DNA from: a virus
Direction: 5' to 3' (one strand)
Length of the DNA stretch: 43,894 nt
Virus record (IMG/VR): IMGVR_UViG_3300044970_001390
Coordinates: 1 to 43,894 of that record
Of the stretch, positions 1 through 43,894 are shown in pieces (within the stretch, counting starts at the first letter, position 1; each line of letters starts with the position of its first letter). Position numbers and translations under genes: made by a program. The notes beneath the pieces are model-generated. The model worked only from the letters and a program-made list of their open reading frames with translations, made no database searches and had not been told where the DNA came from.

Positions 1-8
1 CTAGCCGT
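1..8. repeat. Terminal 8-base direct repeat (left copy)
   Basis: The first eight bases, CTAGCCGT, recur as the last eight (43887-43894). The last gene ends at 43890 and the first begins at 58, both rightward, with related leader sequences. This suggests that the contig closes on itself and that the short overlap is assembly redundancy or a nick site. Eight bases alone could be chance. Confidence 0.45.
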
Positions 9-18
9 CAACCAACCC

Positions 19-40
19 GCGCCATGCCCAGCGCTGGCGC
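19..40 (+). promoter_or_regulatory. Leader hairpin upstream of first gene
   Basis: GCGCCA (19-24) pairs perfectly with TGGCGC (35-40) around a 10-base loop containing CCAGC. An AAAGG ribosome-binding site and the ATG at 58 follow. The same architecture, with different but complementary stem bases and a CCAGC-containing loop, precedes the genes at 43192, 43450 and 43663. It is probably a post-transcriptional control or mRNA-stability element. Confidence 0.5.
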
Positions 41-57
41 AACACTGAAAGGTAATC

Positions 58-345
58 ATGCAACGCTTCATCGCACGCGAAAAAGTCACCTTCCCGAACG
101 GCGCCATTGGCTATCGGCCGGGCGGTCCGTTCGATTGTCTCGGTCCGTATGCCAAGGTTCTGAATTGCCCGATTCACGGAACGGACAAGCGGCGCGCCTG
201 CTATGCGACCGGATACGCAGATACGTATTTCTCCATTCCGGCCTGTACGCGCGTGCGCGGCAAGTACGTACGCGGGTTTTTTTCGATTGATTCCGACGGC
301 GGGATCGAATTCCGCCCGATGGACTCGCACAAGCACCTTGTCTAG
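58..345 (+). CDS. Hypothetical early protein, 95 aa
   Basis: I do not recognise this family. It is a small basic soluble protein with four scattered cysteines and no membrane segment. The ATG at 58 follows an AAAGG ribosome-binding site and a leader hairpin at 19-40 of the same type as those before the genes at 43192-43890, so it looks like the next member of that early group across the circle junction. Position and size fit a host-takeover or accessory protein, but no function can be assigned. Confidence 0.75.
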   Translation: MQRFIAREKVTFPNGAIGYRPGGPFDCLGPYAKVLNCPIHGTDKRRACYATGYADTYFSIPACTRVRGKYVRGFFSIDSDGGIEFRPMDSHKHLV

Positions 346-379
346 CTCGCAACGGGCGCAACACTGAGGAGTTACGAAA

Positions 380-847
380 ATGACAGTCAGCATGCCACAA
401 CTGGCCGACAAACTGCACCGCATGGGCTTCAGTCGTTTCGAGGATTACAGCGGAAACAGCAAATACACCGCTCAGAGGAACCTTGACGGGCGCACACACT
501 ACTGCGACGACAGCACGCTGCGCTACTTTCACGCGCGCATCACGGGCTGTGCCCCGAGTCATGACGGGCTGATTCTCCGCGTCACTGAGTCCGTGTCAAC
601 GGACTCTTTCAACAAAAAGCGCGGTTTTCGGTGCGTGGCGTTTGACGTGTTCGGGGAGGCGATCTATCGGCCCGAACTGGAGCAATGCGTCAGCACGTCA
701 GCACAAGCGCAAGCCGCCTATAACGCATGGCGGAATGCGTTTGACCTTGCCGCGCACTATCGCACCGCACTGTCGGCCCGCGCTAAACGCCTTGACCGTG
801 AAGCGGCCGAACTGCGCCAGGCGATCAACCTGGCCGACTTCAACTAA
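380..847 (+). CDS. Hypothetical early protein, 155 aa
   Basis: No recognised family. The N-terminal two thirds are mixed alpha/beta with three cysteines. The last ~55 residues are Ala/Arg-rich and strongly helical, suggesting an alpha-helical tail. The ATG at 380 follows a GAGGAG ribosome-binding site. The upstream text GGGCGCAACACTGA resembles the leader of the first gene, but without the hairpin. Codon use matches its neighbours. Confidence 0.8.
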   Translation: MTVSMPQLADKLHRMGFSRFEDYSGNSKYTAQRNLDGRTHYCDDSTLRYFHARITGCAPSHDGLILRVTESVSTDSFNKKRGFRCVAFDVFGEAIYRPELEQCVSTSAQAQAAYNAWRNAFDLAAHYRTALSARAKRLDREAAELRQAINLADFN

Positions 848-858
848 TGAGGGATGAA

Positions 859-1143
859 ATGTCTTGCAAAGTACACGACGCGATTATCGCCAAGGGATTT
901 CGAGAAATCGGGACACGCGGCGGAAGTGCTGCAAAGTACGGGAAGCGTCAAACATGCTACGGGCAAGGAGAATACGAAATCCGCTATACGGATTACGGCC
1001 CCAACAAGTACCAGCCGCATGCGCCGGACTCTAACCGCTACGTCATGCAGCTATTTGTAAACGGCGTGAAACGATCCGGCGGTACTGATTGGGATTCAAT
1101 TCTAGACAAGGTGCCAGACACTACAGACAAGGGGATGACATGA
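859..1143 (+). CDS. Hypothetical early protein, 94 aa
   Basis: Unrecognised small soluble protein with several Gly/Tyr/Asn residues in its middle. I chose the ATG at 859 because GAGGG sits about six bases upstream. An in-frame ATG at 847, overlapping the previous stop, would add four residues but has no ribosome-binding site. Its stop overlaps the next start (ATGACATGA), so the two are translationally coupled. Confidence 0.75.
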   Translation: MSCKVHDAIIAKGFREIGTRGGSAAKYGKRQTCYGQGEYEIRYTDYGPNKYQPHAPDSNRYVMQLFVNGVKRSGGTDWDSILDKVPDTTDKGMT

Positions 1144-1418
1144 CAAAGCACACACCGGGACCGTGGTCCAAGTTTGGACCGGGCAGCCCTCAGATTTTCG
1201 GTGGCGATCCTGTTCGCCGGATTGCGGTTATGGATCACATGACGGGCGCACCAATGGATGAGTGCTACGCCAACGCCCGCCTGATCGCAGCCGCGCCGGA
1301 ATTGCTGGAAGCGCTGCGCGACGTGCTGCATCATCAAGTGTATGGCACTAGCACAAGCCTGCCGCTCGCAATTGAGCGTGCGCAAGCCGCAATCGTCAAG
1401 GCGGAGGGCCGGCCATGA
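1140..1418 (+). CDS. TPGPW/ARLIAAAPELLEAL-family phage protein, 92 aa
   Basis: This is a member of a very common small phage protein family of unknown function, recognised by an N-terminal HTPGPW and a later ANARLIAAAPELLEAL stretch (about residues 41-56). A second copy lies at 2794-3054. The start at 1140 overlaps the previous stop and follows AAGGGG. The C-terminus is helical. Identity as the family is secure; function is not known. Confidence 0.85.
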   Translation: MTKHTPGPWSKFGPGSPQIFGGDPVRRIAVMDHMTGAPMDECYANARLIAAAPELLEALRDVLHHQVYGTSTSLPLAIERAQAAIVKAEGRP

Positions 1419-1603
1419 ACACTGAAATAAACCCATCAGAATCTCAATTAACTGACTTGCGCCGGCTGAAAAACTATTTTCCTTATAGAGTCGTCTGGCT
1501 GGCCATTTCGCCCGATGGGTCAGACTGGCGCACGGGCGCCGATTCTACAAAACACAAGGTCAATGCGCTCGCGCGCAAGGGGTGGCACGCATGGACAATC
1601 TAA
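1415..1603 (+). CDS. Hypothetical protein, 62 aa
   Basis: Small protein rich in Trp, Lys and Arg, with no recognised domain. The ATG at 1415 overlaps the preceding stop (ATGA), and its own end overlaps the next gene by 13 bases, so it is embedded in a coupled early operon. A GGAGGG ribosome-binding site precedes it. Confidence 0.7.
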   Translation: MNTEINPSESQLTDLRRLKNYFPYRVVWLAISPDGSDWRTGADSTKHKVNALARKGWHAWTI

Positions 1604-1773
1604 ATCCTGCAATTGAGGATCTGCGCAGGGCGCTTGAAGAGGCCGAATGTGCGCTTGAAGAGGCCGAAGAGTGCGGAGACTTGGAAGAGCGGCTAAACTC
1701 AATTATTCGCCTTGAGGATGCGCGGTCTGCCTTGGCAAAGGCCAGGGCGTATGAGGAGATTCGGCAATGCTGA
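1591..1773 (+). CDS. Coiled-coil acidic small protein, 60 aa
   Basis: Strongly helical, Glu/Ala/Leu-rich protein with an internal near-repeat of the type ALEEAE-x-AL. The whole length from about residue 8 reads as a coiled coil. The ATG at 1591 follows AAGGGG with an eight-base spacer; an in-frame GTG at 1582 would add three residues. The function is unknown; a small oligomeric binding or inhibitor protein would fit. Confidence 0.7.
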   Translation: MDNLNPAIEDLRRALEEAECALEEAEECGDLEERLNSIIRLEDARSALAKARAYEEIRQC

Positions 1774-1970
1774 AACTCACCAATGGCGCCGGCACACTGA
1801 CCGCAACGGGCGCAACGTTCGAGGCCGTAAGCGCTGCCCATATCCGCATTTGCCGGGAACCGTGGCGTGAGTACGCGCCTTGGCGACCGGACGATATGCC
1901 ACCGCGCAACGGCTGCAAGCGGGCGCTCGCAAGACTGGCCGATGAGCTGGGAGAGCTAGACGCGGACTAA
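1767..1970 (+). CDS. Hypothetical protein, 67 aa
   Basis: Small protein with a basic middle and an acidic Leu-rich C-terminus (LADELGELDAD). It overlaps the previous gene by seven bases and follows an AGGAG ribosome-binding site. It is the last rightward gene before the repeat array at 1995-2172. No family recognised. Confidence 0.7.
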   Translation: MLKLTNGAGTLTATGATFEAVSAAHIRICREPWREYAPWRPDDMPPRNGCKRALARLADELGELDAD

Positions 1971-1994
1971 TTGGCCGACCAATTTCCAAGTCGC

Positions 1995-2172
1995 GTCGAT
2001 CACTCTCCGCTCTAAGGAGCGGAGGTGATCGGTCGGGGCCGTCGATCAAGCGTCCGATCACTGATCGACAAAGGAAAAGCTAGTATCCATGCGGGTTTGC
2101 GGGCATCGGTCGATCAGCGGTCTGCCGTCGATCATCGCGCTGATCGGCCGACCGTCGATCACGTTGATCGGC
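1995..2172. repeat. GTCGATCA iteron-like array (candidate origin or operator cluster)
   Basis: Five copies of GTCGATCA start at 1995, 2041, 2109, 2127 and 2154. The exact reverse complement TGATCGAC is at 2062, with near variants TGATCGGT (2026) and TGATCGGC (2141, 2165). This gives ten GATC tetramers within 172 bases where less than one is expected. The array lies in a non-coding gap between a rightward and a leftward gene and contains the hairpin at 1998-2030. Iteron arrays typically mark replication origins or binding sites of a DNA-binding protein; the adjacent leftward gene (2174-2470) is a candidate ligand. Confidence 0.7.
1998..2030. other. Strong hairpin within the iteron array
   Basis: GATCAC-T-CTCCGCTC (1998-2012) pairs with GAGCGGAG-GTGATC (2017-2030) around a TAAG tetraloop. 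This is 14 base pairs with one bulged T. There is no following T-run, so a rho-independent terminator for the rightward genes is less likely than a single-strand initiation or origin hairpin, or a rho-type barrier. Confidence 0.6.
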
Positions 2173-2173
2173 G

Positions 2174-2470
2174 CTATTTTGGGTCGTTTATGGGCTCTGA
2201 GTACAGTCCGCGAGGAATAGAGTTGATGATCTGCCGGACCTTTTTGATGGCGTCGCCTACGGTTTCGGTGCGCTTTGGCGGTGGGGTGGGCATTCCGGAT
2301 TTCTTGACCTTCTGTAGCGCTCGATACACGCGGAGAAAGTTTGGCCGGCCATCTGGCAGCGTCCAATTAAGAATCATTGCGATGTTGCGGTATGCGTACT
2401 GCTTTTGCCCGTGCGGAACTCCATCCATAAGGCGGACGATTGTTTCTATTTCCTGGGTCGAGTAAGCCAT
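2174..2470 (-). CDS. Leftward early-region protein, 98 aa; possible regulator
   Basis: This is the only leftward gene in the whole rightward early arm. I chose the ATG at 2470 because GGAGG lies five bases upstream; a longer frame starting at 2542 lacks this. The protein is basic and helical (residues ~5-60 and ~70-90), compatible with DNA binding, but I do not recognise a specific helix-turn-helix family. Its 3' end abuts the GTCGATCA repeat array, so an iteron-binding or autoregulatory role is a reasonable inference. The rightward frame over the same stretch (2025-2465) is arginine/serine-rich and has no ribosome-binding site. Confidence 0.75.
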   Translation of the reverse strand: MAYSTQEIETIVRLMDGVPHGQKQYAYRNIAMILNWTLPDGRPNFLRVYRALQKVKKSGMPTPPPKRTETVGDAIKKVRQIINSIPRGLYSEPINDPK

Positions 2471-2608
2471 AAAGCCTCCGGCAACCCGCAAAGTGCGGAA
2501 ATAGCAGTTTAGCATGCGATATATCTGATCGGACTGGCGCACTCACGGTATTGCAGGGATAGGCGGACAGCGTAATCTAACCATATGCACCACTAAGGGG
2601 AATGAGAA

Positions 2609-2797
2609 ATGACACTTTCAGCACGGACGGTCGCACGCATCGCGCAGCTTGAGGGCGCCAAGCGCCTGGCGCTCAAATGCGGCGTCCAGATTGCCGCGCG
2701 TTACCTGCGAGCTGGCAATTGGTCAATAGAGGCCGCGCTAATCACGCTTGCCGGCCCGCAGTCACTTAACCGGACGACTACTAAGGGGGCAAGATGA
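2609..2797 (+). CDS. Hypothetical helical basic protein, 62 aa
   Basis: Ala/Arg/Leu-rich, predicted helical, pI basic; no family recognised. The ATG follows AAGGGG with a normal spacer and is the first gene of the next rightward run after the leftward gene 2174-2470, so a promoter is expected in 2471-2608. I see no strong sigma70 match there. Its stop overlaps the next start. Confidence 0.65.
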   Translation: MTLSARTVARIAQLEGAKRLALKCGVQIAARYLRAGNWSIEAALITLAGPQSLNRTTTKGAR

Positions 2798-3054
2798 GCA
2801 ATCACACTCCGGGACCGTGGAACGTCAATGGAAAGCAGTCCATCCGTGGCGCTAATAGCGAATACATTGCGCGCACAAATTGGCAAAACGGAGAAGCCAA
2901 CGCTCGCCTAATCGCAGCCGCGCCTGAGCTGCTAGAAGCGCTGATGCTGGCAGATCAGCATTTGCGCACCCTTTATCCAACAGGAGTTGAGCAGGGCGAT
3001 TACATTTGCTCCGCAGTACGTTCAGCAATCAACAAGGCAAAGGGGGCAGCATGA
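2794..3054 (+). CDS. TPGPW/ARLIAAAPELLEAL-family phage protein, 86 aa
   Basis: Second copy of the family at 1140-1418. It begins MSNHTPGPW and carries EANARLIAAAPELLEAL near residues 36-50, then diverges toward the C-terminus, which also ends in a helical, basic stretch. The start overlaps the previous stop and follows AAGGGGG. Function unknown; duplicates of this family are common in phage early regions. Confidence 0.85.
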   Translation: MSNHTPGPWNVNGKQSIRGANSEYIARTNWQNGEANARLIAAAPELLEALMLADQHLRTLYPTGVEQGDYICSAVRSAINKAKGAA

Positions 3055-3305
3055 AACGCAACGAGTACGACGCTAAACGTTACATGGCGGAGAGCAAACA
3101 ACCGTCCCGGCACTATCGGGCGGACGATCTAGAGCCGTTCCCTGCATTCGTGGGGCTGGCGTCCGTGATTGCGATGGTCGCGGGGCTGGTCATCTGTATC
3201 GCTGGCGGTGTGAGCGCGAGCCCTGACGTGGCGCTGGCCGGCGCTTGGATGATTGCCGGCGGGGCCGTTGGCTTGTTCATTCTAATCCTTGGGAGTGACC
3301 GATGA
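3051..3305 (+). CDS. Small two-span membrane protein, 84 aa
   Basis: The N-terminal ~30 residues are charged and cytosolic in character. Two hydrophobic segments follow (about residues 33-52 and 60-80), separated by a short Asp-containing turn, and the protein ends in GSDR. The next gene (3302-3562) has the same plan and related text (RHY...DD.E.P.F near residues 21-35), so they are tandem paralogues. The ATG overlaps the previous stop. It may be an inner-membrane early protein such as a superinfection or lysis-timing factor, but this is inference. Confidence 0.75.
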   Translation: MKRNEYDAKRYMAESKQPSRHYRADDLEPFPAFVGLASVIAMVAGLVICIAGGVSASPDVALAGAWMIAGGAVGLFILILGSDR

Positions 3306-3562
3306 AACCGTGGAGCGAATACACGAAACGCTACATCGAGAAGATTCAGAGCAGAAAGAAGAGGCCGCGGCACTATGTAGAGGATGACATTGAGTTGTGG
3401 CCTGAATTCGGCGAGACGTTTGCCGTGATTTCGATAGTTGTAGGGCTGGCGTTATGTCTCTGCGCGGCGACTGGTGTTTGTTCGGGCGCGGCACTGACTG
3501 GCGTCTTACTTATCTCGATTGGAGTGAACGTGTTTTTGCTGATCCTTGGAGGTAACAAGTGA
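3302..3562 (+). CDS. Small two-span membrane protein, 86 aa (paralogue)
   Basis: Paralogue of 3051-3305, with a basic N-terminus (KSRKKRPRHY-type stretch), an acidic linker, and two hydrophobic helices (about residues 38-58 and 62-82), ending GGNK. The first seven residues, MKPWSEY, are identical to those of the following gene at 3559. This shows that duplication of a leader-plus-start segment has occurred here. Coupled to both neighbours by ATGA overlaps. Confidence 0.75.
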   Translation: MKPWSEYTKRYIEKIQSRKKRPRHYVEDDIELWPEFGETFAVISIVVGLALCLCAATGVCSGAALTGVLLISIGVNVFLLILGGNK

Positions 3563-3903
3563 AACCGTGGAGCGAATATCCGGCCGAGTACCGCGAGGCC
3601 ATCTTGCAGGCCGCTGCCAAGGGGTCGCACGACGTGCATTTTCGGGACAAGCGCGCGGCGTTCAGCTACCGCATGCGGGTCTGGTGGGCGGCCGAGGATA
3701 TCGGCCAGCAGCAGGATGCGCCGCAAGCCCTGCGGGACGCCTGCGAGGCCGTGCGGTGGACTGGACCGCATACCGCTAAGGACGATTCAACGTACTACGT
3801 CACCGGGACGACTGCGCCGCGTCCTGGCATCACTGACGCGGACGTGGTCGCCGCTATGGTTGACACGCCGCCTATGGCCAAATGGCTGAAAAGGGGGGAT
3901 TAG
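3559..3903 (+). CDS. Hypothetical early protein, 114 aa
   Basis: Starts MKPWSEY like the preceding membrane protein but continues as a soluble Trp-rich protein with a basic/aromatic centre (YRMRVWWAAEDI) and an acidic C-terminal third. No family recognised. The start codon overlaps the previous stop, and a GGAGG ribosome-binding site precedes it. Confidence 0.75.
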   Translation: MKPWSEYPAEYREAILQAAAKGSHDVHFRDKRAAFSYRMRVWWAAEDIGQQQDAPQALRDACEAVRWTGPHTAKDDSTYYVTGTTAPRPGITDADVVAAMVDTPPMAKWLKRGD

Positions 3904-3905
3904 AA

Positions 3906-4148
3906 ATGAGCAACGAGTACAGGGGCTTGATTAGCGTCACGATGGTAGGCGCTCCGGTGCGGATCTCTTACCGGGTGATGTGGGGATCGCAGCCGCATAT
4001 CCTTGAGGCATACATGCGCGGGAATCTGGACATGATGACGGCGGTCGGCGGATTTCCTGACGCTGTGCGCGTGCGGATCTACGATGCCATCATCGCGGAC
4101 GTGCGCGAGCAGGAAGCGGCTAGGCTGGCCGAGCGGGCGGGCGCATGA
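3906..4148 (+). CDS. Hypothetical early protein, 80 aa
   Basis: Small soluble protein with beta-like N-terminus and a helical Ala/Glu/Arg-rich C-terminus. The ATG at 3906 follows a GGGGG-type ribosome-binding site six to eight bases upstream; the longer frame from 3882 overlaps the previous gene and lacks one. No family recognised. Coupled to the next gene by an ATGATC overlap. Confidence 0.75.
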   Translation: MSNEYRGLISVTMVGAPVRISYRVMWGSQPHILEAYMRGNLDMMTAVGGFPDAVRVRIYDAIIADVREQEAARLAERAGA

Positions 4149-4363
4149 TCCGCGAACCAAAGGACTACAGCATTGAACCGGTAACGGTCTACGTGACCGA
4201 CTGCCCGGGGCTGGAGCGAATGTTTTTTCACTCCGAGGAGCATTGCTTTGCGGCAATCGAGCGCGAGTGTATAGACGCCAACATCGCAGCCGCCGAGCTA
4301 TGCGGCGACCTGTCCTATTCAGAAGAGCAAATTGAGAAGAGACAACAGCATGATCCAAATTAG
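4145..4363 (+). CDS. Hypothetical acidic protein, 72 aa
   Basis: Acidic small protein with four cysteines at irregular spacing and a helical middle. No recognised motif. The start overlaps the previous stop, and the last 14 bases overlap the next gene. Part of the coupled early operon. Confidence 0.65.
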   Translation: MIREPKDYSIEPVTVYVTDCPGLERMFFHSEEHCFAAIERECIDANIAAAELCGDLSYSEEQIEKRQQHDPN

Positions 4364-4637
4364 AGTGCTGAGTCCGCGCAACGCGGGCGACTTGGGCGAC
4401 CTTCGAGTTTGGGTGTCAGATGGCCTATCGCTTCACAGATTCCGCCGCCTGGCTGACGTGAAAGCCGACCCGCGATATCGCAATTACCGCATTGTATTGT
4501 TCGAGCGCCGCAAGGGCATCGCAACAGGGGTGCTGCGCACCTATGCCGAGCAGCGGGAGTTTGAGCGATACGCGGAGAACATGCGCGACGAGGTTGCGAT
4601 CCGGGCCGAGGCACCGTTCAGAGACTGGGGGTACTGA
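4350..4637 (+). CDS. Hypothetical early protein, 95 aa
   Basis: Arg-rich mixed alpha/beta protein; no family recognised. I chose the ATG at 4350 (GAAGAG upstream). The DNA encoding its C-terminus (4605-4637) is the left copy of a 40-base duplicated segment that reappears at 4850-4889 in another context. Confidence 0.7.
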   Translation: MIQIRVLSPRNAGDLGDLRVWVSDGLSLHRFRRLADVKADPRYRNYRIVLFERRKGIATGVLRTYAEQREFERYAENMRDEVAIRAEAPFRDWGY

Positions 4638-4644
4638 GATGAGC
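4605..4644 (+). repeat. 40-base direct repeat, copy 1
   Basis: About 34 of 40 positions match the segment at 4850-4889, including the ribosome-binding region and the ATGAGC start that follows. Copy 1 encodes the C-terminus of 4350-4637 and the start of 4639. The repeat shows that a gene-plus-leader unit was duplicated here. Confidence 0.8.
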
Positions 4645-4818
4645 ATTGGGCAACAGATTGCGTTTTTGCTCTTTGGAAAGCCGAGGATTCGCTTTCACTG
4701 CTGGTCGCTGCCAATGAGAGGAGTTAGCCATCAAATATGGCGCTGCGATTGGCTAGGCATTACAGGTTGGGGGCTCAATCCGGCTCATGCGTGGGACAAA
4801 CGAATGAAGGGGGAGTAA
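4639..4818 (+). CDS. Hypothetical Trp-rich protein, 59 aa
   Basis: Small protein with an unusually high Trp content (about six) and a basic N-terminal half; no membrane helix is clear. The ATG at 4639 overlaps the previous stop (TGAGATGAG) and follows GGGGG. No recognised family. Confidence 0.6.
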   Translation: MSIGQQIAFLLFGKPRIRFHCWSLPMRGVSHQIWRCDWLGITGWGLNPAHAWDKRMKGE

Positions 4819-4849
4819 TGAAGCCTCACCTGATGATTCTGCAAGCCGC

Positions 4850-4889
4850 GCCGAGGCGCCGTTTAGAGACTGGAGATACTGAAATGAGC
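4850..4889 (+). repeat. 40-base direct repeat, copy 2
   Basis: Second copy of the segment at 4605-4644, supplying GGAG and the ATGAGC start of the gene at 4884. The upstream in-frame peptide beginning at 4818 is mostly the translated remnant of this duplicated tail, which is why I prefer 4884 as the start. Confidence 0.8.
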
Positions 4890-5180
4890 GACTACATGAC
4901 CGAGAGCGAGGCGTGGCTGTGGCTCGCCGCGCTGATCGAGGGGACTGACGGGGAGGCAATGGTTTACAGCAATGGCATGTTGCTTGAGGGGCTGTGCTTA
5001 GCTATTGGTGACCTACCCACGGTTTCAACAGAAACAGAAGCTTCGATGATAAACAGGATTTACGCAGCCATGAACATTGGTCTGGTGGTGTACCTGCACA
5101 CCAAGCGCAACTGGACAGACGGCGTGCGCGTGAACTGGTGCCTTGAGTTCGCCGAGCAGGCCGCGAAGGAGGGGCGATGA
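4884..5180 (+). CDS. Hypothetical early protein, 98 aa
   Basis: Acidic, helical protein without a recognised domain. A hydrophobic patch near residues 63-75 is too short for a confident membrane span. The start at 4884 (MSDYM) is chosen because GGAG lies eight bases upstream and because the leader duplicates that of the gene at 4639. An alternative ATG at 4818 would add 22 residues. Confidence 0.7.
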   Translation: MSDYMTESEAWLWLAALIEGTDGEAMVYSNGMLLEGLCLAIGDLPTVSTETEASMINRIYAAMNIGLVVYLHTKRNWTDGVRVNWCLEFAEQAAKEGR

Positions 5181-5227
5181 TCCGATTGCTGCAAGATGTA
5201 ATTTATCAACTAACCAAAGGAGCATGA
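5177..5227 (+). CDS. Possible 16-aa peptide ORF
   Basis: A strong AAGGAGGGG ribosome-binding site precedes ATG at 5177, giving MIRLLQDVIYQLTKGA before a stop at 5227. The next ribosome-binding site is inside its last codons. It begins MIRLL like the 67-aa protein at 5505. It may be a leader peptide for 5230-5508 or the residue of a deleted paralogue. Confidence 0.35.
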   Translation: MIRLLQDVIYQLTKGA

Positions 5228-5229
5228 AG

Positions 5230-5508
5230 ATGGCGCGTCAACTAGCAGTGTCTACCCAACTCAAGAACGCACTTGCCAAGATCGAGGAGCTGGAAAAGAA
5301 GCTAAAGTCTGTCACCGACGACAAGGATCGCTGGTACAAAATGCAGACTGAAAAGAACGAGGAGATTGAGCAAGTGCATGCGCTGCTTGATGCTCTGCCG
5401 GGGGCGGCTGGCCGCCAGAGTCAAGCCGAGGAGCCGTGGCAACGTAAAACGCTCAGTCTCATGACACGCCTCGCTGCGTATCTGGCCTCTCGCGGAGTTC
5501 CGAATTGA
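5230..5508 (+). CDS. Coiled-coil protein, 92 aa
   Basis: Residues ~12-55 form a Lys/Glu/Leu heptad-like coiled coil; the C-terminus is helical and basic. The ATG at 5230 has AAAGGAG seven bases upstream; the ATG at 5224 would be too close to it. No known function. A small oligomeric binding protein is plausible. Overlaps the next gene by four bases. Confidence 0.75.
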   Translation: MARQLAVSTQLKNALAKIEELEKKLKSVTDDKDRWYKMQTEKNEEIEQVHALLDALPGAAGRQSQAEEPWQRKTLSLMTRLAAYLASRGVPN

Positions 5509-5708
5509 TCCGCCTACTGACCGCCGCCTACCACCAGGCCGCGCTGCTCTGGTTCACCGTGCTGGCTGCTCGTCGCGCGCTGCCGGTCATCTACCACAGG
5601 TTCGGGGAGATCTGGAACTCGTGCGTTGTCAACCAGACCACGGAGGAAGCAATACGCGCTGCGATGCACAGGTCCGCGTTGGACGACTATCTGACGAAGG
5701 GGGAGTGA
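5505..5708 (+). CDS. Hypothetical protein with a hydrophobic N-terminus, 67 aa
   Basis: Residues ~6-30 are moderately hydrophobic and contain His and Arg, so a membrane span is uncertain; the remainder is helical and polar. The start overlaps the previous stop. It shares its first five residues with the 16-aa ORF at 5177. No family recognised. Confidence 0.65.
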   Translation: MIRLLTAAYHQAALLWFTVLAARRALPVIYHRFGEIWNSCVVNQTTEEAIRAAMHRSALDDYLTKGE

Positions 5709-6157
5709 TGAGCGACAACGCAGGATGGGTAGCCAAGAACGTCAACTCTGGCACGGTGTTGCATTTGTCCACCTTAGACGGCTGGACAGTGGAGCAGGTT
5801 GTCGGAGAGATTCAGCAACACCGAGAGCAGACAGTGCAAGAACTGGTCACAGAGATAGAGCGGCTGCGGTCGTTGCATGAAAGCGCGGTGCAGGACTGGC
5901 GCAACGCCTGCGAGTTGATGAACAAGGCAGAGGCCGAGGTCGAGCGGCTTACTAGAGTAGTAAGGAAGGCAAACGACCAAACCGAGCACTTCGAGCGCTG
6001 TTGGTACTTGCGTGGCGATGAGATCGAGCGGCTGCGGGCACTGCTGCTTGATGTGCGCCCGGACGTGGAGTACGCATACATCAACGCCAGCGGAGAAGGA
6101 AAAACGACGCGGCTGAACAAACTGAATCGCATCCACGCAGCACTGAAGAGGGAGTGA
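5708..6157 (+). CDS. Coiled-coil protein, 149 aa
   Basis: After a short N-terminal beta-like part, residues ~35-110 form a long coiled coil with repeated IERLR / VERLT-type heptads, and the C-terminus is basic. The ATG at 5708 follows GGGGG and overlaps the previous stop. Proteins of this plan are frequent in phage early regions and have no established function. Confidence 0.75.
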   Translation: MSDNAGWVAKNVNSGTVLHLSTLDGWTVEQVVGEIQQHREQTVQELVTEIERLRSLHESAVQDWRNACELMNKAEAEVERLTRVVRKANDQTEHFERCWYLRGDEIERLRALLLDVRPDVEYAYINASGEGKTTRLNKLNRIHAALKRE

Positions 6158-6417
6158 TGAGCGAGACGTTTGTAGTGAAACACTATAGTTTTGATGAGCG
6201 GCCAAGCCTGAAGGGCAATGGGTTCGACGGGCTTCAGATCGGAGAGGACCGAGAAGAAGCCGAAGCCTTCGTGAATTTTGTCAACGAGCGCATGGCAGAG
6301 ATCGAGCGCGCCGTGCGGGTGGCGCTGGAGTATGCAGCACAGACGCCTGGGCGCACTGCCTACGGGTCTGCCGACGTTGAAGCCGTATTTGCGCGGCTGA
6401 AGGAGGAGCAAGCATGA
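6157..6417 (+). CDS. Hypothetical acidic protein, 86 aa
   Basis: Mixed N-terminus followed by a Glu/Ala-rich helical region (residues ~30-60). ATG at 6157 preceded by GAGGGAG and overlapping the previous stop (TGATG). No recognised family. Confidence 0.7.
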   Translation: MSETFVVKHYSFDERPSLKGNGFDGLQIGEDREEAEAFVNFVNERMAEIERAVRVALEYAAQTPGRTAYGSADVEAVFARLKEEQA

Positions 6418-6662
6418 GCACCGACAAACTGCCGCCGCTGCCGGAGTCACACCCTTATGGCTTTGATCTGCCCGGAGAGCATCCGCTCTTCAAAGCCGAG
6501 CAGATGCGCGCCTACGGCCAGCAATGCCGTGACGCTGCGCTGCGCGAGGCTGCGGAGTTGTGCGAGCAGATAGCCCAGCAATACATGGCGCGGTCTAGAA
6601 GTCACTTTATCTATGATAGATGCGTCAACGCGCTGCGCACGAAAATGAAGGAGCGGCGATGA
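6414..6662 (+). CDS. Conserved small phage protein (MRAYGQQCRDAAL type), 82 aa
   Basis: Pro-rich N-terminus, then a helical segment of the type MRAYGQQCRDAALREAAE (about residues 31-48), which I recognise as recurring in many phage and prophage hypothetical proteins. Function unknown. Coupled to its neighbours by four-base overlaps; an AAGGAGG ribosome-binding site precedes it. Confidence 0.75.
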   Translation: MSTDKLPPLPESHPYGFDLPGEHPLFKAEQMRAYGQQCRDAALREAAELCEQIAQQYMARSRSHFIYDRCVNALRTKMKERR

Positions 6663-6781
6663 CCGAGATTGAGTGGTGGTTTAACGCAATCCTGATCGCA
6701 GTACTAACTGGAGTGTTTTCTGGGTTAATTACCTATTTTTTAATCCGGTTTTTTGAATGGTTTGAGGATCCTTGGAGATAA
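6659..6781 (+). CDS. Single-span membrane miniprotein, 40 aa
   Basis: Begins MTEIEWWFNAIL and contains one strongly hydrophobic helix (residues ~9-30), then a Phe/Trp-rich acidic end. AAGGAG lies upstream, and the ATG overlaps the stop of 6414-6662. The local sequence (about 6690-6770) is visibly more AT-rich than its surroundings. A small inner-membrane effector is plausible; the function is unknown. Confidence 0.65.
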   Translation: MTEIEWWFNAILIAVLTGVFSGLITYFLIRFFEWFEDPWR

Positions 6782-6818
6782 GACCAGTGATTGACGCAGC
6801 GTTGAAGGAGTCTCGGCG

Positions 6819-6890
6819 ATGAGCGGGTTGAACTCGCAGATAGCGCATATCAGTCATTGCTCACTCACATTACGCCGTGAGACATTCTGA
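6819..6890 (+). CDS. Possible 23-aa ORF before the replication block
   Basis: AAGGAG sits nine bases before ATG at 6819, and a 23-codon frame runs to 6890. No similarity noted. The stretch 6782-6908 otherwise appears to be the leader of the Sak4-like gene. It may be a leader peptide or not translated. Confidence 0.3.
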   Translation: MSGLNSQIAHISHCSLTLRRETF

Positions 6891-6908
6891 ATTTCAACAG
6901 GAGAGAAT

Positions 6909-7670
6909 ATGAACCGCAAGATTGCACTTTACGGCGAGCCTGGCGCACGCAAGACGCTCCAAGCCCGCTATCTGATCGAGTCGTTCGGCCACGAGAACGT
7001 CGGGATCATCAGCGCGGAGCAGGGCCTCGGGACAATTGCGTCAGCGATCCAGCCCGAGCACGTCCAGGAGGTGACGAATCTGGACGAGCTGCGCAAGGCG
7101 TATGCGTGGGCCAAGGCCAAGTACACGAAGCCTGACCAGTGGGTCGTGGTGGATGGCGGGTCCAGGATCTTCAACTGGGTCAGCCAAGAGGTGTGGCAAA
7201 GTGTTGACAAAGTGTACGATGAGATCCTGAGCGGTACGGCACGTCGCGCGCTGCCGGACTCTCTCAAGCCCTACGGTCGCTTCATCACCGGCAAGGACGA
7301 GATCGACGGCATGCGCTGCTGGGTCGCCGTGGGCAGCAATGCACAGTGGCTGATGGATGCATTCATCAAGCTGCCTGCGAGCCTCTACATGACGTTTTGG
7401 GCCGAGAAGCCGAATGTGGACCAGTACACCAAGGGGGCGCAGTTCCACCTTGATCTGCCCGGCAAGGGGACGCGAGATGCGGTGGTCGGCTCGTTCGACT
7501 TCATCTTCAGGCTGGTGTCAACTGGTAAGGACTCCAGTAAGGCAGTGTGTCGCACGACGACGACCAGCTTTGCGAAGTCTCGGGACGACCGCAACGTGTA
7601 CGAGGTGCCAGATGAGATCGCGGAGTTCAATCTGGCGGAGTTCGTCAAGCGGCTCGACGGACAGAAGTAA
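6909..7670 (+). CDS. Sak4-like RecA-fold annealing ATPase
   Basis: 253-aa P-loop protein of the phage nucleotide-binding family (AAA_24 type) that includes the Sak4 single-strand annealing proteins. The Walker A motif GEPGARKT is at residues 9-16 and a Walker B-like WVVVDGG at 78-84. Members bind ssDNA and promote annealing or strand exchange during phage recombination, usually beside an SSB. Here the next gene is exactly such a protein, followed by two nucleases. Start ATG with AGGAGAG upstream. Length is normal for the family. Alternative: a related RecA/RadA-fold ATPase of the same module. Confidence 0.88.
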   Translation: MNRKIALYGEPGARKTLQARYLIESFGHENVGIISAEQGLGTIASAIQPEHVQEVTNLDELRKAYAWAKAKYTKPDQWVVVDGGSRIFNWVSQEVWQSVDKVYDEILSGTARRALPDSLKPYGRFITGKDEIDGMRCWVAVGSNAQWLMDAFIKLPASLYMTFWAEKPNVDQYTKGAQFHLDLPGKGTRDAVVGSFDFIFRLVSTGKDSSKAVCRTTTTSFAKSRDDRNVYEVPDEIAEFNLAEFVKRLDGQK

Positions 7671-7737
7671 GACGCGCAGTGGACGGCGAACGGTCCACGA
7701 CCGGCCTAGCGGCATCTAGGCGACTTAGGAGTAGTAC

Positions 7738-8160
7738 ATGAGCAACGAATGGGATGCATTTCTGAGCGACGCCGAGAAGGACACGCGCGTTGGCAAGCAC
7801 GAGTTCTGCGTGACTTCGGTGGTACAGGACAGCTGGCCGAGCGGGGACGCGCGGTTCAAGATCAAGGGGACGCTCCTCACGGCTGGCAACGCCAAGTGCG
7901 ACATGACGATGAGCGCGATGCCTACGCTTGAGGCTGCGCAGGCCGAGACGGACCCGAAGCGCAAGCGCGGGATCGCGTTGTCGGTGCGCAACCACCTAGC
8001 GCTCCAGAAGTACGGCAAGACGATTGAGCAGGTTGCCGAAGGCGACGTGTTCCGCGTGGAGACCGGCAAGGACAAGGAGGGGTTCGTACGGGTCATGCGG
8101 ATTCTCGGCGCGGAGGAGTCGGTCGAGGTCAAGGCGCCGAAGACTGGCGTGCCGTTCTAG
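7738..8160 (+). CDS. Probable single-stranded DNA-binding protein, 140 aa
   Basis: The 140-aa protein has an all-beta OB-like pattern broken by a helical insertion (residues ~60-90). It ends in GVPF, reminiscent of the hydrophobic tip of bacterial SSB tails, though without the acidic run. It directly follows the Sak4-like ATPase, the usual partner arrangement. Role: coats ssDNA and recruits the annealing protein. The start has AGGAG seven bases upstream. The call rests mainly on context and length; the fold is not confirmed. Confidence 0.65.
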   Translation: MSNEWDAFLSDAEKDTRVGKHEFCVTSVVQDSWPSGDARFKIKGTLLTAGNAKCDMTMSAMPTLEAAQAETDPKRKRGIALSVRNHLALQKYGKTIEQVAEGDVFRVETGKDKEGFVRVMRILGAEESVEVKAPKTGVPF

Positions 8161-8166
8161 AGTCAC

Positions 8167-8359
8167 GGGGCGAAAGCGGATGCCGCGTACATGCGACCTT
8201 GCGCCGCGAAACGCTTACACCGTTAGGCGCGGTGCAGCGAGTAGCCCCACCTTTTACGAGTGAGCGGCGTGGAAAGCAGACACGCGCGGACTAGAAGTGC
8301 ATGCATCCGCGTCAGGCAGACTTACTGCACATAGCCGGAGTAGCGCCCGGCCTCACTCA
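8167..8359 (+). ncRNA. Structured non-coding segment with two acceptor-stem-like closures
   Basis: No credible gene lies between 8161 and 8486. GGGGC (8167-8171) can pair with GCCCC (8244-8248), followed by ACC. GAGTGAG (8258-8264) pairs perfectly with CTCACTC (8352-8358), again followed by ACC. Within the second unit are GCGTG/CACGC, GCGGA/TCCGC and GCCGG/CCGGC hairpins. The lengths (~83 and ~102) and the closing stems followed by ACC recall tRNAs, but canonical T-loops are missing. They could be decayed tRNAs or another structured RNA. Confidence 0.35.
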
Positions 8360-8369
8360 CCTTAACGCA

Positions 8370-8466
8370 GAGCCACTGGTGTAACGGAAGCACAGTAAGT
8401 CCGAGACGCAGAAATGCGGAGTAGGCACCCAAATGACAGGAGCCGGTTCGATTCCGGCATGGCTCA
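8370..8466 (+). tRNA. tRNA-like element, anticodon not resolvable
   Basis: GAGCCA (8370-8375) pairs with TGGCTC (8460-8465) as an acceptor stem. A D-arm GTGT-AACGGAA-GCAC (8379-8393) carries the conserved A14 and GG. A perfect T-arm GCCGG-TTCGATT-CCGGC occupies 8442-8458. The 48 bases between the arms (8394-8441) are too long for a normal anticodon arm plus variable loop, and no 5-bp anticodon stem forms. They contain CGCA-GAAA-TGCG (8407-8418). It is probably a degenerate or unusual tRNA; codon identity cannot be given. Confidence 0.4.
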
Positions 8467-8486
8467 CTTTAACGCAGAGAGACGAT

Positions 8487-8657
8487 ATGGATAACGTTAC
8501 ACACTCTGGCCGGATGTGGTGGATACTCGTCTATCTCAACTCCTGCATCGACTACATCAAGGAGAACAACCCGTCAGTGTTTCGTGAGTCTGCACTTGAC
8601 CAGCATTACGATGAATTGCGCGAACTGATCGCAGAGGGCAGCAATGCCTATCGCTAA
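8487..8657 (+). CDS. Hypothetical protein, 56 aa
   Basis: Small protein with a Trp/Tyr/Leu-rich N-terminal half and an acidic helical C-terminal half. The ATG at 8487 follows AGAGAGA; a longer frame from 8433 would read through the tRNA-like element. Its end overlaps the nuclease gene by 14 bases. No family recognised. Confidence 0.65.
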   Translation: MDNVTHSGRMWWILVYLNSCIDYIKENNPSVFRESALDQHYDELRELIAEGSNAYR

Positions 8658-9426
8658 GTGGTATTGCCAGTCCTGTCAGGCCGAGGTGCCGCTCGATCAC
8701 TACGCTACCAGCGTATGCGGGGAGACACTAGTCCACCCAGACTATGCCGCAGCGATCATCGGGGATCGAGACTCCCAGCACACCAAGGGGGCCGTTAGGG
8801 TCACGCATGGCCTTGGCTGCCCAAGGCGAGCGGTGCTGGAGCATGTGGAGGACTATGCGGTAGACCCGCTGGAGATGAACGCGATGCTCACTGGTACAGC
8901 ATGGCACGCGATGATGGAGCGATATGGTGACGAAGACGGAACTGAGGTTGCGCTTTCTGGAGTGCTCGCAGAAGTTAAGGTTGCTGGCAGATGCGATCGA
9001 CTACGAGGCGGCGCTGTCGAAGACCACAAGCACGTCAACGACCCCAAGTACGTCAAGAAAGACGGCGTCAAAGCGGAGCACGTCGCGCAGCTCAGCATCT
9101 ACGCGGAACTCGCAGAGCAATCAGGCCGCCCGCGACCTGCACGAGGAGTTGTGTGGTACCACACCAGCAAGTCAGGTGCGGACGCGCTCATCCCGATCAA
9201 AGTCGAGCTGATGCCAGTCAACGATGTGTTGGAGTTCCGGCCGCACGATGGCGACTACACCGTGGCTGAACTCTACCAGCAGGCCGACGATGGATTCCGC
9301 ACGCTCAACTGGCGTGCTATGCCGATGGCCGGTGCGTCCATGAGCCTCGGGGCGCATACAATGTGCAACTACTGTAGCGTGCGCGGGATCTGCAAGGAAG
9401 GCGATAATGGCCTCGCGCCCTTCTGA
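8644..9426 (+). CDS. PD-(D/E)XK nuclease, Cas4/RecB-like
   Basis: 260-aa exonuclease-type protein. Motifs in order: CxxC at residues 8-11, GLGCPRR (57-62) with a cysteine, GTAWHAMME (84-92), GRCDRL with the catalytic Asp (D118), EDHK (126-129) as the (D/E)xK element, QLSIYA (149-154), and a C-terminal CNYCSVRGIC (Cys 241, 244, 250). The single Cys plus the triplet match the Fe-S cluster arrangement of Cas4/AddB-type nucleases. It probably resects DNA ends for the Sak4/SSB pair upstream. The end overlaps the ERCC4 nuclease gene by 20 bases. Confidence 0.88.
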   Translation: MPIAKWYCQSCQAEVPLDHYATSVCGETLVHPDYAAAIIGDRDSQHTKGAVRVTHGLGCPRRAVLEHVEDYAVDPLEMNAMLTGTAWHAMMERYGDEDGTEVALSGVLAEVKVAGRCDRLRGGAVEDHKHVNDPKYVKKDGVKAEHVAQLSIYAELAEQSGRPRPARGVVWYHTSKSGADALIPIKVELMPVNDVLEFRPHDGDYTVAELYQQADDGFRTLNWRAMPMAGASMSLGAHTMCNYCSVRGICKEGDNGLAPF

Positions 9427-9874
9427 GCTGGTACTCCCGCGCATCGTGGTCGATACACGCGAGAAGGCACCATTCCAGCTCGTTGACTATGACACAGTGG
9501 TCAAGGGGCTGAAGTCCGGGGACTATTCACTAGAGGGGTATGAGGATCATGTCGCAGTTGAGAGGAAGTCAAAGTTGGATGCTTACGGCTGCGTTGGTGG
9601 CTCACGGGAACGCTTTGAGGCATGCCTTGAACGCCTATCGGCACTTGATCGAGCTTGCATCGTCATCGAATGCGGGCTATCAGATTTCGCCGTACCTCCT
9701 CGACGAACTAAAGTGGACGCACGAATGGCTGTCGGATCGTACATCTCGTGGAGCGTCAAGTACCGGCTCCCCGTCTACTGGTGCGACTCTAGAGAGTACG
9801 CCGAGCGCGTGACCGTGAGGTTTTTGGCGGGGTGGATGAAGCATCGTAGTGGGTTGATAACCAAGGAGTCGTGA
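9407..9874 (+). CDS. ERCC4/XPF-family nuclease
   Basis: 155 aa. The ERCC4 nuclease core is clear: VDTRE (residues 15-19), SGDYSL (37-42), and the signature VERKSKLD (51-58), which matches ERKxxxD, followed by RFE..LERL. There is no helicase or HhH domain, so this is a stand-alone structure-specific nuclease, probably a flap or branch-cutting enzyme resolving recombination or replication intermediates. It overlaps the preceding nuclease gene, which argues for co-production. Confidence 0.88.
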   Translation: MASRPSELVLPRIVVDTREKAPFQLVDYDTVVKGLKSGDYSLEGYEDHVAVERKSKLDAYGCVGGSRERFEACLERLSALDRACIVIECGLSDFAVPPRRTKVDARMAVGSYISWSVKYRLPVYWCDSREYAERVTVRFLAGWMKHRSGLITKES

Positions 9875-10416
9875 TGGAAGGCACCCAAACCAGCAGGGAG
9901 CGGCCCATCTTGTTCTCGGGGCCGATGGTGCGCGCCTTGCTGGACGGCACGAAGACGCAGACGCGGCGCGTGCTGAAGCCCGGCGGCGACTATCGCCTTG
10001 ACCTTGTGGCCCCTGCTGATGGTGGGCCGTCGCGCTGCCCCTACGGCAAGCCCGGCGACCGGCTTTGGGTGCGCGAGACGTGGGCATGCAACCCCTACGA
10101 TAACGCGCTGTGGTATCGCGCGACCGACCAGCTACCAGACAAAGCCGAGTACGGCTCGCTGAAGTGGCGCCCGTCGATCTTCATGCCGCGCGCCGCCAGC
10201 CGCATCACGCTAGTGATAACCGGCGTGCGCGTTGAGCGGCTGCAAGACATCACGCGCGGCGACGCGATGGCCGAAGGTTGCCCTTTCGCCAACATGGCAC
10301 GCGGCGAAGACCCGCGCGTTTGGTACGAACACCTGTGGTGCCACCTGAACGGCGCCGACTCTTGGCGCGCAAACCCGTTGGTTTGGGTGGTGGAGTTCCG
10401 CAAGACGCCCAACTAA
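9874..10416 (+). CDS. ASCH/PUA-like phage protein, 180 aa
   Basis: Belongs to a widespread phage/prophage family, often labelled morphogenetic or ASCH-like. Telltale features are PILFSGPMVRALLDGTKTQT (about residues 11-30), YGKPGDRLWVRETW near 56-70, a PRAASRI segment and a C-terminal beta strand NPLVWVVEF. ASCH folds bind RNA or nucleotide-like ligands. The actual role in phages is unknown. The ATG at 9874 shares a base with the previous stop (TGATG), with AAGGAG upstream. Confidence 0.8.
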   Translation: MEGTQTSRERPILFSGPMVRALLDGTKTQTRRVLKPGGDYRLDLVAPADGGPSRCPYGKPGDRLWVRETWACNPYDNALWYRATDQLPDKAEYGSLKWRPSIFMPRAASRITLVITGVRVERLQDITRGDAMAEGCPFANMARGEDPRVWYEHLWCHLNGADSWRANPLVWVVEFRKTPN

Positions 10417-10425
10417 GGAGTCGTA

Positions 10426-10788
10426 ATGACTGATCGAGAACTGCTTGAGGCCGCGGCGAAGGCGGCGGGTTACATCGTGCAAGAGCATGTCGCTTGTGAC
10501 ACATGGGCTTATGGAGCATGGGTCTACGAAGCCGGGTCAGCCGTGGATAAAGACGGCGAGCCTAAGCTTTTCCTGTGGCGACCACGGGATGACGACGGCG
10601 ACGCGCTGCGGCTGGCGGTGAAGTTGCGGATTACGCCGCACATTGACGCCAGCATGACGGAAGCGGAGTGGGCCGTCTCTAAAGTCGGGCGCGGGGGGTT
10701 TCAGTCTGAGCTGCACTTAGACGACCCCTACGCAGCCACCCGCCGAGCCATTGTCCGCGCCGCCGCTGAGATTGGGAGGGAGGCATGA
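10426..10788 (+). CDS. Phage ABA-sandwich domain protein, 120 aa
   Basis: Carries the pattern of the Phage_ABA_S family: N-terminal helix (MTDRELLEAAAKAAG), a W.P..DDGDALRLAVKL segment in the middle and a C-terminal DPYAATRRAIVRAAAEIG helix. A tandem paralogue follows immediately at 10785. Function unknown; such proteins are common accessory proteins in phage early regions. AAGGAG precedes the ATG. Confidence 0.8.
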   Translation: MTDRELLEAAAKAAGYIVQEHVACDTWAYGAWVYEAGSAVDKDGEPKLFLWRPRDDDGDALRLAVKLRITPHIDASMTEAEWAVSKVGRGGFQSELHLDDPYAATRRAIVRAAAEIGREA

Positions 10789-11126
10789 CTGACCGCGAAC
10801 TGTTGGAACTCGCCGCTAAGGCTGCGGGGATTCGTGCCCTTTATTCGCCAGACAGTGTGCTGCGCGATTGCACGGGACTTGAACCGGCAATGAATATCTT
10901 TTCCGCGCCAGAGTGGAACCCCCTCACCGACGATGGTGACGCCTTTCGGCTGGCGGTGCGTCTGTGGATACAACTCTGCTACTTCGAGAACGTCACTTGC
11001 GCAAGTGTTGGCGGATCGGCGATGCCGTGGGTAGAAGAGCCTGTTGGCAGCGACAAAGAAGCATCAGCACGACGCGCCATTGTCCGCGCCGCTGCGGCAA
11101 TAAGTGCTGGTACTATCATCAAGTAG
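10785..11126 (+). CDS. Phage ABA-sandwich domain protein, 113 aa (tandem paralogue)
   Basis: Tandem copy of 10426-10788. It has the same MTDRELLE.AAKAAG start, W.PL.DDGDAFRLAVRL centre and ARRAIVRAAAAI end, but a largely different middle. ATGA overlap with the first copy. The divergence between copies suggests diversification under selection. Confidence 0.8.
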   Translation: MTDRELLELAAKAAGIRALYSPDSVLRDCTGLEPAMNIFSAPEWNPLTDDGDAFRLAVRLWIQLCYFENVTCASVGGSAMPWVEEPVGSDKEASARRAIVRAAAAISAGTIIK

Positions 11127-11142
11127 CAGACTGCGATGCAAG

Positions 11143-11165
11143 ACGGCGGATCCTCCTCCCGCCGT
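11143..11165 (+). terminator. Hairpin after the ABA pair (weak terminator candidate)
   Basis: ACGGCGG (11143-11149) pairs with CCGCCGT (11159-11165), followed by TTCGC rather than a proper T-run. It lies in the 110-base gap 11127-11236, which shows no other feature. It could be a weak attenuator or mRNA 3'-end stabiliser. Confidence 0.35.
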
Positions 11166-11236
11166 TTCGCAGCGCCCCATGCGGCGTATTTGCCGGGATC
11201 GGTGCATGGACCGGCCGGCGTCTTTTGGAGAGACCG

Positions 11237-11419
11237 ATGAGCGGGACAATTGGCGAGGTCGATAGTGAGGGGGCGTTCGAGGCGCCTAGGCGCAAGCGCG
11301 GGTCGCAAGCCCGCATGCTGGACGCCTTGGAGCGCGAGCGGTTCTGGACCGAGACCAAGATGCCGGAGTCGCCCTGGGACGTTCTGAGGGAGCCGGCGGT
11401 CGATGAAGCGCGAGATTGA
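11237..11419 (+). CDS. Hypothetical basic protein, 60 aa
   Basis: Starts MSGTIGEVD. Arg/Glu-rich, probably largely helical, with no known domain. GGAGAG precedes the ATG at 11237. It overlaps the next gene by 17 bases. Confidence 0.65.
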   Translation: MSGTIGEVDSEGAFEAPRRKRGSQARMLDALERERFWTETKMPESPWDVLREPAVDEARD

Positions 11420-11603
11420 TGATCTTGCGTACGACTACAATAATCACCGCGAAGGGCTGAGCACAAGGGCAGAGCTTGTTGGCTACTGGCACTGGGCCTA
11501 CCGCACTCACGGCGGGATCTACCGCCAGCTCGTTTCCAAGACCAAGGTTGCAGATCCGGTAGTCGAGGCCGTCAGGCAGCGGCTGCTGACGAAGGGGTAT
11601 TAG
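11403..11603 (+). CDS. Hypothetical protein, 66 aa
   Basis: Helical, Tyr/Arg-rich small protein just before the helicase gene. It is translationally coupled to 11237-11419, with GAGGGAG upstream. No family recognised; it might be a helicase accessory protein by position only. Confidence 0.65.
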   Translation: MKREIDDLAYDYNNHREGLSTRAELVGYWHWAYRTHGGIYRQLVSKTKVADPVVEAVRQRLLTKGY

Positions 11604-11639
11604 ATGGGTCATGCTGTTGAGCAGTGTGGTGGCTGAGGC

Positions 11640-12665
11640 ATGGCCGAGATCAAGCAGCTCGCTCAGGCGAATCCTCGCCTTGTCATCACCGCAGACGAGT
11701 GGCTTCGGGAGATACCGCCACCCAACTACACCGCCAAGCCCCTGTTCCAGCGCGGGCAGATCACATCCTTGGTGGCGCATCCGAATCATGGCAAGTCCAC
11801 GTTCTCTACGATGTGCGCGGTCGCGCATGTGGGCGGGCTGACCATCGGCGGCGTCAGGTTCCAGCAGGGCAACGTGCTGCTGCTGGCCGGCGACAACGCC
11901 TACAACGCCTCGCTACAGGTGAAGGCGGCGGCACTGCGCTACGGAGTCTCGCTGGAGACGCTGGGCAAGCACATGCGCGTGTACCGTGTAGATGGCGAGA
12001 TCGAGACGTGCTACGCAAAGATCCGCGCGCAGCGGGACGCGGAGAAGTGGGAGCCGTTCGTCAGTATCACTATTGATACGTTCAGCGCGTACTTTGGCCG
12101 GGAGGATGAGAACTCGAATACTCAGACGCACGAGGCCATTTCGATCATGCAGCGGTTCACGTTGCCGGAGTGGGGGAGTCCGACGGTCATAGTGAACTGC
12201 CACCCCTCGAAGGAGGCCAAGCGGGACAACATGAAGCCGCGTGGGGGCGGGGCGATATTTGGGCGGGTGGACTGCAATATGAGCCTGTGGAATGACGGAG
12301 GGATGATCGAGGTGCATTACAACAAGATCCGGGGGATTCCCTGGGAGCCAGTCACCGCTGAGCTGAGCACGCAGCAGGTTGGATTCAGCGACGGGTCCAC
12401 GACCGAGGTTTCGGTGGCGGAGATCGTCGGCATGGAGCAGGCGCATCAGATCCGCATGCAGGCGTCCAATGAGGATGCGGCGCTGCTGGATGTCATCCGG
12501 GCGCGGCCGGACCAGTCAATGAGCGAGTGGGCGCGGGCGATGGGCTGGCTGACGCCGAACGGTGCGCCGTATCACGCCAAGGTGACACGGGCGGTCAAGC
12601 GGATGGAGAAGGACGGGAAGGTCAAGCGGGACAGCAGTGGAGCGTATACCGTCAAGCGTGGATGA
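11640..12665 (+). CDS. RepA-like hexameric helicase / AAA_25 ATPase
   Basis: 341-aa P-loop ATPase of the AAA_25/RSF1010-RepA type. The Walker A-like AHPNHGKST is at residues 46-54, LLLAGDN (80-85) follows, Walker B ITIDT is at 143-147, and a conserved NCHPSKEA segment near 194-201. The last ~70 residues look like a winged helix (W..AMGW...VTRAVKRMEKDGKVKR). The likely role is replicative DNA unwinding at the phage origin. Walker A has His in place of a usual small residue. It is the last recognised gene of the rightward arm, before the 12666-13033 gap. Confidence 0.85.
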   Translation: MAEIKQLAQANPRLVITADEWLREIPPPNYTAKPLFQRGQITSLVAHPNHGKSTFSTMCAVAHVGGLTIGGVRFQQGNVLLLAGDNAYNASLQVKAAALRYGVSLETLGKHMRVYRVDGEIETCYAKIRAQRDAEKWEPFVSITIDTFSAYFGREDENSNTQTHEAISIMQRFTLPEWGSPTVIVNCHPSKEAKRDNMKPRGGGAIFGRVDCNMSLWNDGGMIEVHYNKIRGIPWEPVTAELSTQQVGFSDGSTTEVSVAEIVGMEQAHQIRMQASNEDAALLDVIRARPDQSMSEWARAMGWLTPNGAPYHAKVTRAVKRMEKDGKVKRDSSGAYTVKRG

Positions 12666-12722
12666 AAACGGCGTTAGCGGTCGCTACTTCCCAATTCTCT
12701 TTTCGCTCGACTCACTGGCTGC

Positions 12723-12958
12723 CTCCGGCGGGGATACAGACACAATGCAGTCAACCCCAAAACCAAACCCCAAAAACACGTGATTGCCGAGCCGCCGGCA
12801 TGTGTCAGAATGCGCTCACGGTGCAGCGGGGACGCGATGACCGTCACAATGCAGTGTCAGTACCTTCCTGAGCAGTACCCAAGGCCCGCTAAGCGCGGGC
12901 TTTGGCTTTTTGGGTTTGGGTTGGTTTTGGCTGCATTGTGTTTGTATCCCCCTCGGAG
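12723..12958. repeat. Long imperfect inverted repeat, arms ~52-54 bp
   Basis: Left arm 12723-12776 and right arm 12907-12958 are imperfect inverted copies. Both contain GGGGATACA, ACACAATGCAG and a CCAAAACC/CCCAAA-rich stretch in the same order (right arm read in reverse complement). About 130 bases lie between, including another CACAATGCAG and the terminator at 12884-12911. There is no ORF. It may be a MITE-like insertion, a bidirectional terminator/cruciform, or a recombination target at the left edge of the cassette array. Confidence 0.8.
12884..12911 (+). terminator. Rho-independent terminator of the rightward arm
   Basis: GCCCGC (12884-12889) pairs with GCGGGC (12895-12900) around TAAGC, followed by TTTGGCTTTTT. 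It is placed after the helicase gene and would stop early transcription before the cassette array. The right arm of the long inverted repeat begins in its T-run. Confidence 0.65.
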
Positions 12959-13011
12959 AGCGGTGATTAGCTCAGCTCAGCGGACTATGTCAATTTGGGC
13001 ATAAAGTTTGC

Positions 13012-13039
13012 GCAGGTCAGGTCGAGCGCCGGGTTAGGC
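13012..13039 (+). other. Half attC site at left edge of cassette array
   Basis: The text ending GTCGAGCGCCGG-GTTAGGC resembles the right half (L' and R' boxes) of the attC site at 13496-13552. R' is GTTAGGC (13033-13039), matching GTTRRRY. The left half is absent or too decayed to recognise (GGGCATAAAG at 12998 is a poor match). The recombination point would lie between G13033 and T13034, where cassette 1 begins. Confidence 0.7.
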
Positions 13040-13066
13040 ATGCCCGATAGACATTGGAGAGCAAAG

Positions 13067-13501
13067 ATGAAAACCGTAACGATGTACGAAGCAGAAGACG
13101 GCAAACAGTTCCGCACCGAAGCGCAGTGCGTGGAGTACGAACAGCAGTGCGTGGAGTACGAACAGCAGTGCGCCGACTTGGCCGCAGCCAATGACATGCT
13201 GGACAACGGGGGCACGTTGATGGCGGCGCTGACTCGCGCACACCAGACGCGCCCGTGGTGGGATAGTGGCCTGAGTGTTGACGACAAGGTGATCTTGATG
13301 AAGACCAACAAGGACACCGGGTTTGTCGTGAGCCACTGGCAGTGCAGCAACCGGCCCGGATACAAGCCCTGCCGGCTGAACCATGCCGGCCAGGTGAAGC
13401 TGTATGGCGACTCCGGTGGCTGGGGCGGCCCTTACGGCAACTGGGTGGGCCTGCAGGACTTGCTGCGCTACGCGCGCCAAACCGCTGCCCAGCATGCCTA
13501 A
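13067..13501 (+). CDS. Cassette 1 protein, 144 aa, function unknown
   Basis: Starts 33 bases inside the cassette with GGAGAG upstream. The N-terminus (KTVTMYEAEDGKQFRTE) is followed by an in-frame 21-base tandem duplication giving two QCVEYEQ units, then a Trp/Gly-rich C-terminal domain with several Cys and His. The stop TAA lies within the attC R'' box (GCCTAAC), as is typical of integron cassettes. I do not recognise the family. The 12995 frame start is upstream of the cassette boundary and unlikely. Confidence 0.75.
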   Translation: MKTVTMYEAEDGKQFRTEAQCVEYEQQCVEYEQQCADLAAANDMLDNGGTLMAALTRAHQTRPWWDSGLSVDDKVILMKTNKDTGFVVSHWQCSNRPGYKPCRLNHAGQVKLYGDSGGWGGPYGNWVGLQDLLRYARQTAAQHA

Positions 13502-13552
13502 CGCCCGAGGTAAGCCGCGCCGTCAGGCGTCGGCTTGAGCGAAGTGTTAGCC
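13496..13552 (+). other. attC recombination site 1 (57 bp)
   Basis: R'' GCCTAAC (13496-13502) and R' GTTAGCC (13546-13552) bound a folded core. AAGCCGCGCC (13512-13521) pairs with GGCG-T-CGGCTT (13526-13536) around a GTCA loop with one extrahelical T. The length and box layout are those of short attC sites of class-1-type cassettes. The 11 bases GCATGCCTAAC (13492-13502) are the exact reverse complement of the first bases of cassette 1 (13033-13043), showing that the cassette's ends belong together. Confidence 0.93.
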
Positions 13553-13714
13553 GGCCGGTGGAGGGCGCGAGCGATCTATGAGCGCACGAAGCCACGCAAG
13601 CCCATGCTGGTCGATCTTGGCCCACTGCGCTGGCGTGAGGCGTATGGAGCGCTGCACTAGGCGCTGGTCTTCTGGCACGGGCGGGCGACCGCCGGGGTTC
13701 TTTGGCTGTTCCAT
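13547..13714 (-). CDS. Antisense ribbon-helix-helix-like protein, 55 aa (cassette 2)
   Basis: Starts MEQPKNPGGRPPVPEDQR (ATG at 13714). A short strand VQRSIRLTP, then a helix PAQWAKIDQHG and a second helix AWLRALIDR follow. This strand-helix-helix order with a basic Pro-rich N-terminus fits small RHH-like DNA-binding proteins. It is antisense to the cassette, and its stop codon is supplied by the TTA of the attC1 R' box, so translation ends exactly at the cassette boundary. No ribosome-binding site is obvious. It might repress a promoter within the cassette. Confidence 0.6.
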   Translation of the reverse strand: MEQPKNPGGRPPVPEDQRLVQRSIRLTPAQWAKIDQHGLAWLRALIDRSRPPPAG

Positions 13715-13743
13715 GCGGCAAGTATACGTGATGCAAAAAGATG

Positions 13744-13773
13744 TTGACGTGCTGATGTTGTTGTGATTCAATA
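13744..13773 (+). promoter_or_regulatory. Possible cassette-internal promoter
   Basis: TTGACG (13744-13749) and TCAATA (13768-13773) are separated by 18 bases, about 30 bases before the ATG at 13806. The -10 match is weak. The site lies between the antisense RHH-like gene and the sense genes of cassette 2, where control by the RHH protein would make sense. Confidence 0.3.
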
Positions 13774-13805
13774 ACACCCATCGACACACCAACCGGAAGA
13801 CGCAA

Positions 13806-14000
13806 ATGCAAACCAGCTACGCAGTGATGAACAAGGCAACCGGCCAACTGTTCGCAGGCTTTGACGCTGACAACCAGCCGACGTGGACAGATGACGAGCG
13901 TAAGGCCCGCGCCTATGGCCGCAAGGAAGATGCGCGCGGCCAAGCGCTGCTGTTCATGTGCTTTGGCATCAAGGTTCAACAGAAGCCGGTGGTGTTGTGA
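13806..14000 (+). CDS. Cassette 2 sense protein A, 64 aa
   Basis: Short beta/alpha protein beginning MQTSYAVMNKATGQLFAG, with an Arg/Ala helical middle. GGAAGA precedes the ATG. Its TGA overlaps the ATG of the following ORF (TGATG). No family recognised; its location inside an attC-bounded unit shows it moved with the cassette. Confidence 0.65.
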   Translation: MQTSYAVMNKATGQLFAGFDADNQPTWTDDERKARAYGRKEDARGQALLFMCFGIKVQQKPVVL

Positions 14001-14254
14001 TGTTCAACCAAGAGCAAGCCAGTGCTCTGGCATCACTTGTGCGGCAGATCAACGAGCGCCGGGACGATGACGCCCTAACTCCGGTGTATCTGAACTTCTA
14101 TCACGCCGAAGCGTTGTGGAGCGCCATTGACGCAATGCAGAAAGAGTTGGGCCATAGGAGCAACGTGTGCGGGTGCGTGCTTGGAACTTGCCAAAGCAAG
14201 GCGGTCGGATGCCGCATGCGAGAAGAAGTGAAGCCCGGTAGTGGTGCGCAGTAA
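14000..14254 (+). CDS. Cassette 2 sense protein B, 84 aa
   Basis: Helical N-terminus (MFNQEQASALASLVRQINER), then a Cys-rich end with CGCVLGTC and a further Cys (residues ~60-71), which could bind metal. Translationally coupled to the preceding ORF; the stop ends four bases before the attC2 R'' box. No family recognised. Confidence 0.65.
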   Translation: MFNQEQASALASLVRQINERRDDDALTPVYLNFYHAEALWSAIDAMQKELGHRSNVCGCVLGTCQSKAVGCRMREEVKPGSGAQ

Positions 14255-14257
14255 GCC

Positions 14258-14327
14258 GGCTAACGTTGGAGCTAAGGCGCAGGCGCCGGTACTCCGGCTA
14301 CTGTCGCCCTTGAGCGACCAGTTAGAT
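14258..14327 (+). other. attC recombination site 2 (70 bp)
   Basis: R'' GGCTAAC (14258-14264) and R' GTTAGAT (14321-14327). The core folds as AAGGCG (14274-14279) with CGCC-C-TT (14305-14311, one extrahelical C), capped by GCCGG-TACT-CCGGC (14285-14298). GCCGGCTAAC (14255-14264) is the exact reverse complement of the first bases of cassette 2 (13546-13555). Confidence 0.92.
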
Positions 14328-14353
14328 GGCATGGTGAACGAAGGCACAGACAG

Positions 14354-15163
14354 ATGAACCGCGTAGTGTTCGGAGATTGCCGCGAAGTGATGCGCGACCT
14401 GATAGGACAGGGCGTGAAGGCGCGCATGTGCGTGACCTCGCCGCCATATTGGGGCGGGCTGCGGGACTACGGGCGCGAGGGCCAGCTTGGCTTGGAGCGC
14501 GACCCGGCCGACTACGTGGCAACGCTGGTGCAGGTGTTTCGCCTGCTGCGCGACCTGCTGACCGACGACGGCACGCTGTGGCTGAACGTGGGCGATGTGT
14601 TCGCGGCCAGCGGCAAGGGCGGGGGCGGCAACGCTGGCGACCGCACGAGCTGGGCGACGGTCCGCGAGCGCAAGGGATTCAGGATGCCGCCGGCCGGCTA
14701 CAAGATGAAAGACCTGACGCTGGTGGCGTTTGCCCTGGCCGATGCGCTGCGGCGCGATGGCTGGTACATGCGGCAGACGATCATTTGGCGCAAGCCGGCC
14801 GCGGTGGAGCCGATGCGCCTGGACCGGCCGGCGACGAGCCACGAATACCTGTACCTGCTGGCGAAGGCCGAGCACTACTACGCACGCGGCCCGGAAGGCG
14901 CAAAGTGGTGGGGACATTCGGTGTGGGACGTTGCGAGCGACAGCGACGGCCAGCACCCGGCCGCGATGCCGACCGAGCTGGCGCAGCGGTGCATCCTGTG
15001 TGGCAGCGAGCCGGGCGACCTTGTGCTCGATCCGTTCATGGGATCGGGCACCAGCGCGCGGGCGGCGGCCAGCCTGGGGCGCAACTGGATCGGGTGCGAA
15101 CTGAACGACGACTATGAGGCAATGCAGGCGCAGCGAACTGCGCAGGCGTGCTTTGCCATCTAA
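14354..15163 (+). CDS. Cassette 3: solitary beta-class DNA methyltransferase
   Basis: 269-aa DNA amino-methyltransferase (N6-adenine or N4-cytosine). The catalytic motif TSPPYW is at residues 28-33, before the AdoMet-binding DPFMGSGTS (226-234); this IV-before-I order defines the beta class. The gene has no partner endonuclease. It starts 32 bases inside the cassette, and its TAA stop lies within the attC3 R'' box (ATCTAAC). Likely role: protection of phage DNA from host restriction or epigenetic marking. Target sequence cannot be read from the protein. Confidence 0.92.
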   Translation: MNRVVFGDCREVMRDLIGQGVKARMCVTSPPYWGGLRDYGREGQLGLERDPADYVATLVQVFRLLRDLLTDDGTLWLNVGDVFAASGKGGGGNAGDRTSWATVRERKGFRMPPAGYKMKDLTLVAFALADALRRDGWYMRQTIIWRKPAAVEPMRLDRPATSHEYLYLLAKAEHYYARGPEGAKWWGHSVWDVASDSDGQHPAAMPTELAQRCILCGSEPGDLVLDPFMGSGTSARAAASLGRNWIGCELNDDYEAMQAQRTAQACFAI

Positions 15164-15269
15164 CGTGATTTATCCAGCCCGTGCAAGCTCTGCACCCCAA
15201 TGACCTACCGCCGCGCGCTTGCGGGTCAGAGGCAGTGTGGGGCGGGGCCGGGCTGGGCGCGGTCGGCTG
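15158..15269 (+). other. attC recombination site 3, degenerate right end
   Basis: TGCCATCTAAC (15154-15164) is the exact reverse complement of the first 11 bases of cassette 3 (14321-14331), so the R'' box ATCTAAC is certain. An imperfect hairpin follows: CAGCCC, CCCCA and TGACC on the left, GGTCA, TGGGG and GGGCTG on the right. No GTTRRRY box follows; GTCGGCT (15263-15269) is the nearest candidate. The right end is therefore mutated or deleted. Confidence 0.65.
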
Positions 15270-15453
15270 CAAGGGGGAGGAGTGGCCCCATTGTGTGCGC
15301 AGCTTCCGCGCCCGCCTGCGTGGAAGACCGTAGGCTACACGACAAACCAGCCGCGCGAAAGTAAACATGTCACGGCAGATGCGTATACAAAAGACGGCAA
15401 ATCTATGCGTGTTTCACATACGCGACGGTTGGGCCGCAACAGGAGCTGATGAA

Positions 15454-15642
15454 ATGATAGTGATAAACAACGACACCACAACATATCGCAAATTTGTAGT
15501 GTGGAAACCAATGATGACAGAAGACGGTTCTGCTCATGTGAGCGTATGGTTCGAGTGGATGAGCCGCTCACATAGGGATTGCGCCTCGTTTTTATGGGTT
15601 TCTGATGATGGCCGGCGCTTTGTAGAACACATTGATCATTGA
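15454..15642 (+). CDS. Cassette 4 protein, 62 aa
   Basis: Begins MIVINNDTTTYRKF. Trp-rich mixed beta protein with no recognised family. The ATG at 15454 has AGGAG eight bases upstream; the longer frame from 15367 lacks one. The local sequence is clearly more AT-rich than the phage genes, consistent with foreign origin. The stretch 15270-15453 contains no other gene. Confidence 0.65.
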   Translation: MIVINNDTTTYRKFVVWKPMMTEDGSAHVSVWFEWMSRSHRDCASFLWVSDDGRRFVEHIDH

Positions 15643-15643
15643 C

Positions 15644-15658
15644 GCTTAACTGTTAGGC
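15644..15658 (+). other. Collapsed attC remnant at right edge of array
   Basis: GCTTAAC (15644-15650) fits RYYYAAC and GTTAGGC (15652-15658) fits GTTRRRY, but only one base separates them, so the whole folded core is missing. It follows the stop of cassette 4 and overlaps the 3' end of the leftward metallophosphoesterase gene, whose stop codon is the TTA of this R' box. Confidence 0.55.
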
Positions 15659-16720
15659 CGCCTTCTTAGCCCGCAGGAACGTCAGCCACTCCGCCGCGTG
15701 CTCCACGCACCAGAATGGCTTGACGCGCTCGGCCGGCACAGGATGCCAAGGATTCAGCACGAGCGTCACTGACGGCGCCATGCGGTGCGGGATATAGCGG
15801 TTCTCATCGGCGTAGTCGTCGAGGATCTTGTACCCGCTAACGCGATACAGGTGGCTCACGTCACCGTCCACATTCGGGACGATCTGAGCCGCATCCTGGT
15901 GAATGTGTCCGCACAGCAGGATGTGGTCCATGTAGCCGAACATCAACTCCCTTCGCATGCCATGCGCGGCGTTGTACTGTGAGCGCCCAGGAAAGTCATG
16001 CCGTGTGTGGATCCGCAAGGTGCGGTCTCCGGGGAACCGCAATTCCATGCGCGCGCCGTGCGGCTGGCCGACCGTAGACGCAGCGCGAGTCATGTACGTG
16101 AGTAGTTCCGCCCCTTGCCACAGGTCGTGGTTGCCGAACACCACTGCTAGATTCGGCCGCCCCTTGAGCACCCACTCGACCAATTTATAGCTCTGACTCC
16201 GCGTGGTCATCTGATCGGCGTACTTCTTGGCCAGCCGGCCGATCCAGTTGTTCGTCAGGTCGCCCAGGTGAAGCAAGTACATGCCGGGAGTGCTGCTAGG
16301 CACGTCCAGATCGCGCTCCAGCGCACCTATATCGCAGCCGTCGTCATCGACGTGTGGATCGCCTAGCACAGTGATCGCAATGGGCTGTCGGTCCTTGACC
16401 GTCACAGGAATAAGCTGCGCCCACTTGTCCTTCGCCAGCTTGCGCTCATACAGCGACTTCTTGAGCGCCAGCAGCTCGTTGACTGATAAGTCGTCGTCCG
16501 GTGCCGCCCCGACCTCCATCTGGCGCACCGTCGAATGCTGCTTGCGGAATACTGGGTGATCCTCGCGCGTCAGCAACCCGCGCTCTATCGCAATCCTGAC
16601 CCGCGCCTCGAATGTCTTTGCGTTGACGCCCAGTTTCGCGGCCCCATCGCGCCCTCCATGCCTGCGGTACATGTCAGCCGCCTGGTGGGCCAACTCATCG
16701 GACAATCTGGGCGTAGGCAT
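15653..16720 (-). CDS. HTH plus metallophosphoesterase protein, 355 aa
   Basis: Calcineurin-like phosphoesterase with the full metal-binding set: GDPHVD (residues 120-125), GDLTNN (153-158), GNHD (196-199), H241 and GHIH (271-274). The first ~50 residues resemble a helix-turn-helix (AAKLGVNAKTFEARVR). Such proteins occur in many phage late regions; substrates (nucleic acids or phosphorylated compounds) are not established. The ATG at 16720 has AAGGAA upstream. Its last codons reach the collapsed attC, suggesting that the array landed just at its 3' end. Confidence 0.87.
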   Translation of the reverse strand: MPTPRLSDELAHQAADMYRRHGGRDGAAKLGVNAKTFEARVRIAIERGLLTREDHPVFRKQHSTVRQMEVGAAPDDDLSVNELLALKKSLYERKLAKDKWAQLIPVTVKDRQPIAITVLGDPHVDDDGCDIGALERDLDVPSSTPGMYLLHLGDLTNNWIGRLAKKYADQMTTRSQSYKLVEWVLKGRPNLAVVFGNHDLWQGAELLTYMTRAASTVGQPHGARMELRFPGDRTLRIHTRHDFPGRSQYNAAHGMRRELMFGYMDHILLCGHIHQDAAQIVPNVDGDVSHLYRVSGYKILDDYADENRYIPHRMAPSVTLVLNPWHPVPAERVKPFWCVEHAAEWLTFLRAKKAA

Positions 16721-16754
16721 CGGTCGGTATTCCTTGGTCAAAGAACGAGGCGGC

Positions 16755-17147
16755 CTATGACTCTCCGCCGTAGGCCCGCATGAGCAATTCCTCAAGCACG
16801 ACCACAACTTCGTGCTCCTTCTCATTGACGATATGCGTGTGGCCGCGCTCGTCAATGCAGGCGTCCATCAGGCTGCGCAGCCGAAGGTGCAGCATCTCGT
16901 GAATGGCGGTGGACTCCAGCGACTCCGAAGTCACCTCGCAGACGCCGAAGTGGAGTCCAACCGAGTACCTCGCCAACTTGTGCTCAGGCTCAACAGATAG
17001 CAGCGACGCCATGCAGGTCGTATCGCGCTTGTTGGCCCGGACGACGCGCCAGTCGCGCAGGTTCAGCTTCTCCCGCCACTTCTCGATGTACATGTCGAAC
17101 TCGGCAACCTGCTCGTCCGACACTGGATTGGCGTGATGTTTCGGCAT
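16755..17147 (-). CDS. HExxH putative metallopeptidase, 130 aa
   Basis: The zinc-binding motif HEMLH lies at residues 83-87 within a helix, followed by EHE (111-113) and E120, candidate third ligands, giving a small zincin-like domain. No signal peptide. Located between the lysis genes and the phosphoesterase in the leftward operon. Related small zincin-like proteins occur in other phages, with unknown substrates. The start codon overlaps the stop of the miniprotein gene at 17149-17298 (TGATATG). Confidence 0.75.
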   Translation of the reverse strand: MPKHHANPVSDEQVAEFDMYIEKWREKLNLRDWRVVRANKRDTTCMASLLSVEPEHKLARYSVGLHFGVCEVTSESLESTAIHEMLHLRLRSLMDACIDERGHTHIVNEKEHEVVVVLEELLMRAYGGES

Positions 17148-17148
17148 A

Positions 17149-17298
17149 TCACTTCATCCTCATGGCCCAAAGCAATCCACAATTAGCCAGCGCGTACCCG
17201 CCGAACACGACGGCCTGCCAGTGCGGCCCCCTGATAGCGCCCTCAACCGCAATCCACACGTAGACGAGCGTGACTCCGCTGAGCAGCCAAAACGACAT
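17149..17298 (-). CDS. Two-span membrane miniprotein, 49 aa
   Basis: Starts MSFWLLSGVTLVYVWIAVEG. It has hydrophobic segments at residues ~2-19 and ~28-46, with a short polar turn and a basic end (MRMK). Start overlaps the previous stop (TGATG). It lies directly after the endolysin unit, so a holin, antiholin or spanin-like helper role is plausible. No lipobox is visible. Confidence 0.65.
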   Translation of the reverse strand: MSFWLLSGVTLVYVWIAVEGAIRGPHWQAVVFGGYALANCGLLWAMRMK

Positions 17299-17396
17299 CA
17301 GAGCGTCAATACAATCAGCATATACGCGGCGACGAGCCAGATGACCCAGACGAGTCCTACAGCTTCAACGTGGTCGTCAGGCGGCTCAGGTCTCAT
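17298..17396 (-). CDS. Single-span membrane miniprotein, 32 aa
   Basis: Starts MRPEPPDDHVEAVG, then one hydrophobic helix (residues ~15-32) ending at the stop, so the C-terminus is membrane-embedded. It begins just after the endolysin stop and overlaps the next miniprotein start by one base. Possibly a lysis accessory protein; the function is unknown. Confidence 0.6.
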   Translation of the reverse strand: MRPEPPDDHVEAVGLVWVIWLVAAYMLIVLTL

Positions 17397-17401
17397 ACAC
17401 G

Positions 17402-17731
17402 TCACACTTTACGCTCGAAGTGTGGCATATCCTTGAACGATTGCCAGTTCCCACCCCACCTGTTTGCGGGATCCAGCGACTCCCAAAACGCCCCTAAGCC
17501 AGCCGGATAGCACAGTTGCCCGGTCGAGTCGAAGAAGTGGAGATCAATCGCACACCGCTTCAGGTGCATGGAGTTCATCGTCGTCGAGCGGCCGGCGGCC
17601 ATGTGAATCCGCTGCATCTCGATTGGGCGCTCGGCCTCGCCCAGACTCACCTCGTAGCCCTGTCTATTCGCCTCGACGATCAGCGCGGCCACCTGACTCG
17701 CAAAGATGTTCTGCTGCTTGCGTAGACTCAT
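17402..17731 (-). CDS. M15-family peptidase endolysin, 109 aa
   Basis: Compact M15 (VanY/L-alanyl-D-glutamate peptidase-like) endolysin that would cut peptidoglycan stem peptides. Metal/catalytic text: SMH (54-56) with the distal Asp D63 in AIDLHFF, and the C-terminal WGGNW...DMPHFE with H104. The SxHxxGxAxD Gly is replaced, a small departure from consensus. No signal peptide, so it depends on the adjacent holin. The ATG at 17731 overlaps the holin stop (ATGA). Confidence 0.87.
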   Translation of the reverse strand: MSLRKQQNIFASQVAALIVEANRQGYEVSLGEAERPIEMQRIHMAAGRSTTMNSMHLKRCAIDLHFFDSTGQLCYPAGLGAFWESLDPANRWGGNWQSFKDMPHFERKV

Positions 17732-18273
17732 TTCGCCCACCCAGCCTGTAGGGACTTCTGCGCCGACCCGCTGGACGACCCAAAGTAGTAGCTGTACACA
17801 CTGTTCGTCTGCGTGCCCAGCACGCCCAGCATGATGTAGAGCACTTCCTTGAGGCCGTCTTGCAGCGTGTAGCCCTGTACCGCGCAGTAGATCAGGGCGA
17901 CCAGCACGGCGAAGAATCCGAGCACCGTAAACAGCGCGAGCACCGGCGTCGTGATCTTGCCGATCTGCGGTGCGCCTGCGCTCTCGGCCACCTTGATCTC
18001 GCGGTCGCGGGCCGAATCACGGTCCTCGGCGTCCACCTTGACCAATTCCACGTCTAGTTTGCGGTTATTCAGCGCAGCGTCGATCAGCAACTGCTGCTTG
18101 TCGAACTCAAGCTGCTTCAATTGCAGCAGCACCTCGGGCGGCGGCTCGGCGCCGGTCAGGTCCGGCAGCTTGACGCCAGTCTTCTCCTCGACCCAATCCT
18201 TGCCCTTGGACGCGACGGCGTTAGCGAGCAGCGGGAGTCCGAACTTGATAAGCCCAGCGATGAACGGCGCCAT
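17728..18273 (-). CDS. Holin-like protein (3TM type), 181 aa
   Basis: A short hydrophobic N-terminus (residues ~4-20), a central charged helical region (~50-95), and two strong membrane segments (~105-128 and ~138-152) precede a polar Ser/Gly-rich end (TQTNSVYSYYFGSSSGS), which is characteristic of the 3TM holin family linked to phage and gene-transfer-agent release. It sits directly upstream of and overlaps the endolysin. Role: inner-membrane hole formation timing lysis. Confidence 0.8.
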   Translation of the reverse strand: MAPFIAGLIKFGLPLLANAVASKGKDWVEEKTGVKLPDLTGAEPPPEVLLQLKQLEFDKQQLLIDAALNNRKLDVELVKVDAEDRDSARDREIKVAESAGAPQIGKITTPVLALFTVLGFFAVLVALIYCAVQGYTLQDGLKEVLYIMLGVLGTQTNSVYSYYFGSSSGSAQKSLQAGWAK

Positions 18274-18276
18274 GAT

Positions 18277-18570
18277 CTACCTCGTCAGAAAGTCGAGCAG
18301 TCCGCGACCCTTGCCGGCCGGCGCAGGGGCCTGCTGCGGACGCGGCGGCGGCGCGAGGAACTGTGCATGCCACTGCTCGAACGGAAGCGGCTGCTGGCCC
18401 TGCGACGCCATCTGGACGACGTAGTTGTTGTACTCCATGCGTGCGCGCGATCCAATCGGGTCACGCGGCGAGCCGACCGGAGCCAGCAGACCGCTTTGCG
18501 GCGCCGCCTGCTGAGGCCGCCCCATCTCCTCAATGGTCTTCGCTACGCTTTCCTTCGACAGACTTCCCAT
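18277..18570 (-). CDS. Hypothetical Pro/Gln-rich protein, 97 aa
   Basis: Low-complexity protein, rich in Pro, Gln, Ala and Gly, ending in a helical GLLDFLTR. It lies between the tail-tip protein and the holin. Possibly a small virion or assembly protein; no family recognised. Confidence 0.7.
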   Translation of the reverse strand: MGSLSKESVAKTIEEMGRPQQAAPQSGLLAPVGSPRDPIGSRARMEYNNYVVQMASQGQQPLPFEQWHAQFLAPPPRPQQAPAPAGKGRGLLDFLTR

Positions 18571-18605
18571 AATGCCTCCTAGACTCTCAAGTTGACTTTC
18601 GATGA

Positions 18606-19529
18606 CTACAAAGACGCATTCCCAATGATGTTCGCTTGGGCCACCACAGACGCCACGAAGAGGTCGAAGTCACCCGTGCCGCTCGGGCGGAATCCAGACA
18701 CGGCTGGCGCCATCGAAACTCCCCCCGGCGCGTACGCCAAAGTAGACCCACTCACCAGTGGCGTCAACGTGCCTACAGCAGAGATCGTGCTCACCGAGTA
18801 GTTGACGGACGAGTCCGCCGGGCTCACCTCGAAGAGGAGATAAAACCCGCTGTAGGGCGCGTACAGGCCCGTGCTGAGGGAGTGCAGTTGAGTGATGCTG
18901 GTAGTTCCCGATGCCTTGTATCCGAATCCAACGGAGCCGCCCTGACCGTACAGGCCGAACCAGTTGGACGCGCTGGTTGTCAACAAAGCACCAGAGGCCG
19001 GCATTGCCGCCGTGTTGCTGTTCATCCCAAACAGGAACTCGACGTCAGCGAGCGCGGCTGAAGTTAGATCGTCGAACCCGCACACTATCCCAAGTGTAAA
19101 TCCGCAGTCGTTAGTAGTTCTCGGAAAAACCACGCAGAACGGATTGGACGGAGTTACACCAATATTCCATCCAACCCCTGGCGGAGACCCAGAGGTGCGT
19201 CGCGCGAGTCTGTTGATAGCCTTTACTGCGTTCGTGGTGTCTCGGACAGCCGATATGTTAGACCCACGAATGGTAGTGAAAGAGAATCCAGGAGTGGTGG
19301 ACAATGTTTCGTTGTAGGCGTCCATGTACATCGTGTACAGGGCCCGCCTTGCTAGGTGGTAAGGAATAGTAGGCTTATCGCCTCCACCACCACCGCCTCC
19401 GCCACCGCTAGACGCAGCATAAATATCACCTAGCAAATCTCTGAACACGTCGGCCAGCGCCCGCGCCAACTGCGGGTCAGTGTTGGCGGGCAGCCGGCTT
19501 ACATACTTGCCGTAATTGAACGTAGCCAT
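18606..19529 (-). CDS. Probable receptor-binding/tail tip protein, 307 aa
   Basis: The helical N-terminal ~40 residues probably attach to the virion. A run of nine glycines (about residues 42-50) forms a flexible linker to a long Ser/Thr/Gly/Phe-rich all-beta C-terminal domain. This plan suits a tail fibre or adhesin with a lectin-like head. It precedes the lysis genes, as tail fibre genes often do. No specific carbohydrate-binding motif recognised. Confidence 0.65.
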   Translation of the reverse strand: MATFNYGKYVSRLPANTDPQLARALADVFRDLLGDIYAASSGGGGGGGGGDKPTIPYHLARRALYTMYMDAYNETLSTTPGFSFTTIRGSNISAVRDTTNAVKAINRLARRTSGSPPGVGWNIGVTPSNPFCVVFPRTTNDCGFTLGIVCGFDDLTSAALADVEFLFGMNSNTAAMPASGALLTTSASNWFGLYGQGGSVGFGYKASGTTSITQLHSLSTGLYAPYSGFYLLFEVSPADSSVNYSVSTISAVGTLTPLVSGSTLAYAPGGVSMAPAVSGFRPSGTGDFDLFVASVVAQANIIGNASL

Positions 19530-19531
19530 GA

Positions 19532-19921
19532 CTACTTGAGCATCTTCCTGTACTGCAACGCGAATCCGCCGTCACCGTACTTTCCCATCGGCGGCATGAA
19601 CATGAGCGCGAGCTTCTGGTCCATCGGCAAGTCCGCGATGAGCTGCGGGATCAACGCAGGCAGTACCGGCGCCGCCGGATACCCGCTCACCAGCCCAGCC
19701 TGCACTCCAGCGTCAAGCCCGGGCAATATGCGCCGCTTGAACTCCTTGCCGCCGTAGACGCTGGTCTTGCCGTGGCTGTTCTTGTACGCACCGAACGCCC
19801 AGCCCTCCGGCGACAGCAGCCCAAGCCCTGGATGCTGCTCGTTGAACACAGCCTTGCGGTCGAAGTGGTAAGAGGCCATCGGACCCAGCAGTGTGTACTT
19901 GATCTTGTCGTCTTCCATCAT
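19532..19921 (-). CDS. Conserved phage protein, 129 aa (beta-barrel-like)
   Basis: Starts MMEDDKIKYTLLGP (ATGATG at 19921/19918, with AAGG upstream). The text ASYHFDRKAVFNEQHPGLGL (residues ~17-36) recalls a recurring phage and plasmid protein family of unknown function with beta-rich text. A Pro/Met-rich stretch lies near the C-terminus. Overlaps the preceding gene by four bases. Confidence 0.7.
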   Translation of the reverse strand: MMEDDKIKYTLLGPMASYHFDRKAVFNEQHPGLGLLSPEGWAFGAYKNSHGKTSVYGGKEFKRRILPGLDAGVQAGLVSGYPAAPVLPALIPQLIADLPMDQKLALMFMPPMGKYGDGGFALQYRKMLK

Positions 19922-20412
19922 CCAGCCTTCCGAATTGAGAACATCGGTCGGAACTCCATGTTGATCTCGTCGCGTGGGCTGTACGGCCGCAGCACCGCCC
20001 CGCGCACTTGCCAGCCTAGCAGGATCTCGAAGCGCCACAGCAGGTCAATCTGCCGCAGCTCATAGCCTTCGCATCTGTACAGCACGCCCCACCGCTTGTA
20101 CTCGATCTGGTGGCTGAACCGGCTGTAGTCCGTAATCGCCTTGAATCTATCAGGCTTGAAGTGGTAGGCCAGCCCGTAATTGGAATTGCGGAATGCCAGC
20201 CAGTAGACATCACCGATGTAGCGTCCGAACCGCTTGTAGATCTTGCGGACCGTCTCCTCGTAGTGGCCGAAGTGCGGGGCGAACTTGCGCGGCAGATCAT
20301 CCGGCGTAATCATCCACCACGGGTACTTCCCGCGAATCGCATAGACCAGTACCAGCGGCTTCGTAACGATGCCAATAAGAATCAGCATGAGGCCGAGCAG
20401 CGGACCCTTCAT
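19918..20412 (-). CDS. DUF7338-like membrane-anchored phage protein, 164 aa
   Basis: N-terminal hydrophobic helix (residues ~5-24), then a soluble Tyr/Arg/Trp-rich domain with the recurrent text PWWMITPDDLP, NYGLAY and WGVLYRCEGYELR. I recognise this as a phage family of unknown role (DUF7338-like). It may face the periplasm or cytosol near the envelope during lysis or entry. Confidence 0.7.
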   Translation of the reverse strand: MKGPLLGLMLILIGIVTKPLVLVYAIRGKYPWWMITPDDLPRKFAPHFGHYEETVRKIYKRFGRYIGDVYWLAFRNSNYGLAYHFKPDRFKAITDYSRFSHQIEYKRWGVLYRCEGYELRQIDLLWRFEILLGWQVRGAVLRPYSPRDEINMEFRPMFSIRKAG

Positions 20413-20449
20413 GTTGCCACCACGTCAATGTTCAATGTGCGGACGCGCA

Positions 20450-21445
20450 TTACGGGCCGATCAGTCCGTGCGTGGTCAGATCGTCGATCAGCGCCTTCAG
20501 CCGCTCAGCCAGTTGCGGCAGCGTAACCGAACCGGTGGCAAAGGTGGTCCGGGTTGCGGTGCCGGTGGGAGCGCCCCATCCTGTAGCGCGGGCTCGAACT
20601 ACGTTCACGCCGTTGACGTTGACCCCGTTGTCGTTAAGAAAGTTGGAAGCCACCAAGGCAGCGGTGCTAGTATCGCCCACCGTCATCGTGAACGCCCCGG
20701 CTGAGCCGTTGGTGTATCGCAACAGAATGTTGTCCACGCCGCCGGTCTGCAAGGCAAACTTGACGTTTTGCCCGGAATTCGCCAGCGGGTTCTGCACAAG
20801 AACCGTCGGCTCGGCCCCGGAGTTGCCCAGGTTGACGTTGCCGTTGATCGTGTGCTCGCCACTGGACGGCGCGTTGACGGCGACATTGCCTGCCGCCGCA
20901 AAAGTCATCCGCGCCTCGCCAGCCGTAGAGATACCAACTTGATCCGTGCCGGGCGAGTACAGACCAGAAGTAACCGCACCAAGGAACCTGACCGACGGCG
21001 CAGCCGCACTACCAGCCCCAAACGACCCCGTATTGCTGCGGGACTGATTAGTACACCGCCACGTCCCAGACGCCTCCTGCACGAACTCCAGCACGTCACC
21101 CGTTTGCGTCGTGTAGTTCACAGAGCCTGGCAGCGCGAGCGTGGCCGAGTGCGTCAGCGTGAGCGAATTGTCGAACTGGAGCTTGATGACGCGCCCGTCC
21201 CACGAGTTCGTAGACGCGATACCAGTGATGCCTGTTGTGCCGGTCACGTCGAAGTAGGACGCTGTAGCGGCTGGCGTTATAGTCGCCGCCGACGCAATAT
21301 CCGCCCCCTTGTTCACAAGCTGGCGAATGCACGCCTGCGTTCCGCGCAGGTAGTCGTCAAGCACCGATACCTGCTCCACAGCCCCATCGGGGCCATTGGA
21401 CGCAACCGTCGGGCTGATGTCAAAAGGTGTGGCTGGTGCCGGCAT
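20450..21445 (-). CDS. Tail fibre/tailspike-type protein, 331 aa
   Basis: The N-terminal ~60 residues (with VLDDYLRGTQACIRQLV) are a virion-attachment-like segment. The body is Gly/Ser/Thr/Asn-rich beta-repeat text, and the C-terminus, LAERLKALIDDLTTHGLIG, is a typical short trimerisation helix. No endosialidase or pectate-lyase motif. Probably a fibre that contacts the host surface. Confidence 0.72.
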   Translation of the reverse strand: MPAPATPFDISPTVASNGPDGAVEQVSVLDDYLRGTQACIRQLVNKGADIASAATITPAATASYFDVTGTTGITGIASTNSWDGRVIKLQFDNSLTLTHSATLALPGSVNYTTQTGDVLEFVQEASGTWRCTNQSRSNTGSFGAGSAAAPSVRFLGAVTSGLYSPGTDQVGISTAGEARMTFAAAGNVAVNAPSSGEHTINGNVNLGNSGAEPTVLVQNPLANSGQNVKFALQTGGVDNILLRYTNGSAGAFTMTVGDTSTAALVASNFLNDNGVNVNGVNVVRARATGWGAPTGTATRTTFATGSVTLPQLAERLKALIDDLTTHGLIGP

Positions 21446-21453
21446 GATTCCCT

Positions 21454-21684
21454 CTACTTGTCTCTGTAATTGATGTCGGTGCGCAACTGCCGGATCTCGG
21501 TCAGCAACTGGTCGAACATGTCCTTCATGTCATCGCGCCTCGCATATGTCGATGGCAGCGAGTTCTGCAACGCCTGCAAGTCCTTGCGCAGCATCTGCAC
21601 CGCGCTCCACAGTTCCCGCATAAACCAGCCGAACACTGTCGCGGCGGTGGTGAGCAGTCCAATTGCGATCTCTTGCCAGTCCAT
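21454..21684 (-). CDS. Small membrane-anchored coiled-coil protein, 76 aa
   Basis: Begins MDWQEIAIGLLTTAATVFGWF, one hydrophobic helix, followed by a coiled coil (residues ~25-72). Such proteins are often annotated as holin-like or tail-assembly accessory proteins. It lies among tail genes rather than beside the endolysin, so a second holin or a virion penetration factor are both possible. Confidence 0.65.
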   Translation of the reverse strand: MDWQEIAIGLLTTAATVFGWFMRELWSAVQMLRKDLQALQNSLPSTYARRDDMKDMFDQLLTEIRQLRTDINYRDK

Positions 21685-21698
21685 GTTCGTGTCCAGTA

Positions 21699-23291
21699 CT
21701 ACCGCTCTTCCATGAAAAGCGGCGATAGTCCCATTGATCGGAGAATTGCATCGTTCGTCCTGAGCGCCCTCGGGCTATCGCGCAGCAACGATTGAACCGG
21801 CATGAAGCCTGCTCCGGGGACTCTCAAGTCTCCGGTCAAGTAGTTTTGGACGGCTTTAGACTGCAAGATCGGCATGATGGCTGCGCGGCCAAGATCCTGT
21901 GCATTCCTGACAACAGGGAATCCAGACTCGCCCAGCAGGGCACTGCGACCAGGAGGCTGAATCACCTGTCCGAGTCGAGCCACACCAGCGAGGTCCGCCG
22001 TACCCTTGGCGTATGACCCGCTGAATTGACGCTCCAGCGCGCTAGCCAGATTCTTGACCGGGACGTCGCCCTCGGCACCTTGACGAGTCGGCCGAATCAT
22101 GATGTCCTCTACAGCCTTGTAGTTGCCGTACTGCCGACGGGCCTTCTCCCATGCTGCGCGCTCGGCAGCGGTCATGGTGTTCCCAATCGCGTCATCCATG
22201 CCGTTGATGATCGTCTTGAGTGCATCGCCCAGTTCAGTGTTCGGAGTCTGAGCGTTATACGCATCGCGCATCCGATCTTGCAACTTTGATTTGATTCCTT
22301 GGGCGACTTTTCCGCTGACCTTTTGCTTGCTGGCGATAGTCACAAGAGCGTTGTCAATAAGCTCTTTGATTTGCGGCGTCATGGTCAGTTTGCCTCCTTG
22401 CGAGAACTCAGAGTCAACTTTTACAACGGCGTTAAATACGTCGTCGGTCAGATCAACCTGTTTGCCCTGCACGGCTTGCCCGACCCGCCCGCCGATCTCT
22501 TTGCCAAAGGACTGAAGCGTCTGCGGATTGACCTCATCCACCTCATTCCCGAGGCGACGAGTAATTGCCCGATTGATGGCGCGCGTCTGCTCCTCGTTGA
22601 ACCGCTGCTCCATGCCGGCGGTAAGCGGTCGGTTAGCGGCCATCTGCTCATAGTTTTTGATCGCCGCGCTGCCGGTGGCCTCGCTAGTGCGCAGCGGAAT
22701 GCGCTCTCGTCTTGCGATGTCGAGCAGATCCTTTTGCGCCTGAGTCATCGTCCGAGCGCCGGTCGGCATGACAATACGACTCGCCACGTTGCCGAGGCCA
22801 GCACCAACTCCGCCCATTGCCATGTTCGAGTAGGTCTCTTTGCTCGATGTGGTGGGCAGCAGCGAAGAGTAGAGTGCGCCAAGACCTGCGGACGAGAGCG
22901 TAGAGCCTACTAGTCCGGTTCCTGGAGCAAATGCCATTAGCGGAAGTGAAGGCAGAGTCGTCCCGATCCCGCGCCCAAACGCAGCAGCGCCAGTCTCTGT
23001 TGGGTCATAGGTACGCTTGTCGCGCACCTTGGATTCCTCATTGCGCAGGCGGTCTTGTACTTCTGGAGTCAAATACCCCATAGCAGTGCGGGCCTCTACT
23101 ACTCGCTGCTTGGCCCCGCGCCCAATGTCACCAAGCCCTTCGCCAATGCCGCCGAGGAAGTCCATGAACCCGCCCTGCGCCTTTACAGGCTTGGCCTGCA
23201 TAGACTGGCGATGAATCATGCTTTGCTGCGCATTGCGTCTGCGGCGCAACTCAAGTTCAAGCTCAAGTTCTCGAACGCGATCCTCGTCCAT
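21699..23291 (-). CDS. Internal virion / DNA injection protein, 530 aa
   Basis: Helical protein with an Arg/Glu-rich N-terminal coiled coil, a Gly-rich hydrophobic central part (residues ~100-165: repeated GLG/GVG text), and a long amphipathic helical C-terminal half. Composition and position, between tail nozzle-type genes and fibres, fit podovirus ejection proteins that leave the capsid and build the trans-envelope channel. No lytic transglycosylase motif. Confidence 0.65.
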   Translation of the reverse strand: MDEDRVRELELELELRRRRNAQQSMIHRQSMQAKPVKAQGGFMDFLGGIGEGLGDIGRGAKQRVVEARTAMGYLTPEVQDRLRNEESKVRDKRTYDPTETGAAAFGRGIGTTLPSLPLMAFAPGTGLVGSTLSSAGLGALYSSLLPTTSSKETYSNMAMGGVGAGLGNVASRIVMPTGARTMTQAQKDLLDIARRERIPLRTSEATGSAAIKNYEQMAANRPLTAGMEQRFNEEQTRAINRAITRRLGNEVDEVNPQTLQSFGKEIGGRVGQAVQGKQVDLTDDVFNAVVKVDSEFSQGGKLTMTPQIKELIDNALVTIASKQKVSGKVAQGIKSKLQDRMRDAYNAQTPNTELGDALKTIINGMDDAIGNTMTAAERAAWEKARRQYGNYKAVEDIMIRPTRQGAEGDVPVKNLASALERQFSGSYAKGTADLAGVARLGQVIQPPGRSALLGESGFPVVRNAQDLGRAAIMPILQSKAVQNYLTGDLRVPGAGFMPVQSLLRDSPRALRTNDAILRSMGLSPLFMEER

Positions 23292-24292
23292 TACTTGCCT
23301 CCGCGCATTCTTGCCAGTTCCGCCTCAAGCTCCGCATCGGTCATCTCAGATGCGCTCTTGCGAGCCTGTGGAGCGCCTTGTTGCGGATTATTGTTGCGAG
23401 TCTTCATGCGCGCACGCTCGAATCCTTTGCGCAAAATTTCCTGCAACTCAGACGCAGCAGCCTTGAACTCTTGCGGAGTACCGGCTCGATCAAGACGCGA
23501 CATTGCATCAGTTGCCTTCTTGCCCTCAATCTCGGTGATATGACCGCCGCCCCTTAGGGTTTCATAGGCGCGCAAGAACTGAGTACCTTTGATCTGGTTG
23601 TGCAGAATTACAAAGTCTGCCTGCGCCCCGTAAACCGGAGGAACAGATCCGCGCACAATGTCTCCAACGCCGAGTATCAACCCCGGATGCGACTTCAGCT
23701 TGTCGAGCAGTTCAATCGTGTACGACGTATCGGAAGCAACTTGGGGCAAGTCAATCTGCGCCTGTGCTGCCGACTTTGCCAAAGTCTCCGCTGCGACCCT
23801 TGCTCCGCCAGTAGCTGCCGCCACTTGCGCGGCGGCGCTAACAACATTGGGCAGCGTCGTCAGCGGCTTCGTCTCAGGCTCAGGCCCGCGACGAACAAGC
23901 GTAGGAACCTGGGCAATGGTGCTTACGCCGTAGTTCTGGCGCTTCATGTCAAGGAATCGCTGCTGATCTTGTGGCGACAACTTGTTGAAGTATTCCCACT
24001 CCTGAACGGGCATCGGGAGTCTTGGGTCGAGGCCGCGTTCGGCAAGACTTCTTGCGCGCTCGGCTTGGGCCTCGTTCTCGGTAATCTGAGAGTTGATCAA
24101 CCTGCGCTGCGAGTCAGCCTGCTCCTTGGACATCTTCATCTTTTGAGCTTGATCGTATGCCTGAGACCCGCCCATCAAGCCAGCGCTGAGCGCCTGATTC
24201 AAGTTGCCCTTGGTGCCGAGAAGACCCGCCGCCATCGCCAGAATCATCTGGGTGCGAGGGTCTTCCATGTCAGTGCCAAAGAAGTTCTGCAT
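23291..24292 (-). CDS. Internal virion protein, 333 aa
   Basis: Ala/Gln/Glu-rich helical protein with a coiled coil around residues 45-90 and an Ala-rich helical centre. The start overlaps the preceding unit's end region, and the stop overlaps the 530-aa protein gene. Probably part of the same ejection complex; no enzyme motif. Confidence 0.6.
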   Translation of the reverse strand: MQNFFGTDMEDPRTQMILAMAAGLLGTKGNLNQALSAGLMGGSQAYDQAQKMKMSKEQADSQRRLINSQITENEAQAERARSLAERGLDPRLPMPVQEWEYFNKLSPQDQQRFLDMKRQNYGVSTIAQVPTLVRRGPEPETKPLTTLPNVVSAAAQVAAATGGARVAAETLAKSAAQAQIDLPQVASDTSYTIELLDKLKSHPGLILGVGDIVRGSVPPVYGAQADFVILHNQIKGTQFLRAYETLRGGGHITEIEGKKATDAMSRLDRAGTPQEFKAAASELQEILRKGFERARMKTRNNNPQQGAPQARKSASEMTDAELEAELARMRGGK

Positions 24293-24304
24293 TACGTGCT
24301 CCGA

Positions 24305-24952
24305 TCAACTGTCGCTCGGTGCCCAAGGGTCATTGGGGCCTACGCCGCTGCCGCCGCTACCGCTACCGCCTCCAGAGCCACCGCCACCGCTAGGCGCCTG
24401 CGGAGTCCCCCAGTAGTTTGTCGGGACAGGAGGCGGCTGCGGCGGCTGGAACCCGAAGAAGCCTTGCGGACGCATCTGCTGTGAGCGGGCCATCTGGTTC
24501 TGGAACATGTTGGCCGAAGGCGAGAAGTTCGTGTTCATGCCTTGCGCCATCCACGGCGGCATGTAGCCAGACTGGTACATGTTCTGCTGGAACGGGTTGG
24601 GCATGAAGTTGCCGCCGTAGAAGCCGCCGCCACCACCGCCCATGCCGGGGAATCCACCGAAGCCGCCACCGAAGCCTGGGAAGCCGCCGCCGCCGCCGAA
24701 TCCGTTACCAAAGCCACCGCCGAATCCCGGAAAGCCTCCACCAAAGCCTCCGCCAAACGGGCTTGGGAACGGGCTGCGACCACCGCCAAACCCGCCACCG
24801 CCGAATGGACTACGCCCGCCGAATGGCGAAGGGAATTGAGGGTTGCCGGGGATCGGCATGGACGGCCCGCGCGGCATGGGCTGGATCGACTCGCTGTCGC
24901 TGCCTGGCGTGAAGCCGCCGTGTTGCGGAACGTCTTGGTATAAGTTCTGCAT
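24305..24952 (-). CDS. Gly/Phe/Pro-rich low-complexity virion protein, 215 aa
   Basis: Residues ~40-125 are almost entirely GGF, FGG, FPG and GFG repeats. The rest is Met/Gln/Pro/Asn-rich, ending with a Gly/Ser run. It would be intrinsically disordered, with aromatic stickers similar in composition to FG-repeat proteins. It lies between two injection-type genes, so it is probably carried in or near the virion. Confidence 0.75.
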   Translation of the reverse strand: MQNLYQDVPQHGGFTPGSDSESIQPMPRGPSMPIPGNPQFPSPFGGRSPFGGGGFGGGRSPFPSPFGGGFGGGFPGFGGGFGNGFGGGGGFPGFGGGFGGFPGMGGGGGGFYGGNFMPNPFQQNMYQSGYMPPWMAQGMNTNFSPSANMFQNQMARSQQMRPQGFFGFQPPQPPPVPTNYWGTPQAPSGGGGSGGGSGSGGSGVGPNDPWAPSDS

Positions 24953-24962
24953 GATGTGATCC

Positions 24963-25943
24963 TTAGAAGACGCCGTTCAGGTTCTGCGGCCGATTAAACA
25001 TGTTCCACAGTTGACCACCGGCCAACGCGCCTCCAAGCAGGCCAGCGGCGGGGCTGGTTCCGGGCTGAGTCGTCGTATTGACTCCACCAGTATTATTGCC
25101 GAACGGCTGGAGCATCGCATTCCACGTCTGAAACGGGTGCTGCTGCGCGCGGTTGAACTCGCTCATCCCGGCATTCAACTGGTTCTGGTTCTGCTGCTGC
25201 ATTGTGCTGCCGATCTGCTGCATCATCTGGCTCGGCATGAACCCCGCCATGTATGTCTGCGGGGCCTGACCAATCGCGCCCATCATGTTCCCGATGCCCT
25301 GCTGGTACATGCCGGCGTTTCGGTTGATGTCATTCATCCAGTTGTTAGTATTGAACTGGTTCATGCCTTGATCGCGGTTGGCCTGCGACTCCATCAGTTG
25401 CTGCTGGTTCGTAAAGTCTCCGTAGCGCAGGCGGTTGGCCGCATCCGCCATGCCCTCCATGCCAACGCGCGTCAGGTTGGCGTTGCCCACCGATCCGCCG
25501 CTCATCGAGTTTGTGCCGAAGCGGCCCTGAAGGTCATCGAGCGTGCGATTGACCATGCGGTCAACATAAGGATTCGAGTTGGCGAGCGGGTTCCTACCGG
25601 CCTGAGTGTTCCCGGTCATCGCGCCCATGTACGGATTCATCGCCCCGCCGCCGAGGATGCCCTGCAGGCCGCCCTCAGCCATGCCGAGCGTCTGCCCGCC
25701 GTTCAGCGCGCGGTCGGCGGTCATGTCGAAGCCGGCGTACTGGTACGGGTTGAAGTCGGCTGTCGGGTTGAACGGCAGCGGCGAGAACGGCATCTCGCCC
25801 ATCTGCCAGCCGCGCTGGCCGACATATCCGAGCAGCGGCTGAAGCTGCGGTGGGACTTCCTGGCGCGAGACGGTTTGATTGTCGCCGCCTCTACTGCCAA
25901 AAAGACCAATACCGGCGCCGATAAGTGGACCGATCCAAGGCAT
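24963..25943 (-). CDS. Gln/Asn/Met-rich virion (injection) protein, 326 aa
   Basis: Starts MPWIGPLIGAGIGLFGS, a glycine-zipper-like hydrophobic segment, followed by Asn/Gln/Gly/Met-rich text with helical stretches. Such N-terminal GxxxG segments are common in podovirus ejection proteins that insert in membranes. Same operon as the two proteins above. Confidence 0.6.
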   Translation of the reverse strand: MPWIGPLIGAGIGLFGSRGGDNQTVSRQEVPPQLQPLLGYVGQRGWQMGEMPFSPLPFNPTADFNPYQYAGFDMTADRALNGGQTLGMAEGGLQGILGGGAMNPYMGAMTGNTQAGRNPLANSNPYVDRMVNRTLDDLQGRFGTNSMSGGSVGNANLTRVGMEGMADAANRLRYGDFTNQQQLMESQANRDQGMNQFNTNNWMNDINRNAGMYQQGIGNMMGAIGQAPQTYMAGFMPSQMMQQIGSTMQQQNQNQLNAGMSEFNRAQQHPFQTWNAMLQPFGNNTGGVNTTTQPGTSPAAGLLGGALAGGQLWNMFNRPQNLNGVF

Positions 25944-25944
25944 A

Positions 25945-26274
25945 TCAATTCTCCTTCACGTGCTCGACGTTGGAAACCTTCTCATCTTCTGTCAGGTCCG
26001 CCGGCACGCCATGAATGCAGAGCCAGATCAGCGGCTCGACGCAAAGAATGCCATGCGACACTCCTTGCTTGATCGTAATCATTGTCGGCGCGGTGTATTC
26101 CGTCACGACTCCATCGCAGTTGACCGCAGCCTTGCCTTTTGCGAGGTAGGAGAGGTGGTCGTATGCGTGGGCGTGGGTGATCGCCGCCATGCCCGGCGTA
26201 TCAATCCGCATCTCGCGGACGTATGCGTTGGCCCCGAAGTGGTGAATGATCGGGTAATCGTGCTGGACTTTCAT
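25945..26274 (-). CDS. Cupin-fold protein, 109 aa
   Basis: Single cupin domain. A HAHAYDHLSYLAKGKAAV stretch (about residues 34-51) gives the His cluster of cupin motif 1 with its conserved Gly, and IKQGVSHGI (~68-76) gives motif 2 with the second-motif His. A metal-binding beta-barrel is expected; ligand and reaction are unknown. Overlaps the tail nozzle-like gene by four bases, so it is co-translated with virion genes. Confidence 0.82.
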   Translation of the reverse strand: MKVQHDYPIIHHFGANAYVREMRIDTPGMAAITHAHAYDHLSYLAKGKAAVNCDGVVTEYTAPTMITIKQGVSHGILCVEPLIWLCIHGVPADLTEDEKVSNVEHVKEN

Positions 26275-27731
26275 CGCCCACCTGTCATCTGAAGTTTCGG
26301 CCGCTTGCCGGTCACCCGACAGTTGCCGCTGAACGTGAACTGAACCTTGTGGAATCGGCCCTGCTGCCGCAAGTCGAACTTGTTGCGGGCGTTGGCGGGG
26401 ATGTCTGACGACGACAGGTTGAGGTTCGTGTCTGCCGTCTCGGACGACTCATCAAGCGTGTAGCCAATGGCGCTTGCGGACGACGGGACCGCCGCGTAGC
26501 GCAGCCGGATCTCGTCCATGAAGGACTCTTGTTCCTCGTCTCCGAACTCCTCGGTCGTGAAGGTCGAGGTGGCTGGAGATCCGGTCAGGGTCTGGAGCAC
26601 GTTGGACGAGTTGAACACGGCGACCGAGCGGGCCGACGGATTCCACCTGTCGCTGTCAATCGGGTCGGAGTACGAGTTGATGACGCCGGTCACGCTGTCG
26701 ATTACGACCCCAGGCTGCACATAGCCGAACGCATGCTGAGCTACCAGATTGTTACGCCCCCACTGCTTCGTGACCAGGTGGTAGACAATGCAGGCGTTGC
26801 ATTGGCCGGTGGACGACTGATTGGGATAGTGAATCCATACGGTATTGCGGTCGCGGTTGTAGACGACCCTGATGCGGTCACGGAACCCGCGATTCAGGTC
26901 GTTGTAGAACCACTGACGGATCTGGTTGTCGGCGACTGTGTACGGGCGCGAGCCGTCAAAGATCCAGATGTTGTCGGGGCCGACGAAAAAGACTCCGGTG
27001 TCAATGTTGGCAAGCGCGAACGGGCCGACGCAGCCCGCCGACGTTGGGACTTCTGACCACGTGAATGTGGTGTCGCCGCCGACGTAGTTGCCGAGGAGGA
27101 TCGAACGCAGCTTGAACAGGACGGGACGGTCGCCAAACTCGACGCCGGCTGTAATCGCCCCGCTATCGTTCCCGACCAGCCGGCCACTGTTTGCCTGAGT
27201 GGCGATGGATGGCGTCCATGTGGTGTGGTCGTTCAGCCCCGAGCAGTGCCATGCGTCGGCGTTGACGTTCGTGTTCGCGGCGATTACGAATCCACCGCCG
27301 CTGGTCACGACGGCGAAGCAGATACGCGCCTGTGGAGCGGTAGCGATGGCCGAGAACGCGCCAGTCGTCGATGCGTTGAGCGCCGTAGACGTGCCTAGCG
27401 CAGCCACAATGGCGTTGCCGAACGGAGCGAACGTGACGAAGTTGGTGGCTGCGTAGGTGCCTCCGCCGGCCGAGCGGTCAGTCCACGTCACCCCGCCAGT
27501 CAACTCGAAGATCTTGGTCTGATTGGTCGCTGAGAAAATGCGCTGAGTCCCGTCGATGGCGGTCCACGAGATCCCGCCGATAGCGGCTCCAGCAAGTGCG
27601 GGAGCGCCGATTGACGCTGGGGTAGGCGCAGCCTCCATGCCGGCCTCATACGGGATGAACGCCGTGCAGTCAGTGATGATCCCCGGCGTCGTGCGCGGGG
27701 CATCGGGGGAGAAGCCGAGTACTGGGTTCAC
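26271..27731 (-). CDS. Tail nozzle/stabilisation-type protein, 486 aa
   Basis: Long all-beta protein with repeated short strands, including aspartate/tryptophan-type blades (ISWTAIDGTQRI, WTDRS, DNIWIFDG, NTVWIHYP) that suggest a beta-propeller. It is placed right after the adaptor, as in P22-like tails where a nozzle/stabilising protein follows. I prefer GTG at 27731 (GTGA overlap with the adaptor stop, GAGGG upstream). An ATG at 27767 would add 12 residues inside the adaptor gene. Confidence 0.7.
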   Translation of the reverse strand: MNPVLGFSPDAPRTTPGIITDCTAFIPYEAGMEAAPTPASIGAPALAGAAIGGISWTAIDGTQRIFSATNQTKIFELTGGVTWTDRSAGGGTYAATNFVTFAPFGNAIVAALGTSTALNASTTGAFSAIATAPQARICFAVVTSGGGFVIAANTNVNADAWHCSGLNDHTTWTPSIATQANSGRLVGNDSGAITAGVEFGDRPVLFKLRSILLGNYVGGDTTFTWSEVPTSAGCVGPFALANIDTGVFFVGPDNIWIFDGSRPYTVADNQIRQWFYNDLNRGFRDRIRVVYNRDRNTVWIHYPNQSSTGQCNACIVYHLVTKQWGRNNLVAQHAFGYVQPGVVIDSVTGVINSYSDPIDSDRWNPSARSVAVFNSSNVLQTLTGSPATSTFTTEEFGDEEQESFMDEIRLRYAAVPSSASAIGYTLDESSETADTNLNLSSSDIPANARNKFDLRQQGRFHKVQFTFSGNCRVTGKRPKLQMTGGR

Positions 27732-28351
27732 CGCGCCCTCATGCTCAAGGTGCCGCCGCCAGCCCACCAGCTCACCTGACGGTTAATCGCGGACGCCACC
27801 CCGTTGTACAGCGAGAGCATCCGCTGCATGCTGGCGTCGTCCTTCTGGTACAGCGACGCTTCGATTGCCGCGCCGTAGAGCCAGAGGCCGGGCGCTTTGG
27901 TCAACAGGGCGTTAGTGTCGTCGTCGGCGGAGAACGGGACGAACGAGCGGTAGTAGTCGTGGCGGTAGGTCGCGGCGGACTGCCCGCTGAGGAGTATGCC
28001 GCCCTCCAGAAACGTGTAGTAGCTCGGCAGGCCGGAATACGTCTCGTACTCTGAGATTGCGGCGGGCGAGATGGGCTCCAGCGTCCAGCCGGCAGACCCT
28101 GTAGACCCAGACAGCCGAATGGTGTTCAGGTAGCGCGCAGGGAGCGTGATTACCCGCGAGACCGGCACCGGAGCCTCAAACGCCTGCATCTCAAGCGTGC
28201 GGACAGGCTCCGTCTTGGCCGGCCCGCCCGACCCGTAGTAGATGCGCGTGGAGGCCAGGTCGATAAAGTCTGAGGCGCGAGCAGAGAGGTTGCTCTTGGC
28301 AAGCCATTCAGCAACCGCAGACTTTAGATCGCCGTAATTCGCAATTGCCAT
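27728..28351 (-). CDS. Head-tail adaptor protein, 207 aa
   Basis: Starts MAIANYGDLKSAVAEWLAKSNLSAR and carries the pattern of phage adaptor/gp6-like connector proteins: an N-terminal helical region with F.DLA..RI, a beta section (RVITLPARYL) and a C-terminal helical segment. It would bind the portal ring and seat the tail. It follows the inserted glycan block and starts after the 28352-28440 control-like gap. Confidence 0.78.
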   Translation of the reverse strand: MAIANYGDLKSAVAEWLAKSNLSARASDFIDLASTRIYYGSGGPAKTEPVRTLEMQAFEAPVPVSRVITLPARYLNTIRLSGSTGSAGWTLEPISPAAISEYETYSGLPSYYTFLEGGILLSGQSAATYRHDYYRSFVPFSADDDTNALLTKAPGLWLYGAAIEASLYQKDDASMQRMLSLYNGVASAINRQVSWWAGGGTLSMRAR

Positions 28352-28393
28352 GTGTCCTCGCAGTAATAGACGCGCGGGGACACGGCAATCGCT

Positions 28394-28422
28394 CCCGGTT
28401 AGCGGATACTAACCGAACCGGG
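28394..28422. promoter_or_regulatory. Nested inverted repeats before the adaptor gene
   Basis: CGGTTAG (28397-28403) pairs with CTAACCG (28410-28416) around CGGATA, and CCCGGTT (28394-28400) also pairs with AACCGGG (28416-28422). The GTTAG-N6-CTAAC core recurs at 42411-42426. The location upstream of the leftward adaptor/tail genes suggests an operator or promoter-proximal control site. Confidence 0.45.
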
Positions 28423-28440
28423 TAGCGCAGTCAATCTGTA

Positions 28441-28584
28441 CTAACTGGGACTCAGTATCCTGAATCGTAGAACCCACGCCACTCGCCACGCGCCGTTATT
28501 GACTCTGCCGAATCCGATGACCAGCCGCCCAATTCTGAGCGTGGTCTCGTCAACATGGCAGATGTAAGAGCGGTTCTCGATCAT
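28441..28584 (-). CDS. Small protein at the end of the glycan block, 47 aa
   Basis: Starts MIENRSYICHVDETTLRIG at 28584, overlapping the stop of the glycosyltransferase-like gene (ATGA), and ends at 28441. Basic, beta-like, with several Arg and Trp. No family recognised. It is the last gene of the inserted block before the control-like inverted repeats. Confidence 0.5.
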   Translation of the reverse strand: MIENRSYICHVDETTLRIGRLVIGFGRVNNGAWRVAWVLRFRILSPS

Positions 28585-29267
28585 GGCGTCGCATAGTTGA
28601 CCAGAGCGTGCATCTTGCGGTACTCGTCGGCGTGAGGAGCATCATTGTAGTGCGGAAACAACGGGATACCTGCCGTCCAGTGGAGGAGTTTAGCCTCCGG
28701 GTTCGGCCCGTACTCGTCGGCCAGCCAATTCCACGTCGCCGGCAACTCGCCAATGAACAGGTCGTTGATGAACTTGAGCTGGAGCAAGTCGATCTTTGCG
28801 GTGTCCGCAATCGCATTCGGGTTCATCTTCCGCCAGGCGTAGTGCGAGCAGTTGATGAGCATGAGCGACGCCCAGTTCTTGCGCGGGTACATCTCGTTAG
28901 GCGACTCCATAGACGTGCCCACGTACTTCATGGGATGCTTGGTGGTGTACTCGTGCTTCACTACTTGGACAGCCTTGGTGGGGTCAAAGAGTGCGTGCAG
29001 CTCGGCCAGATCGGCCCGGCAGAGCATGTCCGCCCCGTCAGCGAAGATGGCCATGCCGGTGAACTTCTGAATCCACGGGATCATGAAGCGGCTGATCGTG
29101 AAGGCGTTGGTGCCGACCGCGATCTTGCGCTTGACCGCCGTCTCGATCATGGGTTTGTGCAGGAACATGAACTGGACCGGGACTGAGGTGGTCTGTAGCA
29201 CCGATTCGACGAAGACGTGGGAGCCTACGCTTTCGCGGGGGTCGTGACCAAGGTATAGATTGAGCAT
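28581..29267 (-). CDS. GT-A-type glycosyltransferase-like protein, 228 aa
   Basis: Starts MLNLYLGHDPRES (ATG 29267). The nucleotide-sugar fold is suggested by an N-terminal LYLGHDPRE strand-turn, SRFMIPWI (59-66), AIFADGADMLC with D77/D80 as a DxD-like metal site (residues 73-83), and a C-terminal LLHWTAGIPLFPHY. This matches glycosyltransferase-like genes seen in other phages. It probably modifies host surface glycans or virion proteins; donor and acceptor are unknown. A TTG at 29294 would overlap the previous gene. Confidence 0.75.
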   Translation of the reverse strand: MLNLYLGHDPRESVGSHVFVESVLQTTSVPVQFMFLHKPMIETAVKRKIAVGTNAFTISRFMIPWIQKFTGMAIFADGADMLCRADLAELHALFDPTKAVQVVKHEYTTKHPMKYVGTSMESPNEMYPRKNWASLMLINCSHYAWRKMNPNAIADTAKIDLLQLKFINDLFIGELPATWNWLADEYGPNPEAKLLHWTAGIPLFPHYNDAPHADEYRKMHALVNYATP

Positions 29268-29271
29268 TGAT

Positions 29272-29889
29272 TCAGCCGTCAGAATAGGCGTCAATTACGC
29301 AAAAACTCTTGTCTTTGATGCGAGCGCCCATACAGCTTTGCGCTTTTTCAAGATAGTGTGCCCTCCACTGTTCTGCGCTTAAATTTTTACACAAGCCAGT
29401 AGATACATCATCCATTAAGTCAGTGCGGCAAAGATGATAAAGATTTTTATTGAAGCGAATAAGCGGCCTAGAGTAGTTAGCCACCATCTCATTAGATACG
29501 GCCTCCACCTCAATCGGACTTGACTCTATTGCCGCAATAACCTCGGCGCGGCTTAAGTCAACCGGCACGCCATAAAATTCCTTTGAGTGCTTTGTTGAGT
29601 CCATCCATGCCTTGCGCTCAGAATCACGCTTAATCTTCTTGTCATTGATAGCCTCCTGTAGCGCCACCACAATTCCACTCCACTGATCTTGGTACAGAAA
29701 AATGATCGAATCATCTTTATGCAGAGTAATCGATCCGTCCGCCCAAACCTCAACAAAGGCGTTGTCAAGAGGCGGCTCAGTTACCGGTTCTCTACCATAC
29801 CAAGTGGCGTAATATCGCTGCACCTTGAATCCAAAGTCCTTCCCGTCTCTGGAAGCCTCGACCTCTTTCTTGACCACTTTGTATGTCAT
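29272..29889 (-). CDS. Unknown protein in the glycan block, 205 aa
   Basis: Unrecognised mixed alpha/beta protein with a Trp/Tyr-rich N-terminal half and several Cys near the C-terminus. The DNA (about 29280-29880) is visibly more AT-rich than its neighbours, with TTT/AAA-rich codons, indicating recent acquisition from another source. It shares ATGA coupling with the methyltransferase gene upstream, so it belongs to the same unit. Confidence 0.7.
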   Translation of the reverse strand: MTYKVVKKEVEASRDGKDFGFKVQRYYATWYGREPVTEPPLDNAFVEVWADGSITLHKDDSIIFLYQDQWSGIVVALQEAINDKKIKRDSERKAWMDSTKHSKEFYGVPVDLSRAEVIAAIESSPIEVEAVSNEMVANYSRPLIRFNKNLYHLCRTDLMDDVSTGLCKNLSAEQWRAHYLEKAQSCMGARIKDKSFCVIDAYSDG

Positions 29890-30416
29890 TCTGCAAGCGG
29901 CCCCACGATCAAGAAGAACCCGCCGCTAGACGCCTGCATCGCCATGATGCTAAAGCGCGAGGCGATCTTGGGCATCCACCACGACGGCGGCTCTACAATC
30001 AGGTGGGCGTTGCGGCCGTCCGGCAGCACCTTGACCGCAGGTGTAGTCGCGATGGTGAAGATGCCGATCTTGCGCGTCACGCGCTTGAGGTCGTCCAGCA
30101 CGGCATCCAGACACTCCGGCTCAATGTGCTCCAGCACGTCGATACACGCTACGGCGTCGCACGGCTCAGGCGGCGTATCGCACTCAGGATCTGATGGCTC
30201 GTATGGAATGTAAGTGAACTCGTGGTTGACCAGTCCGCGCTCGGTGATCGCCTTGATGAGATTCTGGCGGCCCGCGCCATAGTCCAGCAGTTCGATTGTG
30301 CTGGTAGAGTTGAGCACGTCCGCGACTAGCGAGGCGTACTGGAGCGAGGCGACGCCGTAATTGGTCGTCTTGTGCAGATGGCGCTGCTGCAATCTGTAGT
30401 CTTCGGAGATCAGCAT
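29886..30416 (-). CDS. Class I SAM-dependent methyltransferase, 176 aa
   Basis: Rossmann-type methyltransferase: motif I LLDYGAGRQN (about residues 43-52), an acidic post-I region, and CIDVLEHIEP (about 89-98) as the motif IV region, typical of small-molecule, sugar or lipid methyltransferases. There is no DNA-methylase motif (no PPY). With glycosyltransferase-like neighbours, O-methylation of a sugar is the likeliest role. Overlaps both adjacent ORFs. Confidence 0.8.
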   Translation of the reverse strand: MLISEDYRLQQRHLHKTTNYGVASLQYASLVADVLNSTSTIELLDYGAGRQNLIKAITERGLVNHEFTYIPYEPSDPECDTPPEPCDAVACIDVLEHIEPECLDAVLDDLKRVTRKIGIFTIATTPAVKVLPDGRNAHLIVEPPSWWMPKIASRFSIMAMQASSGGFFLIVGPLAE

Positions 30417-30463
30417 GTCGTAGCCATTTCAGGTTCATTTGTACCCATTTCAGGTACGTTCAT
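30410..30463 (-). CDS. Possible 17-aa bridging ORF with internal repeat
   Basis: ATG at 30463 overlaps the stop of 30460-31059, and TGA at 30410 overlaps the methyltransferase ATG. The peptide contains a near-duplicated VPEMGT/EPEMAT unit from a 21-base direct repeat. It may simply carry ribosomes from one gene to the next. Confidence 0.35.
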   Translation of the reverse strand: MNVPEMGTNEPEMATTC

Positions 30464-31059
30464 ACCCACTTTGAGTTGTCGAACTTGCCTACGCGCAGGA
30501 TCTCGGCGGCGGTAAACTTGCGGATGGTCGAGTCGAGCGTCGAGGCGTCGGTCCAGTTATCCAGCGTCTTGAACGCCCCGGTCTCGTACCAGCGCAGCCA
30601 CGTGTCCATGAACTGCTTGTGCGACGGGTGGGCGCAGTTGACCGCCCAGATGGACGTGTCAGTCGGCAGCCCGCGCCGCGAGACTACAGACATGTAAACG
30701 TCGTCGAGTTGATCTTCGATGAACGATTCGCTTATGGGCGAATGCGCGAGAGTCTTGTAGTCCAGAAATACTCCAAGACCTTGATGATCGCTCAGCGCGT
30801 GATGCACGGCGTATACCTTGGCGGCATGCTTCAGCACGTCGAACTCGTCGGACGGCGGGATGTAGTGGGCGTAAAGTTTGCGGAACTCTGCCAGCTTAGT
30901 GAGCTTGCCGATGCTGACCTGATGCAGATGTGGCTTGTCGGCCCACTTCTTGCCCTCGATGTACCACACGAACTCGAATTGACCGTCCCACTTCTCAATT
31001 GACGAGTAGAGGTCAATCGCGTCCTCGCCCTTGGGAATTACCGACACCACACGAATCAT
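30460..31059 (-). CDS. Possible glycosyltransferase-related protein, 199 aa
   Basis: Starts MIRVVSVIPKGEDAIDLY. It has a strand-rich N-terminus and a GVFLDYKTL segment (about residues 95-103) that could be a degenerate DxD-type site, and a Trp/His-rich C-terminal part. Family assignment is uncertain; the call is based on fold-like pattern and its neighbours. ATGA overlap with the TPR-glycosyltransferase gene. Confidence 0.5.
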   Translation of the reverse strand: MIRVVSVIPKGEDAIDLYSSIEKWDGQFEFVWYIEGKKWADKPHLHQVSIGKLTKLAEFRKLYAHYIPPSDEFDVLKHAAKVYAVHHALSDHQGLGVFLDYKTLAHSPISESFIEDQLDDVYMSVVSRRGLPTDTSIWAVNCAHPSHKQFMDTWLRWYETGAFKTLDNWTDASTLDSTIRKFTAAEILRVGKFDNSKWV

Positions 31060-32423
31060 TGGAAACTCTTTGCCACGCGGTTAATTGCCATTGACCAGTC
31101 CGTCTCGCCAGGCATCTGCCTGAATAGCCTCACCGATCCCGGTGCGTACCATATCATTTCCAAGCCTTCGTTGACGCGATAAGCGTACCGCCATTGCGCT
31201 ACGTGCGGGACTAGAACTCGGGCTTTACGCCCTAGTGAGCCACATACATGCGCGATAGTGGTCGTCACGGTCACGATATCGTCCAGCGCGGCTACTAGGG
31301 CGATAGTGTCCTCGTAGTCGGTCGTATCGACCGGCGGCTGGATGATCTGCTGAACATTATTAATGTTCCAGCGCGCGACCTCCAGCCGGCTGTCGTGGTA
31401 GGAGAGGTCGATGTAGGCCGCATCGCGCTCAAGGATCGGCTTGTAGTCGTCCAGATCAATGCTGCGGATGTGCGTTTGGGTCTGCTGGAGCCCGCCTCGC
31501 CACGCGATACCGACGGTCGGCTTCTTGAACTTGAGCAGCCAGTCGCGCCACTTGGCGTACTTCTCTGGGCAGTAGTTGACGTAAGGATTCCGGGCGAAGT
31601 CTGAGTCCCGGTTGAGGTAGAACTTCCCGAGCAGGGAGATGTGGATGCGCGCGTCAATGGTGTGGTCTGCGGGCCACGCGATCTTCTCCTGCTTGATGGT
31701 CCCGTAGACAATGGTGCCGGGGAAGTTGCGCTTGAAGTAGTTGACCAGTCGCGGCGCACACTCCACGATGACGGTCTTGCAGTCCATCTGCATGCGCGGG
31801 ATGAGCTGCGAGAACATAATGATGTCGCCGACCCCTTGGTCGCACTGGACGACGACGGTCTTGCCGGGCGAGCCGTCCCACTGCGGCTCCTCGTTCTCGG
31901 GTTTATTGTAGATACGGATATTGATCTGGGTGCCGTACTGAGACTCGGCGTACTTCCACCCTTCGGTCCAGCGGCCTAGCGCCAGACACGCGAAGTTCTT
32001 GGTGATCTGAGCGACATTGCTGTCGGGATCGAGCGCAAGGGCCTTGTCGGCGTTGTTGAGTGCGTCGCGCCACAGGCCGCGCTGGAGATAGGTCGCCGCG
32101 ATGTTGGCGTGCGGCATGGGGTCGTCCGGGAGGATTCGAGCGACCACCTCAAACGCCTTCTCCGCATCGGCCCACCTATTAAGGTCGTGCAGCGTTGCGG
32201 CGTAATTCATCCACAGGTTGGGCTGGCTGCGCTCCTTGGCGATGGCCTTGCTGAAGGCGAGATGTGCTAGGCCAATGTGGCCCATTGCCCGCAAGCAGCA
32301 CCCCACAAGATATAGTGCTTCTGGTGACTCCGGCTCTAGATTCAGCGCACCGTTGGCTAGTTTCCATGCGAGCGGCCACTCCTCGCGTTTGACGGCCGAA
32401 TGCAACTCTCGGAGATCAAGCAT
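31056..32423 (-). CDS. TPR plus GT-B glycosyltransferase-like protein, 455 aa
   Basis: N-terminal ~150 residues form four or five tetratricopeptide repeats (e.g. ALYLVGCCLRAMGHIGLAHL, NYAATLHDLNRWADAEKAFE). After a linker with CDQGVGDIIMFSQLIP (about 195-210), the C-terminal domain resembles heptosyltransferase/GT9- or GT41-like enzymes: GIAWRGG near residues 308-314 and VTTTIAHVCGSLGRKARVL (about 395-413). TPR probably binds the acceptor. It is the first gene of the block inserted between capsid and tail genes. Confidence 0.8.
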   Translation of the reverse strand: MLDLRELHSAVKREEWPLAWKLANGALNLEPESPEALYLVGCCLRAMGHIGLAHLAFSKAIAKERSQPNLWMNYAATLHDLNRWADAEKAFEVVARILPDDPMPHANIAATYLQRGLWRDALNNADKALALDPDSNVAQITKNFACLALGRWTEGWKYAESQYGTQINIRIYNKPENEEPQWDGSPGKTVVVQCDQGVGDIIMFSQLIPRMQMDCKTVIVECAPRLVNYFKRNFPGTIVYGTIKQEKIAWPADHTIDARIHISLLGKFYLNRDSDFARNPYVNYCPEKYAKWRDWLLKFKKPTVGIAWRGGLQQTQTHIRSIDLDDYKPILERDAAYIDLSYHDSRLEVARWNINNVQQIIQPPVDTTDYEDTIALVAALDDIVTVTTTIAHVCGSLGRKARVLVPHVAQWRYAYRVNEGLEMIWYAPGSVRLFRQMPGETDWSMAINRVAKSFQ

Positions 32424-32751
32424 GCTGCTTCGTTGTCGCTTTCAGTAGGGGGTAGTGCTGATTGATAACGCGGAACAGACCTTTCCAGTCCGTTTTCCCG
32501 GACATGCACTTGACACCGTGCTTTTGCTCGATCTCCATGAGGACGTTGAGCGGGATGCGGGCGTAGTGCCACTGGTCGTTCTTGATTCCGTTGCTGGAGT
32601 AGTTCTCGTCGTTGCGCAGTGCAGTAACGGAGTCGAGAATCGCGTTCACCTCCTGCACGTCGGTAATTGAGACCTTGCCGCTTACGTCGTCGTAGTCAAA
32701 GTAAGTGGTCACTCCGGTCAGTGGGTCGTGGTCTAGGATTCTGCGGGCCAT
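32416..32751 (-). CDS. Conserved phage protein downstream of capsid gene, 111 aa
   Basis: Starts MARRILDHDPLTGVTTYFDY, text that I recognise from small proteins beside SU10-type capsid genes in other phages. Function unknown; it may be a capsid accessory or assembly protein. Its end overlaps the TPR gene by eight bases. It follows the terminator at 32753-32782. Confidence 0.78.
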   Translation of the reverse strand: MARRILDHDPLTGVTTYFDYDDVSGKVSITDVQEVNAILDSVTALRNDENYSSNGIKNDQWHYARIPLNVLMEIEQKHGVKCMSGKTDWKGLFRVINQHYPLLKATTKQHA

Positions 32752-32752
32752 G

Positions 32753-32782
32753 AAAAAGCCGGGGAAGTTTCCCTCCCCGGCT
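32753..32782 (-). terminator. Rho-independent terminator after the capsid gene
   Basis: Read leftward, AGCCGGGGA (32774-32782) and TCCCCGGCT (32757-32765) form a 9-bp stem followed by TTTTT (32753-32757). It lies between the capsid stop and the next start, so it would cap the abundant capsid message with partial read-through into downstream genes. Confidence 0.85.
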
Positions 32783-32802
32783 CCGATCAGTCAAGCGTTG
32801 TA

Positions 32803-33780
32803 TTACGTGATGCCATGAGCCTTGGCGTTGGCGTTGGGGTTCTTCGCCACCAGCGTCCACTCGGCCAGCAGCGAGCGCCGGTCAGCGTCACCAACCTTTG
32901 CGATTTCCTGAACCTGGAAATTGCGCAGGTAAGCGATTTCCCACATGTCCATCTGGAGCGCGTAGGCGGTGTTGGCGGGCATGTAGCGCGAGAGCGTCAG
33001 CTTGTGTTGGCCGTACGGCGAAACGTACACGTCCGCGTACCCGATGATCTGGGCCGGCGACTTCGAGGCCACGTCGCGGAAGCGGGTGGCAACGCCGGTG
33101 AACGTCGAGAACTTGTTGAACGAGACGGAATCGCACAGCACGGTGTCCACGTCGCCGCCGGTAGACCACGCGGCTTGCAGAATGCCGCGCAAGTCGGCCT
33201 CGACGTAAGCGGTGGCCGAAGCGGTCCAGCTCGTGCCGACAGCGGTTGCGAACCCGTTGACGACGGCGGTCGTGGTCTGCGTGGTCTGCGAGGTCGCCTT
33301 GTAGTGCTGGCCGACGGTCAGCCAGTTCGGGACGCCAGCGGACACGCGCGCAGAGGTCGATTGCGCGGCGTTGGCCGGGTTGTTGGCAAGGCACTCAAGC
33401 TCCATGTCACGCTTGATTTCGCGGCCGGCACGGGCGACGTGGTAGGCCAAGATCTCGCGCATGCCAGCGTTGTCAATCGCGCGAGCGGTGCCGGTGACCA
33501 CGATGTCCTTGCGGCTGATCTGCGTGTAGTTGCGCAGGCGGGTCGGCAGGGTGCGGGCGGACGACGAGAAATCGTCACCTTCGATCTGCTTGTTCGCGCC
33601 AGCGGCGACAAGGCTGTCAATCAGCCACTCGTGCGTGGTCGATTTGGCGGTGGCCCGACCGGCGTTGGTCAGGAAGATGGTGTCCATCGGGGAAATGTCA
33701 TAGATGACGTCGCGCAGATCTTCGCGCAGGGCGCCACCGGACAGATCCATAGACTTCGTTGCAGCTACTGGTGCGGCCAT
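32803..33780 (-). CDS. Major capsid protein, SU10/DUF5309 type, 325 aa
   Basis: The N-terminal SGGALREDLRDVIYDISPMD and the following TPF-like LTNAGRATAKSTTHEW text, plus later RDVASKSPAQIIGYADVYVS and the C-terminal DRRSLLAEWTLVAKNPNA, match the SU10-like (HK97-fold) capsid family. The length is normal. It lies after the scaffold gene and before a strong terminator, as expected for the most highly expressed virion gene. Confidence 0.9.
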   Translation of the reverse strand: MAAPVAATKSMDLSGGALREDLRDVIYDISPMDTIFLTNAGRATAKSTTHEWLIDSLVAAGANKQIEGDDFSSSARTLPTRLRNYTQISRKDIVVTGTARAIDNAGMREILAYHVARAGREIKRDMELECLANNPANAAQSTSARVSAGVPNWLTVGQHYKATSQTTQTTTAVVNGFATAVGTSWTASATAYVEADLRGILQAAWSTGGDVDTVLCDSVSFNKFSTFTGVATRFRDVASKSPAQIIGYADVYVSPYGQHKLTLSRYMPANTAYALQMDMWEIAYLRNFQVQEIAKVGDADRRSLLAEWTLVAKNPNANAKAHGIT

Positions 33781-33783
33781 GAT

Positions 33784-34743
33784 TTACCTCATTCGTGAGA
33801 GCAGCAGTGCGGCGGCATCGTTGACGTTACCTGTCGTCTTCAGACGCGCACGGAGAGCCTTGTCTTTCACTGCTGTATTGCTATTGTTCGACGATTGCGC
33901 TCCCGGTCGAGAGATCGGCGGCGCCTTGCTGACTCGTTGATTCACTCCGGGCTTCTGGGCCTGGAGCTTGTCCCATTTGGCCGCCTTGTGAAGAGCTACT
34001 ACCACTCGGGGATCAGCCATATTGGCGATCTCATCCTTCGTGAAGCCGACGGCGACCGCCTGTTGCGCGATAGCCAGCTTGGTCTGCTCAGCGTTGAAGT
34101 TCGGGATGACCTTGTTCAGGTAGTCCTGACCGCGAGCGATGACTTCGGATTGCTGGTTCGAGCGCCAGTGGCTGTATTCGTTGTACTTGCCATTGAGCTT
34201 CTTGTCGGTTTCGGCAAGCTGCTCGGCCAGAATGTCACGATTACGGCGGTGTTCGGCGTACTCTTCGGTGGACATCTTGTACCAGTCCAATTGCTTGTAC
34301 TGTTCAATGACGCCCTCCAGACGAACCTTCTCTTTCATCTCCTGCTCAGCATAGGTGCGGAACTGAGCCTCAGCCTGAAAGAATTGGGCCTGCGCGCTGA
34401 CCTGTTCGAGCAACGCCTGCGCCTGACTAGACGTTTGCGATGCTTTGGTGGCTAGTGCGCGGTTTGCTTCAAATGCTTTCTTGAGGGATGCCGGGACCTC
34501 GTAGGTCTTGCCAAGGTGCTCCAGTTCCTCAAACTGCTCGTCGGTGGACTCTTCAGGCTGTTGGTCCTCGGCAGCCTCTTCAGGCTGACTGGGCTCGACA
34601 CCTTCGTTGTCCACAGGATCGGCGGAAGAGTCGTCCGGCGCGGGCGGGACAGGCTCTTGCGTCGATGGACCGTCGTCACCGCCAAGTGCGGCTGCGATCC
34701 GGGAATTGATTTCGCCTTCAGACTGGACTTCTGTATCCGACAT
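33784..34743 (-). CDS. Capsid scaffold protein, 319 aa
   Basis: Acidic, Pro/Glu/Ser-rich disordered N-terminus (~residues 1-75), a long coiled coil (about 90-220), and a basic C-terminal tail (ALRARLKTTGNVN), the region that would dock on capsid subunits. It lies directly before the capsid gene, with which it would assemble the prohead and then leave. Confidence 0.85.
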   Translation of the reverse strand: MSDTEVQSEGEINSRIAAALGGDDGPSTQEPVPPAPDDSSADPVDNEGVEPSQPEEAAEDQQPEESTDEQFEELEHLGKTYEVPASLKKAFEANRALATKASQTSSQAQALLEQVSAQAQFFQAEAQFRTYAEQEMKEKVRLEGVIEQYKQLDWYKMSTEEYAEHRRNRDILAEQLAETDKKLNGKYNEYSHWRSNQQSEVIARGQDYLNKVIPNFNAEQTKLAIAQQAVAVGFTKDEIANMADPRVVVALHKAAKWDKLQAQKPGVNQRVSKAPPISRPGAQSSNNSNTAVKDKALRARLKTTGNVNDAAALLLSRMR

Positions 34744-34746
34744 GCG

Positions 34747-34989
34747 TTAGTTCCTTTGCGTTGACTTAAACGACTCGACCTTGCCGTCAATGATCCACTT
34801 GGTGAATTGACGGTGTACTTGCTCCAGCAATTGCAGCGAGAGCGTCAGGTTGTGGTGCGTGGAGGTATCGCCCACCTCAGACCGCTTCATGGCAAGGATG
34901 ATCGCGGCCTCCACCGACTCAAACGCTTCCTTGACCAGCGGGTCGTCCAGAATCTGCTTTGCCCGCTCGGCACGTACACTATTGTCCAT
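34747..34989 (-). CDS. Conserved small helical protein, 80 aa
   Basis: Helical protein starting MDNSVRAERAKQILDDPLVK, with two amphipathic helices. This type is frequent upstream of scaffold genes in phages of this group; function unknown. Possibly a capsid assembly chaperone. Confidence 0.72.
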   Translation of the reverse strand: MDNSVRAERAKQILDDPLVKEAFESVEAAIILAMKRSEVGDTSTHHNLTLSLQLLEQVHRQFTKWIIDGKVESFKSTQRN

Positions 34990-35010
34990 AAGTTAGCAAG
35001 TCCTTACTCT

Positions 35011-35517
35011 TTAGTCAAGGAGCATGAGAATAATGGCCTCTTCCTCGTCTCGGAGGCGGGCCATGTACATGTGGAGAGCAAGTTCGGCTTCCTGCGCGGC
35101 AGCGGCGTATACGGCGTCCAGTTGGGCTTGGATGCGCTGGGCGAGTTCGGCGGACTCGTCAGATACGGCTTTGACGTATGGCGTATCCAGTTGGATACTG
35201 TCGAGTCTGAGCGGCTTGCGGTCGCGTCGTGCTGCGGTGCGGCGCTTGCGGACGACGGTGCGCGCATCTTCGGCGGCTTTCTGCTCAGCGACCTCGCGGG
35301 CCTGAGCGATGAGCGCGTCGGCTTCCTCGGCTGACTCGACCGCGAATACGGTCCCTTCGATCTCGACCTGTAGGCGACGCTTGGTGCGCCTGGATTTGCC
35401 GGCCCCTCTGTTTTCTGACGGTGGAGGAGCCGGGGGCTCGACGAACTCACCAAACGACCACGCAAACTCATCAAACGCAGAGGTCTTGGCGAATGCGGTT
35501 TCGCTAAAACTAGCCAC
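35011..35517 (-). CDS. Hypothetical helical protein, 168 aa
   Basis: Starts at GTG 35517 (VASFSETAFAKT), overlapping the previous stop, with GGGG upstream. An ATG at 35559 would lie deep in the preceding gene. A Pro-rich linker (EPPAPPPSEN) and a basic patch (KSRRTKRR) precede an Ala/Glu/Arg-rich helical domain. Structural or assembly role inferred from position only. Confidence 0.65.
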   Translation of the reverse strand: MASFSETAFAKTSAFDEFAWSFGEFVEPPAPPPSENRGAGKSRRTKRRLQVEIEGTVFAVESAEEADALIAQAREVAEQKAAEDARTVVRKRRTAARRDRKPLRLDSIQLDTPYVKAVSDESAELAQRIQAQLDAVYAAAAQEAELALHMYMARLRDEEEAIILMLLD

Positions 35518-36343
35518 GCCACAAGTCCCCCGCAGTGCCGTTGCCAAGCACCGCCGCACTGTTCATCAGCCGCACATTCACGTCCGCGCGGTTGGCGACT
35601 GTGAACGTGAACTGGTCGGTCGTAGACCGAATAGCCGTAATGGATGCGTTGTCCGGGACTGTGTAGCTGGCAGCCGACAAGCGCGTGCTGGTCGCTACGT
35701 CAGTGCGCGTCAGAATGGTGGCGATGTCGGCGTTGGCCGGCGCCGTGTATCCTGCGGTGGCGAGGCGCGAGCCTACCGTCACGTCCAGTTTGGTCGAGTT
35801 GGTGTCGATCTCTGTGCGGATGTCCACGGCGCTCGGCGGGGCCGTATAGCCGGCGGTAGCGAGTCTGGTGCTTGTTGCCACATCTGTGCGCGTCAGGATC
35901 GTCGCAATGTCCGCATTGGACGGAGCGGTGTATCCAGCGGCAGCGAGGCGCGTCGTGATCGCGGCGTCGAGGTTCGGCGCCACCGTGGCGTTGATTGCAC
36001 CGGCAGCAAAGCTGGCCGCTGTAATCGCGCCCGATGCCACAGTCCCAACCGTGACGTTCTCGCCCGGCAGCAGGGCAAAGACTTCTTCCCGAAGGTCAAT
36101 ACTGTCCGCACCCGAAGCAGTGATCCTTAGAACGAAATCGCCTAGCGTGTCTGTGTGCGCAGAGGTCAGGACGACGCTGTACCAACCGTTTCCACGATCC
36201 GTCACCGTGGGGGAGATTGACGCAAAAGCGCCCCCGGCCTTGCTCAGGGTAACGGCGAGCGTGGCGCCAGTGACGGGCGTTACATAGTCCGTCGAACTGA
36301 CAAGGTAGACCATCAAGTTACGCGCGGTTGATTGTTTGAGCAT
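35510..36343 (-). CDS. Repeat-containing virion protein, 277 aa
   Basis: N-terminal Ig-like beta region (residues ~1-95), then a repeat region in which ADIATILTRTDVATSTRL occurs twice and GYTAP four times with variants, each unit ~30 residues. Similar AGYTAP..N repeats occur in other phage neck/fibre proteins. Likely an elongated virion-surface or neck protein. Confidence 0.68.
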   Translation of the reverse strand: MLKQSTARNLMVYLVSSTDYVTPVTGATLAVTLSKAGGAFASISPTVTDRGNGWYSVVLTSAHTDTLGDFVLRITASGADSIDLREEVFALLPGENVTVGTVASGAITAASFAAGAINATVAPNLDAAITTRLAAAGYTAPSNADIATILTRTDVATSTRLATAGYTAPPSAVDIRTEIDTNSTKLDVTVGSRLATAGYTAPANADIATILTRTDVATSTRLSAASYTVPDNASITAIRSTTDQFTFTVANRADVNVRLMNSAAVLGNGTAGDLWRG

Positions 36344-36346
36344 CGC

Positions 36347-37771
36347 TTATCCCTTGTTCACTACGCGCGACTTGCTATACGTGTTGCCTCCACCGCCCCC
36401 GGCATAGGTGCCAGTGAACTCCGTTCCCCCCGCGCCGTACTGAATGCCCGACCGAACATCCACAACCAAGGGCTGAACCAGCGTCCCGGTGAAGTCGTTC
36501 CCGTTCGGGCCGTATGTAACGCCCGTGTCCACATCGCCGACGAGCGGATAGGTTCCACTCCCGCCCGTGGAATCCACGGCGTAGTAAGACCAAATCATTT
36601 CTACGTCGTATGTTTGGCAGGCATCCCCCGAGATCGCGCCTTCACTCCCCGCCAGGACAGCCAATCCATAGCCCGGCGTGATCTTCACCGGCAGATAGCC
36701 CCGAGAACGAATCCCCGGCATCAGATGACGCTCGAAATTCGCGCCCAAGGGCTGCGCCACCGTGGCGTTTATCTCGGGGACATAGGTTGACCGGCGAAAC
36801 AGTGTCCCTAGACGGTGTTGTGGAGCAACTGCGCTTGCCTGCGTCGTGTTCCAATCAATCAGGGCGTTCCATCGCTCTCCGACTAGACGCGACAGAAACG
36901 GGCCATCAAGCACATGGACCCCTGCCGGAGCGGGCTTTGTCGTGTCAAACGGTGTTACAGGCCCTAATGGTTCTTGATTGGTTAGTTGGTCGCTACCGTA
37001 AGCCGTTCTGCGACCTTCAAAGACTGCAATACGCCATTGCTTGTCAGTCAGCGCGGTAAGGTAGTTGTTCCTGCGACTGATCGGCAGATGCACCACGTCC
37101 ACCGCTAGCGTCACCCCCGAGCCAGTGCCGTTCAGGAGCGCAAAAGTCGCCATATCGTTATTGCGCACCGTTGGACAGAAGAAGTCCGCAACGTAGTTGA
37201 CGCCCGTGGCGACGTTCCTGATTGTGAAGTTGTAATCAAGGACCATCGGCAGGCGCACAACCGGCATGGTGAGCGCAACGCCCTCGCCCTCTTGCAGGAT
37301 GATCGAGTCGATTACAGTGCCGGTAGAGCGACGGCTAAAGACTGCGGCCGTGCCTGCGCGCGCCCCGGTGCCGTTGTAGGTCCGCGTGGCGAGACTTCCG
37401 CCCAAGGGACCGGACAGACCAAACGAAAGTTTTTCTTGGCGGAACACAGACCCCGCGCCCGTAATGCCATCGGGCCGCTCACGCAAGAGCACCTGCGAGG
37501 GTAAATCGGCGTCCGTGGTATCGCGCTTGGTGACCGTAATCGGCTCGCCGCCCGTAATGCCTGTAATGCGCAGCAGGGAAATCTCGGGAAGGTCAGCGAC
37601 GTTCCCAAGGTAGTTGCCCCCTCGGGTACGGATACGCACCATATCAATGGTCACGTAATCCTCCGGGCTCGTCGTGGCCCGGTCGAAGAAGACGCCCGCT
37701 ATCCCGTCCCGCCAATCATTGGCGGAGCCGAAGCGGGCCTCCGACATGAAAACGGAACGGGTAATTGCCAT
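36347..37771 (-). CDS. Large beta-rich virion protein, 474 aa
   Basis: Starts MAITRSVFMSEARFGS. Mostly beta text with Gly/Thr/Val, ending in a Gly-rich tail that contains paired units of the type YGPNGNDFTGTLVQP and YGAGGTEFTGTYAG. This repeat resembles fibre or collar proteins. Position between the neck and capsid genes suggests a collar or decoration fibre. Confidence 0.65.
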   Translation of the reverse strand: MAITRSVFMSEARFGSANDWRDGIAGVFFDRATTSPEDYVTIDMVRIRTRGGNYLGNVADLPEISLLRITGITGGEPITVTKRDTTDADLPSQVLLRERPDGITGAGSVFRQEKLSFGLSGPLGGSLATRTYNGTGARAGTAAVFSRRSTGTVIDSIILQEGEGVALTMPVVRLPMVLDYNFTIRNVATGVNYVADFFCPTVRNNDMATFALLNGTGSGVTLAVDVVHLPISRRNNYLTALTDKQWRIAVFEGRRTAYGSDQLTNQEPLGPVTPFDTTKPAPAGVHVLDGPFLSRLVGERWNALIDWNTTQASAVAPQHRLGTLFRRSTYVPEINATVAQPLGANFERHLMPGIRSRGYLPVKITPGYGLAVLAGSEGAISGDACQTYDVEMIWSYYAVDSTGGSGTYPLVGDVDTGVTYGPNGNDFTGTLVQPLVVDVRSGIQYGAGGTEFTGTYAGGGGGNTYSKSRVVNKG

Positions 37772-37774
37772 GCA

Positions 37775-38296
37775 TCAAGACGCAAGCGACGTAAAGATGA
37801 TTTCAGCGTCGGCAGAACCAACCGCACTCGTGCCCGTCTGCGCGATGTCAACACCTTGGACAGCACGGCACACAATCGGGTCAAGATTGCTGTTGTCTAC
37901 TCCGTAGCGGCCCCACTCGGCAAAAGGAACCAAGAGCAGCAAGTTGTTGTAACCCGCGCCCGTGGTGGTTGGTTCTTCGTTGCAAAACAGGAACGACCGG
38001 AACGTGGCGCTTGCCGTAACGGTGCGCCCGGTGCCTGCCGTCGTCGCGGCATCGAGCGCCGTTGATGTCGTGTCAAAGGCCACAGGCGTGACCGCAGAGC
38101 CCGCACTTGCCGCCGTCAGGCGACGGATCGCAAAGCCCGTGAGCACACCAGTCACAGCGGTCGTCCCGCTGTTGAACAGGTACAGCAGATAGGCGCGGAC
38201 AATGCGAGCAGATCCCGTCGCGTTAAACACGTCGATCATCGACTTGCCCGAGGCGTGCGCCGCAGCGCCTTGCCGTGCCACCCAAGTATCAGCCAT
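37775..38296 (-). CDS. Virion protein, 173 aa (possible decoration/collar subunit)
   Basis: Starts MADTWVARQGAAAHASGK; Thr/Ala/Gly-rich beta protein with a Cys-containing centre. The stop overlaps the next gene's region, and the start overlaps the end of 38296-38556. No family recognised; composition suits a capsid or collar subunit. Confidence 0.62.
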   Translation of the reverse strand: MADTWVARQGAAAHASGKSMIDVFNATGSARIVRAYLLYLFNSGTTAVTGVLTGFAIRRLTAASAGSAVTPVAFDTTSTALDAATTAGTGRTVTASATFRSFLFCNEEPTTTGAGYNNLLLLVPFAEWGRYGVDNSNLDPIVCRAVQGVDIAQTGTSAVGSADAEIIFTSLAS

Positions 38297-38556
38297 CAGA
38301 ACACTCCTACGATTTCACGAGGCTTTGGAGCCTCAAAAAGGCGGATATCGCCCAAGCCGTTCATACGGTCACCAAGCACGTTGAATTCTAACTTACCGCT
38401 AATCGCGGCTAGCTTGCCAGCTCCGTCAGGCAGCTTACGCGCCTCGTCTACTAGCCACTTCTTGAGCCACGCGACCTGATTCGGAGTCGGGCCGCGCGGG
38501 CAATCAAGCCTCCAGATGTCGCGTTCAGAATCGTAGCGCAAAGGAATGTGCTTCAT
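38296..38556 (-). CDS. Hypothetical basic protein, 86 aa
   Basis: Starts MKHIPLRYDSERDIWRLDCPRG. It has Trp/Lys-rich helical text (WLKKWLVDEARKL) and no recognised family. It follows the portal gene and is coupled to 37775-38296 by a one-base overlap. Confidence 0.62.
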   Translation of the reverse strand: MKHIPLRYDSERDIWRLDCPRGPTPNQVAWLKKWLVDEARKLPDGAGKLAAISGKLEFNVLGDRMNGLGDIRLFEAPKPREIVGVF

Positions 38557-38566
38557 GCTGGATGTC

Positions 38567-40960
38567 TCAAGTTGATACTGGACGAACGCCAGTCACGCGC
38601 CCAGATGCGTCACGGACGATTTCCTTGGGCATCGAGTTCATCTGACTGATGGACTGGACAGCCTCGGTGATGGCTTTGAGAGCATTGCTAACATCCGACT
38701 TGGACTGCATTTCGCCGTCAGAGTCATTTTTCTGGCGATCCATCTCTTCCTGCTTGATTGATAGGTCGATCTGCTTGTGGCGGTCCTGGAGGCCGATCTG
38801 CTCCTGAGCGACCTGAATCTGGCCGGACTGCTTCAACTGTTCAAGTTGGAACTGCGCGGCGGTCTCGAACTCGACCTTCCACTTGTCGAACATCTGCTTC
38901 TGCTGGAGCATCTGCGCCTCGAACTGCGAGCGCATCTGGGCGACCTGAAGCTCCTTCTGGATGCCCATTTGCTCCAGCTGCTGCTTCGACTGGGAGTCGA
39001 TCTGAGCCTTGACGATTGCGGGGTCAGGCGGCGGCGGGGGAGGCGGAGGATTGGTGGACGGATCGTTGAAGAATGCCTCGGCGTTGTTGAAGCCAGCGGC
39101 CTTCGCCATCTCGATCATCGTGCGGTAGACGTTGCCCGGATTGGTAACGCCTAGCGGGATGGTCTGCATCTGGGCCATGAAGAGCTGGCTCAGCATGGCA
39201 ATCATGCCGTCCTTGGAGCCTGTGCCGAGGCCGACAGTGATCTTCAGGTCTGTACGGTGCCGCCACTCGGACGGATTAATCACGGTCCACTTGTTGCGGA
39301 GCTTGACGGTCTCCTTCTTGCGGCCGTGCTGGAGCGTGAGGCGGTGGACGATGAGGAACAGGCGGGCGACGCCATGCGAGAAGATGCGGGCGATCATCTC
39401 GACGCGCTGGGCGGCGCTGCTGGTAAGTTGGCTGATCCCGGAGGCGGTCTTGTTGATCGCGTTGGCGTCGGTGCCTTGGAAGTAGGCGTTGATGCCGGTG
39501 CGGTTCTGGCGGCGCGAGTCGAAGAAGGAGAGCGCACCCATCGCGGACGGGAACACGTCCGGCGTGACGACTGGCATCAGTTCCTGCGGCGGCTGGCCGT
39601 CAACGCGGATGATGCCGCCGACTCTAACGTCCAACAGGTCGTCCATGTTGACACGATCCGAGACCGCGATGCGGGGCGTGTTGGACAGGTTGATGTTGTT
39701 GAGAGCCGCGCGGGTGATATTGGTGGCGATGTCCTCGATGTCCTCGACGGTCTCGGCCAGCGACATGCCGATGTGCCGGTGGGGCATCGGGATGGGCGTG
39801 ATTGAGGCGACGGGGATTTCTGGCGTCTCAGAGCGGTGGAAGATTTCGCCGCCAATCAGTACGACGTATTGAAGCTCATTGATGCCGTCTCCGTCGTAGT
39901 CGTGGCGAATCCAGACGCGGCGTACTTGGACGATGCGGGAGGCGGGATCGCCCCGGTTGCTGTCCACGCGGAGGCCGCCGGCCTGCTCGTTGAAGCGGTC
40001 GCGGGCGTCCTCCTCGGACTGCCAGCGGTCGTAGTCCTCGGACGAGCCCACGTCGTCAGGCACGTCGAAGCCGTCGGCGCGCAGCGACCCGATGGTCTTG
40101 TAGTCCCAGAACTCGAAGTAGTCGCAGTCGTCGAGTGTGAAGGATTTGGTGTCAATGGAGATCTTGGTGCGTTCGGGGGCTAGCACCTCGATGCAGACGT
40201 GGCCGCGCTCATTGGTCCGGCGGATCTGGATGTCGTGCAGGTAGGCCGGCTGCGGCGGCTGCGGAGGCGGGGGGAGTTGCGGTGGCTGGCCCGGCTGCTG
40301 AGGCTGCTGCATGGCCTGCTGCTGAGCGGCCTGCTGCATCTGCATGGCCTGCATCTCGTACTGCTGCATGGCTTGCTGATACGCCTGAGCATTCTGCTCG
40401 TTGGTCTCGTCGTCTGGCCGCTGGTCGTGGCCGACGATCTCTAGATCGGCGTCATTCAGCAGGATCGTCGCGGCGTCGTCCGAGAGGTTTTCGTACTCCT
40501 CGATCTCGGTGGACTTGCGGTCTTTCCAATAGGCGTAGACGTAGCCGTTCTTGACCGTCAGGGCGTCGTGGAACCAGTCATGGCAGATCTGGAGCCACGG
40601 ATTGCGCTGGGTGACGACGTAGTTGATGAAGTCGGATTCTTGCTCGGAGGCGGCCTCGTCTTCGGGGCCTTGGGCCTCGAACTTGGCGACCTCATCGGTC
40701 GAGCAGAAGATGCGCAGGAGCGACGGCTTGGTCCACTCGATGACCTCGAAGGTCGTCCGGTCGCGGACTTGGGACATTCCGGCGGGCGCCGGGTCGATAT
40801 TCTCGCCAAGGTAGCGGCGGATGGAGAGGGCTCGGCTGGCGCCTAGTTCGGAGTCCTGTTCGGACCCGTAGGAATTCTCTGATGCGGCTTCAATCGCGCC
40901 GAGTAGGCGGTCGTCCGCGTCGCTTTTTGATAGGCGTGCCAATTTGAGCCCCCACCGCAC
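38567..40960 (-). CDS. Portal protein, 797 aa
   Basis: Very large portal of the type used by phages with long C-terminal barrel helices. Portal-type text runs from LSIRRYLGE and RDRTTFEVIEWTKP near the start to the crown/barrel helical C-terminus, rich in Gln (about residues 640-760). A Gln/Pro-rich insertion occupies ~195-245. The annotated start is a GTG at 40960; TTG six codons on, with GGTGGGGG upstream, is a rival start. It forms the packaging and ejection channel. Confidence 0.9.
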   Translation of the reverse strand: MRWGLKLARLSKSDADDRLLGAIEAASENSYGSEQDSELGASRALSIRRYLGENIDPAPAGMSQVRDRTTFEVIEWTKPSLLRIFCSTDEVAKFEAQGPEDEAASEQESDFINYVVTQRNPWLQICHDWFHDALTVKNGYVYAYWKDRKSTEIEEYENLSDDAATILLNDADLEIVGHDQRPDDETNEQNAQAYQQAMQQYEMQAMQMQQAAQQQAMQQPQQPGQPPQLPPPPQPPQPAYLHDIQIRRTNERGHVCIEVLAPERTKISIDTKSFTLDDCDYFEFWDYKTIGSLRADGFDVPDDVGSSEDYDRWQSEEDARDRFNEQAGGLRVDSNRGDPASRIVQVRRVWIRHDYDGDGINELQYVVLIGGEIFHRSETPEIPVASITPIPMPHRHIGMSLAETVEDIEDIATNITRAALNNINLSNTPRIAVSDRVNMDDLLDVRVGGIIRVDGQPPQELMPVVTPDVFPSAMGALSFFDSRRQNRTGINAYFQGTDANAINKTASGISQLTSSAAQRVEMIARIFSHGVARLFLIVHRLTLQHGRKKETVKLRNKWTVINPSEWRHRTDLKITVGLGTGSKDGMIAMLSQLFMAQMQTIPLGVTNPGNVYRTMIEMAKAAGFNNAEAFFNDPSTNPPPPPPPPDPAIVKAQIDSQSKQQLEQMGIQKELQVAQMRSQFEAQMLQQKQMFDKWKVEFETAAQFQLEQLKQSGQIQVAQEQIGLQDRHKQIDLSIKQEEMDRQKNDSDGEMQSKSDVSNALKAITEAVQSISQMNSMPKEIVRDASGRVTGVRPVST

Positions 40961-41108
40961 CGTTCGGCCATAAAGGATGGGCCTCCTTCGCTTGCGGTGT
41001 AGAGATAGTACGTGCTAACTCCTCTAAACGCAAGAGAGCCAAGAGAACTTCATTGAGAACAATTCTCGTCTCGGCTAATTGGTTGGTAACGGATGTCAGA
41101 TTGGACAT
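40890..41108 (-). CDS. Small helical protein overlapping the portal start, 72 aa
   Basis: Starts MSNLTSVTNQLAETRIVLNE. An N-terminal helix-rich half is followed by a basic end (KKRRGRPPTRRD) typical of nucleic-acid binding. Its last 71 bases overlap the portal gene in another frame. No family recognised; the AT-hook-like RGRPP is suggestive. Confidence 0.6.
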   Translation of the reverse strand: MSNLTSVTNQLAETRIVLNEVLLALLRLEELARTISTPQAKEAHPLWPNGAVGAQIGTPIKKRRGRPPTRRD

Positions 41109-41112
41109 GGGG

Positions 41113-42408
41113 CTAGGGGATTGCCAAGTTTGGGTAGCGGATCGGCGGTGGATTCATGGATTCCGGCTTAAATCCGATGGAGAGGTAGCGGAAGGCGTCG
41201 GCCGGATGGCTCGACCAATCATGTACGGCCTTCTTGGACATGACTCCAAGCTGGTCGTTGTAGAGGTAGCGGTAGATTTTGAGCGCCTCGGTGCCAGTGT
41301 AGGTCTTCTTGGCGTCAAAGTAGCACTTTCCGAGGAACTTGCGGGCCTGTTCGATGCCCTCGGATACCGTAAGTTTGGGAACGACGCGGGTATTGCGCAC
41401 TCCCATTGACTTGAGCTGCTCTACAATGCTCATTCCGGTGCCCAGTTCTGTCTTGTCGGCGTCGTGGGGGAGCAGATGGCGCGCGTAGTTGTATGGCTTG
41501 TCCTTCAGGACTCGGACGTAATGGTCGATGGCGACGCCGCTGTTCTGGTAGAAATCGATGATCCTGACCTCACGGCCTACCTGCTGTGCAAACCAGATGG
41601 CGGTGGCGTCCCCTATACCCAAGTCCCAGGCAGTCCAGACTTCGGACCCGCGATCGTATGGCACTGAGCAGATGCGGCCCTCGGCCTGAATGGTCGCCAT
41701 CTCCTTGGCGAAGATAGCCCCCTTGATGGCGGCCTCGAAGGAGCACTCGAATTCCTGGTTGTAGGCGTCCTCGCTCATCTCGCGGCGGGCGGCCTCCAGT
41801 TCGCCGATCTCGACGATGCCAGACTGTGAGGCTTTGAGCAGCATGCTGAACCAGTCGGCGTTGTTGAACTTGGAGCCGTCTTCGGCCTCCCAGATGCCGA
41901 GGGACTTTTGGTAGACCTCGTAAAACTTGTTGTGGCCGGCGGGCGTGCCCATGAAGACGGCCCAGCCTTTGCGGTCGGCCAGTTGGGGGCGGATGATAAG
42001 GTCGAACACGCCGGGGTCGTGCTGGGCGTACTCGTCCATGATTACGCCGTCCATGTAGAGGCCCCGGAGGCGGTCGGCGTTGTCGGTCCCGTAGAGGCGG
42101 ATGCGGTTGCCGCCGGGGAGCTGGCACCAGAGTTCGGACTCGTTGTAGACGACGCCCGGCAGGACGCCGGTGAACTGCTTGATGTAGCCCCAGGCGATGT
42201 CTTTCGCTTGCGAGAGCTGAGGGGCTACGTAGGCGTACCGAGCGTCCTTCTTGCCCTCGGTCAACGCGCGCTTGATAAGGTCGTTGACAGCGGCGACAGT
42301 CTTCCCTGCGCGCCGGTGGCTGACGACGCACGCCCACCGCTTCTGGCGGTTGTGGAACGGCATGAACGCAGCGCGCGGCGAGTACGGCAGGACTATTTTG
42401 GTCGGCAC
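41113..42408 (-). CDS. terL: Terminase large subunit, 431 aa
   Basis: ATP-driven DNA packaging motor with nuclease. Walker A-like SHRRAGKT is at residues 30-37, Walker B VIMDE at 122-126, a coupling-like MGTPAG at 153-158, and the RNase H-type nuclease begins with D262 in WDLGIGDAT, closing with an acidic D404 in HPADAF. Length and order match phage TerL. It sits downstream of the small-subunit-like gene and upstream of the portal. Confidence 0.96.
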   Translation of the reverse strand: MPTKIVLPYSPRAAFMPFHNRQKRWACVVSHRRAGKTVAAVNDLIKRALTEGKKDARYAYVAPQLSQAKDIAWGYIKQFTGVLPGVVYNESELWCQLPGGNRIRLYGTDNADRLRGLYMDGVIMDEYAQHDPGVFDLIIRPQLADRKGWAVFMGTPAGHNKFYEVYQKSLGIWEAEDGSKFNNADWFSMLLKASQSGIVEIGELEAARREMSEDAYNQEFECSFEAAIKGAIFAKEMATIQAEGRICSVPYDRGSEVWTAWDLGIGDATAIWFAQQVGREVRIIDFYQNSGVAIDHYVRVLKDKPYNYARHLLPHDADKTELGTGMSIVEQLKSMGVRNTRVVPKLTVSEGIEQARKFLGKCYFDAKKTYTGTEALKIYRYLYNDQLGVMSKKAVHDWSSHPADAFRYLSIGFKPESMNPPPIRYPNLAIP

Positions 42409-42410
42409 TG

Positions 42411-42426
42411 GTTAGCGCTCACTAAC
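42411..42426. promoter_or_regulatory. GTTAG-N6-CTAAC inverted repeat before TerL
   Basis: GTTAG (42411-42415) pairs with CTAAC (42422-42426) around CGCTCA. The half CGCTCACTAACTG is found again at 43050-43062 in the divergent control region, and a sister palindrome with a CGGATA core at 28398-28413. It is a candidate operator for late transcription. Confidence 0.45.
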
Positions 42427-42534
42427 TTGAGGAATGGAGAAAATAATGGAGGGGGTACCCCAACAGTTTAGCGGGTACTGTCAAAGTATGTCGAGGAGTC
42501 CCGTCCCCAACACACCCCCCCCCTCCGAATAAAT

Positions 42535-42963
42535 CTACGTTGCCGGTGGGGGTCCGTCCAGCGGTGGCATGGGGCTTGCTTCCGCCGGCGCTGCGACAGG
42601 CAGGGCTTGACTCGGCGAGCTGACTGTGCTAGCACTCACTTCGCTATGCTCGATGACCGCTTGACGCGAGGGTGCGAGTGTGTTAGCGCGACCATCATCG
42701 CTCGCGGTCTGCATGACCCACGAGACCACTAGCGTTCCATCTCCGCTATCTGGCAGCTGCGGCAGCACGCGGCCGTCTAGTCGATCGGCCAGCAGCGCGA
42801 TTGCCCAGGGCTCGCCATGCGCCGCTTTGGTAAGTAATGCCTCAGCAGCCCTGCGCAAGCGCTTGCCGTCATCCTGCGCGATCGCCCGACGTAGCGCACC
42901 GTCGAACCATCGTGACTTGGCGCCGAGGCTGTTTCCGGGCTCAAAAGGCATTCTCGCGTTCAT
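42535..42963 (-). CDS. Probable terminase small subunit, 142 aa
   Basis: Starts MNARMPFEPGNSLGAKSRWF. The helical core ALRRAIAQDDGKRLRRAAEALL and GEPWAIALLADRLDGR (residues ~22-70) is of a kind commonly found just upstream of TerL, where it recognises the packaging site. The C-terminal ~60 residues are Pro/Ala/Ser-rich and disordered. First gene of the leftward arm. The family is not proven by eye. Confidence 0.7.
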   Translation of the reverse strand: MNARMPFEPGNSLGAKSRWFDGALRRAIAQDDGKRLRRAAEALLTKAAHGEPWAIALLADRLDGRVLPQLPDSGDGTLVVSWVMQTASDDGRANTLAPSRQAVIEHSEVSASTVSSPSQALPVAAPAEASPMPPLDGPPPAT

Positions 42964-42969
42964 CCCCTA

Positions 42970-42987
42970 ACTGACTGAGCGGTCAGT
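42970..42987. promoter_or_regulatory. ACTGAC-N6-GTCAGT palindrome in the divergent region
   Basis: ACTGAC (42970-42975) and GTCAGT (42982-42987) are perfect inverted repeats around TGAGCG, only seven bases before the start of the leftward arm. A dimeric regulator could block leftward start-up here. The region 42964-43191 contains no gene. Confidence 0.5.
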
Positions 42988-43115
42988 AACTTTCCCGTTC
43001 CTGCCCGCCTTCCGTTCCAAGGGTAGCACGCGCCGCAAGTGGTCGCAAGCGCTCACTAACTGCCAGGCCAAAGGGTCATCCGAACGGATTAGCGTGTATG
43101 CGGGATACATTGGTA

Positions 43116-43144
43116 TTGCGCTATGCCGATGATGAGTCTATCTT
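43116..43144 (+). promoter_or_regulatory. Candidate sigma70 promoter for the rightward arm
   Basis: TTGCGC (43116-43121) and TATCTT (43139-43144) with a 17-base spacer lie 48 bases before the ATG at 43192. The -35 and -10 each match four of six consensus bases. It lies where a rightward early promoter is expected. Confidence 0.4.
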
Positions 43145-43152
43145 GCTCATAC

Positions 43153-43174
43153 CGGCACCGCATCCAGCGTGCCG
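43153..43174 (+). promoter_or_regulatory. Leader hairpin, gene at 43192
   Basis: CGGCAC (43153-43158) pairs with GTGCCG (43169-43174), with CCAGC within the 10-base loop. The 25 bases from 43153 are identical to those at 43411-43435. AAGGGG follows before ATG at 43192. Confidence 0.6.
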
Positions 43175-43191
43175 CAAACAAGGGGAAAGCG

Positions 43192-43407
43192 ATGAAACGC
43201 AACACAAAGATTCACGCATTTGTGAAGGTTAGCAACGTCGGCCGCACGTGCGACGGCAGCGAAGGGGAATGGGTACCTTTCAGCTACGTGCGCGGCGGTC
43301 ACTGCGCTCCTTTTGTGGAGCAAAGCATTGAATATACACCGTGGTGGCTGTCAAGCCTCGAAAGGGCGCCGTTCGTCCGGGTCAGTTTCGACACTGAAAG
43401 AAAGTAA
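43192..43407 (+). CDS. Hypothetical early protein, 71 aa
   Basis: Starts MKRNTKIHAFVKVSNVG, with AAGGGG before the ATG at 43192. Beta-rich, Trp/Cys-containing small protein with no recognised family. First gene of the rightward arm. A longer frame from 43123 would translate through the leader hairpin. Confidence 0.7.
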   Translation: MKRNTKIHAFVKVSNVGRTCDGSEGEWVPFSYVRGGHCAPFVEQSIEYTPWWLSSLERAPFVRVSFDTERK

Positions 43408-43410
43408 CTT

Positions 43411-43432
43411 CGGCACCGCATCCAGCGTGCCG
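43411..43432 (+). promoter_or_regulatory. Leader hairpin, gene at 43450
   Basis: Exact copy of the 43153 hairpin (CGGCAC/GTGCCG), with AAGAGG before the next ATG. Repetition of a 5' leader between consecutive genes implies a functional mRNA element or recent segment duplication. Confidence 0.6.
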
Positions 43433-43449
43433 CAACCAAGAGGAATCCG

Positions 43450-43626
43450 ATGAGACGCAAACAGCAGCAGAAGGCGACGCAAGCGCCGCGAGTCTACAAA
43501 GTGGGCGAAGTCCTGAACATCACGCCGACGATGGCTCAGATCCTCATGGCGCGTAATGAGGGACTGACCCTGAAACAAACCTACATTACAGAGTTCACGG
43601 TTGTCACCGCGGGCGAGCAATCCTAG
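43450..43626 (+). CDS. Hypothetical early protein, 58 aa
   Basis: Starts MRRKQQQKATQAPRVYKVGE; basic N-terminus, then an alpha/beta part with a VLNITPTMAQILMARNE stretch that could be a helix-turn-helix-like unit. AGAGG and the repeated leader precede it. No family recognised. Confidence 0.65.
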   Translation: MRRKQQQKATQAPRVYKVGEVLNITPTMAQILMARNEGLTLKQTYITEFTVVTAGEQS

Positions 43627-43643
43627 CGCGCATCCAGCGGCGC
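43626..43643 (+). promoter_or_regulatory. Leader hairpin, gene at 43663
   Basis: GCGC (43626-43629) pairs with GCGC (43640-43643), keeping the CATCCAGCG loop text of the two preceding leaders while changing the stem. CAAGGGG follows. Confidence 0.5.
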
Positions 43644-43662
43644 CACTAACAAGGGGCACAGC

Positions 43663-43890
43663 ATGACCACACTTTCGGATCTGGTAGAGGCCAATGCGTC
43701 ACGGCTCTACAAAACCGCTCAGGCTCGCATTGCCTGCGCAAAGTTCCCGGCGGGCGCATTCGTCGCGGTCAAGTTCTCGCATCGCACGGACAACGGGGTC
43801 ACATGGTATGAGATCGGCAAGACTCAATACGGGACGCTAGATCAGCCGGTCGTGTATCCCGCTCACCACCTGACCAATTTTACACTCTAG
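43663..43890 (+). CDS. Hypothetical early protein, 75 aa
   Basis: Starts MTTLSDLVEANASRLYKTAQ; helical first half, beta second half, no recognised family. CAAGGGG precedes the ATG. It ends four bases from the window edge. Across the presumed circle the next gene is the one at 58, whose leader hairpin belongs to the same set. Confidence 0.72.
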   Translation: MTTLSDLVEANASRLYKTAQARIACAKFPAGAFVAVKFSHRTDNGVTWYEIGKTQYGTLDQPVVYPAHHLTNFTL

Positions 43891-43894
43891 CCGT
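43887..43894. repeat. Terminal 8-base direct repeat (right copy)
   Basis: CTAGCCGT, identical to bases 1-8. Supports closing of the contig into a circle or a permuted genome, together with the continuing rightward gene series across the ends. Confidence 0.45.

What the first reader, a model, noticed from the sequence alone, without database searches (positions are those of the whole stretch)
13033..15658. An integron-type gene-cassette array, without integrase, inside a lytic-type phage genome
Seen directly: two attC sites with correct R''/R' boxes, foldable cores and an extrahelical base (13496-13552, 14258-14327), one site with an intact left end (15158), a half site (13012-13039) and a collapsed remnant (15644-15658). 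The first 10-11 bases of cassettes 1, 2 and 3 are exact reverse complements of the 5' ends of their own attC sites. This is the footprint of excised circular cassettes and is very unlikely by chance three times. No integron integrase or tyrosine recombinase is visible, so this is a CALIN-like cluster. Established: attC cassettes move by IntI in bacterial chromosomes and mobile integrons. Inference: host IntI inserted cassettes into phage DNA, making the phage a cassette carrier between hosts.
Basis: partly seen in the sequence, partly recalled or inferred. Interest (0 to 1): 0.95.

Follow-up and report, generated by a model that had tools for sequence, protein, structure and literature searches.

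The report
Backward integron gene cassettes in phages
This phage genome carries a small set of swappable genes separated by integron recombination sites; many other phages in public metagenomes carry the same kind of array, but with the recombination site facing the opposite way to its gene from the site in bacterial integrons, so the site lies in front of the gene and often contains its start signal.

Summary
The attC sites are real. A covariance model built from 11 class-1 attC sites scores 13496-13552 at 61.9 bits and 14258-14327 at 24.6 bits, both on the MINUS strand (plus-strand score of the first: 7.2).

Phage CALINs (attC clusters without integrase) are already published (Qi 2023). New here: the system is widespread and reversed. 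Relatives of the flanking phosphoesterase carry arrays of up to 10 detected attC at the same locus; one attC-derived DNA pattern occurs in at least 120 stretches of viral contigs. In 72 loci read, 275 attC had their gene antisense 195 times, canonical 9 times (confident:1). Bacterial integrons gave the opposite by the same test (confident 13:2 canonical). Whole cassettes at 99.5-100% identity occur in different contigs; nine breakpoints in six comparisons fall 0-8 nt from the predicted G^TT cut. So the mobile unit is 5'-attC-gene-3'. Among long (>=85 nt) attC, 59 of 142 contain a Shine-Dalgarno and start codon on the gene strand, 1 on the other. No IntI was found; an integrase supplied in trans is inferred.

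The parts
11640..12665 (+). AAA_25 / helicase-primase-like gene of the early operon, left flank of the array
   Evidence: PF13481 E 1.2e-15; phrog_906
13012..13039 (-). half attC (R'' and L'' side in minus polarity), left edge of the array
   Evidence: seen by eye only; below model threshold
13067..13501 (+). cassette ORF1, 144 aa, unknown function; stop codon TAA inside the R' box of attC1
   Evidence: coding score 66.9
13496..13552 (-). attC1
   Evidence: 61.9 bits minus strand
13547..13714 (-). small ORF, 55 aa from its internal ATG, in canonical direction; stop inside attC1; similar frames in Burkholderia plasmids, unannotated there
   Evidence: weak coding score
13806..14000 (+). cassette ORF2, 64 aa, unknown
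14000..14254 (+). cassette ORF3, about 84 aa, unknown; stop just before attC2
14258..14327 (-). attC2
   Evidence: 24.6 bits minus strand
14354..15163 (+). cassette gene: N6/N4 DNA methyltransferase, 269 aa; stop inside the R box at 15158
   Evidence: PF01555 E 2.5e-42; phrog_67
15158..15264 (-). degenerate attC3: R' box ATCTAAC (plus strand) intact, long stem, no recognisable R''
   Evidence: by eye and folding; below model threshold
15367..15642 (+). possible cassette ORF4, 91 aa, unknown; not supported by the codon score
15644..15658 (-). edge of the array beside the phosphoesterase stop codon, possible hairpin-less first insertion junction CA|GTTAAGC
   Evidence: sequence; 11 bits, E 0.25; compare leading junctions of L205 and G012
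15653..16855 (-). calcineurin-like phosphoesterase gene, convergent with the array; relatives flank arrays in other phages
32803..42408 (-). structural module: major head protein 32803-33780, scaffold 33784-34743, portal 38567-40960, terminase large subunit 41113-42408

Best explanation
The window holds a short integrase-less array of integron gene cassettes in a phage, and belongs to a widespread phage-borne cassette system in which attC polarity is reversed relative to the gene. Shown by sequence: the attC sites; gene direction opposite to attC polarity; sharing of whole cassettes between contigs with breakpoints at or within 8 nt of the predicted G^TT cut of R'. Hence, read in gene direction, the mobile unit is attC first, gene second. 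Read from the anatomy of the window and a few relatives: the array sits at the downstream end of the early operon, convergent with a phosphoesterase gene, so cassette genes can be read by early transcription. Shown as a sequence pattern, function inferred: many long (>=85 nt, mostly about 100 nt) attC of related phages hold a ribosome-binding site and start codon near the hairpin apex, so attC would double as a mobile 5' leader that also encodes the protein's N-terminus. The window's own two attC are short, and its genes start about 27 nt after them where this can be seen. Inferred, not shown: recombination is done by an integron integrase supplied in trans, for example by the host; cargo such as DNA methyltransferases helps the phage against host restriction.
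For: attC model hits on the minus strand against plus-strand genes. Same locus and polarity in G011, G013, G012, G014 and in G002 (30 of 33 sites antisense). 275 sites in 72 viral-contig loci: 195 antisense, 9 canonical, 71 uncalled; confident 161:1. Controls by the same script: chromosomal integrons 20 canonical, 2 antisense, 20 uncalled, confident 13:2; class 1 9 canonical, 1 antisense, 3 uncalled (Fisher test on the site counts P about 1e-17, which overstates independence because some loci are near-identical phages). Exact cassette sharing: G011/G013 block of 472 bp at 99.6%, G012/G013 428 bp at 100%, 18 full-unit pairs between loci; eight breakpoints by script 2-8 nt past the cut and one by eye at the cut. 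Leader: 59 of 142 long attC with SD+start on the gene strand, 1 on the opposite strand, 18.2 in shuffles; none of 13 long chromosomal attC on either strand; hairpin folds with the start near the apex. Independent complete genome: MW202573 has minus-strand attC among plus-strand genes.
Against: The window's array is partly degraded: only two sites score, and the edges are by eye. No host and no integron integrase is known. No experiment. The survey loci were picked with one attC-derived pattern, so the ratio describes that attC type, not all phages. Gene direction rests on a codon score trained mainly on this window, with a stop-codon window and thresholds that I chose. Of the 142 long attC, more than half lack the strong SD+start signal. 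Close relatives without detectable attC exist (L210). Most data are metagenomic contigs, and only 25 of 50 array contigs matched the one terminase family searched.
Confidence: 0.8

Rival explanations
1. Chance capture of an ordinary bacterial cassette cluster by one phage, as in the published phage CALINs; the genes are ordinary bacterial cassettes.
For: Phage CALINs with methyltransferase cassettes are published (PMC9892861); one small ORF in the window (13547-13714, minus) is in canonical direction and resembles Burkholderia plasmid frames.
Against: Reversed polarity in nearly all called sites of many contigs, opposite in bacterial integrons; same locus in several phages; phage-type cargo.
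Confidence: 0.08
2. The hairpins are intergenic regulatory elements (terminators or translation leaders) of phage early operons that resemble attC, and are no longer or never were recombination sites; units are exchanged by homologous recombination at the shared repeats.
For: Many long sites carry SD and start codon; the sites lie between co-directional genes; no integrase on the contigs tested.
Against: Scores up to 67.3 bits with a model of class-1 attC; breakpoints at or within 8 nt of the G^TT cut rather than inside the hairpin, which homologous exchange between divergent attC would not predict.
Confidence: 0.08
3. The recombinase is a phage-encoded enzyme of another kind, not an integron integrase.
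For: Ten of 50 array contigs and G012, G014, G015 carry tyrosine recombinases.
Against: Most array contigs have none detected, though many are fragments; those tested look like varied ordinary phage integrases.
Confidence: 0.15
4. Assembly artefact: bacterial integron DNA joined to phage DNA, or contigs wrongly called viral.
For: Most data are metagenomic contigs; only 25 of 50 array contigs matched the one terminase family searched.
Against: Portal, terminase and head genes on the window contig; similar locus in several contigs from different IMG/VR records; MW202573 is annotated as a complete circular P22-like genome; bacterial integrons tested do not have this polarity.
Confidence: 0.02

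Closest known systems
CALINs in phages (Qi et al. 2023, PMC9892861)
   Same: attC clusters without integrase in phage genomes, some virulent, some with methyltransferase cassettes; several phage attC shown active with IntI1
   Different: reported as scattered cases, two of them described as typically oriented; here a widespread array with attC reversed relative to the genes, units shared between phages, and start signals inside long attC. MW202573 of that study has the reversed layout; whether its authors' figure shows this could not be seen
Class 1 and sedentary chromosomal integrons
   Same: attC sequence and structure, G^TT cut, one gene per cassette, extended R'-R'' pairing
   Different: no intI or proven attI; gene-attC polarity opposite; attC at the 5' side of the gene
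Accessory (nin-type) region of lambdoid/P22-like phages
   Same: small accessory genes near NinB/HNH genes at the end of the early operon (own knowledge; NinB)
   Different: exchange units here are bounded by attC cuts

Membership tests
CALIN | at least two attC close together without an integron integrase | tested here: met
   two attC 0.7 kb apart in the window; no TIGR02249 match
Complete integron | intI gene | tested here: not met
   no TIGR02249 or PF00589 match in the window
Complete integron | attI site | tested here: inconclusive
   hairpin-less junctions at the leading edge in the window, L205 and G012; no model for attI was run
Standard integron gene cassette | attC with R''-L''-L'-R' structure | tested here: met
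Standard integron gene cassette | gene upstream of attC and on the same strand as attC polarity | tested here: not met
   both window sites have the gene antisense; 195:9 in the survey
Standard integron gene cassette | unit bounded by G^TT cuts of R' | tested here: met
   in related phages; not tested for the window's own units, which have no close copy here
Standard integron gene cassette | excision and integration by IntI | not testable with these tools
   needs an assay; five of six other phage attC were active with IntI1 (PMC9892861)

The most novel reading that the evidence does not exclude
A widespread phage-specific class of integron cassette exists in which attC lies at the 5' end of the gene, reversed, and in its long form serves as a mobile translation leader whose translated half becomes the protein's N-terminus; phages exchange these cassettes at an early-operon locus using integron integrase supplied in trans.
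Probability: 0.65. Interest if true: 0.93.

Novelty: new variant of a known kind. Interest (0 to 1): 0.87.

Why it matters
Integron polarity is thought to serve expression of captured genes (PMC2727003). A large set of phage cassettes with the opposite polarity would separate a phage cassette pool from the bacterial one, give phages a site-specific way to swap accessory genes such as DNA methyltransferases, and make attC a dual DNA/RNA element. It is directly testable with existing attC assays and with the published genome MW202573.

Tried and rejected
Rfam gave no attC match. A home-made inverted-repeat scanner was too unspecific. Longest-ORF direction calls were ambiguous in GC-rich phage DNA and were replaced by codon scoring; the stop-codon window and score thresholds in those scripts are my choices, and other settings were not explored. 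By longest ORF the controls were 13/13 (class 1) and 36/42 (chromosomal) canonical, the phage sets mixed. A first Fisher test used a wrong table and was redone. In one search one interval start was off by one base and returned 0; the 10-nt run was read by eye. Host search with the phosphoesterase found only a distant Rhizobium protein. The helicase gene gave no relatives in viral contigs. Blast of the window's array region or of single attC sites against isolated phages found no relative of the array, only the methyltransferase gene or class-1 attC in phage P1 and one other record. No major-head-protein relative's locus showed attC, but few of those loci reach the array position; G002 does when read to its end. 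A phosphoesterase relative at 71% identity (L210) shows no attC, so the array is not universal.

Full report
What the window is. The record is a 43,894-bp linear IMG/VR virus contig with portal, terminase large subunit, scaffold and major head protein genes and recombination-type early genes. No tyrosine recombinase was found in it. Near-mode search of 18500-43000 against isolated phages found nothing.
Noticed in passing
window 12723-12775 and 12905-12960: Long imperfect inverted repeat (83% over about 52 nt) between the helicase gene and the array, with a terminator-like stretch inside; function unknown.
   Followed up: no
L329, L374, L381, L388: These loci carry attC on both strands, unlike most arrays.
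   Followed up: no
L205 and G012 (L195) leading junctions: Both share GCGATAGCTYA|GTT and then diverge, as if a hairpin-less attI-like site started the array.
   Followed up: partly
L177 5066-5644 and 7011-7772, L178 2392-3045: phrog_12600, a methyltransferase-like family of unknown function, occurs in three units of two arrays and also in isolated phages such as Pseudomonas phage Persinger.
   Followed up: partly
NZ_CP082810.1 (L183) around locus position 4001-4207: Unannotated frame in Burkholderia contaminans plasmids similar to the window ORF at 13547-13714; no attC found there.
   Followed up: partly
L319 (MW202573) 2069-2703: Published P22-like phage genome with three minus-strand attC among plus-strand genes.
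   Followed up: partly
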